The notes under the pieces: model-generated | What the model was told of the DNA's origin: nothing | Databases searched by the model: none | Seen by the model: only the letters and a program-made list of their open reading frames with translations | Assembly: GCF_005924265.1 (NCBI RefSeq) | Contig: NZ_VCLB01000009.1 | Location: forward strand, 186,001-250,000 | Direction of reading: 5' to 3' | DNA length: 64,000 bases | Source of the DNA: Martelella lutilitoris | Lineage (GTDB): Bacteria; Pseudomonadota; Alphaproteobacteria; Rhizobiales; Rhizobiaceae | Program-made: the position numbers and the translations under genes | Part shown: positions 1 through 64,000 of the stretch, piece after piece | Numbering within the stretch: position 1 is the first letter of the stretch | Layout of the letters: each line of letters starts with the position of its first letter

Positions 1-741
1 ACCGGCACGATCGCCCGCACCGCCACAAACGTGCGCGCCGGCGCAACCAGTCCCTTTTCGGGCATGCTCCATGCCGTTTTCCTTCTTGTGTTCATGCTGG
101 TCGCAGCGCCCCTCGCCCGTTTCATTCCGCTCGCCGCCCTTTCCGGCGTGCTGGCGGTGGTTGCCTGGAGCATGGTCGAAAAACCGGCGATCCGCGCGCT
201 TTTCAGGAGTTCGCGCGGCGACGCTGTGATCCTCACCGTCACCCTGCTGCTCGTCGTCTTCCGCGACTTGACCGAGGGGATTGTCGCCGGCTTTGCGCTG
301 GGCGCCGTGCTCTTCATCGACCGCATGGGCCGCAATGTCGCCGTCAGCCCCTATGACGACTACAACGCGAAGAGCGAGCACCCCATCGTCAACACCGATC
401 CGGACACCATCGTCTACCGCATTTCCGGCGCTTTTTTCTTCGGCGCGGCTTCCACGGTCGGTTCGGTACTGGACCGGATTGCCGACCGCTCGAAGAACTT
501 CGTGCTCGACCTGTCGGACGTTTCCTATATCGACTCTTCCGCCGCCAACGTGCTTGAAAGCACGGTCAGGCGGGCACGCGCGCGGCACGTCCGCGTCATC
601 CTCACGGGTGTGGCGCCACCGGTAAAGGCGATCCTCACCGCTCACCACATCGACGAAGACCACGTCACCTACGGTCGCGATCTCGATGCCGCCGCAGCGT
701 TGATTGCGGCAGACGCAGACAGGCCGGGCGAAAACCATTGA
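1..741 (+). CDS. SulP-family anion transporter with C-terminal STAS domain (5' truncated)
   Basis: The reading frame is open from base 1, so this is the C-terminal 246 residues of a larger inner-membrane protein. The first part (T-A-T-N-V-R-A-G-A-T-S-P-F-S-G-M) matches the conserved SulP core stretch before the last transmembrane helices; hydrophobic helices follow up to about residue 100. The remainder is a cytoplasmic STAS domain, with the loop VLDLSDVSYIDSSAANVLE carrying the typical DxS site. SulP proteins move sulfate, bicarbonate or dicarboxylates; the substrate cannot be told from the sequence. It ends 158 bp before recA and is probably a separate transcription unit. Confidence 0.88.
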   Translation, partial: TGTIARTATNVRAGATSPFSGMLHAVFLLVFMLVAAPLARFIPLAALSGVLAVVAWSMVEKPAIRALFRSSRGDAVILTVTLLLVVFRDLTEGIVAGFALGAVLFIDRMGRNVAVSPYDDYNAKSEHPIVNTDPDTIVYRISGAFFFGAASTVGSVLDRIADRSKNFVLDLSDVSYIDSSAANVLESTVRRARARHVRVILTGVAPPVKAILTAHHIDEDHVTYGRDLDAAAALIAADADRPGENH

Positions 742-829
742 TCCACATCTCTCTTGCGCCCGAAACATAAAAAGAACACGAAACGAAAAACCATTATATT
801 TCAATGGTACTAGGGGGATTGAAAAAAGG

Positions 830-844
830 GAACAAATGGAGTAC
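830..844 (+). promoter_or_regulatory. candidate LexA (SOS) box of recA
   Basis: GAAC-N7-GTAC (GAACAAATGGAGTAC) lies 56 bp upstream of the recA start. The alphaproteobacterial LexA box is GAAC-N7-GAAC, so this matches with one mismatch. A second, weaker GAAC-N7-GAAA lies at 774-788. Confidence 0.55.
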
Positions 845-899
845 GAATAGGTAAATCAGGGCCTCACCTAGGCGGCGGGCGCAACAAGGGATAAAGTCG

Positions 900-1982
<1,083 letters not shown>

Positions 1983-2031
1983 TTGGCGCTTTCCTCCGAC
2001 GGGTGATCCGGACGCCTTTGATACGCATTGA

Positions 2032-2058
2032 CAGCGGCTTTGCGGAGCCGCTGTTTTG
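2032..2058 (+). terminator. Rho-independent terminator of recA
   Basis: Perfect 7-bp stem CAGCGGC/GCCGCTG (2032-2038 and 2047-2053) followed by TTTTG, 50 bp after the recA stop. Confidence 0.8.
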
Positions 2059-2145
2059 TCTTGTCTGGACAGTGACGACGCCTGTCGCTAAAAGCCCGTG
2101 AAAGTCTCGGCAGACAACACCGACATATGAAGGGGCGTGGCATTA

Positions 2146-4800
<2,655 letters not shown>

Positions 4801-4831
4801 CGGCGCCTCTCAAGGCTGCGATGCCGGAACG

Positions 4832-5851
4832 TCAGGCCGTTTCGGCATCGAGAACCACGGCCGCAAAGGCCTCCGCGATAAGCTGCGGCCCCGCGCCGGG
4901 CCTGACCGTCTCTGTGGACAGGATCTGGCGGTAGCGCCGCGCGCCCGCATGGCCGCTGAAGAGCCCGATCATGTGGCGGGTCATCTGCGACAGACGAACG
5001 CCCTTGCCCATCTGGCGCTCCGCATAATCCATCATCGCGCGGCAGAGCGCGTCCGGATCGAACGGCTTTTCAGCCTTGCCGAAGAGACGGTGGTCGACTT
5101 CCGCCAGCAGGCGCGGCGTCTGGTAGGCGGCGCGCCCCAGCATCACGCCGTCAACATGGGCGAGATGCGCCTCCGCTTGATCAAGCGTGGCGATGCCGCC
5201 ATTGATGCCGATGAAGAGGTCCGGATTTTCCGCCTTCATGCGATAGACCAGCGGATAGTCGAGCGGCGGGACCGTCCGGTTCTCCTTGGGACTCAGCCCC
5301 TTCAGCCAGGCCTTGCGGGCATGGATCCAAACGGCGTCCGCCCCAGCGCCAGCCATGCGGGCCACAAAATCGGGCAACACCGTTTCCGGCGCCTGGTCGT
5401 CAACGCCGATCCGGCACTTGACCGAGACCGGCACATCGACCGCCGCTCTCATCGCCGTCACGGCCTTCTCCACAATCTTCGGCGTCTGCATCAGGCATGC
5501 GCCGAACGTGCCGGACTGAACGCGATCGGAGGGGCATCCGACATTCAGCCCGATCTCGTCATAGCCGAAATCGGCGCCGATCCTCGCCGCTTCCGCAAGC
5601 TTCTGCGGATCGGAGCCGCCAAGCTGCAGCACCACCGGATGCTCGGCGGCATCAAACCCCAGGAGCCGCTCCCGGTCGCCGCGCAGGATCGCGTCGGCAA
5701 CAATCATCTCGCTGTAGACCTGCCCCTCGGCCATCAGCTGCCGATGAAAAAACCGGCAATGCCGATCGGTCCAATCGATCATAGGTGCGACGGCAAAGCG
5801 CCTTCCCGATTGATTATTGATTTCACTTGTATTTTTCAATTTTCGGCTCAT
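4832..5851 (-). CDS. dusA: tRNA-dihydrouridine(20/20a) synthase DusA
   Basis: 339-residue FMN-dependent enzyme that reduces U20/U20a in the tRNA D-loop. FAVAPMIDWTDRHCR opens the TIM barrel; the catalytic cysteine is in NVGCPSDRVQSG, and VKCRIG and INGGI motifs follow, typical of the DusA subfamily. The first 16 codons (MSRKLKNTSEINNQSG) and the upstream DNA are much more AT-rich than the rest and do not resemble the usual N-terminus. Integrases of a known dusA-specific family insert at the 5' end of this gene and supply a replacement start; a broken integrase lies about 100 bp upstream, divergently oriented. I infer that the present start came from such an element. Confidence 0.95.
   Translation of the reverse strand: MSRKLKNTSEINNQSGRRFAVAPMIDWTDRHCRFFHRQLMAEGQVYSEMIVADAILRGDRERLLGFDAAEHPVVLQLGGSDPQKLAEAARIGADFGYDEIGLNVGCPSDRVQSGTFGACLMQTPKIVEKAVTAMRAAVDVPVSVKCRIGVDDQAPETVLPDFVARMAGAGADAVWIHARKAWLKGLSPKENRTVPPLDYPLVYRMKAENPDLFIGINGGIATLDQAEAHLAHVDGVMLGRAAYQTPRLLAEVDHRLFGKAEKPFDPDALCRAMMDYAERQMGKGVRLSQMTRHMIGLFSGHAGARRYRQILSTETVRPGAGPQLIAEAFAAVVLDAETA
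5765..5851 (-). other. Probable integration-site (att) region and element-derived 5' end of dusA
   Basis: The conserved AVAPMIDWTD coding segment (about 5765-5803) is where dusA-targeting integrases recombine. The sequence from here to the start codon (5804-5851) shifts abruptly to AT-rich composition, consistent with DNA brought in by the element. No second copy of the core was found by eye in the next 1.7 kb, so the far end seems lost. Confidence 0.45.
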
Positions 5852-5947
5852 TTCAGTCTAGGATTTCTATCCTATTTCCTGCCTTTTCAGACCGTTTTTT
5901 TGAATGCTAATGCGAATTTTAAGCAACACGAGAAAAGCGTTAGCAAT

Positions 5948-7097
5948 AAGGGCACGATAACAGCACGAAAAAAGAAAAAATCCGGCCTCATCGTCTATAC
6001 GGCGCAAATCCGCATAACCCGCAAAGGCAAAACAGTCCACAGCGAGAGCCAGACGTTTGACCGCAAGAAGCTCGCCGTCGCGTGGATGAACAAGCGCGAG
6101 GGCGACCTCTTCGAACCGGGCGGACTTGAGCGCGCCAAGCATGGAAACGTAACACTGGCCGACGTTATTGACCACTATATCAGGAAAACGCCGCCCCAAT
6201 GGGCCGAACCAAGGCTCAGGTCCTTCGCGCGCTGAAAGGTTACGACATCGCCGACCTTCCCTGCGAGGAAATCACTAGCGCGCACATCATCGCCCTGGCG
6301 CGCGAGCTTTCGATCGGCAAGAAACCGCAAACTGTCGCAAACTACCTGTCTCATCTGTCTTTGCGGTTGCGCGCCCTGCGTGGGGCTATCCGCTTGACAG
6401 GGAGGCAATGCAGGATGGCGTGATCGTTGCCAAACGGTTGGGCATGACCTCGAAAAGTAGGCAGCGCGATCGCCGGCCGACACTTGAGGAGCTCGAGCTT
6501 CTCCTGGCATTGTTCCGACAACGCAGCATTCAGACACCGCAATCCATGCCCATGGACGAGATCGTTCTGTTCGCGCTCTTCTCCACGCGCAGACAAGACG
6601 AGATCTGCCGCATCACCTGGGCTGATCTCGACGCGCAAAACAGCCGCGTGCTCGTGCGCGACATGAAAAATCCAGGACAAAAGATAGGAAACGACAACTG
6701 GTGCGACCTGCCGGCGCCCGCCATGGCCGTCATCCGGCGGGCGCCACAGAAAGACGAACGGATTTTTCCTTACGCGCCGGAATCCATCAGCGCCAACTTC
6801 ACCAGAGCCTGCCGGCTGATCGGCATCGAAGACCTGCACTTCCACGACCTCAGGCACGAGGGCATAAGCCGGCTCTTCGAGATCGGCTACAACATTCCGC
6901 ATGCCGCCGCCGTCTCCGGCCACCGCTCATGGGTCTCCCTCAAACGCTATTCCCATATCCGGCAGCGGGGAGACAAATACGAGAACTGGGAATGGCTGCC
7001 AATCTCCGGTCCCGCTGCAAGCCCTCTATCAGCGCCCAATACAGAGGGCCAAGCGATAGACAGCGGAGGCAAATTCCACATCGGAACTCAATCCTGA
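5948..7097 (+). pseudogene. Tyrosine-family site-specific integrase, frameshifted remnant (dusA-type island)
   Basis: Three consecutive frames together give one integrase. Frame 2 (from about 5948) holds the N-terminal domain, GTITARKKKKSGLIVYTAQI then KTVHSESQTFDRKKLA. The frame changes near 6195-6199 (continuing TKAQVLRALKGYDIADLPCEEI) and again near 6360-6363 (continuing AVARPAWGYPLDREAMQDG). The catalytic domain in the last frame is intact to 7097, with Arg in FSTRRQDEICRITW, HDLRH, SGHRS and Tyr in KRYSH. The expected start codon reads AAG (5948-5950) instead of ATG, so at least three lesions are present. Position and orientation beside the 5' end of dusA match the dusA-specific integrase family. 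It should be inactive. Confidence 0.85.
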
Positions 7098-7488
7098 ACA
7101 GATGAACGTCGGCTTAGAACGCCACGACGAATCCCTTTGAGCACAGGAGCTCTGGGCAATCTAGCTGTAAACCACTCTTCGCAGAAACATTGGACTTTTT
7201 GTAGGTCGTGTAAACCAGATTAGCCAGAAATCCCCTACCCTTTTTCGCGCGTCCGGACAGAGGGGATTTGCCGCGAAAGCGACCTTATGCAGGCGATCCG
7301 TTTCTGCTCTGTCATGAACACGGGAACTTGAAGGATGGGAAATCGCCTCTTGCCCCCTCGCTTTGTCGGCCATTTGGAATTTTGGATTTGAAAACATCCG
7401 GTTCGGAGTGCTAACGGACTGCCAGCCTTTTCCAAGCGGTTTCCTGCAGGTTTTATCGCCGGTCTCCAGCACAGCAGAAGAGAATCCG
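7098..7488. other. Intergenic region upstream of metN with one dyad
   Basis: 391 bp without a convincing gene. It contains a perfect 9-bp inverted repeat, AAATCCCCT (7228-7236) and AGGGGATTT (7261-7269), 24 bp apart, which could be an operator or the relic of an element end. No SAM riboswitch consensus was recognised. Confidence 0.4.
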
Positions 7489-8589
7489 ATGGCAGAACAT
7501 GTCTCCGGTCCGACCGAGCGACCGGTTGCTGAACCCGGCTCGCCGATGGTCAGCTTTGAAAATGTGACCAAGACCTTCAGCAGCCGGGAAACCGGCAAGA
7601 GCGCCTTCAAGGCGCTCGACAATGTCACCTACACCGTTCCGCGTGGCGTGATCACCGGCATAATCGGCCGCTCTGGCGCCGGCAAGTCCACGCTTGTACG
7701 CCTGGTCAACGGTCTTGAACGTCCAAGCGAAGGCCGTGTCATTGTCGATGGCACGGATGTCGCGGCGCTTGACGAGGTGGCGCTTCGCTCCGTCCGGCGC
7801 TCGATCGGCATGATTTTCCAGCACTTCAACCTGCTGTCCTCACGCACTGTCTATGACAATGTCGCCATGCCGCTCGAGATCGCGGGCATGGGAAAGCAGG
7901 ATATCAAAAAGCGGATCGAACCGCTGATCGACCTCGTCGGGCTTTCGGAACGCACGCGCCATTATCCGGCCCAGCTTTCCGGCGGACAGAAGCAGCGGGT
8001 CGGCATCGCCCGCGCGCTGGCCTCCGAGCCGAAACTGCTTTTGTCGGACGAGGCAACATCGGCACTGGACCCGGAAACGACCCAGCAGATACTCGGCCTT
8101 CTGAAGACGATCAACCGCGATCTCGGCCTGACCGTGCTGCTGATCACTCATGAAATGGAAGTGGTCAAGGCCGTCACTTCGCGCGTTGCGGTGATGGACA
8201 AGGGCCAGATCGTCGAGAGCGGCCGCACATTCGATGTCTTCACCGCGCCTGAGCACGAGACCACCCGCTCTATGCTGGCGGCACTGCCGGGCGGCAGCCT
8301 GCCGGACTGGATCGGCCGCCAGGTAATTGCCGACCCCAAGCCCGGCTGTACTGCGCTTCTCCGCCTGCGCTTCTTTGGCGAGACTGCCGACCAGCCATTG
8401 GTCTCGCGCCTGATGACGGTGCTCGGAAGCCCGGTCAATATCATCGCGGGCACGGTGGACGAGATCGCCGGCGAACCCTACGGCACGCTCTATGTCGCCT
8501 ATTCGGCAGATCCGGCAGTGATGCGGAAGGCGGATCAATTCTATGCCCAAACCGGTCTGAACGCGGAGGTCGTCGGCTATGTCGCCTGA
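7489..8589 (+). CDS. metN: Methionine ABC transporter, ATP-binding protein MetN
   Basis: 366-residue ATPase of the high-affinity D/L-methionine importer. Walker A is GRSGAGKS, the signature LSGGQKQR, Walker [12 protein letters not shown] and the switch histidine lies in [10 protein letters not shown]. After residue about 265 comes the C-terminal NIL (methionine-sensing, ACT-like) domain typical of MetN, including [24 protein letters not shown] 7489 is preferred to the upstream in-frame start at 7363 because the added residues are not conserved and AGAAGAGA precedes it. It overlaps metI by 11 bases. Confidence 0.95.
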
Positions 8590-9247
8590 TATGCTTATCT
8601 CTCTTCTGACCAAAGGTACGCTGCAAACGCTGCAGATGGTCATCGTTTCCGGCCTGATCGGAACTTCGCTCGGCCTACCGATCGGCATTTTCCTGGCGAC
8701 CAGCGGCAAGGGCGAACTGCTGCAAGCGCCGATCCTCAACCGCATCGTCGGCCTGATCGTCAACGCGACACGGTCCACGCCCTTCATCATCCTCGTGGTC
8801 GCGATCATTCCGTTCACACGGCTCGTCGCGGGCACGTCGATCGGTACGCAGGCGGCAATCGTGCCGTTGACGGTGGCCACCATCCCCTTCTTCGCGCGTC
8901 TGGTCGAGAGTGCGATCCGGGAAGTAGACAAGGGGTTGATCGAGGCCGCGCGCGCCATGGGCGCGACGCCGATGCAGATCGTCATCAAGGTGCTGCTGGC
9001 GGAATCGAAGCCCGCCATCACGCTCGCCTTTACGCTCACCATCGTCAGCCTGATCGGCTATTCCGCCATGGTCGGCGCCGTCGGCGGCGGTGGTCTTGGC
9101 GATCTCGGCATCCGCTATGGCTATCAGCGCTTCATGCCCGGCGTCATGCTCGCCGTCGTCGTCGTGCTGATCGTGCTGGTGCAGGCCATTCAGAGTGCCG
9201 GCGACCGTCTGGCGCGCAGCTTCGACAAGAAGAACCGGAACCAGTAG
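8579..9247 (+). CDS. metI: Methionine ABC transporter, permease MetI
   Basis: 222-residue inner-membrane permease with five hydrophobic helices and the EAA loop ([21 protein letters not shown]) that docks MetN. Length and family fit MetI exactly. Its start overlaps the end of metN and is preceded by GGAGG inside metN, indicating translational coupling. metQ follows after 186 bp. Confidence 0.95.
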
Positions 9248-9433
9248 AGCCTCCGTCGGAGTGGCGCGCGATGTGAGCTCCGGGACCTATGCGTTGGCAA
9301 GAAATTGCGCCAACGGCCCAACTTTGGAAACCGGATTTCTTTAGAACCGTTCGGCTGCTCGATAGATCGATAAAATTACCAGGAAACACAGCGCACCGGA
9401 GAAACCGGCGCGCCGGCGTCAAGGACAATAGAA

Positions 9434-10222
9434 ATGAAACTCGCAACCCCATTTGCCGTACTTGCCATTGCATCCAGCCTTGCCGCTGGGACAGCCCTTG
9501 CCAAGGACACGATCACCGTCGGCGTCACGCCCGGTGCGCATGAGGAAATTCTCGAAGAGGTTCAGAAGCTCGCCAAGGAACAGGGCCTTGATGTGGAGAT
9601 CGCCACCTTCAGCGATTACGTCGTGCCCAACCAGGCGCTGAATGACGGTGACCTCGATCTCAACAGCTTCCAGCACGTGCCGTATCTCGACAACCAGGTC
9701 GCCGATCGCGGCTACGACCTGAAGGCCGTCGGCAAGACGATCATCACGCCGATGGGCATTTATTCCAACAAGGTCGAGAGTGTCGATGACATTCCGGAAA
9801 ACAGCCGTGTGGCGATCCCGAACGATCCGACCAATGGCGGCCGTGCGCTGCTCCTGCTGCAGGCCAAGGGCGTCATCAAGCTTGCCGATGGCGCCGGGCT
9901 GAAGGCTACGCCGCTGGATATCGTTGAAAACCCCAAGAACATCGAGATCCTTGAGCTGGATGCGGCACAGCTGCCGCGTGTTCTCAACGATGTTTCGGTC
10001 GCCGCGATCAACACCAATTATGCGCTCGATGCCGGCTTCAACCCGATCGAGGACTCGATCGCCATCGAAAGCCCCGACAGCCCCTATGCCAATGTGATCG
10101 TCGCACGCACGGAGGATGCAGACGCCGACTGGGTCAAGAAGTTCGTAGAGATCTATCAATCCGATGAGATTCGCGGCTTCATCGAAAATACTTATGGCGG
10201 CGCGGTCGTCCCGGTCTTCTGA
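9434..10222 (+). CDS. metQ: Methionine-binding protein MetQ
   Basis: 262-residue periplasmic binding protein of the NlpA/MetQ family. A signal peptide ends at TALA-KD; there is no lipobox cysteine, so it is probably soluble rather than a lipoprotein. The motifs ITVGVTPGAHEEILE, DLDLNSFQHVPYLD, RVAIPNDPTNGGRALLLLQ and AAINTNYA are characteristic. It completes the metNIQ transporter. No terminator or gene is convincing in the 256 bp after it. Confidence 0.95.
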   Translation: MKLATPFAVLAIASSLAAGTALAKDTITVGVTPGAHEEILEEVQKLAKEQGLDVEIATFSDYVVPNQALNDGDLDLNSFQHVPYLDNQVADRGYDLKAVGKTIITPMGIYSNKVESVDDIPENSRVAIPNDPTNGGRALLLLQAKGVIKLADGAGLKATPLDIVENPKNIEILELDAAQLPRVLNDVSVAAINTNYALDAGFNPIEDSIAIESPDSPYANVIVARTEDADADWVKKFVEIYQSDEIRGFIENTYGGAVVPVF

Positions 10223-10478
10223 TCAGACCGCCATGAGCGGGAAACGTCTCTGCCGTACAGCGCCCAGCTTCTCGCGGTGAAAGGCTTTCCCGCACCAACG
10301 ACCGTGTCTCGCCGAGGCAGCAATCATATGCTCCCTCGGCGAAGCTTTCTGAGGTGGGGTCTTCCTTGATAAGGCCGCATTCGTTGGGGCTCCATAGACC
10401 CGCCCCAGATGGGCCGCGCGACATGCGGCCTGAGTTTTGAGCCATCGATAGACTGGCGGCCTGATCACGGGTGAGGAT

Positions 10479-11312
10479 TTAGAACAGGGGAAGGTTTCGG
10501 TCTAGGCGAATGTCCTTGCCATCGAGTATGATCACCTCGCCCACAGCCTTCTGCCCACCACTGCCGATCGTGTAGTCGAGCTTCACATCGGCAAACTCAA
10601 CGCCCGAGAAGATCTCGCGCACCTCAGGCCGGTCATTCAGCGACAGGATGAACCGGCCCTTGATGCTCGAGAGCCGTTCCGCCATTTCGGCAAAGTCGGC
10701 GCGCCTGAAGCTATCCTTGCTGTAATCCGTCTCGCAGCCGCAATAAGGCGGGCCGAGATAGAACAAGGCCCCTTCCCTGTCATAGCGGTCGATGAAGGCG
10801 CGCCAGTCGAGGTTTTCGATGACGACGCCTGTAAGACGTTCGTGCACCTCTTCAAGGATCGGACCCAGCCGCGTCAGATCGAAGCGGGCCGGGCCGTGGC
10901 GTTCGACGCCGAAACTGCGGCCCATGATCTTGCCGCCGAAGGCGAGGCGCTGGAGATAGAGAAAGCGGGCGGAACGCTCGAGGTCGGTGAGCGTTGCCGG
11001 ATCCGTCGCGGCGAGCCGCTCGAACTCCCGCCTGGAGGTAAGCTGGAATTTCATCACTTCCATGAACTGCGGATAGTGCCGCTGCAGGATCCGGAACAGC
11101 GTGATCACGTCGCCGGAATAGTCGTTGATGACCTCGCAGCGCGCTGCGAGCGAACGGCGGAAGAACACGCCGCCCATACCGACAAAGGGCTCGGCATAGA
11201 GATCGTGCGGGGTCTGTTCGATGATGGAGGACACGCGCTTGGCGAGACGTTTCTTGCCGCCAAGATAGGCGGCCGGCGGCGACACGGGCCGCACGGAAAT
11301 CATTCCTTGCAT
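10479..11312 (-). CDS. D12-class DNA adenine N6-methyltransferase with altered catalytic motif
   Basis: About 277 residues of the Dam-like (MethyltransfD12) family, usually phage-borne orphan enzymes. The SAM-binding N-terminus AAYLGGKKRLAKR and motif I region YAEPFVGMGGVFF are clear. The catalytic motif IV, normally DPPY, reads GPPY (Gly codon at 10752-10754, GGC where GAC is expected), which should abolish or greatly reduce methyl transfer. Downstream motifs (FILSLNDRPEVREIF) are intact. The exact start is uncertain (11339, 11312 or 11303); none has a strong ribosome-binding site. No restriction partner is nearby. Either a decaying gene or a non-catalytic DNA-binding form. Confidence 0.85.
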   Translation of the reverse strand: MQGMISVRPVSPPAAYLGGKKRLAKRVSSIIEQTPHDLYAEPFVGMGGVFFRRSLAARCEVINDYSGDVITLFRILQRHYPQFMEVMKFQLTSRREFERLAATDPATLTDLERSARFLYLQRLAFGGKIMGRSFGVERHGPARFDLTRLGPILEEVHERLTGVVIENLDWRAFIDRYDREGALFYLGPPYCGCETDYSKDSFRRADFAEMAERLSSIKGRFILSLNDRPEVREIFSGVEFADVKLDYTIGSGGQKAVGEVIILDGKDIRLDRNLPLF

Positions 11313-11469
11313 TGTGGGATATATCCGAATCTGCCACACACCGCGTCGCCTGCGCAGGCAACCGGGTGCGGTGAGGATTCTTAGTGCTTACCGGACGGGA
11401 CCAAGTTTGGCGACTGACCCGTCGCTTGCAGCCTTGGCGGGCTGCAGACCGCCCGGGATCCGGGCACAG

Positions 11470-11502
11470 AAAAAGGCCGGTGAAGTGTTCGCTTCACCGA
11501 CC
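11470..11502 (-). terminator. Rho-independent terminator (minus strand)
   Basis: Stem with CGGTGAAG (11478-11485) pairing with CTTCACCG (11492-11499), extended by GG/CC beyond one mismatch, then a run of T on the minus strand (A at 11470-11474). It lies 30 bp after the small ORF at 11532-11705. Confidence 0.75.
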
Positions 11503-11531
11503 TCTGCTTTTCGGGTTTTCGTTGATGATGC

Positions 11532-11705
11532 CTATGGCACCCGGTGAATGGCTTTGGCGCCGATCAGGACCTGCGCCGCCTGCTCGATCATTGTTTCGAG
11601 GTGGATGAGCCCGCCCATAGCGGCATTGACGCCGTGGACGTCGATATCGGCGGTTGCCAGACCGGTGATCGCCCTGATCTCTTCGGCGCTGGCCTGCATA
11701 ACCAT
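11532..11705 (-). CDS. Possible small protein, 57 residues
   Basis: Short frame starting MVMQASAEEIRAITG or at the second Met, ending AIHRVP. The composition looks protein-like: an acidic amphipathic helix, GLATADIDVHGVNAAMGGL, and a helix around LETMIEQAAQVLIGA. A strong intrinsic terminator on the same strand starts 30 bp after the stop, which supports a real transcript. I do not recognise a family. It sits between the adenine methyltransferase and mdlC, divergent from mdlC. The 272 bp between it and mdlC hold nothing else I can call. Confidence 0.45.
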   Translation of the reverse strand: MVMQASAEEIRAITGLATADIDVHGVNAAMGGLIHLETMIEQAAQVLIGAKAIHRVP

Positions 11706-11977
11706 GATAGGCTGTCTAATAACGTTCTGTTATTCCATGACAACTACTCTCCATATCAGTTCGCAGCATCGCTCCGGACAGGACGGAAGGCGAGCAATCG
11801 GATTGCTCATCTCGGCGGATGGAGAATCAGTCTTGGTGAGACCGCATGCAGGAGCGGCGAAAAAAAGACGTCGACGCCTTTCTTCAGCACTATGCTTTCA
11901 ATCGTAACAATGGAATGTTTTATCTGGACTAACGGATAAACCGAATTTTCGCTGAAGCAACAATGGGAGGTCAGACA

Positions 11978-13582
11978 ATGCCGACGATCAAGGATGAGAC
12001 ATATGAACTTCTGCGGCAGCTCGGTCTGACAACGATTGTCGGGAATCCGGGCTCGACCGAGGAGCCTTTTCTTGCAGATTTTCCCGATGATTTCGAATAT
12101 GTGCTCGCACTCCAGGAGACCAATGTCGTCGCGATCGCTGACGGGCTGTCACAGAGCCTGCGAAAGCCGGTCGTGGCAAACATCCACACCGGCGCGGGCC
12201 TTGGCAATGCAATGGGTGCGGTGCTGACCGCCTACCAGAACAAGACGCCTCTCATTATCACCGCCGGGCAGCAGACGCGGGACATGCTTCTTTTGGAGCC
12301 TCTGCTGACCAATATAGACGCCGCCCAGATGCCGCGCCCCTGGGTCAAATGGTCCTATGAACCGAGTCGCGCGGAGGATGTGCCAGCGGCCTTCATGCGG
12401 GCTCTGGCCGTAGCGATGCAGCCTCCAATGGGCCCTGTGTTCCTTTCGCTTCCCCTTGATGACTGGAACAAGGAGGCGACGTTCCCGGCCGTCGTTCGAA
12501 GTGTAGCGACGCGCCAGGCCGGCGACCCGGAACGGGTTTCCAAATTTGCCAATACGATCAATGACAGCCGGAATCCGGTCGTCTTATATGGCGCCGATCT
12601 GGCGCGAAGCCAAGCGTGGGAGGCTGGAGTTTTGTTCGCCGAGAAATTGGGGGCGCCCGTCTGGACAACTCCGTTCTGCGAGCGCACCCCATTTCCGGAA
12701 ACCCACAAGCAATATGCTGGGGTACTGCCTGCGGCAATCGGGCCGTTGTCGTCGAAACTCGAAGGCCACGATCTGGTGATCGTGGTCGGAGCTCCGGTAT
12801 TCCGCTATTATCCTTATGTCTCGGGCGACTACCTGCCGGCAGAAGCCAGGCTGCTCCAGGTCACCGACGATCCAGACATGGCTGGCAAGGCTGCTGTCGG
12901 AGACAGCTTGCTATGCGATGCCAAGCTTTTCCTTGACGCGGTGCTACCGCAGATCGACAAAAGACCCTTGAAGAGTTCCGCGCCGCTTCGCGCTGCTCCC
13001 GAACCTGCCAGTCTCGAAGAACTACCCCTCACGCCGCCCGCGGTGATGTCGACCCTCGCATCTCTGATGCCGCAGGATTATGTCCTGGTCGAAGAGTGCC
13101 CTTCCATGGTGGCGGAAATGCAGAACCGGTTGCGTATCGACAAGCCGGACTGCTTCTACACCTTTGCTTCGGGAGGATTGGGCTGGGGGCTTCCGGCCGC
13201 TGTCGGACTCGCACTTGGCGAACGGGAGAGCGGACGGAACCGGCCCGTTGTGTGCCTAATGGGCGATGGTTCCTTCCAGTATTCGATTCAGGGGCTTTAC
13301 ACCAGCGCGCAGCAGAATACGCATCTGATCTATGTAGTGCTTCAAAACCATGAATATGGAATCCTGAAAGAATTCGCAGATCTTGAACACACCCCCAACG
13401 TACCGGGGCTCGATCTGCCCGGCATTGACATCGCCTCCTTGGCGCGCGGCTATGGTCCGAAGACAACTGCTGTCTCGAACACAGGCGAACTTGAGGCTGC
13501 GTTCCGACAGGCCCTTGATTACAAGGGAGCAAGCGTCATTGTTGTAGAGATGAGCACCAAGCTCGGATCCTTGTTGGGTTGA
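11978..13582 (+). CDS. mdlC: Benzoylformate decarboxylase (ThDP-dependent)
   Basis: 534 residues, close to the length of Pseudomonas MdlC. It would decarboxylate benzoylformate (phenylglyoxylate) to benzaldehyde in the mandelate pathway. Visible are GNPGSTEEPFL (active-site Ser and the ThDP-activating Glu), the catalytic His in NIHTGAGLGNAMG and the ThDP/Mg motif beginning GDGSFQYS and ending with LQNHEYG. The start is set by GGGAGG at 11965-11970. No other mandelate-pathway gene is adjacent, so its physiological 2-ketoacid may differ. An IS element begins about 30 bp after its stop. Confidence 0.9.
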   Translation: MPTIKDETYELLRQLGLTTIVGNPGSTEEPFLADFPDDFEYVLALQETNVVAIADGLSQSLRKPVVANIHTGAGLGNAMGAVLTAYQNKTPLIITAGQQTRDMLLLEPLLTNIDAAQMPRPWVKWSYEPSRAEDVPAAFMRALAVAMQPPMGPVFLSLPLDDWNKEATFPAVVRSVATRQAGDPERVSKFANTINDSRNPVVLYGADLARSQAWEAGVLFAEKLGAPVWTTPFCERTPFPETHKQYAGVLPAAIGPLSSKLEGHDLVIVVGAPVFRYYPYVSGDYLPAEARLLQVTDDPDMAGKAAVGDSLLCDAKLFLDAVLPQIDKRPLKSSAPLRAAPEPASLEELPLTPPAVMSTLASLMPQDYVLVEECPSMVAEMQNRLRIDKPDCFYTFASGGLGWGLPAAVGLALGERESGRNRPVVCLMGDGSFQYSIQGLYTSAQQNTHLIYVVLQNHEYGILKEFADLEHTPNVPGLDLPGIDIASLARGYGPKTTAVSNTGELEAAFRQALDYKGASVIVVEMSTKLGSLLG

Positions 13583-13613
13583 AGCCGGTCTCAGTTGCAG
13601 TGCGCTCATTTAT

Positions 13614-13640
13614 TGGACCGCCGGATGTTGGATTTTCCGG
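13614..13640 (+). repeat. IS terminal inverted repeat (OrfB end)
   Basis: Contains GGACCG, TGTTGGA and TTTTCCGG, matching the complement of 14784-14813. Confidence 0.7.
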
Positions 13641-13646
13641 CTTTGA

Positions 13647-14459
13647 TCACGATGGCGGGCTGGCGGCGCCACGGGGATTATGCAACGCGATCGGGACGTT
13701 GTATCCGATCGCCGAATGAGGACGATCCTCATTGTAGTGTCTACGCCAATCCTCCAGCTTTTCGCGCGCATCCGCAAGGGTCATGAACCAGTTCGCATTC
13801 AGGCATTCCGAACGCAGCTTGCTGTTAAAGGCTTCGATAAAGCCATTATCGGTCGGCTTGCCAGGCCGCGAGAAGTCCAGCGTGACCTTGTTCACGTAGG
13901 CCCACAAATCGAGGTCGCGGGAGATGAATTCGCTACCATTGTCGACCCGTATCGTTTTCGGATAGCCGCCTTTCTGGCAGATTCGCTCTAGAGTTTGCAC
14001 CACATCCTCACCGCGATAGGTAAAGCGCGGGTCGGTTGCCGGGCTGAAGCGGGAATGGATATCCACGATGGTCAGGATTCGCAGCTTCTTGCCCGCCGCG
14101 AACTGATCATGAACAAAGTCCATCGCCCATATATCGTTCGGCCCTATGGCCTCCTGGCGATCCTCGCGCAGCTTTGCCTTCACCCGGCGCTTCGGGTGCT
14201 TGTTCCTGAGCTGAAGCCCTAACGCCTTGTAAATCCTGCGGGTCTTCTTGATATTGACCATCCAGCCTTCACGTCGAAGGAGCACGTGAACACGCCGATA
14301 GCCAAACCGGACGCGTGTCTCGCATATCTCCTTGATCCGTCTTTCAAGAGCGGCCTGACCGATGCGACGGGACTTGTAATGGTAGGTCGAGGTGTCGAAC
14401 GTCAGAACCTTGCAGGCCCGCCTGATCGACACCCCCCAATCCACCAGCATCCCATCCAC
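13647..14459 (-). CDS. IS3-family transposase OrfB (DDE integrase core)
   Basis: 270 residues from the GTG at 14459. The N-terminal HTH_21-like region (GVSIRRACKVLTFDTSTYHYKSRR) is followed by the integrase catalytic core: first Asp in IWAMDFVHD, second Asp in IRVDNGSEF and Glu in NGFIEAFNSK, spaced as in IS3 enzymes, plus the C-terminal HYNEDRPHSAIGY. In this family OrfB is normally made as an OrfAB fusion by -1 frameshifting. All catalytic residues are present. The frame stays open upstream of 14459, so the GTG start is only nominal. Confidence 0.92.
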   Translation of the reverse strand: MDGMLVDWGVSIRRACKVLTFDTSTYHYKSRRIGQAALERRIKEICETRVRFGYRRVHVLLRREGWMVNIKKTRRIYKALGLQLRNKHPKRRVKAKLREDRQEAIGPNDIWAMDFVHDQFAAGKKLRILTIVDIHSRFSPATDPRFTYRGEDVVQTLERICQKGGYPKTIRVDNGSEFISRDLDLWAYVNKVTLDFSRPGKPTDNGFIEAFNSKLRSECLNANWFMTLADAREKLEDWRRHYNEDRPHSAIGYNVPIALHNPRGAASPPS

Positions 14460-14751
14460 AAGCTTGCGCGTTCGGGCAGGCCTTAAAGCTTTCGGCGGAT
14501 GACATGCCTCGAAGCATCTCGCGGTCCAGCGTCAGGTCCGCCACGATCCGCTTCAGTTTCGCATTCTCATCTTCCAAAGCCTTCAGCCGGCGCATCTCGT
14601 CAGGCAGCAGACCCGCGTATTTTTTCTTCCAGTTGAAATAGGTCGCCTGACTGATCCCGGACTTGCGGCAAACCTCCGCCACAGGCACACCGTCATCCCC
14701 CTGCTTCAGAATAAACGCCTTCTGGGCGTCTGAAAACTTCGATGCCTTCAT
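14344..14751 (-). CDS. IS3-family OrfA (helix-turn-helix, leucine zipper)
   Basis: Begins MKASKFSDAQKAFIL with the HTH AEVCRKSGISQATYFNWKKK and the coiled coil MRRLKALEDENAKLKRIVADL, both typical of IS3 OrfA. Relatives end soon after LDREML with DVIRRKL; here the equivalent bases are present but out of frame by an indel near 14490-14510, so the frame runs on to 14344, giving 135 residues and a long overlap with orfB. The indel may impair OrfAB formation. Confidence 0.85.
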   Translation of the reverse strand: MKASKFSDAQKAFILKQGDDGVPVAEVCRKSGISQATYFNWKKKYAGLLPDEMRRLKALEDENAKLKRIVADLTLDREMLRGMSSAESFKACPNAQACGWDAGGLGGVDQAGLQGSDVRHLDLPLQVPSHRSGRS

Positions 14752-14783
14752 CGCTTCCACTCCTTCTCCCAGCCGGAAAAATA

Positions 14784-14813
14784 CCGCGGAAAACTCCAAC
14801 AGCAAACGGTCCA
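14784..14813 (-). repeat. IS terminal inverted repeat (OrfA end)
   Basis: On the minus strand reads TGGACCG, then TGTTGGA and TTTTCCG, mirroring 13614-13640. Confidence 0.7.
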
Positions 14814-15009
14814 GTTCTCAGGGGGCAGAGCAAAAGTTTCGCGTTACCCTTTGGCGGGATGGTACTTTTCGCAACGCGTCGAAACGAGAAAAGCGCCGAG
14901 CTTTGCCGTTCGTTTCAGCAGCGAAGAAGGGACATATGAACGTAACCGAGCGGATCTGCATCGCGGGGACACGCATCCAGGTATCGGGCTCGCCTTGTCT
15001 GACAAATGA

Positions 15010-15873
15010 TCAACGAAGATTGGCTTTCAGGAACGTGTCCATCGTCACCGGTGGTCGGCCAAGAATTTCGGCCAGGGTGCCATCAACCGCGGCGAATTCT
15101 CCCGCGCGTGCAGCACGATAATAGCCCATGGCTACGGCGATGGCGCCTGGCGGAAGGCCGGCATTCCGCAGTCTCGTTTCCATTTCATGCTCGCTCGTGA
15201 GGGTACGCCCGACGGGACGCTCCAAAATTTCGCCCGCAAGCGTGGCCAATTCCGCGAGATCCAGGGCCTGACTGCCGGTCAGAGGCGGGGTTGGCCCGTC
15301 GATAACGGCGTCTCCCGCCATGAGGGCGGCGTCAACGGCGGCCAGGTCGTCATGGGTCGTCCAGGCGACCTTCCCATCCTCCGGCGCGCTCAATTCGCCC
15401 GTTTCAAAGGCGCGCGCATTCATCGCAAGGGCGCTTGCAGCGTAGAAGCCGTGGCGAAGCGCGGTCCAGCGGAGTTTCGAGTCCGCCAGCATCTTCTCGG
15501 TGGCGGCATGGGTCCTGCCGGGAGGAAACTGAGAGGTCGGGGAGCTCGCCACCTGGCTTGTGTAGAAGACACGTTCAACGCCCAGTTCGCGCGCGACAGC
15601 AATCGCCGTCGCGTGCTGCTTCAGCGGATCGCCGCCCGTTGCGGCCGCATTCGAGGAGACGAGCAGCAGACGTTCGACGCCCTGCCAGGCAAACCGCAGG
15701 CTGTCGGCGTCATCGTAATCGCCCTGGCGCACACGAACGCCGGCCGCCTTCAGATCCGAGACCGTTTCGGGATCGCGGACGCTGATGCCTATCCTTTCAG
15801 CGGGCACGTGATGAAGAAGACTATTCACAACCTTGCGGCCGAGTTGGCCCGAGGCGCCGGTGATGATCAGCAT
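15010..15873 (-). CDS. NmrA-like NAD(P)H-binding oxidoreductase (QorB-type)
   Basis: 287 residues, the length of NAD(P)H:quinone oxidoreductase 2 (QorB/YtfG). The Rossmann dinucleotide motif is TGASGQLGRKVV at the N-terminus; LLLVSSNAA and VFYTSQVASSP follow as in this atypical short-chain dehydrogenase group. It likely reduces quinones or senses the NADPH ratio. It is divergent from a LysR regulator 118 bp away, a common arrangement in which the regulator controls the oxidoreductase. Confidence 0.85.
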   Translation of the reverse strand: MLIITGASGQLGRKVVNSLLHHVPAERIGISVRDPETVSDLKAAGVRVRQGDYDDADSLRFAWQGVERLLLVSSNAAATGGDPLKQHATAIAVARELGVERVFYTSQVASSPTSQFPPGRTHAATEKMLADSKLRWTALRHGFYAASALAMNARAFETGELSAPEDGKVAWTTHDDLAAVDAALMAGDAVIDGPTPPLTGSQALDLAELATLAGEILERPVGRTLTSEHEMETRLRNAGLPPGAIAVAMGYYRAARAGEFAAVDGTLAEILGRPPVTMDTFLKANLR

Positions 15874-15962
15874 AAGGTTTCTCCTGAACTTGATTTGTGG
15901 GCGGGCGCAACCGCCGCTTCATCTTCGGGAGACAAACTGGCTGTTCTCATTAACTTTGATAA

Positions 15963-15977
15963 TCCAATATTTTTGGA
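15963..15977. promoter_or_regulatory. Candidate LysR-type operator
   Basis: Dyad TCCAATATTTTTGGA, a perfect TCCAA/TTGGA inverted repeat with a 5-bp AT centre, lies between the divergent oxidoreductase and LysR genes, 15 bp before the LysR start. Confidence 0.5.
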
Positions 15978-15991
15978 ATAGACTGTTCTCC

Positions 15992-17143
15992 ATGAAGAAC
16001 AATGTTTCCCCTGACGACCCGCAGGTCTTTCTGACGGTCCTCACCGAAGGCGGGTTCCGCGCCGCGGCCGGTCGCCTCGGTGTTGCTCCGTCAAAGGTCA
16101 GCACGACGATTGCGCGGCTCGAACAGCAGCTTGGCGTGCCGCTTCTTCTGCGCACGACCCGCAGCGTCAGGGCGACGGAGCAGGGACAGGCGCTGGCCGA
16201 GCGCGTTGCGCCCCTCCTGTCTGAGGTGAATGCGGCCGTGATGGAAACGGCAAATTCCAAAAACCTCGTGCGGGGACGATTGAAACTCAATGTACCGGGT
16301 GCTGTGATGCCTGATGTCCTGCCGCCGCTGCTCGGCGATTTTCAGCGCCGTCATCCGGCAGTGGAGGTCGAGCGCGTCGTGGAAAACGACCTTGTCGATA
16401 TCATCGCGGCAGGCTGCGACGCAGGCATCCTCTATGGCGCCCATCTGGAGAAGGACATGATCTCAACTCGGGTCGGGCCCCGCGTCCAGCAGGTCGCGCT
16501 CGCCGCGTCGCCCGGTTATCTCGCCGAACGCGAACATCCGCGAAGGCCCGCCGACCTCCTGCGCCACGACGCCATCCGCTATCGCTTGCTGAGCGGGCGG
16601 CTTCTGCCCTGGGTGTTGAAGGACGGCGACCAGACTGTCGAAATAGAGGCCATCACGCGGCTTACATTGAGTGTGAACGCCTTGAATACCGGTCTCGCCA
16701 TTGCCCGAAACGGATTGGGCATTATCGGCGCGTTCCGTAGCTGGCTTGAAACCGATTTCGCCGACGGAACGCTTGTTCCGGTTCTCCAGGACCACTGGAC
16801 AAAACAGGACGGGCCGCGCCTGTATTATCCGAGCCGTCACGCTTCGGCCCCGCTAAGGGCCTTCATCGAGACCTGCCAGAGTTCTTCACGACAGAATTGC
16901 CGCCTCCGCCCGGAAGAGAAAACCGCTGCCCGTTCGGCGCAGGCCCACATAGGGCATGGTGACGAAGCAGACCACAGCGAACGCAAGTCCGACCTCCGCG
17001 CCGCCGACAAACCAGCCAATCTTTTTCGATTGCGGGCACTGAAGATAGCCTGTCTCGCTTCGCAGGCGGATCTGGACACGCAGGCATGTCGTCGAGGTGT
17101 ATCGGGCGGAGCATGCGCGTATCGCGATGTATATCCTTGCTGA
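15992..17143 (+). CDS. LysR-family transcriptional regulator with aberrant C-terminus
   Basis: ATG 15992 starts the usual LysR N-terminus: winged HTH with GGFRAAAGRLGVAPSKVSTTIARLEQQLGVPLLLRTTRSV (residues about 15-55). The LysR substrate-binding domain runs to about residue 300 (APLRAFIETCQ). LysR proteins normally end there, but the frame continues for some 80 low-complexity, Arg/Ala-rich residues to 17143, suggesting a lost stop codon or small indel near 16880. The partner gene is probably the divergent QorB-like oxidoreductase. The weak ribosome-binding site suggests low expression. Confidence 0.85.
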   Translation: MKNNVSPDDPQVFLTVLTEGGFRAAAGRLGVAPSKVSTTIARLEQQLGVPLLLRTTRSVRATEQGQALAERVAPLLSEVNAAVMETANSKNLVRGRLKLNVPGAVMPDVLPPLLGDFQRRHPAVEVERVVENDLVDIIAAGCDAGILYGAHLEKDMISTRVGPRVQQVALAASPGYLAEREHPRRPADLLRHDAIRYRLLSGRLLPWVLKDGDQTVEIEAITRLTLSVNALNTGLAIARNGLGIIGAFRSWLETDFADGTLVPVLQDHWTKQDGPRLYYPSRHASAPLRAFIETCQSSSRQNCRLRPEEKTAARSAQAHIGHGDEADHSERKSDLRAADKPANLFRLRALKIACLASQADLDTQACRRGVSGGACAYRDVYPC

Positions 17144-17246
17144 AATTGATGGTCTACTATTCGCGGGAAAAGACAGGGGGGCTGGAGGGTAGCATTGAAG
17201 GGCAACCCGAAATTCACCAATATCCAAATCGAAGACGGGGTTTCCG

Positions 17247-18350
17247 ATGAAATACGCTCTTGCAGCAATCGCCATTCTGGCCGCAACGCCAGCCTTTGCC
17301 AATGACCCTCTGCTGGATGACGCGGTCGAATTCACAGGCCAGATTTTCCATCTCGACACCGGTGTTCCCGGGCTCGTCATCGCCGCCGTACGCGGCGACT
17401 CAAGCGCGGTGTTCGGCTTTGGAGAGGTCGCCAAGGGCAGCGGCCGGGAGCCGGACGCCGACACGGTGATCGGGGTTGGGTCCTTGACGAAGACATTCAC
17501 CGGCCTTTCGCTTGCCTCCCTCGCCGCAAAAGGCACAGTTTCCCTGACGGAGCCCGTCGGGCCGCATGCCGGCGTCGTCGACGCCTTGCCCGAAAAAGAC
17601 GGCCGGCAAATCCGGCTGATCGATCTCGCCACGCATTCGAGCGGCCTGCCGCGCGAGCTCGCGACTGTCGACGGCGCTGAGAAATACAGCGATGCATCCT
17701 TCGCAGCCAATCTTGCGGATAGTCCGCTGCTCTTTGCCCCGGGCAGCGGCGTTCTATACTCGAATGTCGGCTTCGATGTCCTGGCAATGTCGCTCGCCAA
17801 CATTGCCGCAGAGCCCTATTCGGACCTACTGAAGTCAGAAGTCCTCGATCGCATCGGCCTCATGTCCACCGGCTATCCCCGCCCCGAGGGCGAAAATGCC
17901 ATGGTCGGCTATGACTGGAACGGCAATGAAATTGATCCGGGCGACCCGATCGCAAACAGGTACGGCGCGTCCGGTCTTTATACCACGGCCAATGACATGT
18001 TGCAGTATCTGCGGTGGAACCTTGATCAGTTTGGCGAGGACGATGCGGAGGTCCGCGCCCTCAGCCACGCAGCCTGGCTGATCCGCGACGGGCTCGAACC
18101 GGTCTACGGCATGGATGAGTCCGGCCACATGAACGCCATGGGGCTTGGATGGGTCATCATGATGCCCGAAGGAGAACGGCCGCTGATCATCCAGAAGGCC
18201 GGGGGCACCAACGGCGTCTTCAGCTATCTCGCCTTTGCGCCGTCGCGCGGCGTCGGGGTTTTCATCGCCATCAACCAGTTCAAGTTTTCCGCCAGCACGG
18301 AAATGGCTCATATCGTCAACGATCTGATCACGATGCTCGCGCCACGCTGA
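17247..18350 (+). CDS. Secreted serine hydrolase, class C beta-lactamase/AmpH-like
   Basis: 367 residues with a signal peptide ending PAFA-ND, so periplasmic. The class C/penicillin-binding fold is shown by the nucleophile SLTK (about residue 82, in GVGSLTKTFTGL), YSN (about 173, in VLYSNVGFD) and a late KAGG in place of KTG (QKAGGTNGVFSY). Such enzymes are D,D-peptidases (AmpH-like), esterases or weak beta-lactamases; peptidoglycan turnover is the likeliest role. No ampR-type regulator is adjacent. Confidence 0.85.
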   Translation: MKYALAAIAILAATPAFANDPLLDDAVEFTGQIFHLDTGVPGLVIAAVRGDSSAVFGFGEVAKGSGREPDADTVIGVGSLTKTFTGLSLASLAAKGTVSLTEPVGPHAGVVDALPEKDGRQIRLIDLATHSSGLPRELATVDGAEKYSDASFAANLADSPLLFAPGSGVLYSNVGFDVLAMSLANIAAEPYSDLLKSEVLDRIGLMSTGYPRPEGENAMVGYDWNGNEIDPGDPIANRYGASGLYTTANDMLQYLRWNLDQFGEDDAEVRALSHAAWLIRDGLEPVYGMDESGHMNAMGLGWVIMMPEGERPLIIQKAGGTNGVFSYLAFAPSRGVGVFIAINQFKFSASTEMAHIVNDLITMLAPR

Positions 18351-18676
18351 CCTGCGCCGGACAGTAAAACTCAAGCAGGCACCCGGCGACAGGGAAAGAA
18401 GCGCATGAGGAAGCAAGGCCATGCAGGCCAATGCATCCCGGCATTCCTGCGGATTGCGCTCGATCATGGCGAGGAACGGGACCAGGCCGAGCCGAAGCGC
18501 GGCAACAAGACTGACGAAGGTTATCGCGGTGCAAATTGCTCCGTCCGAAATTCCTTCAATGGCCTTGTTTCAAACGCAACTTCGACCGGCCGGTCCCTGA
18601 ACCGGCGCGTAAGTTCGCCCTCCCCGATCAGGCTCCAGAGGCAGGTGCCCTTCACATCTTCATGGCTTAACTCTGC
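18351..18676. other. Intergenic region, nothing recognised
   Basis: 326 bp between the hydrolase and the exopolysaccharide cluster. Short frames on both strands lack ribosome-binding sites and recognisable motifs. Confidence 0.4.
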
Positions 18677-19951
18677 TTATCGGTTGGCGTTCTCCCGCAT
18701 TTCCCGCGCATGGATGCCGAGCATCATCAATGCCGGCCAGAGGAGATAGGCCTCGATCTCGATGTTTTCGCCGAAGCTCAGCACGATCATGACGAAGACG
18801 ATCGAAAGCGGCAGGCGGCCGCGCGGATGGCGCACGCAATCAACCAACACGATCGCGGTCTGGGCCAGAAGCGGCACCAGCATGGCCAGAAAGCCGGTCA
18901 GGCCTTTGACGAACAACAGGCCATACCAGGTATGGTGCGAGCCGATGGGCATGTATTCCACAAGATGCGGGCCCGGCTGCACGGTGCCGTGGCCGAACCA
19001 GTAGGCCTCCGACCAGCGCTCATAGGCGATGCGCTGCAGCGCTTCGCGCACGCGCGTGCTGTCGGCGCGGGCATTCTTGAAGGCGTAGATGCCGCCCTGG
19101 ATCATGGTGAACACGGCGCCGCCGAAAATCGCCATCAGCGTCGCGAAGGCGGCGGCCATGCGCCAGGCATAGACCTTGGCGATCAACGGCAGCATGCGCG
19201 GTCCGACCGTGCAGACGACAACGCCGACGAGGCTCATGCGCGATTTGGTCAGCACGATCATGGCAAGGCCGGCGACGATGCCGCAAGTCTTCCAGAAGGG
19301 CTGTTTTTCTTCGAGCGCGAACGCGACCATGACAATACCGAGAAGCCCGGCAAAGGGCGACCAGGGCGCATAGAACTGCCAGCGTGGCGTCCAGCTGGAG
19401 GGATCGAGCGTGTAGAAATAGACCGAGAAATATTCAGGTCCCGGCCCGCCCACGGCCTTCAGCGGGGAGACGAAAATACGCTCCGGCAGGCCGATATAGG
19501 GGGCGGCGAACATCATCGGCAGCAGGATCAGCGTCCACAGCCCGATCACGCACTGGCCGCGGACGATGACCTCGCGCCGCACCTGCAGCACCGCGCCGGC
19601 GAGCGGAAACAGCGCCAGCAGCGCCCAGCCCTTGGCCCAGCCGATGCTGGACTTGATGGTCTGTTTCAGGCCGAGCCCCCACTGAAGATGCCCGCCCCAG
19701 AGCGCCACCAGCATGACCAGCATGCCGGCAATCCACAGCCAGACGATGAGCGGCACCGGTCCCGCCGGCCTCAGCGAAGGCCGCAGCGCAGGGCCGAAAT
19801 AAAGCGCGATCACGGCGAGCGCGAACAGCGACCAGCCGAGAACCGGGCCGACGACGTAAAGCGCGCCGAAGGCATAGAACAGCCAGGTGAAGACCAGCGT
19901 CTTGTAGACGATGGCCTCCGGGATGTTTTGTGGCCGAAACGACAGGGTCAT
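18677..19951 (-). CDS. O-antigen ligase/Wzy-type polysaccharide polymerase
   Basis: 424 residues from ATG 19951, with about 10-11 hydrophobic segments and a periplasmic loop (residues about 160-215) containing GPGPEYFSVYFYTLDPSSW. The late GSHHTWYGLLFVKGLTGF motif is typical of the Wzy_C/WaaL family, which polymerise lipid-linked repeat units or ligate chains in the periplasm. Its start lies one base after the wzc-like stop (TGA 19955-19953), so the two are translationally coupled. The context of an exopolysaccharide cluster with Wzx and Wza favours polymerase over ligase. Confidence 0.82.
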   Translation of the reverse strand: MTLSFRPQNIPEAIVYKTLVFTWLFYAFGALYVVGPVLGWSLFALAVIALYFGPALRPSLRPAGPVPLIVWLWIAGMLVMLVALWGGHLQWGLGLKQTIKSSIGWAKGWALLALFPLAGAVLQVRREVIVRGQCVIGLWTLILLPMMFAAPYIGLPERIFVSPLKAVGGPGPEYFSVYFYTLDPSSWTPRWQFYAPWSPFAGLLGIVMVAFALEEKQPFWKTCGIVAGLAMIVLTKSRMSLVGVVVCTVGPRMLPLIAKVYAWRMAAAFATLMAIFGGAVFTMIQGGIYAFKNARADSTRVREALQRIAYERWSEAYWFGHGTVQPGPHLVEYMPIGSHHTWYGLLFVKGLTGFLAMLVPLLAQTAIVLVDCVRHPRGRLPLSIVFVMIVLSFGENIEIEAYLLWPALMMLGIHAREMRENANR

Positions 19952-19952
19952 C

Positions 19953-21497
19953 TCACTTGCCTTCGGTAAAGAGGCGGACGGCACGGCCGAGGATCGGCTG
20001 ACGGATCCAGGCGAGAAGCAGGCTGAAAAGCGCGAAGGCGCTGCCGGCAACGCCGCCGGCAATGGCGATCTTGATGTTGGGCGAGGTCGGCGCGTAGTCG
20101 ATGGACGGGCTCGAAACGACCTGAACCATTGGGTAAGATGCGAAAATATCCGATTTCGCGGTGTTGATGCGGGCAAGCGCGGAAGCAAACACGGCTTCGG
20201 CCACCTTGTACTCGCGCTTCAAGGCGTCAAGGCGTGCGGCGGCATCCGAAAGGTTCCGAACCCGGGCTTCACCCTGCGCGAGCGATGCCTGTTTGGTCGC
20301 GATTTCGGCGGCAAGTCCGCGCGCTTCGGCGGCAAGCGACACCAGGCTGGACAACAGCCCTGCCCGCTGGCCATCGGCCAATGCATCCACCTCGCCGGCC
20401 AGTTCCAGCGTGTCGAACCCAGCGAGGACAACGCCGCGGCTGGAAAGCCGGTCGCGCAAACCGCTGACGCGATTATTGGCGCCGACGATCTTGGGATGTT
20501 TCGGGCCGAAATTGACCGCGAGCTTGGCGAGATCTGCACTGTCGCGCGCCAGAGTGTCGGCCAGGGTCACATATTGCGGATCGGCGCGCAGCTTGAGGAT
20601 GATGGCGGCGATCTCCGGCGTGGTCTCGAGCGTCCGGCCAAGGGTCGCGATCCGCTCATGGAGCTCGTCCAGTCTCGCCCGGCTGGCCGCGATCTCGAGC
20701 TGCAGGTCCTCGTTGTCGGCGACGATCGCGTCATATTGTTCGTTGGACTTCAAGCCGCTGTCGCGCTGCAGGTCGGCAATCGCCGTGCGGGCGTCCTCAA
20801 CCTTTGCCTGATAGGCATCGATCGCGTTGACGACCGAGCTCTCGCGGCGGACGATTTCGTCATTGCGCAGCTTGTCGAGCTCGAACAGGAAGGCGTCGAG
20901 CAGCGCCTTGTTGCGATCGCGCGCCTCTTCCGGCGATGCGCCCTTGAGCGCAATCTGGATGAAGCTGGTCTGATCGAGAAGCTTGATGCGCGGCTTGCCG
21001 AAGGCGGAGGCTTCCTGACCAAGCGTCTCGGCGGCGCGTTCGAGCACCTGCGGCGAGGATAGCAGGCTCTGATAGGTCACCGTCGGGCTCAGCGTCGAGC
21101 TGGAATAGGCCGAGTTGGCCGAGGATGACGCCTGACCGATATCGGAAAGGTTGATCGAGGTGGAAGCGCCGGCGCCCGGCAGGATCAGCGCCATATCCGA
21201 CGAAAAGGTCAGCGGTGCGTAGCGGACGTAAGAGATCACCGGCGCCCAGATGGCGCCGAGCATGATGCCGCCCAGCAGGATATAGCGCGGCAGACGGCCG
21301 GCATCGCCCGGTTTGCCGCCGGAGGCCACGCGCCAGAGGCTGACCCGGCCGCCACGGCTCAAGTGAAGAAAACGCGGGATGCGGAAAACCGCGCGGAAGA
21401 CCGCCTTCGCGCCCCGGGCGAGCCAGAAAACGGGCGTCAACAGGCGCGACAGGCTGCGCGGCTTTTCTGCAATGGTTTCGAATTCGCTGGTCTTCAT
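19953..21497 (-). CDS. Wzc-like polysaccharide chain-length determinant (no kinase domain)
   Basis: 514 residues. Transmembrane helices lie near residues 72-92 and 478-498, flanking a large periplasmic part with coiled coil (about 210-300 and 390-445), the Wzz/PCP plan. The GFSHPKI-like stretch NFGPKHPKIVGANNRV and SYPMVQVVSSPSIDYAPTSPN before the last helix are typical of GumC/ExoP proteins. There is no C-terminal Walker A tyrosine kinase, and no separate kinase gene lies in the cluster. ATG 21497 is preceded by GGGGGA. A CTAGCCTTTCGGATAG dyad lies 100 bp upstream. Confidence 0.88.
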   Translation of the reverse strand: MKTSEFETIAEKPRSLSRLLTPVFWLARGAKAVFRAVFRIPRFLHLSRGGRVSLWRVASGGKPGDAGRLPRYILLGGIMLGAIWAPVISYVRYAPLTFSSDMALILPGAGASTSINLSDIGQASSSANSAYSSSTLSPTVTYQSLLSSPQVLERAAETLGQEASAFGKPRIKLLDQTSFIQIALKGASPEEARDRNKALLDAFLFELDKLRNDEIVRRESSVVNAIDAYQAKVEDARTAIADLQRDSGLKSNEQYDAIVADNEDLQLEIAASRARLDELHERIATLGRTLETTPEIAAIILKLRADPQYVTLADTLARDSADLAKLAVNFGPKHPKIVGANNRVSGLRDRLSSRGVVLAGFDTLELAGEVDALADGQRAGLLSSLVSLAAEARGLAAEIATKQASLAQGEARVRNLSDAAARLDALKREYKVAEAVFASALARINTAKSDIFASYPMVQVVSSPSIDYAPTSPNIKIAIAGGVAGSAFALFSLLLAWIRQPILGRAVRLFTEGK

Positions 21498-21596
21498 CAA
21501 ACGGTCCCCCGGTTCGAGTTCGCGTTTCTTATAAAGACCGCCTTATTCTTCAGGGTAACACGATGGCACTAGCGGCACGCCCTTTCGCGATCGCCC

Positions 21597-21612
21597 CTAG
21601 CCTTTCGGATAG
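21597..21612. promoter_or_regulatory. Exopolysaccharide-cluster dyad, site 1
   Basis: CTAGCCTTTCGGATAG, 100 bp upstream of the wzc-like start. One of four related 16-bp imperfect palindromes in the cluster's promoter regions (also 22346, 23909, 28435). Confidence 0.6.
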
Positions 21613-21615
21613 TGT

Positions 21616-22230
21616 CTAGAACAACCCTTCATTCTTCGCGATCATCGCCGCCATGGTGCGGTTGCGCGCCTCAAGCTTGCGACACAGCGTCTTGACGTGA
21701 AGCTTGACGGTCACTTCCTGCAGGTCGAGCGTGCGGGCGATCTCCTTGTTGGAATGCCCTTCGACGAGGCCCCTCAGCACTTCCATCTCGCGTTTGGTAA
21801 GCTTCTCCTCCAGCGGATGGGCGGTCTTCTCTTCCTTCTCGGTCATAAACTGGACCGGCGCATATTGTTCGCCCGCCGCCATGAACCGCACGGCATGGAT
21901 CAGCGATTTCGCCGGGAGGCTCTTCGGCAGAAATCCGGCGGCGCCGGACGCGAGCGCCTCTTCAGCCACTTCCCGCGATGCCGTGCCGGAGAGAATGGCG
22001 ACCGGGCTGCCGAAATTGAGCTCCCTCGCCTTGGCAAGACCGTCCAGTCCGTTCATGCCGGGCATCGAATAGTCGAGCAGGACCAGATCGAACGGCCCCT
22101 CCTTGTTCATAAGTTCGGCCGCGCCGTCAAAATCGGCGGCCGCGGAAATCCGCAGACCCGGCTCGTTCGACAGGAAGGCGCATATGGTGTCGCGCACCAG
22201 TTCGTGATCGTCCGCTATCAATATCTTCAT
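21616..22230 (-). CDS. LuxR/NarL-family response regulator
   Basis: 204 residues: receiver domain with acidic DD in ADDHELV, the phospho-acceptor Asp in LVLLDYSMPG (about residue 52), Thr/Ser in ILSGTAS and Lys in LPKSLP, then a C-terminal GerE helix-turn-helix (LTKREMEVLRGLVEGHSNKEIARTLDLQEVTVKLHVKTL). ATG 22230 has AGGAAG before it and gives the canonical MKILIADD. It lies inside the exopolysaccharide cluster, facing away from the priming transferase. I infer that it is phosphorylated via the hybrid kinase at 24529-27126 and binds the repeated dyad. Confidence 0.93.
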   Translation of the reverse strand: MKILIADDHELVRDTICAFLSNEPGLRISAAADFDGAAELMNKEGPFDLVLLDYSMPGMNGLDGLAKARELNFGSPVAILSGTASREVAEEALASGAAGFLPKSLPAKSLIHAVRFMAAGEQYAPVQFMTEKEEKTAHPLEEKLTKREMEVLRGLVEGHSNKEIARTLDLQEVTVKLHVKTLCRKLEARNRTMAAMIAKNEGLF

Positions 22231-22345
22231 GAGCTTCCTCTTCTCATGATCTCCGCCGCAAATTTCATCCATAGCTTAAAAAGCGCTGTCCGGCCACCAT
22301 TGCCGGGCGTCGTTTAAACCTAGGGGGCAGGCAAAAGCTCCGGGA

Positions 22346-22361
22346 CCTGCCTTTGGGCTAG
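22346..22361. promoter_or_regulatory. Exopolysaccharide-cluster dyad, site 2
   Basis: CCTGCCTTTGGGCTAG, between the divergent response regulator and priming transferase. It is the most degenerate of the four sites and part of a longer dyad running from about 22318 to 22362 with CCTAG at both ends. Confidence 0.45.
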
Positions 22362-22508
22362 GTACGCTATGCGAAAGCGCAGAATGTCATTTCGGCGGCG
22401 CAAAAGCCTATGCTTCCGGAAGGCCCTCCTCGCCTTACTCGATAAGGCACGGCATCATCCCGCACGGCATCTTCTCCTCAACAGCAACACGCATCGATGG
22501 AGAGGCAG

Positions 22509-23864
22509 ATGGCCGCTTTCAAAACAGTTTCGCTTTTCGGACTTCCGATTGTCAGCGCTTCCCAGAGGCAAGCGGTGGCCGGCATGCTCAGCGCGCCGCA
22601 GGAAAAACGCACCGCCGCATTCCTCAACGCCCATTGCATGAACACGCACAAGGACGATGCATCCTATCGCTGGGCCGTGAGCAAGGCGGACTACCTTCTG
22701 CCCGACGGCTCCGGCATGAAGCTTGCCGCCAAGCTTCAGAACAAAAGCTTTGAAGCCAATCTCAATGGCACCGATCTCTTTGTCCCTCTTTGCCGGGAAG
22801 CCGCGCGGCTTGGCCGATCGATCTTCTTCTTCGGCAGCCAGGATGGCGTTGCGAATGCCGCGGCGAACCGCGCCTCGGAACTCGCGCCCGGCCTGAAGAT
22901 CGCCGGCACACGCCACGGTTTTTTTGCCAAGGACGATGAGGCCGGCATCATCGACGCGATCAATCGCTCCGGCGCCGATATCGTGCTGGTCGCGCTTGGC
23001 GTCCCCTTGCAGGATGTCTGGATTGCCCGCAACCGCCACAAGCTTGATGCCGGTCTGGTCATGGGCGTCGGCGCCCAGTTCGACTTCTTTTCCGGCCGCG
23101 TCGCCCGCGCGCCCGTCATCTTCCGCAAGGCCGGATGCGAATGGGTCTGGCGGCTGATGATGGAACCGCGCCGGATGGCCAAGCGCTATCTGGTCGGCAA
23201 TTTCCGCTTCGTGTTCAATGCCTGGCGCGAGGCCCGCGCCGTGCGTGCCGGGGCGACGGCGACAACGGCTGTGCGCGGAAAACGCCTGCTGGATATCGCG
23301 GTTGCCTCCTCGGCGCTGATCATGCTCTCTCCGCTGATGGCGAGCACGGCCCTCGCCGTGGCCGCAACCTCGCGCGGGCCTGTCTTCTTTCGCCAGACCC
23401 GTGTCGGCGAGAACGGCAAGCCTTTCACCATGCTGAAGTTCCGATCGATGTATCGGGACGCGGAAGCGCGGCGTGCGGCCCTGCTGGAAACCAGCGACCG
23501 GGAAGGCATCTGCTTCAAGTCGCGCACCGATCCCCGGATCACGCCGGTCGGCCGGATCATGCGCAAGCTCTCGATCGACGAACTGCCGCAGATCATCAAC
23601 GTGCTGAAGGGCGACATGTCGATCGTCGGCCCGCGCCCGGCGCTGCCGCAGGAAGTCGCCGCCTATGCGCCGGAAGCCATGTCGCGGCTTGCCGCCAAGC
23701 CCGGCATCACCGGCCTTTGGCAGGTCTCGGGCCGCGCCGAGATCGGCTTCGAGCGCATGCTGCAGATGGACAACGCCTATATCCGCTCGCGCAGCATCGT
23801 GCTCGACCTGACGATTATTGCATTGACTGTCCGGGCAGTTTTCTCAGGGCGGGGCGCCTACTGA
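22509..23864 (+). CDS. Fused WecG/TagA glycosyltransferase and bacterial sugar transferase (priming enzyme)
   Basis: 451 residues in two enzyme halves. Residues about 1-240 are a GT26 WecG/TagA/CpsF domain (LNAHCMNTHKDDASYRWA, DYLLPDGSGM, GTDLFVPL, VALGVPLQD). Residues about 255-451 are a polyprenyl-phosphate sugar-1-phosphate transferase: one membrane helix, then FFRQTRVGENGKPF, MLKFRSM, KLSIDELPQ, GDMSIVGPRPALP and KPGITGLWQVSGR. The C-terminal half would start the repeat unit on undecaprenyl phosphate and the N-terminal half add the second sugar. ATG 22509 is chosen because GGAGAGG lies just upstream. A terminator follows its stop. Confidence 0.92.
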   Translation: MAAFKTVSLFGLPIVSASQRQAVAGMLSAPQEKRTAAFLNAHCMNTHKDDASYRWAVSKADYLLPDGSGMKLAAKLQNKSFEANLNGTDLFVPLCREAARLGRSIFFFGSQDGVANAAANRASELAPGLKIAGTRHGFFAKDDEAGIIDAINRSGADIVLVALGVPLQDVWIARNRHKLDAGLVMGVGAQFDFFSGRVARAPVIFRKAGCEWVWRLMMEPRRMAKRYLVGNFRFVFNAWREARAVRAGATATTAVRGKRLLDIAVASSALIMLSPLMASTALAVAATSRGPVFFRQTRVGENGKPFTMLKFRSMYRDAEARRAALLETSDREGICFKSRTDPRITPVGRIMRKLSIDELPQIINVLKGDMSIVGPRPALPQEVAAYAPEAMSRLAAKPGITGLWQVSGRAEIGFERMLQMDNAYIRSRSIVLDLTIIALTVRAVFSGRGAY

Positions 23865-23877
23865 CGAAGCATCGGTG

Positions 23878-23908
23878 AAAGACGGGCGCATCGTGATCGG
23901 CCGTCTTT
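23878..23908 (+). terminator. Rho-independent terminator after the priming transferase
   Basis: 8-bp perfect stem AAAGACGG (23878-23885) and CCGTCTTT (23901-23908), followed by a pyrimidine-rich stretch. It abuts dyad site 3. Confidence 0.6.
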
Positions 23909-23924
23909 CTATCCTTTCGTATAG
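23909..23924. promoter_or_regulatory. Exopolysaccharide-cluster dyad, site 3
   Basis: CTATCCTTTCGTATAG, 88 bp upstream of the molybdopterin-fold gene that starts the kinase operon. Closest to the consensus. Confidence 0.6.
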
Positions 23925-24011
23925 CTAAACCATCCATGTTTGCATGCCCTGCGCGCCGACGTTGGAGTAATTTCAACGTCACCACCTCCGCTTTTCAGGA
24001 AGGCAGAAATC

Positions 24012-24524
24012 ATGATCAGAACCATTCTTCTCCTGGCCGCTATCGCGCCGCTCATGTTTGTAAGGCCGGCCCTTGCCGAAGATTTGACGGAGCCAGCCAG
24101 TCGCGTCATCCTGACCGTCTCCGGCAATATCGGCAAAAGCAACACGCCGGATAACGCGGCTGAATTCGATCTAGCCATGTTGGAGGCTCTGCCCCAGACC
24201 CGTTTTGAGACGTCGACGATCTGGACCGACGGCACGGCCGAGTATTCCGGAGTTGAGCTTTCCACGCTGCTTGAGGCGGTCGAGGCCGATGGCACGCAGC
24301 TACTGATGACTGCGCTTAACGACTATGCCATCGAGGTGCCGGCCAGCGAAGCAGTTTCCGGCGGCCCCATTCTGGCGACGCGGGTCGACGGCAGGCCGCT
24401 GTCCGTCCGCGACAAGGGGCCGATCTGGGTGATCTATCCCTTCGATGACAACCCCGCCTACAAGACAGAAGTCACATATTCGCGTAGCATATGGCAGCTG
24501 AAATCAATCGATGTGAAAGACTGA
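24012..24524 (+). CDS. Periplasmic protein with sulfite-oxidase-like molybdopterin-binding fold
   Basis: 170 residues with a signal peptide ending PALA-ED. The remainder resembles the oxidoreductase molybdopterin-binding (SUOX) domain: VILTVSGNIG, FDLAMLEALPQTRFETST, YSGVELSTLLEAV, NDYAIEVPASE, GPIWVIYPFDDNP. The mature part contains no cysteine, so the Mo-ligating Cys of true enzymes is missing and a sensory or ligand-binding role is more likely than catalysis. It ends 4 bp before a hybrid histidine kinase and shares its operon. I infer a periplasmic accessory to that kinase. Confidence 0.78.
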   Translation: MIRTILLLAAIAPLMFVRPALAEDLTEPASRVILTVSGNIGKSNTPDNAAEFDLAMLEALPQTRFETSTIWTDGTAEYSGVELSTLLEAVEADGTQLLMTALNDYAIEVPASEAVSGGPILATRVDGRPLSVRDKGPIWVIYPFDDNPAYKTEVTYSRSIWQLKSIDVKD

Positions 24525-24528
24525 TCCG

Positions 24529-27126
24529 ATGAAGGAAGAGGCGGCCCAAGGGATACCTGCCCGCAAGCCGCAGAGCTGGAAAGGCATCTATGTCGCCGCC
24601 GGCCTCCTGCTGCTGGCGGTGATGCTGGTACTGAGCCTGCTCGCCGCCCAGCTGATGCAGGAGCTGACCCGGCTGCGCTCGGCCTCGACCGACAATGTGC
24701 AATGGTCGATGGCGCAGGTGCAGGTCGAGCTTCTCGTGCTGGAAACAGCCGTGGATGACGCAATCCACAACAATACGCCGCAGGCGCTCGACGAGGTGCG
24801 GCAACGTTTTGACATTTTCTACAGCCGGATCGATACGCTTCAACAAGGCTCCGTTTTCAGCGGCGTCACACAGGAAACCCGGGCGCGCCAGGTTCTTGAC
24901 CACCTGATGGACGCGCTCAACCGCTTCATCCCGATCATCGACGGGTCCGATGAGGCACTGTCCGCTGCACTTCCCGTTCTGGATGATGCATTCGTGGCGA
25001 TGCGCGCAGATGTCCGCGCCATTTCGCTGACAGGGGTGCGTCTGCTGGCGGAGCAATCCGACAGGGACCGCCAGGCCTTTTCCAGTGTGTTGCTGCGCAC
25101 CGGGCTGGTTGCTGCCGGTGTCATGGCCGCCATGTTTCTCGCGCTTTTCCTCGCCGTCTGGCAGTTCAAGATCGCACGCACGAGAACGGAAGACCTGCAA
25201 ACCCAGAACCTCCTCTACGAGAGCGCAATCAACGCCTCGCTGGAGGCGATCATCGTGTCCGACGAGGCCGGGCGCATCCTCGATTTCAACCCGGCGGCCG
25301 AGCAATTATTCGGCTACAAGCGCGAGCATGCCATAGGCGTCAGCGCGGAAAAACTCATCATTCCGAAAGAAGATCTGCAGCTTCACCGCGAAAGACGCGT
25401 TCAGTTTCTCGAACAGTTCCGCGGCGGGGAAGCCAACCTTTCCGGACGGCTGGAAATCAACGCCATGCGCGCCAATGGCGAGGTCTTCCCGGCGGAGGTT
25501 TCCGTTGGCCTCACGCGCCGCGGCGAAGGACGGATCATCGTCACCTATATGCGCGACATATCCGAGCGCAAACGGGCGCAGGAAAACCTGACGCAAGCGC
25601 GCGATGACGCGGTGGCGACGGCCAAGGCGAAATCGGATTTTCTCGCGGTGATGAGCCACGAGATGCGCACGCCGCTCAACGGCGTCATGGGTCTGCTCGA
25701 CATGCTGAGCGAGACCCGGCTGACCCGCAAGCAGCGCGACTATGTGGAGACAGCCATCTCATCCGGCGAAATCCTGCAGAACCATATCGACGACGTCCTC
25801 AACATCACCCGCATCGAGGCCGGCGTGACGCGGCTCAACCCCGTCCGCTTCGAGGTCGCGCCGCTCTTGACCGAACTGAAAAAGATGAATGATCCGGCGG
25901 CGCAAAGGCGCGGCAACACCATTGTGACGGACATCGCCGAAGGGGCGCGTTTCTGCGATCAGGATCGCCACGGGCTGCGCCAGGTGCTGATCAACCTTGT
26001 CGGCAATGCGGTGAAATTCACCGAAAAGGGGACAATTACGCTGGAAGCCGCGCCCTGGGGGGACGACGGCTGGATCGAGTTTTCCGTCAGCGACACCGGC
26101 ATCGGGGTAAGCCGGGAGGACGCCAAGCGGATTTTCGAGGATTTCGTGATGCTCGATCCGTCCTACAAGCGCACTGCGCCAGGCTCGGGCCTGGGGCTCG
26201 GAATTTCGCGTCGGCTCGTCGACCTGATGGGCGGCGAGATCGGGGTTGAAAGCGAACCCGGTCAGGGAAGCCGCTTCTTCCTCCGCCTGCCGCCATTGGA
26301 AGTATCGGCGCAGAAACCGGTGGAACCGGAACGCGCCGAAACCGTCATTCCGGACCTGGAACAGGCAAACCTTTCCGTCCTCCTGGTCGAGGATAACGAG
26401 ACGAACCGCTTCGTCGCCCGCGAAATGCTGAGGAAACACGGCTGCAGGATCACCGAGGCCCATGACGGCATCGAAGGCGTCGAGAAGGCCGCAGGCGAGC
26501 GGTTCGACGTGATCTTCATGGATGTCAGCATGCCGCGGCTCGACGGGATCGGCGCCACGCAGGCAATCCGGGAGGGCGACGGCCTTTCCCGCCACACGCC
26601 GATCATCGGCCTCACGGCCCATGCGCTGCCCGACGAGCGGCGCAGGCTCGAAGAAGCCGGCATGGTGGACTGTATCGTCAAGCCGCTCAGAAGCGCGAAG
26701 GTGCGCGACGTCATCGGCGCGCTCCTGCTGCAGAGATCAGCTTCGGATGACACTTCGTTCGACACCGACGTCGATGACGACGATACCGGTCTGATCGATC
26801 ACGAGACCCTGGCCGAGCTGACCGAGGCGCTGCCGCCCGAGCTTTTCGAACGCCAGCTTGAGCGGTTCAGGGCGGAACTGGCGGAATCAAAAGAGCGCTT
26901 CTGCGGCGGCTCGGATCAGGTCGTCAATCTGGATGAGCTTGCAGCCGGCGCGCACAAGATGGCCGGCTCCGCTGCCGTGTTCGGCGCCGTTGCCCTGCGC
27001 GCCGCTCTGCTGGATGTCGAATCTGCGGCAAAACATGGCGCGCGCGAAGAGGTTGCACCGCTCTGCGAGACGGCCAGCGAAACCGCGCAAAAGACGCTCC
27101 GAGCGCTTTCGGACCTTACCGCCTGA
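24529..27126 (+). CDS. Hybrid sensor histidine kinase (PAS-HisKA-HATPase-REC-HPt)
   Basis: 865 residues. Helices at about 22-42 and 190-212 enclose a periplasmic helical sensor domain. PAS covers about 230-350 (AIIVSDEAGRILDFNPAAEQLFGY), HisKA has the phospho-His in SHEMRTPLNG (about 375), and HATPase shows NLVGNAVKFT, DTGIG and GSGLGLGIS. A receiver has Asp in IFMDVSMPR (about 665) and a C-terminal HPt has His in AHKMAGSAAVFG (about 809). It carries every phosphorelay step except the output regulator, most likely the LuxR-type protein at 21616-22230. It is in an operon with the upstream periplasmic protein and converges on the wza-like gene. Confidence 0.94.
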   Translation: MKEEAAQGIPARKPQSWKGIYVAAGLLLLAVMLVLSLLAAQLMQELTRLRSASTDNVQWSMAQVQVELLVLETAVDDAIHNNTPQALDEVRQRFDIFYSRIDTLQQGSVFSGVTQETRARQVLDHLMDALNRFIPIIDGSDEALSAALPVLDDAFVAMRADVRAISLTGVRLLAEQSDRDRQAFSSVLLRTGLVAAGVMAAMFLALFLAVWQFKIARTRTEDLQTQNLLYESAINASLEAIIVSDEAGRILDFNPAAEQLFGYKREHAIGVSAEKLIIPKEDLQLHRERRVQFLEQFRGGEANLSGRLEINAMRANGEVFPAEVSVGLTRRGEGRIIVTYMRDISERKRAQENLTQARDDAVATAKAKSDFLAVMSHEMRTPLNGVMGLLDMLSETRLTRKQRDYVETAISSGEILQNHIDDVLNITRIEAGVTRLNPVRFEVAPLLTELKKMNDPAAQRRGNTIVTDIAEGARFCDQDRHGLRQVLINLVGNAVKFTEKGTITLEAAPWGDDGWIEFSVSDTGIGVSREDAKRIFEDFVMLDPSYKRTAPGSGLGLGISRRLVDLMGGEIGVESEPGQGSRFFLRLPPLEVSAQKPVEPERAETVIPDLEQANLSVLLVEDNETNRFVAREMLRKHGCRITEAHDGIEGVEKAAGERFDVIFMDVSMPRLDGIGATQAIREGDGLSRHTPIIGLTAHALPDERRRLEEAGMVDCIVKPLRSAKVRDVIGALLLQRSASDDTSFDTDVDDDDTGLIDHETLAELTEALPPELFERQLERFRAELAESKERFCGGSDQVVNLDELAAGAHKMAGSAAVFGAVALRAALLDVESAAKHGAREEVAPLCETASETAQKTLRALSDLTA

Positions 27127-27136
27127 GAAGAGACGG

Positions 27137-28366
27137 TCAGATGATCACGCCGAGCGCGCCGATGATGCCGAGCTTGGTGGCAAGATCGGTGATGTTGATC
27201 ACCGAGGAATCATAACAGGCCAGCGCATCGCCCGGCATCAGATAGGGATCGAAATCGTCGCGGTCGCCGCGCCTGAGAAGCTCCTCGAGATTGCGCTCGA
27301 TCACGATCGACTGTCCGGTAATGGGATTGCGCGTGAACAGCACCGCCGAGCGGTTGGAATTGGTGAGCCGTGCACCGCCCACGCAATTGAGGCTGAAGAC
27401 CGCCTGCAGGAAGCGCGTTCCATACCGCAGTTCGACCGTATCCTTGGAAATCGCGGCCTGCGCATTGGATGAAGCCGGTACCGCCAGATTGGACATGAAC
27501 ACCTTGACGCCGGGCGGCGCGACGGCGGACGGCGCCATCAGCTCTTCCTGGAAGCAATGCCGGCTTGGAATCTCGACCTGGTCGCCTTCCAGCAGAACCG
27601 GATCGGGATAGGCATGCCCGGTGATGACCGGTCGCATGTCGTAGGTTCTCTTGTGTCCGCCGCGCCAGACGGTGACGCGCGAGAGGTCCGCATCCGGACG
27701 CACGCCGCCGGCCGATTGCAGGGCGCGGGCCAGACGGCGCTCGCTGGTGCGCCCGCCAAGTGTCTCCTGCCGCAAGCGGTCGAGCGACGTCGCGGCGACC
27801 GAGCCGACGGTGACCGAGCCGGGTTCGAACACCGCGCCCGCGACAAACACGCGCGCGGGCGCAAAATCCATCACGCGGATCGAGACCAGCGGTACGGTGT
27901 TGTAAAGCCCCTCGTCGATCAGGGCCCTGCGTACGCTTTCCTCGATGGAGTCGACCGAGCGTCCCTTGGCGCTGACCGGCGGCACATACATCAAACGCAG
28001 CATGCCGTCCTGCGAGATTTCGTACTTTCCGGAAATCTCGTCATCGTCGGAAATCGAGACCTCGATCAGATCGCCCGGCGAAAGGATGTCGATATCGGCC
28101 GGCACCATGCGACTTCCGGGCGGGCCGAGCGTCTTGTCAGGCGCGCAGCGCTGGGCGTTCATCAGTACGGAGGATTTGCTGAGGCGCTCGGCCTCGTCAT
28201 CGGAGGTGGCGCGATACTGAGCCTGGTAGCTCTCGCCTTCTTTGACGTTTTCTCTGTTTCCGATCGGCTCGAGCGAGGCACAACCCTGCGCGAGAGCGAG
28301 GAGCGAGACGAGCGCGACCCGGCCAGAGGCCGATTTCAGACGGTTTTTCAAACGCTTTTGACCCAT
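27137..28366 (-). CDS. Wza-like polysaccharide export outer-membrane lipoprotein
   Basis: 409 residues from ATG 28366; the signal ends in a lipobox, LAQGC, so it is lipidated. Poly_export domain: DILSPGDLIEVSISDDDEISGKYEISQDGMLRLMYVPPVSAKG, followed by SLBB-like repeats (ARVFVAGAVFEPGSVTVG, LARALQSAGGVRPDADLSRVTVWRGG). It forms the outer-membrane exit channel. The start is uncertain since no strong ribosome-binding site is seen, but it places the lipobox correctly. Divergent from the Wzx gene, with dyad site 4 between them. Confidence 0.9.
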   Translation of the reverse strand: MGQKRLKNRLKSASGRVALVSLLALAQGCASLEPIGNRENVKEGESYQAQYRATSDDEAERLSKSSVLMNAQRCAPDKTLGPPGSRMVPADIDILSPGDLIEVSISDDDEISGKYEISQDGMLRLMYVPPVSAKGRSVDSIEESVRRALIDEGLYNTVPLVSIRVMDFAPARVFVAGAVFEPGSVTVGSVAATSLDRLRQETLGGRTSERRLARALQSAGGVRPDADLSRVTVWRGGHKRTYDMRPVITGHAYPDPVLLEGDQVEIPSRHCFQEELMAPSAVAPPGVKVFMSNLAVPASSNAQAAISKDTVELRYGTRFLQAVFSLNCVGGARLTNSNRSAVLFTRNPITGQSIVIERNLEELLRRGDRDDFDPYLMPGDALACYDSSVINITDLATKLGIIGALGVII

Positions 28367-28434
28367 ACTGCACTGCGGCTCTGTCACCCGGCCGCTGTCA
28401 CACCCACTAACCATACGGCCTGGCAGCCTGTCGC

Positions 28435-28450
28435 CTATACCAAAGGATAG
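28435..28450. promoter_or_regulatory. Exopolysaccharide-cluster dyad, site 4
   Basis: CTATACCAAAGGATAG (complement CTATCCTTTGGTATAG), 69 bp before the wza-like start and 126 bp before the wzx start, so placed to act on both. Confidence 0.6.
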
Positions 28451-28575
28451 AAGACAGAACCGAATGGGCGTTCCCATGACCTTCGGAACCCCCAAAGACC
28501 AGCCCCCTCTCATCTATAAACCTAACACAACGAAACCCGACGTCCACCGCTTGCAACACAAGGCCGGATATCAAG

Positions 28576-29853
28576 ATGTTCATGCTCAGAAACAAGATTG
28601 CTGACGCTGCCTCTTCGCCGCTCATCCGCGGCGCCTCGGCCTATCTCGCGTCGGAGGCTGCCGCGAAGGCCTCCCGGCTCGCGGTCGTCGTCGCGATGGC
28701 CCGCTTCCTCTCCCCCCTGGAAATCGGCATCGCGGCGGCGGCCATGGCGGGCTCGGACATCCTGAAGTCCCTCGCCGAAAACGGCGTCGGCCAGCGGATC
28801 ATCATCGCCGGCGACAGCGAACTCGATGCGGTGACCAAGCGCGCCCACCGGATCTTCTGGGTCTGGTGCACGGGGTTGACCGTGCTGCAGATTGCTGTCG
28901 GCGCCGGCGTCTGGCTTGCCGGCGGCAGCGTCATGACCTTTGCCCTGATGGCGCTTCTCGGGCTGGAATACCTGTTCATGCCCGGTGGTCTGGTGCAGTG
29001 CGCCCTTGCCATGCGCAAAGGCATGCTGGCCCGCACGGCGGCCGTTTCCGGTGCGCAGAATGTCAGCGCCAATCTGTTGACGGTCGTGCTCGTGGCGCTC
29101 TTTCCGAGCCCGCTCGCGGTCGTCCTGCCCAAGCTGCTGTCGGCGCCCGTCTGGCTCATCGGCATGCGGCGGCTGGTGCACTGGCGGCCCGCGCCCGGCA
29201 TCGCGCCGGCGCCGCTTTCCGCCTTCACCCGCTTCGGCGCGTCCGTTCTCGGCATTGAGTTCGTGAAAGCCTTGCGCGCGCAGGCTGACAAGCTGATTGT
29301 CGGCGCTGTTCTCGGCACCGAGGCGCTCGGCATCTATTTCTTTGCCTTCAATGCCGGAGTGGGCATCTCCACCTCGCTGGCAACCGCATTGTCGACGGTG
29401 TTGTTTCCGTATCTTTCGACCAGCGGCGACCGGGTTCTGGCGCTCAAGCGTGGGCTGACACTGGCCTTGACGGCGATCACCGTCGTCGCTGTTGCCCAGA
29501 GCCTGGCGGCATCCTCCTATGTATCGCTGGTCTTCGGCGACAAATGGGCATCGGTCGCGCCGCTGGTCGCCATTCTCTGCCTGATGGCGATCCCGAACAT
29601 GCTGTGGTCGGTCACCGCCCAGTGGCTGCGCTCCGGCGGCCGCGCCGATCGTGAGCTGGTTCTCTCGCTGATTGCGGGCGCAATCATCACGGCGACGGCT
29701 GTTGTCGCTGCGCCCCACGGCTTGACAGTCTTGGCCTGGGCAACGCTTGGAGCCGCAACGATCGTCCAGAGCGCGATTTCGCTGCCAGTCCTTCTGAAAG
29801 CCTTTGCTGTGCGCAAGGCACCCCGTTGCAACCCTTCTTTCCAGGGAGCCTGA
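28576..29853 (+). CDS. Wzx-type polysaccharide flippase
   Basis: 425 residues, almost entirely hydrophobic, with about 12 predicted helices in the MOP/polysaccharide-synthase pattern (ASAYLASEAAAKASRLAVVV at the start, the FVKALRAQADKLIVGAVLGTEALGIY motif near residue 235). It would flip the undecaprenyl-linked repeat unit to the periplasm for the Wzy enzyme. First gene of an operon with three glycosyltransferases; only 3 bp separate it from the next. Confidence 0.87.
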   Translation: MFMLRNKIADAASSPLIRGASAYLASEAAAKASRLAVVVAMARFLSPLEIGIAAAAMAGSDILKSLAENGVGQRIIIAGDSELDAVTKRAHRIFWVWCTGLTVLQIAVGAGVWLAGGSVMTFALMALLGLEYLFMPGGLVQCALAMRKGMLARTAAVSGAQNVSANLLTVVLVALFPSPLAVVLPKLLSAPVWLIGMRRLVHWRPAPGIAPAPLSAFTRFGASVLGIEFVKALRAQADKLIVGAVLGTEALGIYFFAFNAGVGISTSLATALSTVLFPYLSTSGDRVLALKRGLTLALTAITVVAVAQSLAASSYVSLVFGDKWASVAPLVAILCLMAIPNMLWSVTAQWLRSGGRADRELVLSLIAGAIITATAVVAAPHGLTVLAWATLGAATIVQSAISLPVLLKAFAVRKAPRCNPSFQGA

Positions 29854-29856
29854 CCC

Positions 29857-30795
29857 ATGCCACGTTTTTCGGTTGTCATTCCTTGCTACAATGCCGCAGC
29901 CACCATCGCGGAAACGCTGAAATCGGTTCTGGATCAGACCTTCTTCGATTTCGAGATCATCGTCATCGACGACGGCTCCCAGGACGAGACCATTGCCATT
30001 CTCGACTGGTTTGCAGAACGCAGCCGACGCGTCCGGGTCGTGCAGCAGGCCAATGAGGGCCCGAGCATTGCCCGCAATCGCGGCATCTTCAACTATGCCG
30101 AAGGCGAGCTGATCGCCTTTCTCGATGCCGATGACATCTGGCCAGCCGACCGGCTGGATATCCTCGACCGCCGGTTTGCTGAAGCCAGCGCTCCGACTGT
30201 CGCCTATGGCCGCGTCGCCTTCTTTTCGGAGAGCGTCAGCAACATTGAAACCCATTCGACGGTCTCCTCGAAGCCGCTGGAGGTCGCGGACCTGATCGCC
30301 GAAAACGAAACCTGCACGATGTCGAATATCGTCGTCACACGCGAAGCCTTCGTCGCCTCCGGCGGCTTCAACACATCGATCGTGCACGGCGAAGACGTCG
30401 AATGGCTGGTGCGAATGGCGGCCGAAGGCGCTCGGATCGAAGGCATCGACACGGTCCTGACCTGCTACCGCGCCAGCCGAAATGGCCTTTCGTCTGACCT
30501 TTCGGCGATGCGCTTGTCCTGGGAAACGGCGCTTTCAACGGCCCGCAGACTGAATGTTGTACTCACCAAGGACGAGATCGCAGCCGCTGAGGCGACCCAT
30601 TTGCGCTATCTCGCCCGCCGCGCGCTGCGGCTGGAGGCCGCCCGCGGCACGGCGCTCAAACTCGCTTTCAAGGCGCTGCGGCTGAGCCCGCGGGCCTTCT
30701 TTAAACAGCCGGGCCGCGGCGTCCTAACCCTCGGCGCGGCCTGCATCGAAGCTCTTTGCCCGAGCGCCATCAAGTGCCTTTCGGCCAACCACTGA
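29857..30795 (+). CDS. GT2-family glycosyltransferase
   Basis: 312 residues, GT-A fold: FSVVIPCYNAAATIAETLKSVLDQTFFDFEIIVIDDGSQDE, then the nucleotide/metal motif FLDADDIWP (about residue 91) and the acceptor-side GEDVEWLVRMA (catalytic ED). It would transfer a sugar from an NDP-sugar to the lipid-linked repeat unit in the cytoplasm. It shares the closely spaced operon with wzx and a paralogue (next gene). Confidence 0.92.
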   Translation: MPRFSVVIPCYNAAATIAETLKSVLDQTFFDFEIIVIDDGSQDETIAILDWFAERSRRVRVVQQANEGPSIARNRGIFNYAEGELIAFLDADDIWPADRLDILDRRFAEASAPTVAYGRVAFFSESVSNIETHSTVSSKPLEVADLIAENETCTMSNIVVTREAFVASGGFNTSIVHGEDVEWLVRMAAEGARIEGIDTVLTCYRASRNGLSSDLSAMRLSWETALSTARRLNVVLTKDEIAAAEATHLRYLARRALRLEAARGTALKLAFKALRLSPRAFFKQPGRGVLTLGAACIEALCPSAIKCLSANH

Positions 30796-30817
30796 CCATC
30801 ATCCGGAGGATGTCGCT

Positions 30818-31813
30818 ATGAAAAACCTGTCTCCTGCCGCCAGCATCATCGTTCCTGCCTACAACGCAGCAACGACCATTCGCGAAACGCTCGATGCGCT
30901 CATCGACCAGACCTTCGCCGATTTCGAGGTCATCGTCGTCGACGACGGCTCGAGCGACAGCACGGTCGCCATCGTCGAAGGCTATGCCGATCCGCGAATC
31001 CGACTGATCTCGCAGGCCAATCGCGGGCTTGCAGGCGCCCACAATACCGGCATTGCCGCGGCGAAGGGCGCATATATCGGCTTTTGCGATGCGGACGATC
31101 TGTGGCTTCCGGAAAAGCTCGAACTGCATATCCGCCACCTTCAGGAAAACCCGGATGTCGGCATCAGCTTTGCCGGTTCCAGCCTGATCGATCGCGACGG
31201 CAAGTCCGTCGGCATCAACCAGTCGCCGAAACTGAAGAACATCACCGCCGCCGATGTTTTCTGCCGCAATCCGATCGGCAACGGCTCCGCCGCCGTCATG
31301 CGCAAGGAAGCGCTCGATGGCTTTGCCTACCGCCCGGCGGGCGAAACCGAGCGCGACTGGTGGTTCGACGAGAATTTCCGTCAGTCCGACGATATTGAAG
31401 GCTGGTTGCGCTTCATCGTCACACAGGACTGGAAGATCGAAGGGATCCCGGGCCACCTGACCCTCTACCGCATCCATATCGGCGGCCTTTCGGCCAATGT
31501 CGAAAAGCAGTTTGCGACCTGGCTTGCCATGCGCGACAAGATCGCCCGCATCGCCCCCGACCTGATCGCGCGGCACGGCGACCGCGCCGCGGCCTATCAG
31601 TTGCGCTACCTGGCGCGGCGTTGCGTTTCCATGCGGCAGGGCCGCGCGGCGCTTGGCTATGCACTGCGCGCGCTCAAAGCCTCGCGCCGCCCCTTCATCG
31701 AGGAGCCGGTGAAGTCTGTAGTCACCCTTGCCGCCGCCGCCTTCATCGCGCTCGCCGGCGACGGCCTTTACGGCCAGATCGAAAACCGCCTTCTCGGCGC
31801 CAGCAACGCCTGA
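30818..31813 (+). CDS. GT2-family glycosyltransferase (paralogue of the preceding gene)
   Basis: 331 residues: ASIIVPAYNAATTIRETLDALIDQTFADFEVIVVDDGSSDS, FCDADDLWLPEKLE and a late SDDIEGWLRFIV. The N-terminal third is closely similar to the upstream GT2 and both end with a similar LRYLARR region, pointing to tandem duplication followed by divergence. Adds another sugar of the repeat unit; 22 bp after its neighbour. Confidence 0.92.
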   Translation: MKNLSPAASIIVPAYNAATTIRETLDALIDQTFADFEVIVVDDGSSDSTVAIVEGYADPRIRLISQANRGLAGAHNTGIAAAKGAYIGFCDADDLWLPEKLELHIRHLQENPDVGISFAGSSLIDRDGKSVGINQSPKLKNITAADVFCRNPIGNGSAAVMRKEALDGFAYRPAGETERDWWFDENFRQSDDIEGWLRFIVTQDWKIEGIPGHLTLYRIHIGGLSANVEKQFATWLAMRDKIARIAPDLIARHGDRAAAYQLRYLARRCVSMRQGRAALGYALRALKASRRPFIEEPVKSVVTLAAAAFIALAGDGLYGQIENRLLGASNA

Positions 31814-31832
31814 CCTTTAGGAGATCAGACCC

Positions 31833-32840
31833 ATGACCATCTATCACCTCATCGATGATGCCGGTTTCGGCGGCGTCAACCGCATGCTCGATCACCTCAT
31901 CCGCGCGCTCGGACATGATGCCGAGAGACACGAAGTCGTGCGCATAAAGCGCGGCCAGTTCTCGCCGCCGCGCCTGGAAAATGCGAGCCACATCGTCTCG
32001 CATCTGTCGGTCTGCTGGAAAAATATGCCGCTGATGACCGCGCTGCGCGCCCGCTATGCCGAAACGCCGCTCATCCATGTCGAGCACAGCTATTCGGAGC
32101 GCTTCGTCGCCGCCCGAGTGGAAAACCGTGACCGGTTCGAGACGCTGCTGTCTGCCGCCTACGCGTTGTTCGACAGGATCGTTGCCGTCAGCGCCCAGCA
32201 GGGCCGCTGGCTCGGCCGCAAATTCGTCGGGGCAGACCGTCTGGCGGTCATCGAACCCTGCGTCGAGCTCGATGACTTCCATGCCGTGCCCGACCGCATC
32301 GCCGGCCGCAAGACCGTGATCGGCGCGATCGGCCGGTTCGACACGCAGAAAGGCTTCGACATCCTGATCGAAGGCCTGCGCAAGTCTGACCGGCAGGACA
32401 TCGAACTGCATCTTTATGGTAAGGGCGACGAAGAAAAACGGCTCAGAAAACTCGCCGGCAACGACCCGCGGATCGTTTTTCAGGGCTATGCCGAAAGCCC
32501 GGCGGCAGCCATGGCGTCATGCGACGTCATTGCCATGCCCTCGCGCTACGAGCCCTATGGTCTTGTCGCCCTTGAAGCCATGGCAGCCGGCCGGCCGGTG
32601 ATCGCTTCGCGTGCGGACGGGCTGGCCGGACACATCGCCAATGGCGCGGCCGGCGTCGGCGACAATACGCCCGATGGCTGGGCCAAATTCTTCAACGAAC
32701 TCGACATCAACGACTTTCGACGGGGCGCCGTATCCCGGAGAAAGCAGGCGAAGGAGGCAGAGCAAGTCTTCGCAGAGCGCTGGCTGCGTTTGCTCGGCGA
32801 CCTGACGGAACGCTCCCACCAGTTCCTGATGGCCGCATAG
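31833..32840 (+). CDS. GT4-family glycosyltransferase
   Basis: 335 residues, GT-B fold. N-terminal DAGFGGVNRMLDHLIRAL; C-terminal group-1 domain with IGRFDTQKGFDILIEGL, LYGKGDEEKRLRKL, the sugar-nucleotide site MPSRYEPYGLVALEAMAAGRPVIAS (the E-x7-E motif). Last gene of the wzx operon; a strong terminator follows 20 bp after the stop. Confidence 0.92.
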   Translation: MTIYHLIDDAGFGGVNRMLDHLIRALGHDAERHEVVRIKRGQFSPPRLENASHIVSHLSVCWKNMPLMTALRARYAETPLIHVEHSYSERFVAARVENRDRFETLLSAAYALFDRIVAVSAQQGRWLGRKFVGADRLAVIEPCVELDDFHAVPDRIAGRKTVIGAIGRFDTQKGFDILIEGLRKSDRQDIELHLYGKGDEEKRLRKLAGNDPRIVFQGYAESPAAAMASCDVIAMPSRYEPYGLVALEAMAAGRPVIASRADGLAGHIANGAAGVGDNTPDGWAKFFNELDINDFRRGAVSRRKQAKEAEQVFAERWLRLLGDLTERSHQFLMAA

Positions 32841-32860
32841 AACCATCCACGCCTGTTTCG

Positions 32861-32895
32861 GGAGCCCGCCGGTTATCGCCGGCGGGCTCCTATTC
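32861..32895 (+). terminator. Rho-independent terminator closing the exopolysaccharide operon
   Basis: Long GC-rich hairpin: GGAGCCCGCCGG (from 32861) pairs with CCGGCGGGCTCC (to 32890), loop of about 6 bases, followed by TATTCTTGT. Confidence 0.88.
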
Positions 32896-33040
32896 TTGTA
32901 AAGGCAAGGAAAATCGCTGCCGGCCTCAATCAAAATGGCGCTCGTTGAAACGCTGGATCAAAAAGCAAGACAGCCTTGTGAACGAAAAGATTACAACCAT
33001 AGCGAGAGCGAAAGGAGTGCTGCGCTCCCCGGATCTGCCC

Positions 33041-34519
33041 CTATCCGCAGCAGGGCGCTCGTCCCCGATTGGCATATCGCCGCCCGGTTTCTTGTATCAA
33101 TCGGGCTTCCGCCAAGGCCGCCTTCCTTGCAAATACCTGGCCAATGCCGAACAGGACCGGATTGTCATGGCCGATTTCGGCCATGCCCTCGCCCAGCATT
33201 GCCAGCGCGCCGAACCAGCGTCTTTCATCCGGACGGCTGATATTGGCGGCGATCAGGACCGGGGTGTCCGGCGGCAGGCCTTCGGCGATCAGCCGCGCGC
33301 CGATCTCGCCGGCGGTGCGGCCGCCCATGTAGAACATCGTCGTGGTCGTCGGGTCGGCGATGGCGCGCCAGTCGATATCCTCCGGCAGCGCGCCCTTTTT
33401 CGAATGCCCGGTGACGAAGCGCACCGATTGAGCGCAGTCGCGGTGGGTGAGCGACGTCGTCGTGCCGGCGGCGAGCGCGCTTGCGGCGGTGATGCCGGGG
33501 ATGACGGAGACCGGGATGCCAGCGTCTTTCAGTGCGGCAATTTCCTCGCCGGAGCGCCCGAAGACCGAAGGGTCGCCGGATTTCAGCCGCACGACGCGCT
33601 TTCCGGCCCGCGCCAGATCGAGCATCATCCGGTTGATATCCTCCTGCCGGCAACTCGTCCGGCCGCCGCGTTTTCCCACGAGCATGCGCTTTGCTTCTCG
33701 CCGCGCGAGTTCGAGGATTTCCGGCGAAATCAGATCATCGAACAGGATGACATCGGCCGATTGCAGCGCGCGCATGGCCTTCAGCGTCAGGAGTTCCGGA
33801 TCGCCCGGCCCGGCACCGACCAGCGTGACGCTGCCGGTTTGCGGTGAGGCTGCGATCTGTGTGGCGCGCGTCAGGAGCCGGTCGGCCGCAGCCTCGTCGG
33901 GGCTTCCGGAAAAGCTGAGATCGACAAAATGCTCCCAGAAGGCCCGTCGCGCGCCGCCCGGTTTCAGCCGCGCACCGATGGCCTCGCGCAGGGAGGCGGC
34001 AAGACCCGCCCATTCGGCAAGCGCCTTCGGCAGCAGCGTCTCAATCCGCCGGCGGATCGCCTGACCCAAAATGGGAGCCGCGCCATCGGTGGAAATGCCG
34101 ACCACGACCGGCGAGCGGTTGACGATCGAGCCGAACTGGAAATCACAATAGGCTGGCTTGTCGATGACATTGACTGGCACGCCTTCCGCCTTCGCCCGCG
34201 CGCGGAAGGTCTGCGCTTCCTCTTCGCTGTCGCAATCGCCCAGCGCCAGCTCAAATCCATTCCAGTCGGCCGCCGACCAATGCGCGCCGGAAAGCCGCAC
34301 CCGGCCGTCGGCTTCGAGCGCAAGCAGCGCCTCGTCGGCAGCCTCGCGCCCCAGAAAGACCGTGACGTCGGCCCCGGCAGCGGCCATAAGCTCGGCTTTC
34401 CAGGCGGCCGCGTCACTGCCGCCGGCGACCAGCACCGCCCTGCCCTTCAATCGGAAGAACAGCGGCAGGACGGCGAGGTCCTCCATGCGGGCAGGCGTTT
34501 TTGCGCGTCCGGTGGCCAT
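33041..34519 (-). CDS. cysG: Siroheme synthase CysG (bifunctional)
   Basis: 492 residues. The N-terminal half (about 12-215) is precorrin-2 dehydrogenase/ferrochelatase with the NAD site AVLVAGGSDAAAWKAELM; the C-terminal half is uroporphyrinogen-III C-methyltransferase (LVGAGPGDPELLTLKAMRAL, RLKSGDPSVFGR, PGITAASA). It makes siroheme for NirB. GGAGG precedes ATG 34519, 12 bp after nirD. Last gene of the nrt-nir operon. Confidence 0.95.
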   Translation of the reverse strand: MATGRAKTPARMEDLAVLPLFFRLKGRAVLVAGGSDAAAWKAELMAAAGADVTVFLGREAADEALLALEADGRVRLSGAHWSAADWNGFELALGDCDSEEEAQTFRARAKAEGVPVNVIDKPAYCDFQFGSIVNRSPVVVGISTDGAAPILGQAIRRRIETLLPKALAEWAGLAASLREAIGARLKPGGARRAFWEHFVDLSFSGSPDEAAADRLLTRATQIAASPQTGSVTLVGAGPGDPELLTLKAMRALQSADVILFDDLISPEILELARREAKRMLVGKRGGRTSCRQEDINRMMLDLARAGKRVVRLKSGDPSVFGRSGEEIAALKDAGIPVSVIPGITAASALAAGTTTSLTHRDCAQSVRFVTGHSKKGALPEDIDWRAIADPTTTTMFYMGGRTAGEIGARLIAEGLPPDTPVLIAANISRPDERRWFGALAMLGEGMAEIGHDNPVLFGIGQVFARKAALAEARLIQETGRRYANRGRAPCCG

Positions 34520-34531
34520 GGGTCCGCCTCC

Positions 34532-34867
34532 CTATTCCGCCGCCATCGGCAGGGCCGAAAGCGCGATCGAGAGGCGGCCGTCTTCAACGCGAACAGGATA
34601 GGTCTGCACCGCGCCCTCATCCGCGCCGAGCGCCGCGCCGCTTTCCAGCGAGATCACCATGTTATGAAGCGGACAGGTCACGGCCTGGCCATGCACCAGT
34701 CCCTCCGATAACGGCCCGCCCTTGTGCGGGCAGCGGTCGTCGATGGCGAAGACCTCGTCCGCCGCGGTGCGGAACACCGCGATCCGCCCGAAACCTGTGT
34801 TGACGCAGCGCGCGCCGCGTTGCGGGATGTCGTCGATATGGCCGATGGCGATGAAATCATTGCTCAT
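34532..34867 (-). CDS. nirD: Nitrite reductase (NADH) small subunit NirD
   Basis: 111 residues, a Rieske-like [2Fe-2S] domain with CPHKGGPLSEG and CPLHNMVISLESG as cluster ligands. It partners NirB in cytoplasmic reduction of nitrite to ammonium. ATG 34867 has GGAG before it and lies 10 bp after the nirB stop. Confidence 0.95.
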   Translation of the reverse strand: MSNDFIAIGHIDDIPQRGARCVNTGFGRIAVFRTAADEVFAIDDRCPHKGGPLSEGLVHGQAVTCPLHNMVISLESGAALGADEGAVQTYPVRVEDGRLSIALSALPMAAE

Positions 34868-34877
34868 GATGGGCTCC

Positions 34878-37325
34878 TCACTCCGCCGGCTCGGGATGTC
34901 CGACCACGGCCATCGGCTTGAATTCATGCTTGTCCTTGCCGGAGACGCGCTCCGACCACGGGTCGACCTGGGCATATTTCTGGCTTTCGACGAAGCGATC
35001 GAAATAGGCCTTGCGCTTTTCGGCATCGTTCATGATCTGGGCGCACACCTCGTCATAGCCGATGCGTTTTGCCCATTTGTAGATGCGCTCCAGATAGCGC
35101 GCCTGTTCGCGATACATCTGGGTCAGCGCCACGATATGCTCGAGCGCCTCGTCTTCGGTCTTCACCATGCCGAGCACTTCCGTGCCGCGAATTTCCAGCC
35201 CGGCCGCGCCGGCGAAATGGATTTCGAAGCCACTGTCGACGCAGATCACGCCGATATCCTTGCAGGTCGCCTCGGCGCAGTTGCGCGGACAGCCGGAAAC
35301 GGCAAGCTTGACCTTGGCGGGCGTCCACGAGCCCCACATGAATTTCTCAAGCCTTATGCCAAGCCCGGTCGAATCCTGCGTGCCAAAGCGACACCAGTCG
35401 CTGCCGACACAGGTCTTCACGGTGCGCAGGCCCTTGGCATAGGCCTGCCCGGAGACGAAGCCCGCCTTGCCGAGATCGGCCCAGACCGCCGGCAGGTCTT
35501 CCTTTTTCACGCCCAGCATGTCGATACGCTGGCCGCCGGTGCATTTGACGGTCGGGATCTCGTATTTGTCGACAACATCGGCAATCGCGCGCAGCTCCTT
35601 CGACGACGTCACCCCGCCCCACATGCGCGGCACCACCGAATAGGTGCCGTCCTTCTGGATATTGGCGTGGACGCGCTCGTTGATGAAGCGCGACTGATAG
35701 TCATCGGCATATTCGCCGGGCCAGTCGCAGACGAGATAGTAGTTCAGCGCCGGCCGGCATTTGGCGCAGCCGCAGGAGGTTTTCCATTCAAGCTCCTGCA
35801 TCACAGCGGGGATGGTCTTCAGCCCCTTGGCGCGGATCAGGCGGCGCACATCGTCATGGCCGAGATCTGTGCAGCCGCAGACCGGCTGGACGGCGGCGGG
35901 GTTATAGGCATCCCCCAGCGTCAGCGCCATGAGCTGTTCGACCAGCCCGGTGCAGGTGCCGCAGGACGCCGAGGCTTTGGTGTGGGCGCGGACATCGTCG
36001 AGCGAAGTGAGGCCCTTGTCCTTGATGACGGAAACGATCTTGCCCTTGCAGATGCCGTTGCAGCCGCAGATCTCCGCGTCATCGGGAAGGGCTGCCACGG
36101 CCGCCGCCGGATCGGCGGTGCCGCCGCCCTGATAGGCCTGACCGTAGATCAGCGTCTCGCGCATTTCCGAGACATCGGTTCCGCGCTTCAGCATGTCGAA
36201 ATACCAGGGGCCATCGGCGGTGTCGCCATAAAGCACGGCGCCGATCACGCGGTTATCCTGCAGGATCACGCGTTTGTAGACGCCGCGCGTGGCATCGCGC
36301 AGCACCACCTCCTCGCGGTCCGGCCCCTCGGCGAAATCGCCGGCGGAAAACAGCTTGATGCCGGTGACCTTCAGCTTGGTGTTGACATGCGAGCCCTTGT
36401 ATTCCGCCGTGCCGCCGGCAAGCCGATTGGCGAGCACGGAAGCACTTTCGTAAAGTGGCGCGACCAGACCGTAGCAGGTGCCGCGATGTTCGGCGCATTC
36501 GCCAAGCGCGAAGATGGCAGGGTCGGAGGTCGCCATGCCGTCATCGACGACGATGCCGCGATTGGTTTCAAGCCCGGCATCCTTGGCCAGCCCCGCCGCC
36601 GGACGGATACCGACCGCCATCACCACCATATCGGCGGAGATGATGCGGCCGTCCTCCAGTTCGACGCCCTCGACCCTGCCCTCTCCAATGATTTGCTTGG
36701 TGTTGGCCTTGGTGATGATCTCGATGCCGCGATCGTCCAGCGCCTTTTCCAGGAGATAGGCCGCCGCCGGATCGAGCTGCCGCTCCATGATCGTGTCCAT
36801 GAGATGCAGCACGGTAACGCTCATGCCGCGCTGCTTCAGCCCGTAGGCCGCTTCAAGCCCCAGAAGCCCGCCGCCGATGACCACTGCATGGCCCTGCCCC
36901 TCGGCAATCTTCAGCATCTTCTCGACATCGTCGAGATCGCGATAGGCGAGCACGCCGGGCAGATCATGCCCCGGCACCGGGATGATGAAGGGCGAGGAGC
37001 CGGTCGCGATCACCAGCCGGTCGTAAGAGGCCGTGACGCCGTTTTCGGCGGTGACGGTCTTCGCCTCCCGGTCGATCTTCGCGACCTTCGCGCCGCGATG
37101 CAGCGTCACGCCATTGGCTTCATACCAGTCATCGCCATGGATGATGATGTCTTCATAGGTTTTTTCGCCGGAGAGCACCGGCGACAGCATGATGCGGTCG
37201 TAATTCACCCGCGGTTCGGCGTTGAAGATGGTGACGTCATAGAGGCCGGGGGCGCGCTCGAACAGGTCCTCGAGCATGCGGCCGGGGGCCATGCCGTTTC
37301 CGATTATGACAAGTTTCTGGGCCAT
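34878..37325 (-). CDS. nirB: Nitrite reductase (NADH) large subunit NirB
   Basis: 815 residues. FAD/NAD-binding pyridine-nucleotide reductase domain first (VIIGNGMAPGRMLEDL, GGGLLGLEAAYGL), then BFD-like [2Fe-2S] segments (CGCNGICKGKI and CGTCTG; CGCTDL and CGCAKC), then the siroheme/[4Fe-4S] sulfite/nitrite reductase half with TCVGSDWCRFG and SGCPRNCAEATCKD. Cytoplasmic enzyme reducing nitrite to ammonium with NADH. Starts 5 bp after the ABC gene's stop, in one operon with the nitrate importer. Confidence 0.97.
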   Translation of the reverse strand: MAQKLVIIGNGMAPGRMLEDLFERAPGLYDVTIFNAEPRVNYDRIMLSPVLSGEKTYEDIIIHGDDWYEANGVTLHRGAKVAKIDREAKTVTAENGVTASYDRLVIATGSSPFIIPVPGHDLPGVLAYRDLDDVEKMLKIAEGQGHAVVIGGGLLGLEAAYGLKQRGMSVTVLHLMDTIMERQLDPAAAYLLEKALDDRGIEIITKANTKQIIGEGRVEGVELEDGRIISADMVVMAVGIRPAAGLAKDAGLETNRGIVVDDGMATSDPAIFALGECAEHRGTCYGLVAPLYESASVLANRLAGGTAEYKGSHVNTKLKVTGIKLFSAGDFAEGPDREEVVLRDATRGVYKRVILQDNRVIGAVLYGDTADGPWYFDMLKRGTDVSEMRETLIYGQAYQGGGTADPAAAVAALPDDAEICGCNGICKGKIVSVIKDKGLTSLDDVRAHTKASASCGTCTGLVEQLMALTLGDAYNPAAVQPVCGCTDLGHDDVRRLIRAKGLKTIPAVMQELEWKTSCGCAKCRPALNYYLVCDWPGEYADDYQSRFINERVHANIQKDGTYSVVPRMWGGVTSSKELRAIADVVDKYEIPTVKCTGGQRIDMLGVKKEDLPAVWADLGKAGFVSGQAYAKGLRTVKTCVGSDWCRFGTQDSTGLGIRLEKFMWGSWTPAKVKLAVSGCPRNCAEATCKDIGVICVDSGFEIHFAGAAGLEIRGTEVLGMVKTEDEALEHIVALTQMYREQARYLERIYKWAKRIGYDEVCAQIMNDAEKRKAYFDRFVESQKYAQVDPWSERVSGKDKHEFKPMAVVGHPEPAE

Positions 37326-37330
37326 GTTTT

Positions 37331-39097
37331 CTACTCCGCTGCGACGCGTTTGTTGCAGGTCTGCCGGCTGATGCGCTGGTCGCGCTTCTGCCTGATGGCG
37401 GCGAGCTGGTCTTCGGCCGGTTCCGCCCCGCCCTCATAGGCCTCAAGGAACTCCAGCAATTCCTCGCGGTAGGCGTAATAATCCGGATGATCGAGCAGCG
37501 CCTTTCGCGAGCGCGGGCGCGGCAGGTCGACCTCCATGATATTGCCGATGCGGGCGTTCGGCCCGTTCGACATCATCACCACCCGGTCGGCGAGCAGGAT
37601 CGCCTCGTCGACGTCGTGGGTGACGCAGATGGCGGTGACCTTGGTGCGCGACCAGACCTCCATCAGCACCTCCTGCAGCTCCCAGCGCGTCAGGCTGTCG
37701 AGCATGCCGAAGGGTTCATCGAGCAGCAAAAGCTTCGGCGACAAGGCAAAGGCGCGGGCAATGCCGACGCGCTGCTTCATGCCGTTCGACATGTCGGCCG
37801 CCGGCCGGTGCATGGCATCGCCAAGGCCGACGCGCTCGAGGTAATATTCGACGATATCGCGGCGTTCGGCGGGGCTTGCCTTCGGATAGACCCGGTCAAC
37901 GCCGAGGGCGACATTCTCGCGCGCCGTCAGCCATGGCATCAGCGAGGGGGCCTGAAACACCACGGCGCGATCCGGCCCGGCGCCGGAAATCTCGCGGCCA
38001 TCGAGAATGATGCCCCCGGCATTGATCGGGTTGAGCCCCGCCGCCATGGAAAGCACCGTCGATTTGCCGCAGCCGGAGTGGCCGATCACGGAAACGAACT
38101 CGCCCTTCTTCATCTTCATGTCGAAACCGTCGACAACGGTCAGCGGGCCCTTGGGCGTCGGATAGATCTTGGTGACGTTGGAAAATTCGACATAGCCGCT
38201 CTCGATGGCCGACTGCGCCTTTTCCCGGTAAGCGGCGGGCAGCGGTTTCGAGGTCGACTTGATCGAGATCGGGACGACATTCGGCAGCGTTTCCACCCGC
38301 GCGGTTTCAGGCTTGGCGCTGACGCCGACATCCATCAGATATTCGGTGATCGACGCGCGCAGGCGGATAAAATCGGGGTCGGAATTCATTGCCGCACGCT
38401 CGCGCGGCCGGGCGATATTCACATCGAAGGACGGGCCGAATGTGGCGTTGGGTCCGGGAGTGAGCGGGACGATCCGGTCGGCCAGAAGAATGGCCTCGTC
38501 GACATCATTGGTGACGAGGATGATGGTCTTCTTCTCTTTCTGCGAGATATCGGCAAGCTCATCCTGCAGCTTTGCTCGGGTCAGCGCATCGAGCGCCGAC
38601 AGCGGCTCGTCGAGCAACAGCAGGTCCGGCTGCATGGCAAGCGCGCGGGCGACCGAGACGCGCTGGCGCATGCCGCCGGAAAGCTCCGACGGCTTGCGGT
38701 CGCGGGCATGTTTCAGGCCAACCATCGCCACATACCAGTCGACGAGTGCGGCCCGCTCCTTCGCCGGTTTGTCCTGATGCACGGCGTCGACGGCAAGCCG
38801 GACATTGGCCTCCACCGAAAGCCAGGGCATCAGCGCATAGTTCTGGAACACGATACCGCGTTTGGGCGATGTGCCCTCGACCGGCGCGCCGCGAAACAGG
38901 ATTTCGCCGCTGTCCGGCTTTTCGAGACCGGCGAGCATCGACATCAGCGTCGTCTTGCCGGCGCCGGAAAAGCCGAGGATGGCGATGAACTCGCCTTCCT
39001 GTACATCGAGCGAAATGTCGGAGAGCACCGGGTTGCGCTTGACGCCTTCGCCAAAGCCCTTTTCGACGTTTCTGAGCTGAAGAATGGGTTTCATCAT
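37331..39097 (-). CDS. Nitrate ABC transporter, two fused ATP-binding domains (NrtC/NrtD type)
   Basis: 588 residues carrying two complete ABC domains. Domain 1 (about 5-235): Walker [10 protein letters not shown], signature LSGGMRQR, Walker [13 protein letters not shown], but the H-loop reads VTNDVDEA with Asn for the switch His. Domain 2 (about 300-535): [29 protein letters not shown] and a normal VTHDVDEA. A linker joins them. Cyanobacterial NrtC and NrtD are separate; here the pair is one chain with one probably degenerate site, so ATP hydrolysis is expected to be asymmetric. AGGAGG precedes the start. Confidence 0.9.
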
Positions 39098-39104
39098 GCC
39101 CTCC

Positions 39105-40181
39105 TTAGCGGTTCGCCGAATAGGTGAAGGCGGTCTGCAGCGCGAACATCACCCGGTCGAGGAAGAAGCCGATCAGGCCGATGGTGATCACCGCGACCAT
39201 GATGCGGGCGAGCGAATCCGATGAGCCGTTCTGGAACTCATCCCAGACGAACTTGCCGAGGCCGGGGTTCTGCGCCAGCATTTCCGCGGCGATCAGCACC
39301 ATCCAGCCCACACCGAGCGAAAGCCGCATGCCGGTGAAGATCAGCGGCAGCGAGGACGGCAGCACCAGCTTGCGGATCGTCGTCCAGGTGGAAAGCTGCA
39401 ACACCTTGCCGACATTGACGAGGTCGCGGTCGATGGAGGCGACGCCGAGCGCGGTATTTATGATCGTCGGCCAGATGGAACAGAGCGTCACCGTGATCGC
39501 CGAGATCACCATGGATTTCGGCAGAAGGTCGTTCTGGCTTTCGTAAAGCGCCGCGACCACCATCGTCACGATCGGCAGCCAGGCAAGCGGGGAGACCGGC
39601 TTGAACAGCTGGATCAGCGGATTGATCGCACCCTCGAAGGTTTTCGACAAGCCGCAGGCGATGCCGACCGGAACGGCAATCAGCGTGCCGATGAAAAAGC
39701 CGAGCGCGACCGTCATCAGCGAGGTCCAGATCTGGTCGAAATAGGTCGGCTTGCCGGTATAGGGTCTGACCTTGACGCGGTCGGCATAGCCCTCGGCGAT
39801 CAACATCTGATTGCGCGCGTCCTGCCGGGCGTAGAATGCCTCGGCCTTCTGCCGCTCGGCAAAATGATCGTCCATCAGCGCCTCGGCCTGCTGGAACACC
39901 GCCGCCGGTCCGGGGATCGCGCCAAGCGAGGTCTGCACCTTCGGCGCGAGATACGCCCAGGCCGCGAGAAAGGCGAGAATGCCGATGAGCGGCACCAGCA
40001 GCATCTGCTTCAGATCCGCCCATTGTTCCGACGGCGTGTCGCCGGCGGCAAGCTTCAGCAGCGGCACGACGAAGCCGAGGCCGAAAGGGGCGAGCACCTT
40101 GCCCGCCCGGTTGATCCGGGCGATGCGCCGTTCGCGGCGGGCGGCGATTTCGGGGTCCAGAATGTCCGTTGCAATGGTCAT
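39105..40181 (-). CDS. nrtB: Nitrate ABC transporter permease NrtB
   Basis: 358 residues. A long N-terminal cytoplasmic stretch, one early helix ([18 protein letters not shown]) and then the binding-protein-dependent permease core of about five helices, with the EAA-like loop around [27 protein letters not shown]. Family NrtB/CmpB/SsuC. Lies between nrtA and the fused ATPase gene, 7 bp before the latter. Confidence 0.93.
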
Positions 40182-40216
40182 GGCGCCTTCCTTGTCCGTG
40201 CTCGTTTCAATCGCGC

Positions 40217-41590
40217 TCAGCGGCCGGCGATCTTGTTGCCGTCGATCACCTCATCGCCCTTCAGGCCGATCGGGAAGCTTTCGAGATAGGCGTTGGGCTG
40301 GCGGCCGTCATAGGTCACGCCGTCGATGAACTCGTTTGTCGCGGGCTTGTAGCCATCGGTGTCGAAGGGGAAGTCGGCTTCCGTGGCATGGCCCTCCTCG
40401 ATCAACTGGCGCGCCGCTTCCAGATAGATATCCGGCAGGTAGACGGAACGGGCGACCTCGTCATACCAGCCGTCTTCCTGCGGCTCGGCGATCTGGCCCC
40501 AGCGGCGCATCTGGGTGAGATACCAGATGGCGTCGGAATAATAGGGATAGGTCGCATAGTGGCGGAAAAAGACATTGAAGTCCTCCGCCGTGCGCTTGTC
40601 GCCCTTCTCATATTCGAACGTGCCAGTCATCGAATTGGCGATCACCTCGGCATCGGCCCCGACATATTCCGGCCGCGAGAGGATCTCGACCGCCTCTTCG
40701 CGGTTGGCATTGTCGTTCTCGTCCAGCCACATGGCGGCGCGGATCAGCGCCTTGGTCAGACCCAGCGTCGTCTGCGGATATTTTTGGGTGAATTCCTCGG
40801 TCAGGCCGAAGACCTTTTCCGGATTGTTCTTCCAGATGTCGTAATCGGTGACGACCGGCACGCCGATGCCCTTGAACACGGCCGCCTGGTTCCACGGTTC
40901 GCCGACGCAATAGCCTTCGATCGTGCCCGCCTCCATCGTCGCCGGCATCTGCGGCGGCGGGGTGACGGAAAGCAGCGCATCGGCCTGGATCTGGCCGGAA
41001 ATGTCGCCCGGCGAATAGTAGCCGGGATTGATGCCGCCGGCGGCCAGCCAGTAGCGCAGCTCGTAATTATGCGTGGAGACCGGGAAGACCATGCCCATCT
41101 TGAACGGCTTGCCCTCGGCCTTGTAGGCCTCGACCACCGGCTTCAGCGCATCGGCCTTGATCGGGTGTCGCGGCTTGCCATCGGCACCTGTAGGAATATT
41201 TTCCTTCATCCGGTCCCAGACCGCATTCGAAACCGTGATCGCATTGCCGTTGAGGTCCATCGAGAACGGCGTGACGATATGCGCCTCGGTGCCATAGCCG
41301 ATGGTTGCCGCCAGCGGCTGCCCGGCCAGCATATGCGCACCGTCGAGCTCGCCGGTGATCACCCGGTCGAGCAGCACCTTCCAGTTCGCCTGCGCCTCAA
41401 GCGTGACATAAAGCCCCTCATCCTCGAAGAAATGCATCTCCTTGGCGATCGCCAGCGGCGCCATGTCCGTCAGCTTGATGAAGCCGATGGTCAGTTCGTC
41501 CTTTTCCGGAAACAGCATTTCGGCGTGGGCGGCCGTCGCCGCGAATGTCAGCGAACAGAGCATGGTGGCGGAGCAAAGGAAATGGCGCAT
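40217..41590 (-). CDS. nrtA: Nitrate-binding protein NrtA
   Basis: 457 residues with a signal peptide ending AAHA-EM and no lipobox, so soluble and periplasmic. The CmpA/NrtA family core begins [30 protein letters not shown] and includes [24 protein letters not shown] and [11 protein letters not shown]. First gene of nrtA-nrtB-nrtCD-nirB-nirD-cysG. Its leader holds an ANTAR-type hairpin and an intrinsic terminator, so expression should depend on NasT antitermination. Cytoplasmic NasS (42098-43324) is a paralogue. Confidence 0.95.
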
Positions 41591-41623
41591 GGCGTTCTCC
41601 TGATGGATGAGGAATGTCGGATA

Positions 41624-41683
41624 AAAACGAAAAAAGCCGCCTAACGGTCATCGTGCCAGTTCTGGCGCGATTGCGTTGGCGGC
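41624..41683 (-). terminator. Attenuator in the nrtA leader
   Basis: On the minus strand GCCGCCAACG (41683-41674) pairs with CGTT-A-GGCGGC (41646-41636, one bulged A), followed by TTTTTTCGTTTTT. It ends about 35 bp before the nrtA start, so it must be overridden for expression. Confidence 0.8.
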
Positions 41684-41690
41684 GTTGCCT

Positions 41691-41710
41691 GGCACCCTCC
41701 ATTGGGCACC
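41691..41710 (-). promoter_or_regulatory. ANTAR-type hexaloop hairpin in the nrtA leader
   Basis: RNA stem GGUGCCC/GGGUGCC (7 bp with two G-U pairs) closing the hexaloop AAUGGA, with A at position 1 and G at position 4 as in ANTAR target RNAs. It is 7 bp upstream of the attenuator stem. A second hairpin (41738-41762) precedes it. Confidence 0.7.
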
Positions 41711-41789
41711 GAATTCTTGAGACTTATGGAAACACACAATGTCGCTTCAGACAAGCGGCATTGACGGATTTTTGCATAAAAAATATCTT

Positions 41790-41807
41790 CAGCAGAATAC
41801 TGCCCAT
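41790..41807 (-). promoter_or_regulatory. Candidate sigma-54 promoter of nrtA
   Basis: Minus strand ATGGGCAGTATTCTGCTG: TGG-N9-TGC, giving the GG-N10-GC spacing of -24/-12 promoters, just upstream of the leader hairpins. Match outside the invariant dinucleotides is modest. Confidence 0.4.
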
Positions 41808-41879
41808 ATTTTATGCAATTGCATTCGAGAAGAGCATACTGAGGTCTCGGCTGAACAAACCCCACCCTACCCATACCGG

Positions 41880-41991
41880 GTCATCCTCGGGCTTGACCCG
41901 AGGATCCAGGCCGCACGGCAAACGGCAGAAAAATGTTCATGAATTCAATCGCTTGCATCGCCTGGATGCTCGGGTCAAGCCCGAGCATGAC
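41880..41991. repeat. RIME-like intergenic palindromic element
   Basis: Two 31-base arms (41880-41910 and 41961-41991) are inverted copies with 29 matches; each arm is itself a palindrome centred on CTCGGGTCAAGCCCGAG. The 50-bp centre is AT-richer. The layout matches mosaic repeats known from rhizobial intergenic regions. It lies between nasS and the nrtA promoter. Confidence 0.7.
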
Positions 41992-42097
41992 GCAGGTGGA
42001 GGGGTAGAATGGCCAGCAAGGAAACACGACAGATGGCTAATTCGGACAGCAGTGGGCCTGACGGAGGTGGCTGGCGCGGGCTTTGTCTGCAGTCTGC

Positions 42098-43324
42098 TCA
42101 GATCGCCGCCTTCTGCTGTTCGATATAGGCACCCACCTGATCAGGATCGAAGGTCTGGCCGTCGAAAAAGCCGTCGGGACCGAGGATGAGACCGCCGGCG
42201 CTCGCGCCCACCGGCGTCGGCGCCTTCAGCGCGCCCTCCACCTTCAGGCTCGCCCCCGGGAGCGGCGTATGCAGCGGCTGAAGCGCCTTGCGGTAGATAT
42301 CCGGCCGGTAGCTCATTTTCGCGATCTCGGCGTTTTCGGCCGAGTGATCGCAAAGCCCCCAGCGCACGATCTGGCTGTAAAACCACAGCGCATGGCTCTG
42401 CCAGGGAAAGGTCGCGGCCTTGGCGGAGGTCAGGAAGAAATCCTCGACCGTGGTTTCCGCCCTTTCGCTGACCGCCAGCGTGCCGGAGAACAGCGGCTCG
42501 AGCATCGCCCGGTCGACATCGAGATGGCCCGGCTCGGCGAGGATCGCGGCCAGTTCCGGGTGGTTTTCCGGCGCGGCCGCCCATTGCGAGGCCCGGTAGA
42601 GGCCGCGCAGCAGCGCCGCCACGGTCTCCTCGTTGGCCTCCACGAAATCGGCCGGCAATGCCAGCACCTTTTCCGGGCTGGAGCGCCAGATCTTCGCCTT
42701 GACGGTGACGATCCGCGCCGCGCCGCGCCGTGCGGCAATCGTGTTCCACGGCTCGCCGGCGCAATAGCCATCGATCCGCCCGGCTTCCACCGCATCCGGC
42801 ATGAAGGGGGGCGGCAGTACCACGATCTCGATATCCCGGTCCGGGTCGATGCCGTTCGCGGCCAGCCAGTAGCGCAGTTCGAGATTGTGCCCGGAAAACA
42901 CATAGACGACGCCGAAGCGCAGCTTCGGCAGGCCTTCCGCCCGTCTCGCCGCAATCACCCGTTTCAGCGCCGCGCCCGCCTTCGCCGGATCGAGGTCGCT
43001 TTCATCGCCCTCCGCTTCCATCGCAGCACCGAGCGCCGCCGACACCGTCACCGCATTGCCGCCGAGGCCGAGCGCGATCGGCGCCACCAGTTTCGGCGCC
43101 AGCGGAAACAGGCCGAGATTGGCGGCAATCGGCATCGGCGCCAGCACATGCGCGGCCTGCAGGCTGCCGACGGCCAGCCTGTCGCGGATCGCGCTCCACG
43201 AGGTCTCGCGCGTGAGGCGGACCTTCAGCCCCTCCTCGATGAAAAAGCCCTTGGCCTCGGCCGCCAGAACGATGGCGCTGTCGAGAAGCGGTACAAATCC
43301 GATTGAAAGGTCCTGCATCTTCAT
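42098..43324 (-). CDS. nasS: Nitrate-sensing regulator NasS
   Basis: 408 residues of the NrtA/CmpA family without a signal peptide (MKMQDLSIGFVPLLDSAIVLAAEAKGFF), hence cytoplasmic. Such proteins bind NasT when nitrate is absent and release it when nitrate or nitrite binds. Ligand-pocket motifs parallel NrtA: WLAANGIDPD, YCAGEPWNTIAA. Its ATG overlaps the nasT stop by four bases, fitting a tight NasS-NasT pair. Confidence 0.9.
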   Translation of the reverse strand: MKMQDLSIGFVPLLDSAIVLAAEAKGFFIEEGLKVRLTRETSWSAIRDRLAVGSLQAAHVLAPMPIAANLGLFPLAPKLVAPIALGLGGNAVTVSAALGAAMEAEGDESDLDPAKAGAALKRVIAARRAEGLPKLRFGVVYVFSGHNLELRYWLAANGIDPDRDIEIVVLPPPFMPDAVEAGRIDGYCAGEPWNTIAARRGAARIVTVKAKIWRSSPEKVLALPADFVEANEETVAALLRGLYRASQWAAAPENHPELAAILAEPGHLDVDRAMLEPLFSGTLAVSERAETTVEDFFLTSAKAATFPWQSHALWFYSQIVRWGLCDHSAENAEIAKMSYRPDIYRKALQPLHTPLPGASLKVEGALKAPTPVGASAGGLILGPDGFFDGQTFDPDQVGAYIEQQKAAI

Positions 43325-43911
43325 CTCTCCAGCATCTCGAACGTCATGATCAGGCTCTGCGCCACATCGACAATCTTGCGGTTCTGGTCCATCGCCGTGC
43401 GCCGCAGCAGCGCATAGGCCTTTTCCTCGTCCATGCCGCGCGATTTCATCAAAAGCGCCTTGGCGCGGTCGACCACCTTGCGGTTTTCGAGTTGGCTCTT
43501 CGCCGCCTCAAGCTCCTGCGCCATGCGCGAAAACGCGTTGAAGCGAGAGATCGCCATGTCGAGGATCGGCTTCACCCGTTCCTGCTTCAACCCGTCGACG
43601 ACATAGGCCGAAACGCCTGCCTCGACGGCTGCATGGATGGTTTCGGCATCGGACCGGTCGACGAACATCGCAATCGGCTTTTTAACCGTGCGCGACAGCA
43701 CGAACAGGCTTTCGAGCATGTCGCGATTGGGGTTTTCGATATCGATCACGATCACATCGGGCGACAGCCGCTCGATCGTGCGGGCGACGCCGACCAGTTC
43801 CTCCACCACGGTGACATTATGGTGGCCGGCCTTGAGCAGGCCGTCCCTGATGATGGCGGCGCGGATCGCGTTTTCATCGATGACAAGGATCGCCAGATCG
43901 CTGTTATTCAT
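43321..43911 (-). CDS. nasT: ANTAR-domain antiterminator NasT
   Basis: 196 residues: receiver-like N-terminal domain (AILVIDENAIRAAIIRDGL, Asp in VIVIDIENPN), coiled coil, and a C-terminal ANTAR RNA-binding domain (VVDRAKALLMKSRGMDEEKAYALLRRTAMDQNRKIVDVAQSLI). It should bind the hexaloop hairpins in the nasA and nrtA leaders and prevent terminator formation when freed from NasS. It follows nasA by 21 bp, so it may partly control its own synthesis. Confidence 0.95.
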   Translation of the reverse strand: MNNSDLAILVIDENAIRAAIIRDGLLKAGHHNVTVVEELVGVARTIERLSPDVIVIDIENPNRDMLESLFVLSRTVKKPIAMFVDRSDAETIHAAVEAGVSAYVVDGLKQERVKPILDMAISRFNAFSRMAQELEAAKSQLENRKVVDRAKALLMKSRGMDEEKAYALLRRTAMDQNRKIVDVAQSLIMTFEMLER

Positions 43912-43932
43912 GAGGCGGCTTCCGCAAAACGG

Positions 43933-46900
43933 TCAATAGACATCGCGCATATAACGTTTTTCCCTGATCAGCGTCTTAACGTAGCCTTCGGCGGCCGCTT
44001 TCGAAAGCCCGCCATGGGTCTCGGCAATCGCCCTAAGCGCGGCATCCACATCCTTCGCCATGCGGCTCGCATCGCCGCAGACATAGAAATGCGCGCCCTC
44101 CTCCAGCCAGTTCCAGATTTCTCGGCCGTTTTCCGCCATGCGGTGCTGGACATAAATCTTCTCCGCCTGGTCGCGCGAAAAGGCGGTGTCGAAGCGGGTG
44201 AGCAACCCGCCCTTCAGCCAGGCCTCGATCTCGTCGCGGTAGTAATAGCCGCTCGCGCGCGATTGCTCGCCGAAGAACAGCCAGTTCGCCCCGCCTGCGC
44301 CCGCCGCTTCGCGATCCTGCAGAAAGGCGCGGAACGGCGCGATGCCGGTGCCCGGCCCGACCATGATCGCCGGCGTGTCCGGATCGGCGGGCGGACGGAA
44401 ATGCGCCTGTTTCTTCACCGAAACGCGTACCGGCGCCTCCGCCGCCCTGTCGGCCAGAAACGCCGAGGCGACGCCCTTGCGGCTTTTACCGTGTCGGGCA
44501 TGGCGCAGCACCGAAACCGTCAGGTGGATTTCATCCGGGCTCGCCTTCGGGCTGGAGGCAATCGAATAGAGCCGCGACTTGAGCTTCTTCAGATGGTCGC
44601 AGAACACCTGCCCGTCGACGGGTTTCGGCGCCATGGCGAGAATATCGGCGATCTGCCGCCCCCAGAGCCAGTCGTTGAGGGCTTTCCGGTCGGCCGAATT
44701 TGTCAGCGCCTTCAGCGTTTCATGGCCGCTGAAATCCGCCCACCATTTGAGGAAATCCGGATGCGGCTGGCCGATTTCGAAATGATCGCGCAACGCCTCG
44801 CCGATGCCGATATCGTGGCCATTGATGCCGGAAATCGGCGTTTCCGCCGGCAATTGCAGAGAGGTCAGGATTTCCTCGACAAGCTCGGGGCAGTTGCGCG
44901 GCATAACGGAAAGCGCATCGCCCGCCTCGTAATCCGCCGCGCCATCGACCCGGAAGCCGAACTGGCGCACCTCCTTGGCGCTGCCAGCGCCGCTCAGCAG
45001 CCGGTTGATGCTCAGTTCTGCCGTCACGGTTTGCGGCGGTTTGCGCCCGTTGGCTCGGACGGCGCTTTCAGCCGCGACCGGTGGGCCATTCGAAGACCCG
45101 GAAAGAGCGGCCATCGCCGCTGAAACCGCGTCCGCCTCCTCGCCCGCATCCAGCGTGCGGCAGGCCGTCAGCCGCGCCGCGCCGAGCGCCTCAAACCGGG
45201 CATCCAGTTTCCGGCCGAAGCCGCAGAACTGGTCGTAGGAACTGTCGCCCATCGCCACCACGGCATAGCTGAGGTCCTCAAGGCGGGGCGCATCCTCGCG
45301 CAAAAGCGCCGCCCAGAAATCGGCAGCATGATCGGGCGGATCGCCATCGCCGAAGGTGCTGACGACAAAGAGCGCAGGGTCCTTTGTCGCAAGGTCATGC
45401 GGCGAGACCGCGTCGAGCGGGCGCAACGCCGCGCGGTAACCCGCCGCGCCAAGCGCGTCGCAAAGATCGGTGGCCGCCATTTCCGCAGTCCCCGTCTGCG
45501 AGGCGAAGAACACGGAGACACCGGGCTTTGACGGGTCCGTGTCCGGCTGCCCGTCCTTGCCTTCGGCCAACGCCGGCGCGGCCTCGACCTTGCCCCGCGC
45601 AGCCACCGGCGCATCGGGCTCTACCGCCGCCACGCGGGCGAGCGCGACCGCCGTCACCTTGAATTCCGGCTGCAGCGATATCGGATCGACGGCATCGCCG
45701 GTCACCGCATTGACAGCCAGCTGATCGCCGAACACATCGTTCCAGTGGAACGGCGCGAACAGCGCGCCAGGCGAGACCCTGTCGGTGATGACGGCGGGCA
45801 GCACTGCGTTGCCATGGCGCGAGGTCACTGAAACACGGTCATTTTCGCAGATATTAAGCGCCGTCGCATCGGCCGAATTGATCTCGACAAAGGGCGCTGC
45901 ATTGAGCTTGTTCAGTCGGGCGACCTTGCCGGTTTTGGTCATGGTGTGCCACTGGTGCTGAAGCCTGCCGGTGTTGAGAATGAACGGGTAATCGTCATCC
46001 GGCATCTCCGCCGGTCCGGCATGCGGTCGCGGCCAGAATTTCGCCCGGCCGCTTTCGGTGGCGAATTTCAATCCTGCATCAGGCGCGCGATAGCGGATCG
46101 GATTGCGCGTGGTTTGCAAAGCCTCGGGTGCCGGCCACTGGATGCTGCCCTCGCGCAGCCGCTCATGCGTGACGCCGGAAATGTCATAGCCGGTCGCGGA
46201 ATTGGAGAACTGCCGGATCTCGTCAAAGACTTCTGCCGCACTCTCATAGCTGAAGGCATGTTCATAGCCCATGGCGCAGGCGACTTTCGCGATGATCTGC
46301 CAGTCCGGCAACGCCTCGCCCGGCGCCTTCGCGGCGGCCGCCGTCAGCGCCATGTTGCGCTCGGAATTGACCATGACGCCATCGGCCTCGAAGGACACCG
46401 CCGCCGGCAGCAGGATATCGGCATAGGGCGTGGTTTCGGTTTCGGCATAGGCATCCTGCACCGCAACGAATTCGGCGCGTTCGAGTGCTGCCGTCACCGT
46501 CTTGCGGTTGGCGACGCTGGCGACCGGATTGGTGCAGATGATCCACGCGGCCCTGATTGCGCCAGTCTTCATCGCCTCGAACATGGCGATGGTGCCGGTG
46601 CCCTCTTCCGCGCGGATCGTGCCGGGCTGAAGCCCCCATTGCTCTTCGCAAAAGCGCCGGTCACCTTCCACCAGCGCCGAACGCTGCCCCGGCAAGCCCG
46701 GCCCCATATAGCCCATCTCGCGCCCGCCCATGGCATTCGGCTGGCCCGTCAGCGAGAATGGTCCGCTGCCGGGCCGACAGATCTTTCCGGTAGCCAGATG
46801 CAGATTGCAGATGGCATTGGTGTTGAACGTGCCCTGGACCGACTGATTGAGCCCCATGGTCCAGAACGTCATGAATTCGGCGGCGGCAAGCACCATGTCG

Positions 46901-47736
46901 GCAGTCGCCCTGATGTCCTCGACCTTGAGGCCGGTGATCGCCGCAACCCGCTCCGGCAGATAGTCGGCGAGGAATGTGGGCATATCCGCCCAGCCATCGG
47001 TATGGGCCTCGACAAAGGCCTGATCGACGCCGCCGGCCTCTGCAATCAGATGCAGGAGGCCGTTCAGCAGCGCGAGGTCGGTTCCGGGTTTCGGCGCAAG
47101 ATGCAGATCGGCCTTTTCGGCGGTCGCCGTGCGGCGCGGATCGACGACGATCAGCTTCGCGCCCTGCTTGACCCGGTCCATCATCCGCAGGAACAGGATC
47201 GGATGGCAATCGGCCATGTTCGAGCCAATCACGAGGAACAGATCGGCCCTCTCGATATCGTCATAAGACCCCGGCGGTGCATCCGCGCCGAGCGACAGCT
47301 TGTAGCCGGACCCGGCGCTGGCCATGCAGAGCCTGGAGTTGGATTCGATATGGCGGGTGCGCAAAAATCCCTTGGCGAGCTTGTTGGCGAGATATTGCGC
47401 CTCCATCGACATCTGACCGGAGACATAGAGCGCAACCGCGTCCGGCCCGCGGCGGTCGGCAATGGCGCGCAGCCGACCGGCCGTTTCGGCAATCGCCGCA
47501 TCGATGAAGACAGCCTCCGGCGCAACGCCCGCACCCCGGACCAGCGCGGTTTCGAGACGACCGGGCGCGGCAATCGCCTCATGCGCGGTCTTGCCCTTGG
47601 TGCAGAGCCGCCCGCGATTGGCCGGATGGTCCTTGTCACCCGAAAGCCTTACAATTCGCCCGTCCTCGACATCGAGCACCACGCCGCAGCCGACGCCGCA
47701 ATAGGGACAGACGCTTTTGACGGTCTCTACCCCCAT
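43933..47736 (-). CDS. nasA: Assimilatory nitrate reductase fused to a CPR-type flavoprotein reductase
   Basis: 1267 residues. N-terminal half: molybdopterin nitrate reductase with the [4Fe-4S] motif [10 protein letters not shown] plus LCTKGK, the molybdenum Cys in [19 protein letters not shown] and a C-terminal molydop-binding domain ([19 protein letters not shown]). From about residue 730: flavodoxin FMN domain ([30 protein letters not shown]), FAD domain (RLYSIASSP) and NADPH domain ([18 protein letters not shown]) as in CysJ. The single chain should carry electrons from NAD(P)H to nitrate without a separate NasC/NarB partner. ATG 47736 is preferred since an earlier in-frame start lies within the leader terminator. 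Confidence 0.95.
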
Positions 47737-47848
47737 CGCCGCCCCCCGCTCTGAAAAGGGCTGACGATTGACGGGAACCGGAGATGACGCGCAGAATTGA
47801 TGATCCGCCGGGGTGGCATCGACTTTCCTCGCTGTCTGAAATGAAAAC

Positions 47849-47911
47849 AAAAAAAGCCGCGGCATCATTCGAAGCGCTCCCTTTCAGGAAACGGTTCTCA
47901 GATCCGCAGCT
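47849..47911 (-). terminator. Attenuator in the nasA leader
   Basis: Minus-strand stem AGCTGCGG (47911-47904) with CCGCGGCT (47862-47855), one G-U pair, followed by seven T. It is about 110 bp upstream of the nasA start. Confidence 0.75.
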
Positions 47912-47920
47912 TTGCGATGG

Positions 47921-47940
47921 AATGCCCGCCATTGGACATT
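47921..47940 (-). promoter_or_regulatory. ANTAR-type hexaloop hairpin in the nasA leader
   Basis: RNA stem AAUGUCC/GGGCAUU (7 bp, one G-U) closing hexaloop AAUGGC, with A1 and G4. It sits 9 bp upstream of the attenuator stem, the same order as in the nrtA leader. Confidence 0.7.
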
Positions 47941-48013
47941 GGTGCATAAACGATAGTCCGACACGCGGCGACTTTCAAGTCCGCCGGCTGAATTGCAGGT
48001 GCGGGGCATCACA

Positions 48014-48501
48014 GTGGAGGATGACAGCGCGATACCGGTGAAGATCAAACGGGTCTATGCCGAACCCGACAAGGCGGACGGCCTGCGCGTTCTCGTCGAC
48101 CGGCTCTGGCCGCGCGGCCTTGCGAAGGACAAGGCCCGCGTCGACCTCTGGGCCAAGGAGGTCGCGCCCTCAGGCGAACTGCGCAAATGGTTCGCGCACC
48201 GGGAGGACCGGTGGGAGGATTTTCAGCGGCGCTATCGCGCGGAGCTCGCGGAAAACGACGCACTTGATGAGTTGTCTGCAACGAGCGAGAAAACATCGTG
48301 ACCTTGCTCTACGGAGCCCGCGACGAATGCATCAATCATGCGCGGGTCCTTGCGGCCGTCATCGCGCAAAGGAGCGGTCGCCGCGCCGAGACGGATCAAC
48401 CGGACGAAGGCGCGGTGGAGGTGTCGTCCCCGCCCTGCTTTCTGCACGAACTGGATCAGGCCTGCTTCAATGCGCTGAAACCAATGATGGCGGCAGTATA
48501 A
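48014..48501 (+). pseudogene. DUF488-family protein, frameshifted
   Basis: Frame 2 encodes the first part of a DUF488 protein (VKIKRVYAEPDKADGLRVLVDRLWPRGL, WFAHREDRWEDFQRRYRAEL) and stops at 48301. The remainder, VTLLYGARDECINHARVL, continues in frame 1 from the GTG at 48298. In relatives these segments are contiguous; two extra bases near 48296 explain the break. The GTG overlaps the TGA stop (GTGA), so a split two-protein form by coupled translation cannot be excluded. Divergent from nasA. The function of DUF488 is not established. Confidence 0.75.
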
Positions 48502-48649
48502 TCGAGTCTGTCGGCCGCGAGGAAATCGAAACACGGGCGTCCGCGTAAGCCCGTGCAGGCATCGCGCAAGGCAAGGGCAGGTCGAGCGGTTCATCCCGGC
48601 TATGCGGGGAGCACGGTTTCTTCCCGCTCTGAGATCGGACCGCCTCAGC

Positions 48650-48930
48650 GCGGCAAGTGCGGCCACCTTCTCGACAGTCAATAAGCGATAGCCACGACGC
48701 TCGGCCAGCTCCGCCGCAATCTGAAAACGCAGCTCAGCATCCTCATCGTCACCGGCAAGCCGAGCCTCCCATGCAGCGATCTGCTCCCCAGATGAGAGGT
48801 TCGTTGACGTTGGCCAGCGTCTTGGAATCGGTGTGGAGGCTCAGCCAGACCGCGCTGCGTGTCTCGAGCGCCGCAAAATGCGTCGGTACGCGCCGATATA
48901 GAGACTACCGACTGTTTGCAAGAGCGACAT
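48650..48930 (-). pseudogene. Tyrosine recombinase N-terminal remnant
   Basis: Pieces in successive frames resemble the N-terminus of a phage-type integrase: MSLLQTVGSLY (from 48930), then RRVPTHFAALETRSAVWLSL and HTDSK, then after another shift EQIAAWEARLAGDDEDAELR and LAERRGYRLLTVEKVAAL. The catalytic domain is missing. It lies on the same strand as, and just downstream of, the 3' end of tRNA-Ser, a classic integration target, so it is probably the scar of a lost island. The 48502-48649 stretch shows nothing. Confidence 0.65.
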
Positions 48931-49048
48931 CGCGCGCTCCCATTCGTCAATGTGGAGCGAAAACGAAGAGCAAGGGACTGTGCACGAAAGCAGTATTAGC
49001 TAATCGTTTGTTTTCAAGACACAATACTGAAGGCATCCAAATATGAAA

Positions 49049-49138
49049 TGGCGGAGAGGAAGGGATTCGAACCCTCGATACCATCTCTGGTATACTCCCT
49101 TAGCAGGGGAGCGCCTTCGACCACTCGGCCACCTCTCC
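49049..49138 (-). tRNA. tRNA-Ser (anticodon GCU)
   Basis: 90 nt including encoded CCA. Acceptor stem GGAGAGG/CCTCTCC, anticodon arm CTCCC-CTGCTAA-GGGAG giving GCU, a long variable arm (TATACCAGAGATGGTAT region) typical of class II tRNA-Ser, and T-arm GGTTCGAATCC. Confidence 0.97.
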
Positions 49139-49261
49139 GGTGAGGGCTCTGATAGGCGTTTTTGTTTCGCCGATCAAGCCTGTGAAAGGAAATCCGGCAA
49201 AAAAACGGAAGGGCGTCGATCGAGGGGGACGAGCCGCCGTTCCTGACAAAAGCACCGGGCT

Positions 49262-50182
49262 TTATTGGCTCTTTCCGGCGGCGACATCGTCTGCCGCACC
49301 CGCGCCTGCGCCGCCCGCCACCTGCACGGCCCTGCTGCCGGCGCGGATCGCAGCGGAAAGGCAGCGCTGCGGCGTCCCGCCGTCAAGCCAGGCGTCGACA
49401 AAGCCGGCATTGAACGCATCGCCGGCGCCGGTCGTGTCAACGACGCGGACCGCTTCAGCCAGCGCGTGAATGCGCAAGTCCGCGGCGGCGAGATAGGCGC
49501 CGTCCGATCCGGCCTTGATCGCGACGACGGGAAAGTGCCCGGCAAGACGGGCGCACATCGCCTCCGGCTCGCTTTCGCCGGTGATCACCCGCGCCTCCTC
49601 AAGATTTGGCAGAAAGACATCAACCCCGCGACAGGCGGCGATGAGACCCGGGTCGCCGATCAGCGTGTCATCCCAGCTCGGATCAAGCGAGACCGTGAGT
49701 CCTGCCGCACGGGCACGCTTCACCAGATCCGGCATTTCGGCAAGCGTCGCATATTCGGCGATATGGAGATGTCCCGCCCTGCCCCAAGCCAACGCGTCCT
49801 CGAGCGTCGAAGGCTCCGCCCGCCCTGCCCGTTTGGTGAGAAAAGCGCGCTCGCTTCCCAGTACGGAAGCAACGGTCACCTGCGGACCCGCATCGTCCGC
49901 GCGTTCCAGGAAGCCGAGATCGATCCCGCTTGCCTTGAGCTGGCGCTCGATGGCGCGCGACAGGGGATCGTGTCCCAACCGGCCGACAAGGGCCGCGTGG
50001 CGTCCGATACCGGCGAAATGGGCGGCGGAAATGAAGCCGCCGCCGCCGGCGGCAATCGTCAGGTCGTCGGCGAAGACCTCGCGCCCGAGCACCGGCATGC
50101 GCTCCAGCCCGGTGAAGATCAGGTCGCAATAAATCCGCCCCACGCTGAGGACCGCCCGTCTTTCGTCATTTCCGGATGTCAT
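49262..50182 (-). CDS. PfkB-family carbohydrate kinase
   Basis: 306 residues, ribokinase fold. N-terminal VLSVGRIYCDLIFTGLERMP, the substrate-side GGGGFISAAHFAGIG and the ATP/anion-hole signature VVDTTGAGDAFNAGFVDAW (catalytic Asp in GAGD). It would phosphorylate the sugar or nucleoside-like product of the cluster. Its ATG overlaps the stop of the ABC ATPase gene by four bases, the last gene of a six-gene operon. Substrate unknown. Confidence 0.92.
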   Translation of the reverse strand: MTSGNDERRAVLSVGRIYCDLIFTGLERMPVLGREVFADDLTIAAGGGGFISAAHFAGIGRHAALVGRLGHDPLSRAIERQLKASGIDLGFLERADDAGPQVTVASVLGSERAFLTKRAGRAEPSTLEDALAWGRAGHLHIAEYATLAEMPDLVKRARAAGLTVSLDPSWDDTLIGDPGLIAACRGVDVFLPNLEEARVITGESEPEAMCARLAGHFPVVAIKAGSDGAYLAAADLRIHALAEAVRVVDTTGAGDAFNAGFVDAWLDGGTPQRCLSAAIRAGSRAVQVAGGAGAGAADDVAAGKSQ

Positions 50183-51228
50183 TTACGGCCAAGGCTCTTT
50201 TCTGTCGCGGCATCGAAGAGGTAGAGCTTGCCCGGCTGAACCGTGCAGGTGACGCTGCTGCCGACGGCGGGCGAAAGCGTGCCCGGCGAGGTGGCGATCA
50301 GCGATTTGCCGCCCACATTCAGGTGCACCATGGTCTCGGGGCCGAGCGGCTCGACGGCCTCCACCTGCCCCTCAAGCGTCAGGATCGCGCCGTCCGGAAC
50401 CGCCCCGTCAACAACGGCCAGAAGGTCATGCGGCCTGATGCCGACAAGCACCTCGCCATCGCCGGCAAAACCGGCCGCCTGCTCGCCAAGGGCCGAGGCC
50501 GGCAGCATGTTCATGGATGGCGAGCCGATGAAACGCGCGGTGAACACGTCGGCAGGATTCTCGTAGAGATCGACCGGCGTTCCCGTCTGCAGGATATAGC
50601 CGTCCTTCATCACCACAATCCGGTCGGCCATGGTCATGGCCTCGATCTGGTCATGGGTGACATAGATTGTCGTCGTCTTAAGCTCCTGATGCAACTTCTT
50701 GATTTCTATGCGCATCTGCGCGCGAAGCTGGGCATCGAGATTGGAAAGCGGCTCGTCGAACAGAAAGGCCGAGGGATTGCGCACCATGGCGCGGCCGATG
50801 GCGACGCGCTGGCGTTGGCCGCCGGAAAGCGCTGCAGGGCGCCGCTCCAGATAGTCGGTAAGGCCGAGAATGCGCGCCGTCTCGTCGATCCGCGCATTCT
50901 TTTCCTCTTTCGAAAGCTTCGACGTGTAGAGACCGAAACCGATATTCTGGCGCACGGTCAGGTGCGGATAGATGGCGTAGTTCTGAAACACCATGGCGAT
51001 GTTGCGCGCCTTCGGCGCCCGCTCGTTGACCACCGCCTCGCCGATCTTCAGCGTACCGCCGGTGATCTCCTCAAGGCCGGCGATCATGCGGAGCGTCGTT
51101 GACTTGCCACAGCCCGACGGGCCGACGAAAACGACGAACTCGCCATCGACAATCTCAAGGTCAATGCCATGCACGGCCTCGACCTTGTCATAGCGCTTCA
51201 CCAGTTTTTCCAATGCGATTGAAGCCAT
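50179..51228 (-). CDS. CUT1 ABC transporter ATP-binding protein (UgpC/MalK family)
   Basis: 349 residues. Walker A GPSGCGKST, Q-loop FQNYAIYPHLTV, signature LSGGQRQR, Walker B FLFDEPLSNLD, H-loop VTHDQIEAMTMADRI, then the C-terminal TOBE/MalK regulatory domain (VLVGIRPHDL). It energises the two permeases of this operon. ATG 51228 shares one base with the upstream stop (TAATG), indicating coupling. Confidence 0.95.
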   Translation of the reverse strand: MASIALEKLVKRYDKVEAVHGIDLEIVDGEFVVFVGPSGCGKSTTLRMIAGLEEITGGTLKIGEAVVNERAPKARNIAMVFQNYAIYPHLTVRQNIGFGLYTSKLSKEEKNARIDETARILGLTDYLERRPAALSGGQRQRVAIGRAMVRNPSAFLFDEPLSNLDAQLRAQMRIEIKKLHQELKTTTIYVTHDQIEAMTMADRIVVMKDGYILQTGTPVDLYENPADVFTARFIGSPSMNMLPASALGEQAAGFAGDGEVLVGIRPHDLLAVVDGAVPDGAILTLEGQVEAVEPLGPETMVHLNVGGKSLIATSPGTLSPAVGSSVTCTVQPGKLYLFDAATEKSLGRK

Positions 51229-52742
51229 TATGCTTTTCCCCTCAACCGGTCGAAACATTGACCGCGTTCGCTGTCCGCCGCGTCCATGCGGGCGGCAAGA
51301 TCGTCGGCTTGTTGTTGAAAATTGTTCAGTGCCGCGCGGTAACCCGCTATGGCGACGTCAAGCGGCTCTTGTGCCGGTCCGCCATAACGCTTGCGCACGG
51401 CCACGAAATATTCCGGCGAAACGATCTCGCGAAAGGCGTCCTCGTCAAGCGCCGTCTCGCGGCCCGCATGGTCGGCAAAGGCCTTTTTGAACGGAACAAA
51501 ACCGTCGCTCCCAAGCGCACCATCGGCGGCGACCACGGCGCGCGCCACGTCGGCGGCAATCTCGTGCGCCTGGCGGAAGGACAGCGCCTCGCGCCGCACC
51601 AGACTGTCGGCCAATTCGGTGATGGTGATGCAGGAGCGGTCGAGATTGGCGGCGACGCGTTTGCCGTTGATGCGCACCTGGCCGATCAGGCTGGTCATCA
51701 ACTCCAGCACACGCATGCCGCTGTCAAAGGCCTGATAGCCCATCGCCTGGGTTTCGCCCTCGCTGTCATTCATGTCGGTAAAGGGCGTGTTGTGCATCAC
51801 CGTCAGCACGGTCTGCGCGCGGCCCACCGTCTGGCTTGCGAGATGGCGCATATGTTCCACCGGCACCGGATTGCGCTTCTGCGGCATGATCGAGGAGATC
51901 TGCACCAGAGCATTCGGCACATAAAGCTGCCCGACCTCGAAACTGGTCCAGAACTGGAAATCCTGGATCAGGCGGCCGAGATGCAGGAACATCAGCTCCA
52001 GCGCGGAATAGGTGGCTGTGATGTAATCGACGCCCGCGATGCAGCTGTAGGAATTCTGCAACGGCGCGGAAAAACCGAGGAGCTCGGCCATGCGCGCCCG
52101 GTCGATGGCAAAGCCGGATGTGGTGATCGCGGCCGCCCCCATCGGGCAGAGGTCCACGATTTTGCGGGCGGCATAGAGACGCTCGATATCGCGGATCAGC
52201 ATTTCGATCGCGGCGGAGAGGTAGTGGCCAAAGGTGGTCGGCTGCGCCGGCTGGCCGTGCGTATAGGCGACAATCAGCGTGGTCTTTTCGCGTTCCGCGG
52301 TGTCGATGAGGGCCGCCAGCAGGTCTAAGGCTCCGCCTGCCGCAGCATCGATATAGCGGCGCAGGTTGAACTTGAACAATGTATGGTCGATATCGTTGCG
52401 CGAGCGCGCCGTGTGCAGGCGACCGCCGAGATCGGGACCGAGACGCGCCTTCAACTCCTTCTCGATCAGGAAGAAGAAATCCTCGACCTCGCCGGTGTAT
52501 TCGAGCGCTGCCGGGTCCACCTCGCGGTCGATGGCGGCAAGGGCTTCGGCGATCTTTCCGGCCTGCTCGCCGGTCAGAATGCCGGTTTCCGCCAGCATGA
52601 CGAGGTGTGCGCGGTCAATGGCCCTAAAGCCATCGATAAAGTTGGTTTTTGCGCCATCAAACAATGGCTTGAGCACGGTTTCCTTATAAACGGGATCGGG
52701 AAACTTGCTGGTGTCGTTTTTTTGCGGATCGTGTGTGTTCAT
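51228..52742 (-). CDS. Argininosuccinate-lyase paralogue (aspartase/fumarase superfamily)
   Basis: 504 residues with the superfamily motifs: TARSRNDIDHT (C1), HGQPAQPTTFGHY with the conserved His (C2), and the mobile catalytic-Ser loop QISSIMPQKRNPVPVEH (C3), then an ArgH-type C-terminal domain. It is about 40 residues longer than ArgH. It is embedded between permease and ATPase genes of a sugar importer, away from any arginine gene. Relatives outside arginine synthesis split N-succinyl compounds (for example EDDS lyase) to an amine and fumarate. I infer cleavage of an imported succinyl-amine conjugate; true argininosuccinate lyase activity remains possible. Confidence 0.85.
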   Translation of the reverse strand: MNTHDPQKNDTSKFPDPVYKETVLKPLFDGAKTNFIDGFRAIDRAHLVMLAETGILTGEQAGKIAEALAAIDREVDPAALEYTGEVEDFFFLIEKELKARLGPDLGGRLHTARSRNDIDHTLFKFNLRRYIDAAAGGALDLLAALIDTAEREKTTLIVAYTHGQPAQPTTFGHYLSAAIEMLIRDIERLYAARKIVDLCPMGAAAITTSGFAIDRARMAELLGFSAPLQNSYSCIAGVDYITATYSALELMFLHLGRLIQDFQFWTSFEVGQLYVPNALVQISSIMPQKRNPVPVEHMRHLASQTVGRAQTVLTVMHNTPFTDMNDSEGETQAMGYQAFDSGMRVLELMTSLIGQVRINGKRVAANLDRSCITITELADSLVRREALSFRQAHEIAADVARAVVAADGALGSDGFVPFKKAFADHAGRETALDEDAFREIVSPEYFVAVRKRYGGPAQEPLDVAIAGYRAALNNFQQQADDLAARMDAADSERGQCFDRLRGKA

Positions 52743-52746
52743 GGGT

Positions 52747-53604
52747 CTATCCCTTGACGCCCGCCAGCATCACGCCGCGCACGATATAGCGCTGGAAGAT
52801 GAGGAAGACGAGAAGCGTCGGTATGGTCGCCAGCGCCGCCCCGGTCATGATCATCTCCCACTGAATCGCGGCTTCCACGGCAAAGCTCGAAAGACCGACG
52901 GGCAGCGTATAGAGCTCGCTCGAGGTGGTGACGATCAGCGGCCAGAAGAAGGCGGTCCAGTTGCCGAGGAAGGTGAAGATGGCAAGCGCGGAGAGCGCGG
53001 GCGCGACAAGCGGCATGGCGATCTTCCACCAGATAACGAACTCGTTCATGCCGTCGATGCGGGCGGCTTCCATGAAGTCATCCGGCACGCCCTCGAAGAA
53101 CTGGCGCATCAGGAAGGTGCCGAAGCCGGTCATCATGCCCGGAAACATGATGCCCCAATAGCTGTCGAGCCAGCCAAAATTGGCCGACATCAGATACCAC
53201 GGGATCACCAGCATTTCCGTCGGGATCATCAGTGTCGAGAGGATGGCGAGGAAGATGAAACGACGACCGCGAAAGCGGAATTTCGCCAGCGTGTAGCCGA
53301 CAAGGCTGTCGAAGAACACGTTGGAACAGGTGACGATGGTGGCGACCAGCAGCGAGTTGAAGAACCAGCGGCCAAAGCCGGTGGTCGTCAGAACCTTCAC
53401 ATAGTTCGAGAGTGTCGGGTCCTGCGGGATCAGCCGCAGGTCATAGACCTGGCTCGCGGGCTTCAGCGATGTGGAGAACATGAACAGAAGCGGCGTGATC
53501 ATGACGAGGCCGCCGATAAACAGCAGCGTCCACATCAGCACCCTGCCCGGCCGCACCTTCGGTTTGTAACGCGAGACCGCGTCCTCGTGGCGAAGTTCGG
53601 TCAT
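52747..53604 (-). CDS. CUT1 ABC permease (MalG/UgpE-like)
   Basis: 285 residues, six helices, EAA loop FMEAARIDGMNEFVIWWKIAMPLVAPAL contacting the ATPase. Second permease of the importer; its start overlaps the first permease by four bases and it ends 4 bp before the lyase gene. Confidence 0.94.
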   Translation of the reverse strand: MTELRHEDAVSRYKPKVRPGRVLMWTLLFIGGLVMITPLLFMFSTSLKPASQVYDLRLIPQDPTLSNYVKVLTTTGFGRWFFNSLLVATIVTCSNVFFDSLVGYTLAKFRFRGRRFIFLAILSTLMIPTEMLVIPWYLMSANFGWLDSYWGIMFPGMMTGFGTFLMRQFFEGVPDDFMEAARIDGMNEFVIWWKIAMPLVAPALSALAIFTFLGNWTAFFWPLIVTTSSELYTLPVGLSSFAVEAAIQWEMIMTGAALATIPTLLVFLIFQRYIVRGVMLAGVKG

Positions 53605-54551
53605 GACTTGTCCCTCAGGATCCAGAGCTGCAGCAGCGAAATGACGAGGAGAATGAGGAAGAGAACCACGGTCTGCGCCGCGGCGTAGCCCATCTGGTAG
53701 GAGGAAAAGGCCGACTGGTAGATCATCAGCACGAGCGGCTTGGTGGTGCCGAGCGGCCCGCCCGGATCATTCGTGGTCATGTTGTAGACCTGGTCGAATA
53801 TCCTCAGGAAGCCGATGGAGGACAGCACGACCAGAAACACGGTGGTGGGCTTCAGGAGCGGCAGCGTGATCTTGCGCAGGATCGCCCATTCGCCGAGACC
53901 GTCGATCCGCGCGGCTTCGTAGAAGGTCGTCGGAATGGCACGGAGCCCCGCCATGAAGATGATGATCTGGAAGCCGAGACCGGCCCAGATGGCCGTCACC
54001 ATGATCGAGGGCAGCGCCTGGGTGGTCGAGCGCAGGAATGGCTGCTGCGGCAGGCCGAGAGCGGCAAGCACGTCGTTGATCACGCCGATCGGGGCCGGCT
54101 GGTAGAACCAGCGCCAGACCCAGGCCATGGCCGCGGCCGTCGTCAGGAACGGCATGAAATAGAGCGCGCGAATGAGGCCGTGGCCGAAGCGCACGCGATC
54201 GAGAAAGAAGGCGATGGTGAAGGACAGCACCAACGAGATCGGCGTGCCGAAGATCAGATAGGCGAAGGTGTTCTTGAACACCTGCCAGAAATCCGGATCG
54301 GCAAAAAGCTTGCTATAATTCTCAAAGCCGATGAATTTCGGCGGACGCATCAGATTCCAGTCCGTCAGCGACAGCCGGAAGGCGTCGAGCGTCGGGTAGA
54401 ACCGGATGACGCTGTAAAACAGCACGGGCAGCGCCAGGAAGGTCCAGACCCAGACAAGGCGCTTGGTGTGCATGGAGAAACGGTCGGCAAAGCCGCCGCC
54501 TTCGGGGCGGCCGGCGGCCGCCCCTTTGGTGTTATCAGCCTGTAAGGACAT
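53601..54551 (-). CDS. CUT1 ABC permease (MalF/UgpA-like)
   Basis: 316 residues, six helices after a cytoplasmic N-terminus; EAA loop FYEAARIDGLGEWAILRKITLPLLKPTT. First permease of the importer, 14 bp after the binding-protein gene. Confidence 0.94.
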   Translation of the reverse strand: MSLQADNTKGAAAGRPEGGGFADRFSMHTKRLVWVWTFLALPVLFYSVIRFYPTLDAFRLSLTDWNLMRPPKFIGFENYSKLFADPDFWQVFKNTFAYLIFGTPISLVLSFTIAFFLDRVRFGHGLIRALYFMPFLTTAAAMAWVWRWFYQPAPIGVINDVLAALGLPQQPFLRSTTQALPSIMVTAIWAGLGFQIIIFMAGLRAIPTTFYEAARIDGLGEWAILRKITLPLLKPTTVFLVVLSSIGFLRIFDQVYNMTTNDPGGPLGTTKPLVLMIYQSAFSSYQMGYAAAQTVVLFLILLVISLLQLWILRDKS

Positions 54552-54565
54552 CGGCTCGATCCGGC

Positions 54566-55816
54566 TTACATCGCGTCGTCGATGATGGCCTGTTCTTCCT
54601 CGGCCGCTTCCTTGATGCTGTCGGCGGGCGACTGGCCGTTCAGGATCACGCGGTTGACCATGTCGATGGCAACCTGGCGCTGGGCGGCCTCATCCACGAA
54701 CAGCGTGGTGTGGGCATAGTCGAGACCCTTGAGGAAGGGGCCGTAGATCGGGTTCGAGGTATTCTCGTCCGTCAAAGCAACGGCGCGCCGTGCGGGCAGT
54801 TCGCCGACCACGTCGAGCCAGATGCTCATGGCTTCCGGCGAGGTCAGATAGGTCAGGAACTTTTCCGCTACCTCGAGCTCCTCGCCCTTGACCTTGGCGC
54901 CGATGCCGTTTGCGAAATAGCTCGAATAGTTGGAGCGCATGCCATCGGCATTGGCCGGCAGTTCGGTCACGGCCCAGTCGAAGTCCTCGATCTGGCTGAA
55001 GGAGCCGAGACGGAAGGTGCCGTCGATGGTCATGCCCGCCTTGCCGGCGCGGAAGGCGGCCTGGCCTTCATCCATGAAGCCGGACTGGCCGATTTTCTCG
55101 TTCATCTGCAGGCCGGTGTAGAATTCCAGCGCCTCGGTGCCTTCCGGGCTGTCATAGGTCACCTTGCGGTAGTCGTCCTCATAGGGCACGCCGCCGAACT
55201 GGCGCACCAGCACTTCGCGCCACCACTGATGGTCCTGGCCGGCCATGTCCAGCGTCATGCCCTCCGTCACCATGTTTCCGGCATCGTCGAACTTGGCGAT
55301 CGCCTTGCCGGCGGCCACCAGTTCATCCAGCGTCTGCGGCGGATTTTCCGGATCGAGGCCGTTCTCCTCGAAAAGCTTCTTGTTGTAGAACAGCGCCAGC
55401 GAGCGCACGGCCGTCGGCAGGCCATAATATTCGCCGTCGCGCTTCATCGCGGTCACGATCGGAAAGAATTCGCTCTCGATCTGGTCATGCGGGAATGCGT
55501 CCTCGGGCAGCGGCTGCAAAAGGCCGCCGGCGACGAACTTGTCCAGCCAGCCATAGAAAAGCTGCATCACATCCGGGCCCTTGCCGGCCATGTTGGCGGC
55601 GACGATGCGGGTCTGGTAGTCCGCATAGGGAAAGTTGACCTGCTTGACGGTGATATCCGGATTGGCCGCCTCGAAATTCTCGATCAGCTGGTCCATCGCG
55701 TTGACGCGGGTCTCGTAGATATACTGCCAGTACTCGATCTCGACGGCATTCGCCGGATTGACCGAGAACATGCTGATGCCGGACATCAGGCCGGCGAGCA
55801 GAAGTGCCTTGCGCAT
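54566..55816 (-). CDS. CUT1 extracellular solute-binding protein
   Basis: 416 residues with a signal peptide ending NPANA-VE and no lipobox. Family 1 binding protein: IEYWQYIYETRVNAMDQLIENFEAANPDITV, FYNKKLFEENGLDPENPPQTLDELVAAGKAI, GKAGMTIDGTFRLG. The substrate is unpredictable, but the family favours oligosaccharides or glycosides. ATG 55816 has GGAG 8 bases upstream. First gene of the minus-strand operon (SBP, two permeases, lyase, ATPase, kinase), divergent from the ROK repressor, with a large dyad between. Confidence 0.94.
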   Translation of the reverse strand: MRKALLLAGLMSGISMFSVNPANAVEIEYWQYIYETRVNAMDQLIENFEAANPDITVKQVNFPYADYQTRIVAANMAGKGPDVMQLFYGWLDKFVAGGLLQPLPEDAFPHDQIESEFFPIVTAMKRDGEYYGLPTAVRSLALFYNKKLFEENGLDPENPPQTLDELVAAGKAIAKFDDAGNMVTEGMTLDMAGQDHQWWREVLVRQFGGVPYEDDYRKVTYDSPEGTEALEFYTGLQMNEKIGQSGFMDEGQAAFRAGKAGMTIDGTFRLGSFSQIEDFDWAVTELPANADGMRSNYSSYFANGIGAKVKGEELEVAEKFLTYLTSPEAMSIWLDVVGELPARRAVALTDENTSNPIYGPFLKGLDYAHTTLFVDEAAQRQVAIDMVNRVILNGQSPADSIKEAAEEEQAIIDDAM

Positions 55817-55991
55817 TGAAATCTCCACTTCCCCATGTGCGGCGTCCCACCGCGTCCGGGGCTTTTCTTGTTCCCGAAAGGCCGCCCGCCCAACGCGGCG
55901 GCCCAGTGTTTGCTTTTATTCCGGCGCGCTTGCGCCTCCGGACACCTTTTGCCGGTGTCTCTTCATTACGGTCGCGTGACATCGGGACTTT

Positions 55992-56027
55992 GTCAATAAG
56001 ATAATCTAGTTGAATTATTATATTGAC
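55992..56027. promoter_or_regulatory. Operator-like inverted repeat between the SBP and ROK genes
   Basis: GTCAATA (55992-55998) and TATTGAC (56021-56027) are perfect inverted arms, with further symmetry inside (GATAAT against ATTATTA). The 36-bp AT-rich dyad in GC-rich DNA is placed to control both divergent operons and is the probable ROK binding site. Confidence 0.7.
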
Positions 56028-56075
56028 GGTAGAAGGGACCGGCCCCAGACTGAGACCATCGGAAAGCGGACGGAC

Positions 56076-57287
56076 ATGAACGAGAAGACACGCGCCCCTT
56101 CGGCCATCGGCAACAACCCGGAACGCAACAGGGAACACAACCGTCGGGTCGTCCTGGATCTGGTGCGCCAGCACGGCATGCTGGGCCGCATGGAGATCGC
56201 CCGGCGCACGCATCTGACGGCGCAGGCCGTCGCGAACATCGTCGATGACCTCGTCGGTGAAAACCTGCTGATGTCCACGGGCAGAAGGCGCACGGGACGC
56301 GGCCAGCCGCCCATCCAGTTCGCCGTCAACCCTGAAGGCGCCGCCACGATCGGCGTCGAGATCGCGACCGACCAAATGGTCGTCACCGTGCTCGATCTGA
56401 CCGGGGTGCTGCGCTACAAGCGAATCGTGCCGCTTACCGACACCACGCCGGAACGCACCCTGCCCGTCTTCGCTCTTGAGGTGGAACGCGCCCGCAAATC
56501 GGTCGAGGCCCCGCTCCTCGGCGTCGGCGTGGTGATGCCCGGTCCGTTCGGCATCGAGGGCATGAGCTTTGTCGGCCCGACAACCCTTCCCGGCTGGAGC
56601 GGCATCGATGTGAAGGCGGCACTCGAGACCGCCTGCGGCGTGGACGTCACGCTGGAAAACGATGCCGCCGCCGCCGCCGTTGCCGAGCGGCTGTTCGGCG
56701 CCGGCCACGCGATCTCCCACTTCTGCATGCTCTATTTCGGCACCGGCATCGGCCTTGGCATGATCCAGGACGGCGCGCCCTATCGCGGCGCCTTCGGCAA
56801 TGCCGGCGAGATCGGCCATGTGCCGGTCGTGCCCGGCGGCAGGCCGTGTCCCTGCGGCCAGCATGGCTGCCTGGAACGCTACGCCTCGCTTCATGCTTTG
56901 CATGAGCGGCTCGACAACAATGGCAGACAACGACCTCAAGTCTATGAAATAGAATCGCTTTTCACGGATTCTGATCCAATCGTCGAAGAATGGCTTGGCG
57001 AAGCGGCCTCGCATCTCTCCACCGTTATCGGCCTGCTTGAAAACATCTTCGATCCGGAAACCATCATTCTGAGCGGCGCCTTTTCGGACGCCGTCATGGA
57101 CGCCCTGATTGCGCGCATGCCGCCGCTGCCGCCCTCCGTTGCCGCGCGCTCGAACCGCAGCCAGGCGCGCGTCATGCGCGGCCAGACGGGGCAATACACC
57201 GCCGCCCTCGGCGCCGCCGCCCTGCCGCTCTTCGAAATTCTGACGCCGAAACTCGAAACATCGCCGCCCGACCAGCAGGTGGCCTGA
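56076..57287 (+). CDS. ROK-family transcriptional repressor
   Basis: 403 residues. N-terminal winged HTH (RRVVLDLVRQHGMLGRMEIARRTHLTAQAVANIVDDL, residues about 23-60), then the ROK sugar-kinase-like domain with GVEIATDQMVVTVLDL, GVGVVMPGPFG, FGNAGEIGHVPV and the zinc motif CPCGQHGCLE. Repressors of this type release DNA on binding a sugar or sugar phosphate. ATG 56076 is chosen because the conserved region starts soon after it. It faces away from the importer operon and leads into the PIG-L and EamA genes. Confidence 0.93.
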   Translation: MNEKTRAPSAIGNNPERNREHNRRVVLDLVRQHGMLGRMEIARRTHLTAQAVANIVDDLVGENLLMSTGRRRTGRGQPPIQFAVNPEGAATIGVEIATDQMVVTVLDLTGVLRYKRIVPLTDTTPERTLPVFALEVERARKSVEAPLLGVGVVMPGPFGIEGMSFVGPTTLPGWSGIDVKAALETACGVDVTLENDAAAAAVAERLFGAGHAISHFCMLYFGTGIGLGMIQDGAPYRGAFGNAGEIGHVPVVPGGRPCPCGQHGCLERYASLHALHERLDNNGRQRPQVYEIESLFTDSDPIVEEWLGEAASHLSTVIGLLENIFDPETIILSGAFSDAVMDALIARMPPLPPSVAARSNRSQARVMRGQTGQYTAALGAAALPLFEILTPKLETSPPDQQVA

Positions 57288-57325
57288 GACCACGAAACCG
57301 AGAAATCAAAATAACGGGGAATGAC

Positions 57326-59722
57326 ATGCTCACGTCGCGCCAGCGCATCGAACAGGAAATGGCCTCATCATCGCTTGTCCGCCTTCACCGGGCGCTCTCG
57401 CGGCTGAAATCGCCGGTGACGATGATGAACACGGGCGCGCATCCCGACGACGAACAGTCCGGCCTGCTGGCATGGTTCCGGTTCGGGCTCGGCATGCGGG
57501 TGATCGTCGGTTGCTCGACGCGCGGCGAAGGCGGACAGAACGTTCTAGGCCCCGAGCGCATCGGCGCGCTCGGCGTGCTTCGAACCCGCGAGATGGAGGA
57601 AGCCGCCCGCGCGCTCGATGCCGATATCCACTGGCTGGGCCATGGGCCGGACGACCCGGTGCATGATTTCGGCTTTTCCAAGGATGGCGACGCCACCTTC
57701 GCCCGCTGGGGCGAGGAGCGGATCGTCGAGCGCCTCGTGCGCGCCTATCGGGCCGAACGCCCCGATATCGTCATCCCGACCTTCCTAGACGTGCCCGGCC
57801 AGCACGGCCACCACCGCGCCATGACGCGCGCCGCCGAGACCGCGATCCGCCTTGCCGCCGACGAAACCGCTTACCCTGAACACTTTGCCGAGGGCCTGAA
57901 GCCTTGGCGCGTCGCAAAATACTACCTCCCCGCATGGTCTGGCGGCGGCGGCACCTATGATGATGACCTGCCCCCGCCCCCTGCCACGGTGACCGTCACC
58001 GCCAAGGGCCGCGACCCGGCAACCGGCGCCGATTATGACCGCATCGGCGAATGGTCGCGCTATTACCACGCCTCGCAGGGCATGGGCTGGTGGCCGGAAC
58101 GGCCGGACCATGCATGGCAGTTGCACCTGCGGCTCGGGCCCGATGGCAGCACGCCGGAGGAGACAATCCTCGACGGGCTGCCGAACACGCTGGCCGATCT
58201 CTGCGTCGGCGAGGCCGAGACGCTCACAGGTGATCTCGTGACGGCCGATGCCGCGATCGCTGCGGCGATCGCCGCCTTTCCCGATCGCGAGGCCGTGACC
58301 CGCAGCCTCGTTTCCGCCGCAGGCACGATCGAGGCCGCGCTCAATGCCGCGCCCGAAAGCTTCATCGAAAGCCAGGGCCACAGGCTCACCCGCAAGCTCG
58401 CCGAGATCGATGCGGCGCTCCTGGAAGCTGCGGCACTGTTCGAACGCGCCTATGGCGAGGCCGAATGCCTGACGCCGGGCGGCACCTCCACGCTGACCGT
58501 CATTCTCAGCGAGGATGCCGGCGCGGCGGCAACCGTAACGCCGCTTCTGCCGCGCGGCGTCACCGCGTCAGAGCCTCGGACGAAGGCCGGCATCTTCCGC
58601 TTCCCCCTTGCCATCGCCGACGATGCGCCCTTGACCAACCAGTATCCGCCGCTCTGGTCGTCGCTCGGCGGCAATGGTCCCGTCTCGGTGCGGCTTGAAA
58701 CTGAAATTTCAGGCCGCAAGGCTGCGGGTCATTTCGACCTCGAAACGGCCTTGCCTGTCGTTCCGGCCCATTCTCTCACCCTGAAACCGAACGCATTTAT
58801 CGTTCCAATACAGAATTTTAACCATGATTTTTCATTCATCGCTGAAAGCGATGACCCGAACCTCACAATTCAGTTCAACGCGCCTGAAGGGTTTCGGGTG
58901 AACGGAACGGACGCGCATTTTCGCCTCGACCTGCCGCGGCAGGCAGCGCCCGGCCTCGCGCAGATCATCCCGGAAATCGACGGCCATCCTGCCGCCAATA
59001 TTACCTCCTTCGCCTATCCCCATATCGGCCGCAACCGCTTCGTAAGACCGGAGGTTCTGAGTGTTCTCACCCTCGATCTCGCCCTGCCAGAAGGCGCGAA
59101 AATCGGCTATGTCGGCGGCGGCGCGGACAATGTCTTCGTCTCGCTGAAACGCATGGGGCTCGATGTCGCCGAGCTTGACGCGGCGGCGCTTTCCGGCGAC
59201 CTCTCCGGCTTCACCACGATCGTCATCGGCATCTTCGCCTTCGGCACCCGTCCGGACCTTGCCGCTGCGACAACGAAGCTCCATCGCTTCGTTGAAGATG
59301 GCGGCCATCTGGTGACGCTCTACCACCGCCCCTCCGATGGCTGGTCGCCTGAGACAACGCCGCCGCTCTATCTCAAGATCGGCTCGCCATCGCTGCGCTG
59401 GCGCGTGACCAACCCCAATGCCGAAGTCGAGGTCCTGGCTACCGACCACCCGCTGCTGAATGGCCCGAACCGGATTACGTCAGATGACTGGGCGGGCTGG
59501 CACAAGGAGCGCGGGCTGTATTTCGCTGCCGCGTGGGACGATGCCTATGAACCGCTTCTTGCCATGCATGACGCGGATGAAAAGCCGCTGACGGGCGCGC
59601 TCGTTTCGGCCAAAGTCGGCAAGGGCCGGCATACCCACACCAGCCTCGTGCTCCACCACCAGATGGACCGGCTCATCCCCGGCGCCTTCCGCCTGATGGC
59701 CAATCTGGTGCAGCCGGCATGA
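57326..59722 (+). CDS. Large PIG-L deacetylase-like protein with C-terminal amidotransferase-like domain
   Basis: 798 residues, no signal peptide. Residues about 30-250 form a PIG-L (LmbE) zinc deacetylase domain: NTGAHPDDEQSG (Zn-binding AHPDD) and GQHGHHRAM (third ligand). The middle holds beta-rich segments (about 385-580). Residues about 585-700 resemble a class I glutamine-amidotransferase/ThuA-like fold (KIGYVGGGADNVFVSLKRMGLDV, VIGIFAFGTRPDL, VEDGGHLVTLYHRP) without an evident catalytic Cys. PIG-L enzymes remove acetyl groups from GlcNAc conjugates such as those in mycothiol and bacillithiol pathways. Linked to the ROK gene and, by the shared operator, to the importer. Confidence 0.85.
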   Translation: MLTSRQRIEQEMASSSLVRLHRALSRLKSPVTMMNTGAHPDDEQSGLLAWFRFGLGMRVIVGCSTRGEGGQNVLGPERIGALGVLRTREMEEAARALDADIHWLGHGPDDPVHDFGFSKDGDATFARWGEERIVERLVRAYRAERPDIVIPTFLDVPGQHGHHRAMTRAAETAIRLAADETAYPEHFAEGLKPWRVAKYYLPAWSGGGGTYDDDLPPPPATVTVTAKGRDPATGADYDRIGEWSRYYHASQGMGWWPERPDHAWQLHLRLGPDGSTPEETILDGLPNTLADLCVGEAETLTGDLVTADAAIAAAIAAFPDREAVTRSLVSAAGTIEAALNAAPESFIESQGHRLTRKLAEIDAALLEAAALFERAYGEAECLTPGGTSTLTVILSEDAGAAATVTPLLPRGVTASEPRTKAGIFRFPLAIADDAPLTNQYPPLWSSLGGNGPVSVRLETEISGRKAAGHFDLETALPVVPAHSLTLKPNAFIVPIQNFNHDFSFIAESDDPNLTIQFNAPEGFRVNGTDAHFRLDLPRQAAPGLAQIIPEIDGHPAANITSFAYPHIGRNRFVRPEVLSVLTLDLALPEGAKIGYVGGGADNVFVSLKRMGLDVAELDAAALSGDLSGFTTIVIGIFAFGTRPDLAAATTKLHRFVEDGGHLVTLYHRPSDGWSPETTPPLYLKIGSPSLRWRVTNPNAEVEVLATDHPLLNGPNRITSDDWAGWHKERGLYFAAAWDDAYEPLLAMHDADEKPLTGALVSAKVGKGRHTHTSLVLHHQMDRLIPGAFRLMANLVQPA

Positions 59723-59726
59723 CGCT

Positions 59727-60608
59727 GTGAGCGCCGGGGCATCAAAGGAAGAAACAAAGAGCACAGCCGGCCAGGGTATCGCCTGGCTGATGGCGGACAT
59801 GACGCTGGTGACCTTCATGAGCGCGCTGGTGAAGGCCAACAGCGTCGCCTATCCGGCCATCCAGCTCGTCTTCATCCGGGCGCTGATCGGCCTTGTCTTC
59901 ATCCTGCCGATGATCGTGAAGAACCGCGCGGCGCTGAAGACGATGCGCTATCCGCTGCGCAACGCCTTTCGCGTGACCTGCAATGCCATCGCGCTCACCG
60001 CGAACTTCCTCGCCTTCGCCATGCTGCCGCTGGTGATGGTCAACGCGCTCGGCTTCACCCGGCCGCTGGTGACCATGGGCCTTGCCGCGCTTCTACTCGG
60101 CGAGCGCGTCGGCCGGCTGCGCTGGCTTGGCGCGGCCATCGCCTTCGGCGGCGCGCTGATCATCGTCTCCCCTGACGAAATCGACCTCAATCCGGGCCTC
60201 CTCGTGGTGCTCGCCAGCATCCTCTTCGGCGCCATGGCGACCATCCAGACCCGGCGCCTGGCGGAGGAAAGCACGATCGTGATGATGACTTTCTATACGC
60301 TCGGCCTCGTGCTGCTGACCGGCCTGCCCGCCGCCTTTGTCTGGCAGCCCGTACCGCTTTCCCATTGGCCGGTGCTGGCGCTGATCGGCATTCTGGCGCA
60401 GGCCGGCCAATATTGCTGGCTGAAGGCCTACCAGAAGAGCGATGCGAGCCTGCTCGCTCCGTTCGGCTATCTCTCGGTGTTCTTCGCCGCCGCCGCCGGT
60501 TTCTTCTTCTTCGGCGAGGTGCCCCCGCCCCGCATCTTCCTCGGCGTCGCGGTCATCCTGATCGCCCTTCAGGGCACGCGCCTGATCGAAGCCCGCCGCG
60601 GAACATGA
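59727..60608 (+). CDS. EamA/DMT-superfamily transporter
   Basis: 293 residues, about ten helices in two EamA repeats (GLAALLLGERVGRLRWLGAAIAFGGALII; FFFFGEVPPPRIFLGVAVILIALQGTRLI). Exporters of this group move amino acids or metabolites. GTG start 4 bp after the PIG-L stop, so co-transcribed. It may export a product of the cluster or protect against accumulation. Confidence 0.88.
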   Translation: MSAGASKEETKSTAGQGIAWLMADMTLVTFMSALVKANSVAYPAIQLVFIRALIGLVFILPMIVKNRAALKTMRYPLRNAFRVTCNAIALTANFLAFAMLPLVMVNALGFTRPLVTMGLAALLLGERVGRLRWLGAAIAFGGALIIVSPDEIDLNPGLLVVLASILFGAMATIQTRRLAEESTIVMMTFYTLGLVLLTGLPAAFVWQPVPLSHWPVLALIGILAQAGQYCWLKAYQKSDASLLAPFGYLSVFFAAAAGFFFFGEVPPPRIFLGVAVILIALQGTRLIEARRGT

Positions 60609-60637
60609 AAATGCCCGCGCTTTCGCACGGGCATTCC
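60607..60637. terminator. Bidirectional terminator between the EamA gene and ackA
   Basis: Stem AATGCCCG (60610-60617) with CGGGCATT (60628-60635), extended inside by GC/GC around a TTTC loop. The two flanking genes converge on it. Confidence 0.75.
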
Positions 60638-60663
60638 ATTTGCAACAAAACGTCTCTGATCGC

Positions 60664-61875
60664 TCAGGCGAAGGCGGGAACCTTGCCGGCCTTGGCGGCT
60701 TCGCCAACGACGCGGGCGGTCTGGCGGGCCAGAACGATTTCCTCGTCCGTCGGGATGACGCGCACTTCCACGCGGCTTTCCGGGCAGGAAATGATCTCCG
60801 CGCTGGCATTGTTCGCATCGTCATCCAGTTGGACGCCGAGCCAGCCGAGACGGTCGCAGATCATCTTGCGGATGACCGGCGAGTTCTCGCCGATGCCGGC
60901 GCTGAAGACCAGCGATTCCATGCCTTCCATGGTGGCGACCATGATCGACAGTTCGCGGCAGGCGCGGAAGACGAAGAGATCGATCGCCTTCTTGGCATTC
61001 GGGTCGTCGCTTTCCATCAGCACGCGCAGGTCGCCGGAAATGCCGGAGACGCCGAGCAGGCCGGACTTGTAGTAGAGCATGTTCTTGATTTCGGCCGGCG
61101 ACAGGTTTTCGGCCTCCATCAGAGTGAGAACCAGGCCCGGATCGACCGTGCCCGAACGCGTGCCCATCATCAGGCCGCCGAGCGGCGTCAGGCCCATCGT
61201 GGTGTCGATGGCCTTGCCGTTGCGCATGGCGCACATGGAGGAACCGCTGCCGAGATGAGCAACGACGGTGCGCTTCTTGACCAGATATTCCGAGATCTCG
61301 CGCAGGCGATCGGCGATATAGGTGTAGGACAGGCCGTGGAAACCGAAGCGGCGGTACCCCTTGGCCTCATATTCCAGCGGAATCGGGTAGCGCGCGGCGC
61401 GCTCGTCGATATTGACGTGGAAGGCGGTGTCGAAGCATGCGACCTGCGGGAGGTCAGGACGGATGCGACGGAAAAGCTTGATCGAGGCGAGGTTTGCCGG
61501 CTGGTGCAGCGGGCCCATCGGGATCAGCGTTTCGAGATAGGAAACGATCTCGTCGTCCAGCAGCACCGGATCGGCGAACCGTCCGCCACCATGCAGAACC
61601 CTGTGGCCGACGGCCTGCAGCGGGCTGTTTACGGTGTAGGGCTTGATGACGCCGAAAATGCGCTCAAGCATGTCTTCCTGCATATGTTCCCCGATCTCGA
61701 GATCCATATTGCAGATTTCCTTGCCGCCGGCCTCCTTGACCACGAGGCGGGGGTTTTCGTTCACGCCGTCGAACTGACCGCGCAGAACAAGAGAAAAATG
61801 ATCACCCTCGACTTCGTAAAGACGGAATTTGAGGCTGGATGATCCGGCATTCAATGCCAGTACTGTGCCATTCAT
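60664..61875 (-). CDS. ackA: Acetate kinase
   Basis: 403 residues. LALNAGSSSLKFRLYE (ASKHA phosphate-1), the substrate pocket VGHRVLHGG, FDTAFH, HLGSGSSMCAM, MGLTPLGGLMMGTRSG and the late ENSPVIRKM are all present. Converts acetyl phosphate and ADP to acetate and ATP, here using acetyl phosphate from phosphoketolase. 70 bp after xfp on the same strand, likely one operon; no pta lies in the window. Confidence 0.97.
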   Translation of the reverse strand: MNGTVLALNAGSSSLKFRLYEVEGDHFSLVLRGQFDGVNENPRLVVKEAGGKEICNMDLEIGEHMQEDMLERIFGVIKPYTVNSPLQAVGHRVLHGGGRFADPVLLDDEIVSYLETLIPMGPLHQPANLASIKLFRRIRPDLPQVACFDTAFHVNIDERAARYPIPLEYEAKGYRRFGFHGLSYTYIADRLREISEYLVKKRTVVAHLGSGSSMCAMRNGKAIDTTMGLTPLGGLMMGTRSGTVDPGLVLTLMEAENLSPAEIKNMLYYKSGLLGVSGISGDLRVLMESDDPNAKKAIDLFVFRACRELSIMVATMEGMESLVFSAGIGENSPVIRKMICDRLGWLGVQLDDDANNASAEIISCPESRVEVRVIPTDEEIVLARQTARVVGEAAKAGKVPAFA

Positions 61876-61945
61876 AATCGCTATCCAGAAATGGTATGCG
61901 CACCGCCCTGGGAGAAGGCGGTGCGCGAGGCTTCAGAAAATTGGA

Positions 61946-64000
61946 TCAGCCCTTGGGATAAGGCCATTTCCAATCGAGAATCTCCGGCATGTCTTGACCA
62001 TGCTCGCGGACATAATCGTGGTGTTTGGCGCGCATTTCCTTGAGATAGTTCAATGCGGCCGCACCTCTTTCACCAAATCCGCCGGCACGTTCGATCGCAT
62101 CCATCGCCAGATGGTAGCGGTCGAGGCGGTTCTGGACAACCATGTCGAACGGCGTCGTCGTCGTTCCCTCTTCAACATAACCACGAACGTGGATGTTGTT
62201 GTGGTTGTGACGGCGATAGGCCAGGCGGTGAATGAGCCAGGGATAGCCGTGATAGGCGAAGATGACCGGCTTGTTCTCGGTGAAGAGCGCATCGAAGTCC
62301 ACGTCGCGGATGCCGTGCGGATGCTCTTCCTTCGGCTGCAGGGCCATCAGGTCGACGACGTTGACGACCTTGACCTTCATTTCCGGCAGCTTCTGGCGGA
62401 GAATGTCGACGGCGGCCATCATTTCCAGCGTCGGGACGTCGCCGGCCGCAGCCATGACGACATCGGGCTCTTCGCCTTCCGGAACGTTGCTTGCCCACTT
62501 CCATTCGCCGAGACCGGTGTCGCAATGCACGATGGCTTCCTCGATCGACAGCCATTGCGGCTGCGGCTGCTTGCCGGCAACGATCACGTTGACGCGGTTA
62601 TAGGTGCGCAGGATGTGGTCACCGACAACCAGAAGCGTGTTGGCATCCGGCGGGAAATAGGTGCGGACGACGTCGGCCTTCTTGTTGACGACGTGGTCGA
62701 TGAAGCCCGGATCCTGATGGCTGAAGCCGTTATGGTCCTGACGCCATACATGCGAGGTCAGCAGGTAGTTCAGCGACGAGATCGGCTTGCGCCATGCCAT
62801 GTGCTGGGTGGTCTTCAGCCACTTTGCATGCTGGTTGAACATCGAGTCGATGATGTGGATGAAGGCTTCGTAGCACGAGAACAGACCATGGCGGCCCGTC
62901 AGGAGGTAGCCTTCCAGCCAGCCCTGGCAAAGATGTTCGCTCAGGACTTCCATGACGCGGCCGTCGCGGGCAACGCCTTCGTCATAGTCAAGGATATCGG
63001 CCATCCAGACGCGATCGGTGACTTCGAAGACGTCCTGCAGGCGGTTCGACGCGGTTTCGTCGGGCCCCATCAGGCGGAAGTTACGCTCTTCGGCGTTGAG
63101 CTTCATGACTTCGCGCAGCAGCATGCCGAGACGCTTGGTTGCCGAGGTCATCACGGCGCCCGGTTGCGTCACGTCCACCGCGAGTTCGCGGAAGTCGGGC
63201 ATCTTCAGTTCCTTGCGCAGGACGCCGCCATTGGTGTGCGGGTTGGCGCTCATGCGCAGGTCGCCTTCAGGCGCAAGCGCCTTCAGCTCGGGGATCAGTC
63301 TGCCGTTTTCGTCAAACAGCTTCTCCGGGCCGTAGCTCTTCAGCCAGTCTTCGAGCTGGCTGCGGTGATCGGCGTTCTGGCGGGCCTCCGAGATCGGCAC
63401 CTGGTGCGAACGCCAGAAGTCTTCAACCTTCTTGTTGTCGACGAATTTCGGGCCGGTCCAGCCCTTGGGGCTGCGGAGGATGATCATCGGCCAGCGCGGC
63501 ATTTCGTAGACCGTGCCTTCGGCGCGGGCTTCCGACTGGATCTCGCGGATGCGGGCGTAGCACTCTTCCATGACCTCGGCCATGCGCTGATGCATGTATT
63601 CCGGGTCGTCGCCTTCAACGTAGAAGGGCTCGTAGCCGTAACCCTGGAAGAGGTCCGTCAGGTCCTTCTTGCTCATGCGAGCCATCAGGGTCGGGTTGGC
63701 GATCTTGTAGCCGTTCAGGTGGAGGATCGGCAGAACGGCGCCGTCATTGATCGGGTTCAGGAACTTGTTCGAATGCCACGAAGCGGCAAGCGGGCCGGTT
63801 TCGGCTTCGCCGTCGCCGACGACGCAGGCAACGATCAGGTCGGGGTTGTCATAGGCAGCGCCGAAGGCGTGGACCAGGGCATAGCCAAGTTCGCCGCCCT
63901 CATGGATCGATCCGGGCGTTTCGGGCGCAACGTGGCTGGGGATACCGCCGGGGAACGAGAACTGCTTGAACAGCTTCTGCATGCCTTCCGTGTCTTCCGT
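61946..64000 (-). CDS. Phosphoketolase (XFP), 5' end outside window
   Basis: The frame is open to the window edge, giving the C-terminal 684 residues of an enzyme of about 790-800. ThDP-dependent cleavage of xylulose-5-P and/or fructose-6-P to acetyl phosphate. Visible: [29 protein letters not shown], the ThDP motif [42 protein letters not shown] and the C-terminal region with the typical GRCLNSHN-equivalent [10 protein letters not shown]. With ackA it forms the phosphoketolase shunt yielding acetate and ATP. Confidence 0.97.

Follow-up and report, generated by a model that had tools for sequence, protein, structure and literature searches.

Which protein reads the short palindromes that stand before the operons of a polysaccharide cluster in Martelella lutilitoris, and with what effect? 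The window (the whole stretch of DNA that was analysed, 64,000 nucleotides) comes from a genome of 4.45 Mb in 18 contigs, and the first-pass annotation had described one 16-bp dyad at all four promoter regions of a cluster within it.

Gene content of the cluster

The polysaccharide cluster was located by domain searches of ORFs and spans 18.7-32.8 kb of the window. It contains genes for wzy-like, wzc-like, wza-like and wzx-like proteins, a NarL-type regulator, a fused WecG/priming transferase, a moco-like protein, a hybrid kinase and glycosyltransferases. The genes that matter here are the following.

18677-20188, minus strand: wzy-like protein, tentative (Wzy_C 28.5 bits, under the cut-off of 31.7)
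19953-21499, minus strand: wzc/chain-length-like protein, tentative (no Pfam match; NCBIfam TIGR03007 56.8 bits, under the cut-off of 278.85)
21616-22230, minus strand: response regulator of 204 aa, receiver and GerE helix-turn-helix (Pfam, translation)
22497-23864, plus strand: WecG/TagA/CpsF glycosyltransferase fused to a priming sugar transferase (Pfam PF03808, PF02397)
24012-24524, plus strand: small molybdopterin-binding-domain-like (moco-like) protein (Pfam, 28.6 bits against a cut-off of 24 for the ORF)
24529-27126, plus strand: hybrid kinase, PAS-HisKA-HATPase-receiver-Hpt (Pfam)
27137-28366, minus strand: wza-like polysaccharide export protein (Poly_export, E 1.9e-10 for the ORF 27137-28513; start codon picked by eye)
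28576-29853, plus strand: wzx-like flippase, leading the glycosyltransferase operon (PF13440, E 6e-26)

The real start of the wzy-like gene probably lies further inside its ORF. The fused transferase is a single protein of 455 aa. Directly after the cluster, on the opposite strand, genes for siroheme synthase and a NirB-like nitrite reductase are found at 33041-37325.

Dyads in the window

The four 16-mers of the first-pass annotation, at 21597, 22346, 23909 and 28435, were all found letter for letter. Their proposed common asymmetric dyad, CTANCCTTTNGNNTAG, was found to be exact at 21597, 23909 and (minus strand) 28435, whereas 22346 differs from it at two positions. With up to two mismatches it matches the window 6 times, against a mean of 1.00 and a maximum of 4 in shuffles, none of 100 of which reached 6. 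Because the middle bases vary among relatives, the asymmetric pattern with its fixed TTT was dropped and the symmetric CTATCC-N4-GGATAG adopted, which is the best way of writing the palindrome.

A weight matrix was trained on 124 intergenic sites from other loci, with the window and the Martelella loci L019-L021 left out. Three sites top its ranking of the window with scores of at least 20.0, and the next best site scores 8.4. In 100 simulated windows (second-order Markov) the mean maximum was 11.4, 0.41 sites were expected at 12 or more, and one maximum reached 20.05, so that chance could on rare occasions yield a single site at 20, but not three. The dyads, given without strand, are listed with their matrix scores and ranks.

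21597-21612: strong dyad CTAGCCTTTCGGATAG (20.0, rank 3; kept in L019 and L020)
22346-22361: weak dyad CCTGCCTTTGGGCTAG between the regulator and priming-transferase genes (1.2, rank 44)
22367-22382: second weak dyad CTATGCGAAAGCGCAG, 21 bp from 22346 (7.9, rank 6)
22408-22423: third weak dyad CTATGCTTCCGGAAGG, 41 bp from 22367 (7.4, rank 7)
23909-23924: strong dyad CTATCCTTTCGTATAG ahead of the plus-strand operon of the moco-like protein and kinase (23.8, rank 1; aligned in L019 and L021)
28435-28450: strong dyad CTATACCAAAGGATAG in the gap from which the wza-like and wzx-like genes diverge (22.6, rank 2; kept in L019, and in L020 with changes)

The dyad at 21597 lies just past the regulator stop codon, between it and the wzc-like gene, and is upstream of the wzc-like/wzy-like operon on the minus strand. 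The site at 22346 was ruled out as an equal fourth member on its score and rank. It aligns with degenerate CTATCC half-sites at the corresponding places in the Martelella relatives L019 and L020, is outscored by its intergenic neighbours 22367 and 22408, and is retained with these two as a degenerate weak set. The claim of a dyad at all four promoter regions therefore stands for three of them, and the fourth holds the weak set only.

Rarity in the genome and conservation in Martelella

Many equally good matches across the genome would speak against a dedicated site, and none such were found: CTATCCN4GGATAG occurs at up to one mismatch at 4 places in 4.45 Mb, of which 3 are in this cluster. The fourth (C13:344460) lies inside long ORFs; it was considered as a functional site and taken as chance. 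The asymmetric CTANCCTTTNGNNTAG has 3 exact places in the whole genome, all in this cluster, and 2 further ones at one mismatch on contig C14, both of which match the looser pattern; read backwards, it has 57 places at up to one mismatch.

The nearest named relatives of the regulator protein (among the best 80 of 560 candidates) are from Martelella, with 92%, 89% and 86% identity. Among the Martelella relatives L019-L021, both of those compared at the wzc promoter keep the strong dyad, and so do both at the wza/wzx promoter, one of them in altered form. At the kinase promoter 2 of 3 keep it; the region taken for the third was a guess and lacks the site. The regulator is present in 8 of 13 Martelella genomes, and two of these genomes (G280, G288) carry two copies apiece. 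The 8 regulator-bearing genomes hold 38 sites at one mismatch, 18 of them within 12 kb of the regulator gene and 20 not near it, and the 5 genomes without the regulator hold 6.

Conservation across regulator loci

The comparison was extended to 86 regulator loci, consisting of 6 stretches of the window's family and 80 named loci (the best 80 of 560 confirmed candidates). Together with the window (1.606 Mb), these contain 42 exact palindromes, compared with a mean of 0.017 and a maximum of 1 for 59 permuted half-sites; counts over the loci are not independent because the loci are related. A crude ORF caller, which counts 87% of the bases as genic, places 36 of the 42 between genes. No exact palindromes with spacers of 0-3 or 5-8 were found in the 86 loci and the window, the enrichment being at spacer 4 only. 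At one mismatch the same sequences hold 63 sites against a mean of 2.2 (maximum 12) for permuted half-sites, and at two mismatches 71 of the 86 loci contain a site and 15 do not. These two-mismatch sites total 178; the reversed pattern gives 43, spread over 33 of the 86 loci.

These counts bear on the simplest alternative, that the likeness is chance combined with shared descent of the clusters. The compared loci are related and counted many times over, and site 22346 by itself lies within chance, but the dyad is kept while its flanks are not, stands before unrelated genes and beats the 59 permuted palindromes on the same loci. Together with the position of Rhodobacteraceae sites near the regulator and the placement before operon-leading genes, both described below, this makes such an origin exceedingly improbable.

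Co-occurrence of the dyad with the regulator gene

As a fairer test than the related loci, 120 genomes were sampled evenly across the Sulfitobacter noctilucae family (Rhodobacteraceae), with the regulator called at E 1e-50 or better. The regulator was found in 51 of the 120 and the exact palindrome in 27; the palindrome occurs in 24 of the 51 with the regulator versus 3 of the 69 without (Fisher p 2.4e-8), in a sample whose centre was chosen because its locus had sites. It is absent from 27 of the 51 regulator-bearing genomes. The exact sites number 42, of which 27 are within 12 kb of the regulator gene, and the reversed pattern gives 5 sites, every one in genomes without the regulator. One locus in this material, L034, is from a record titled Oceanobacillus sp. 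HTM 045 (genome G157, drawn as family kin of Sulfitobacter noctilucae) and carries this alphaproteobacterial regulator locus; the title looks wrong.

In the window's own family, the exact palindrome was found in 12 of 151 genomes, 2 of the 7 with the regulator versus 10 of the 144 without (p 0.10, not significant). Exact matches there are mostly background, and the exact palindrome was discarded as a marker within that family.

Plasmids also carry the regulator. Relatives at E 1e-40 occur in 17 plasmid records, 4 of which were scanned with the matrix. A Sulfitobacter faviae plasmid, outside the training set, has sites of 26.2, 23.1, 19.3 and 16.3 at the promoters that correspond to the four of the window. 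The plasmid of Sulfitobacter sp. DSM 110093 (L117) has scattered middling sites only, of 14.8 and 12.3 and elsewhere than at those promoters, and no site above 8.6 was found in the matrix scan of the Cereibacter (45% identity) and Paracoccus plasmids.

On these data, the earlier expectation that the dyad would be conserved in relatives proved correct: other Martelella and more distant bacteria have it at the matching promoters, and it tracks the regulator gene. The dyad could also be read by another, chromosomally encoded regulator, with the cluster's response regulator merely travelling along. Exact sites in 3 genomes without the cluster regulator (at E 1e-50) would fit this, as would six loci (wza, wzx, wcaJ, wzc, wzy) that keep dyads without such a kinase in the stretch examined. 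Against it, the dyad accompanies the cluster regulator in different families, in polysaccharide clusters of unlike type (L016, L035) and on a plasmid, and its two-half-site form suits a NarL-type dimer; a different reader is accordingly regarded as improbable. Overall, the dyad belongs to a widespread regulator family and is not peculiar to this cluster, since it is also found beside alginate-like clusters with another sensor pair.

Genes preceded by the dyad

Placement was assessed in the regulator loci at two mismatches, in a span that reaches from 350 bp upstream to 40 bp downstream of the estimated gene start. The dyad was found in 154 of 391 gene upstream regions, versus 16 of 391 for the reversed pattern, and was concentrated on operon-leading genes. 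It precedes wzc-like genes in 22 of 23 cases, wzx in 19 of 23, moco-like genes in 37 of 52, wcaJ in 15 of 26, FIST genes in 7 of 7, GDP-mannose-dehydrogenase-like genes in 8 of 9, alg44-like genes in 6 of 8 and manC in 4 of 10. Before inner genes and the others scored it is scarce (wzy 0/23, moco-type kinase 3/59, FIST-type kinase 0/9, alg8-like 0/9, RTX 0/16, wza 3/21, type I secretion ABC 2/12). For wza, the small number is due either to a dyad nearer to wzx in the divergent pair or to poor start estimates.

The idea of feedback on the kinase operon through the site at 23909 has good comparative support from the 37 of 52 moco-like genes. Feedback on the regulator gene itself, preceded by the dyad in 28 of 84 loci, has less comparative support than that on the kinase operon.

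A palindrome of this kind could fold as a six-pair stem with a four-base loop, and the site at 21597 directly follows the regulator stop codon, as might be expected of RNA elements such as terminators. None of 11 terminator-like places at 21400-28700 coincides with a dyad, however, the dyads precede gene starts and also lie between divergent genes, and the four-base spacer is free. An RNA element is thus very improbable.

Promoter layout and the sign of control

When 113 promoters were aligned on the main dyad, the mean matrix score was observed to peak again toward the gene, at +20 (3.3 sd) and +41 (2.9 sd) over background, and both peaks persist when the set is reduced by similarity to 104 promoters. 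A score of 0 or more occurs at +20/+21 in 12% of promoters versus 0.5% on average; the +41 dyads are too degenerate for single calls. Offsets of 5, 10, 12 and 4 bp to either side in the profile were judged to be self-overlap of the palindrome and disregarded. A weak third peak lies at +67 bp from the dyad start and is strongest before dehydrogenase-like genes.

Two further features are conserved in the aligned promoters, counted from the start of the site: an A at +60 and TA..A at +80-84. These positions would fit -35 and -10 elements, in which case the last dyad would abut the -35. A simple consensus scan found no sigma-70 promoters at the dyads of the window, so the proposed -35/-10 placement comes from averages.

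This layout bears on whether the regulator binds the dyads as a repressor that keeps the polysaccharide off until a signal arrives, the sign of control not being given by binding-site evidence alone. A main dyad well upstream, with weaker copies stepping toward the gene, suits activation more than promoter occlusion, and the presence of a dyad ahead of the kinase of the same system suggests that the feedback is positive. Repression is therefore the less favoured reading and rather unlikely, if still to be reckoned with.

Regulator, kinase and moco-like protein

The regulator resembles the NarL/FixJ family along its full length, with a receiver (PF00072, E 1.1e-21) and a GerE helix-turn-helix (PF00196, E 2e-18); its predicted two-half-site operator would be a further point of likeness. 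In the receiver, the phosphoacceptor Asp (D53) and the conserved Lys (K103) are invariant in 7 of 7 aligned sequences. NarL and VraR are its nearest solved relatives, and the recognition-helix stretch TVK.HVK is common to the regulator and NarL in the alignment. The regulator nevertheless falls far under the cut-offs of the named NCBIfam NarL/FixJ members listed. An identification as NarL itself (NF007935) was rejected at 121.2 bits versus a curated cut-off of 250, making the protein NarL-like, not NarL. The NarL heptamer is TACYYMT, unlike the half-site CTATCC of this system.

All of HisKA, HATPase, receiver and Hpt were found in the kinase. The moco-like protein encoded just before it lacks cysteine and has, judged by eye, what looks like a signal peptide; of 52 relatives, 2 have a cysteine anywhere beyond residue 26. 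In sulfite-oxidase-type molybdenum proteins, a cysteine ligand of molybdenum is a defining feature; its lack here makes the usual molybdenum binding improbable. The protein may be a sensory domain and is a probable sensory partner of the kinase.

Proposed control of the cluster

CTATCC-N4-GGATAG is very probably the operator of the cluster-encoded NarL-type regulator (21616-22230), activation being the less certain part of this prediction. The suggestion that the cluster is a self-contained regulon of its LuxR-type regulator and hybrid kinase is supported, in that good matches are few across the genome and the dyad recurs in relatives together with the regulator. The dyads, their conservation, their position ahead of operon-leading genes, their tie to the regulator gene and the averaged +20/+41 repeats were observed; we infer binding by the regulator, a phosphorelay, activation over repression and the promoter positions.

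The kinase and the moco-like protein, its probable periplasmic partner, would sense a signal. Phosphate would then pass from the kinase His to the receiver Asp, on to the Hpt His and finally to Asp53 of the regulator, the Hpt transfer being suggested by gene neighbourhood. A dimer of the phosphorylated regulator would bind the strong dyads that head the wzc/wzy, moco/kinase and wza-wzx units, fill the weaker dyads about 20 and 41 bp nearer to the gene, the last abutting the -35, and recruit RNA polymerase. The dyad before the kinase operon would close a feedback loop, and the weak set in the intergenic region of 22346-22423 may give a lower-affinity response there.

Comparison with known systems

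The kind of system, a cluster-encoded two-component regulon, is already known. TodT-type operators of toluene degradation likewise have six-base arms around four bases and several boxes per promoter, and differ in arms, kinase and pathway. SgmT/DigR of Myxococcus xanthus (PMC3509222) similarly consists of a hybrid kinase and a DNA-binding response regulator, and acts on the extracellular matrix; those two are described as orphans, whereas in the present system both genes are part of the polysaccharide cluster. WelA of Sphingomonas sp. WG is likewise an alphaproteobacterial hybrid kinase tied to polysaccharide, being required for full yield (PMC8921679); as a point of difference, the word LuxR and the phrase 'binding site' are absent from the main text of that paper. 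A literature search found no earlier description of the present regulator-operator pair among the matches listed, and within that scope the pair appears undescribed.

A tree of 87 regulators places FIST neighbours at several positions, with 6 changes, at least 5 of them forced by well-supported branches; 8 of 500 shuffles give as few. The changes may be gains or losses and incomplete loci inflate the class scored as 'none', so that exchange on several occasions is what we infer from them. Taken as a whole, the data make it reasonably likely that this is a portable polysaccharide control cassette. Its operator code would be kept across Rhizobiales, Rhodobacterales and a plasmid, while the driven clusters (Wzx/Wzy-type, or an alginate-like synthase with an RTX protein) and the sensors (moco-like protein with Hpt kinase, or FIST with GAF/PAS kinase) would have been exchanged several times, and its promoters would be helically phased sets of one strong and two weaker dyads.

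The breadth of the system stands out, the same predicted operator being found before Wzx/Wzy-type and alginate-like clusters and with two kinds of sensor. A response regulator that the plasmid records examined annotate in no more than general terms gains a predicted operator code, target genes and kinases. Polysaccharide regulons may thereby become readable straight from the genomes of marine and soil Alphaproteobacteria, many of them biofilm-forming, and the signal that drives these clusters could be tested with a simple dyad reporter.

Two alginate-like clusters (L016 5607-16127 and L035 5314-19640) contain an RTX protein, type I secretion genes and the same dyads, and in both loci a FIST protein and a GAF/PAS hybrid kinase adjoin the regulator. 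The label alginate-like refers to a GT2 synthase, an HlyD-like protein, a mannose-1-phosphate guanylyltransferase-like protein and a sugar-nucleotide dehydrogenase in L035.
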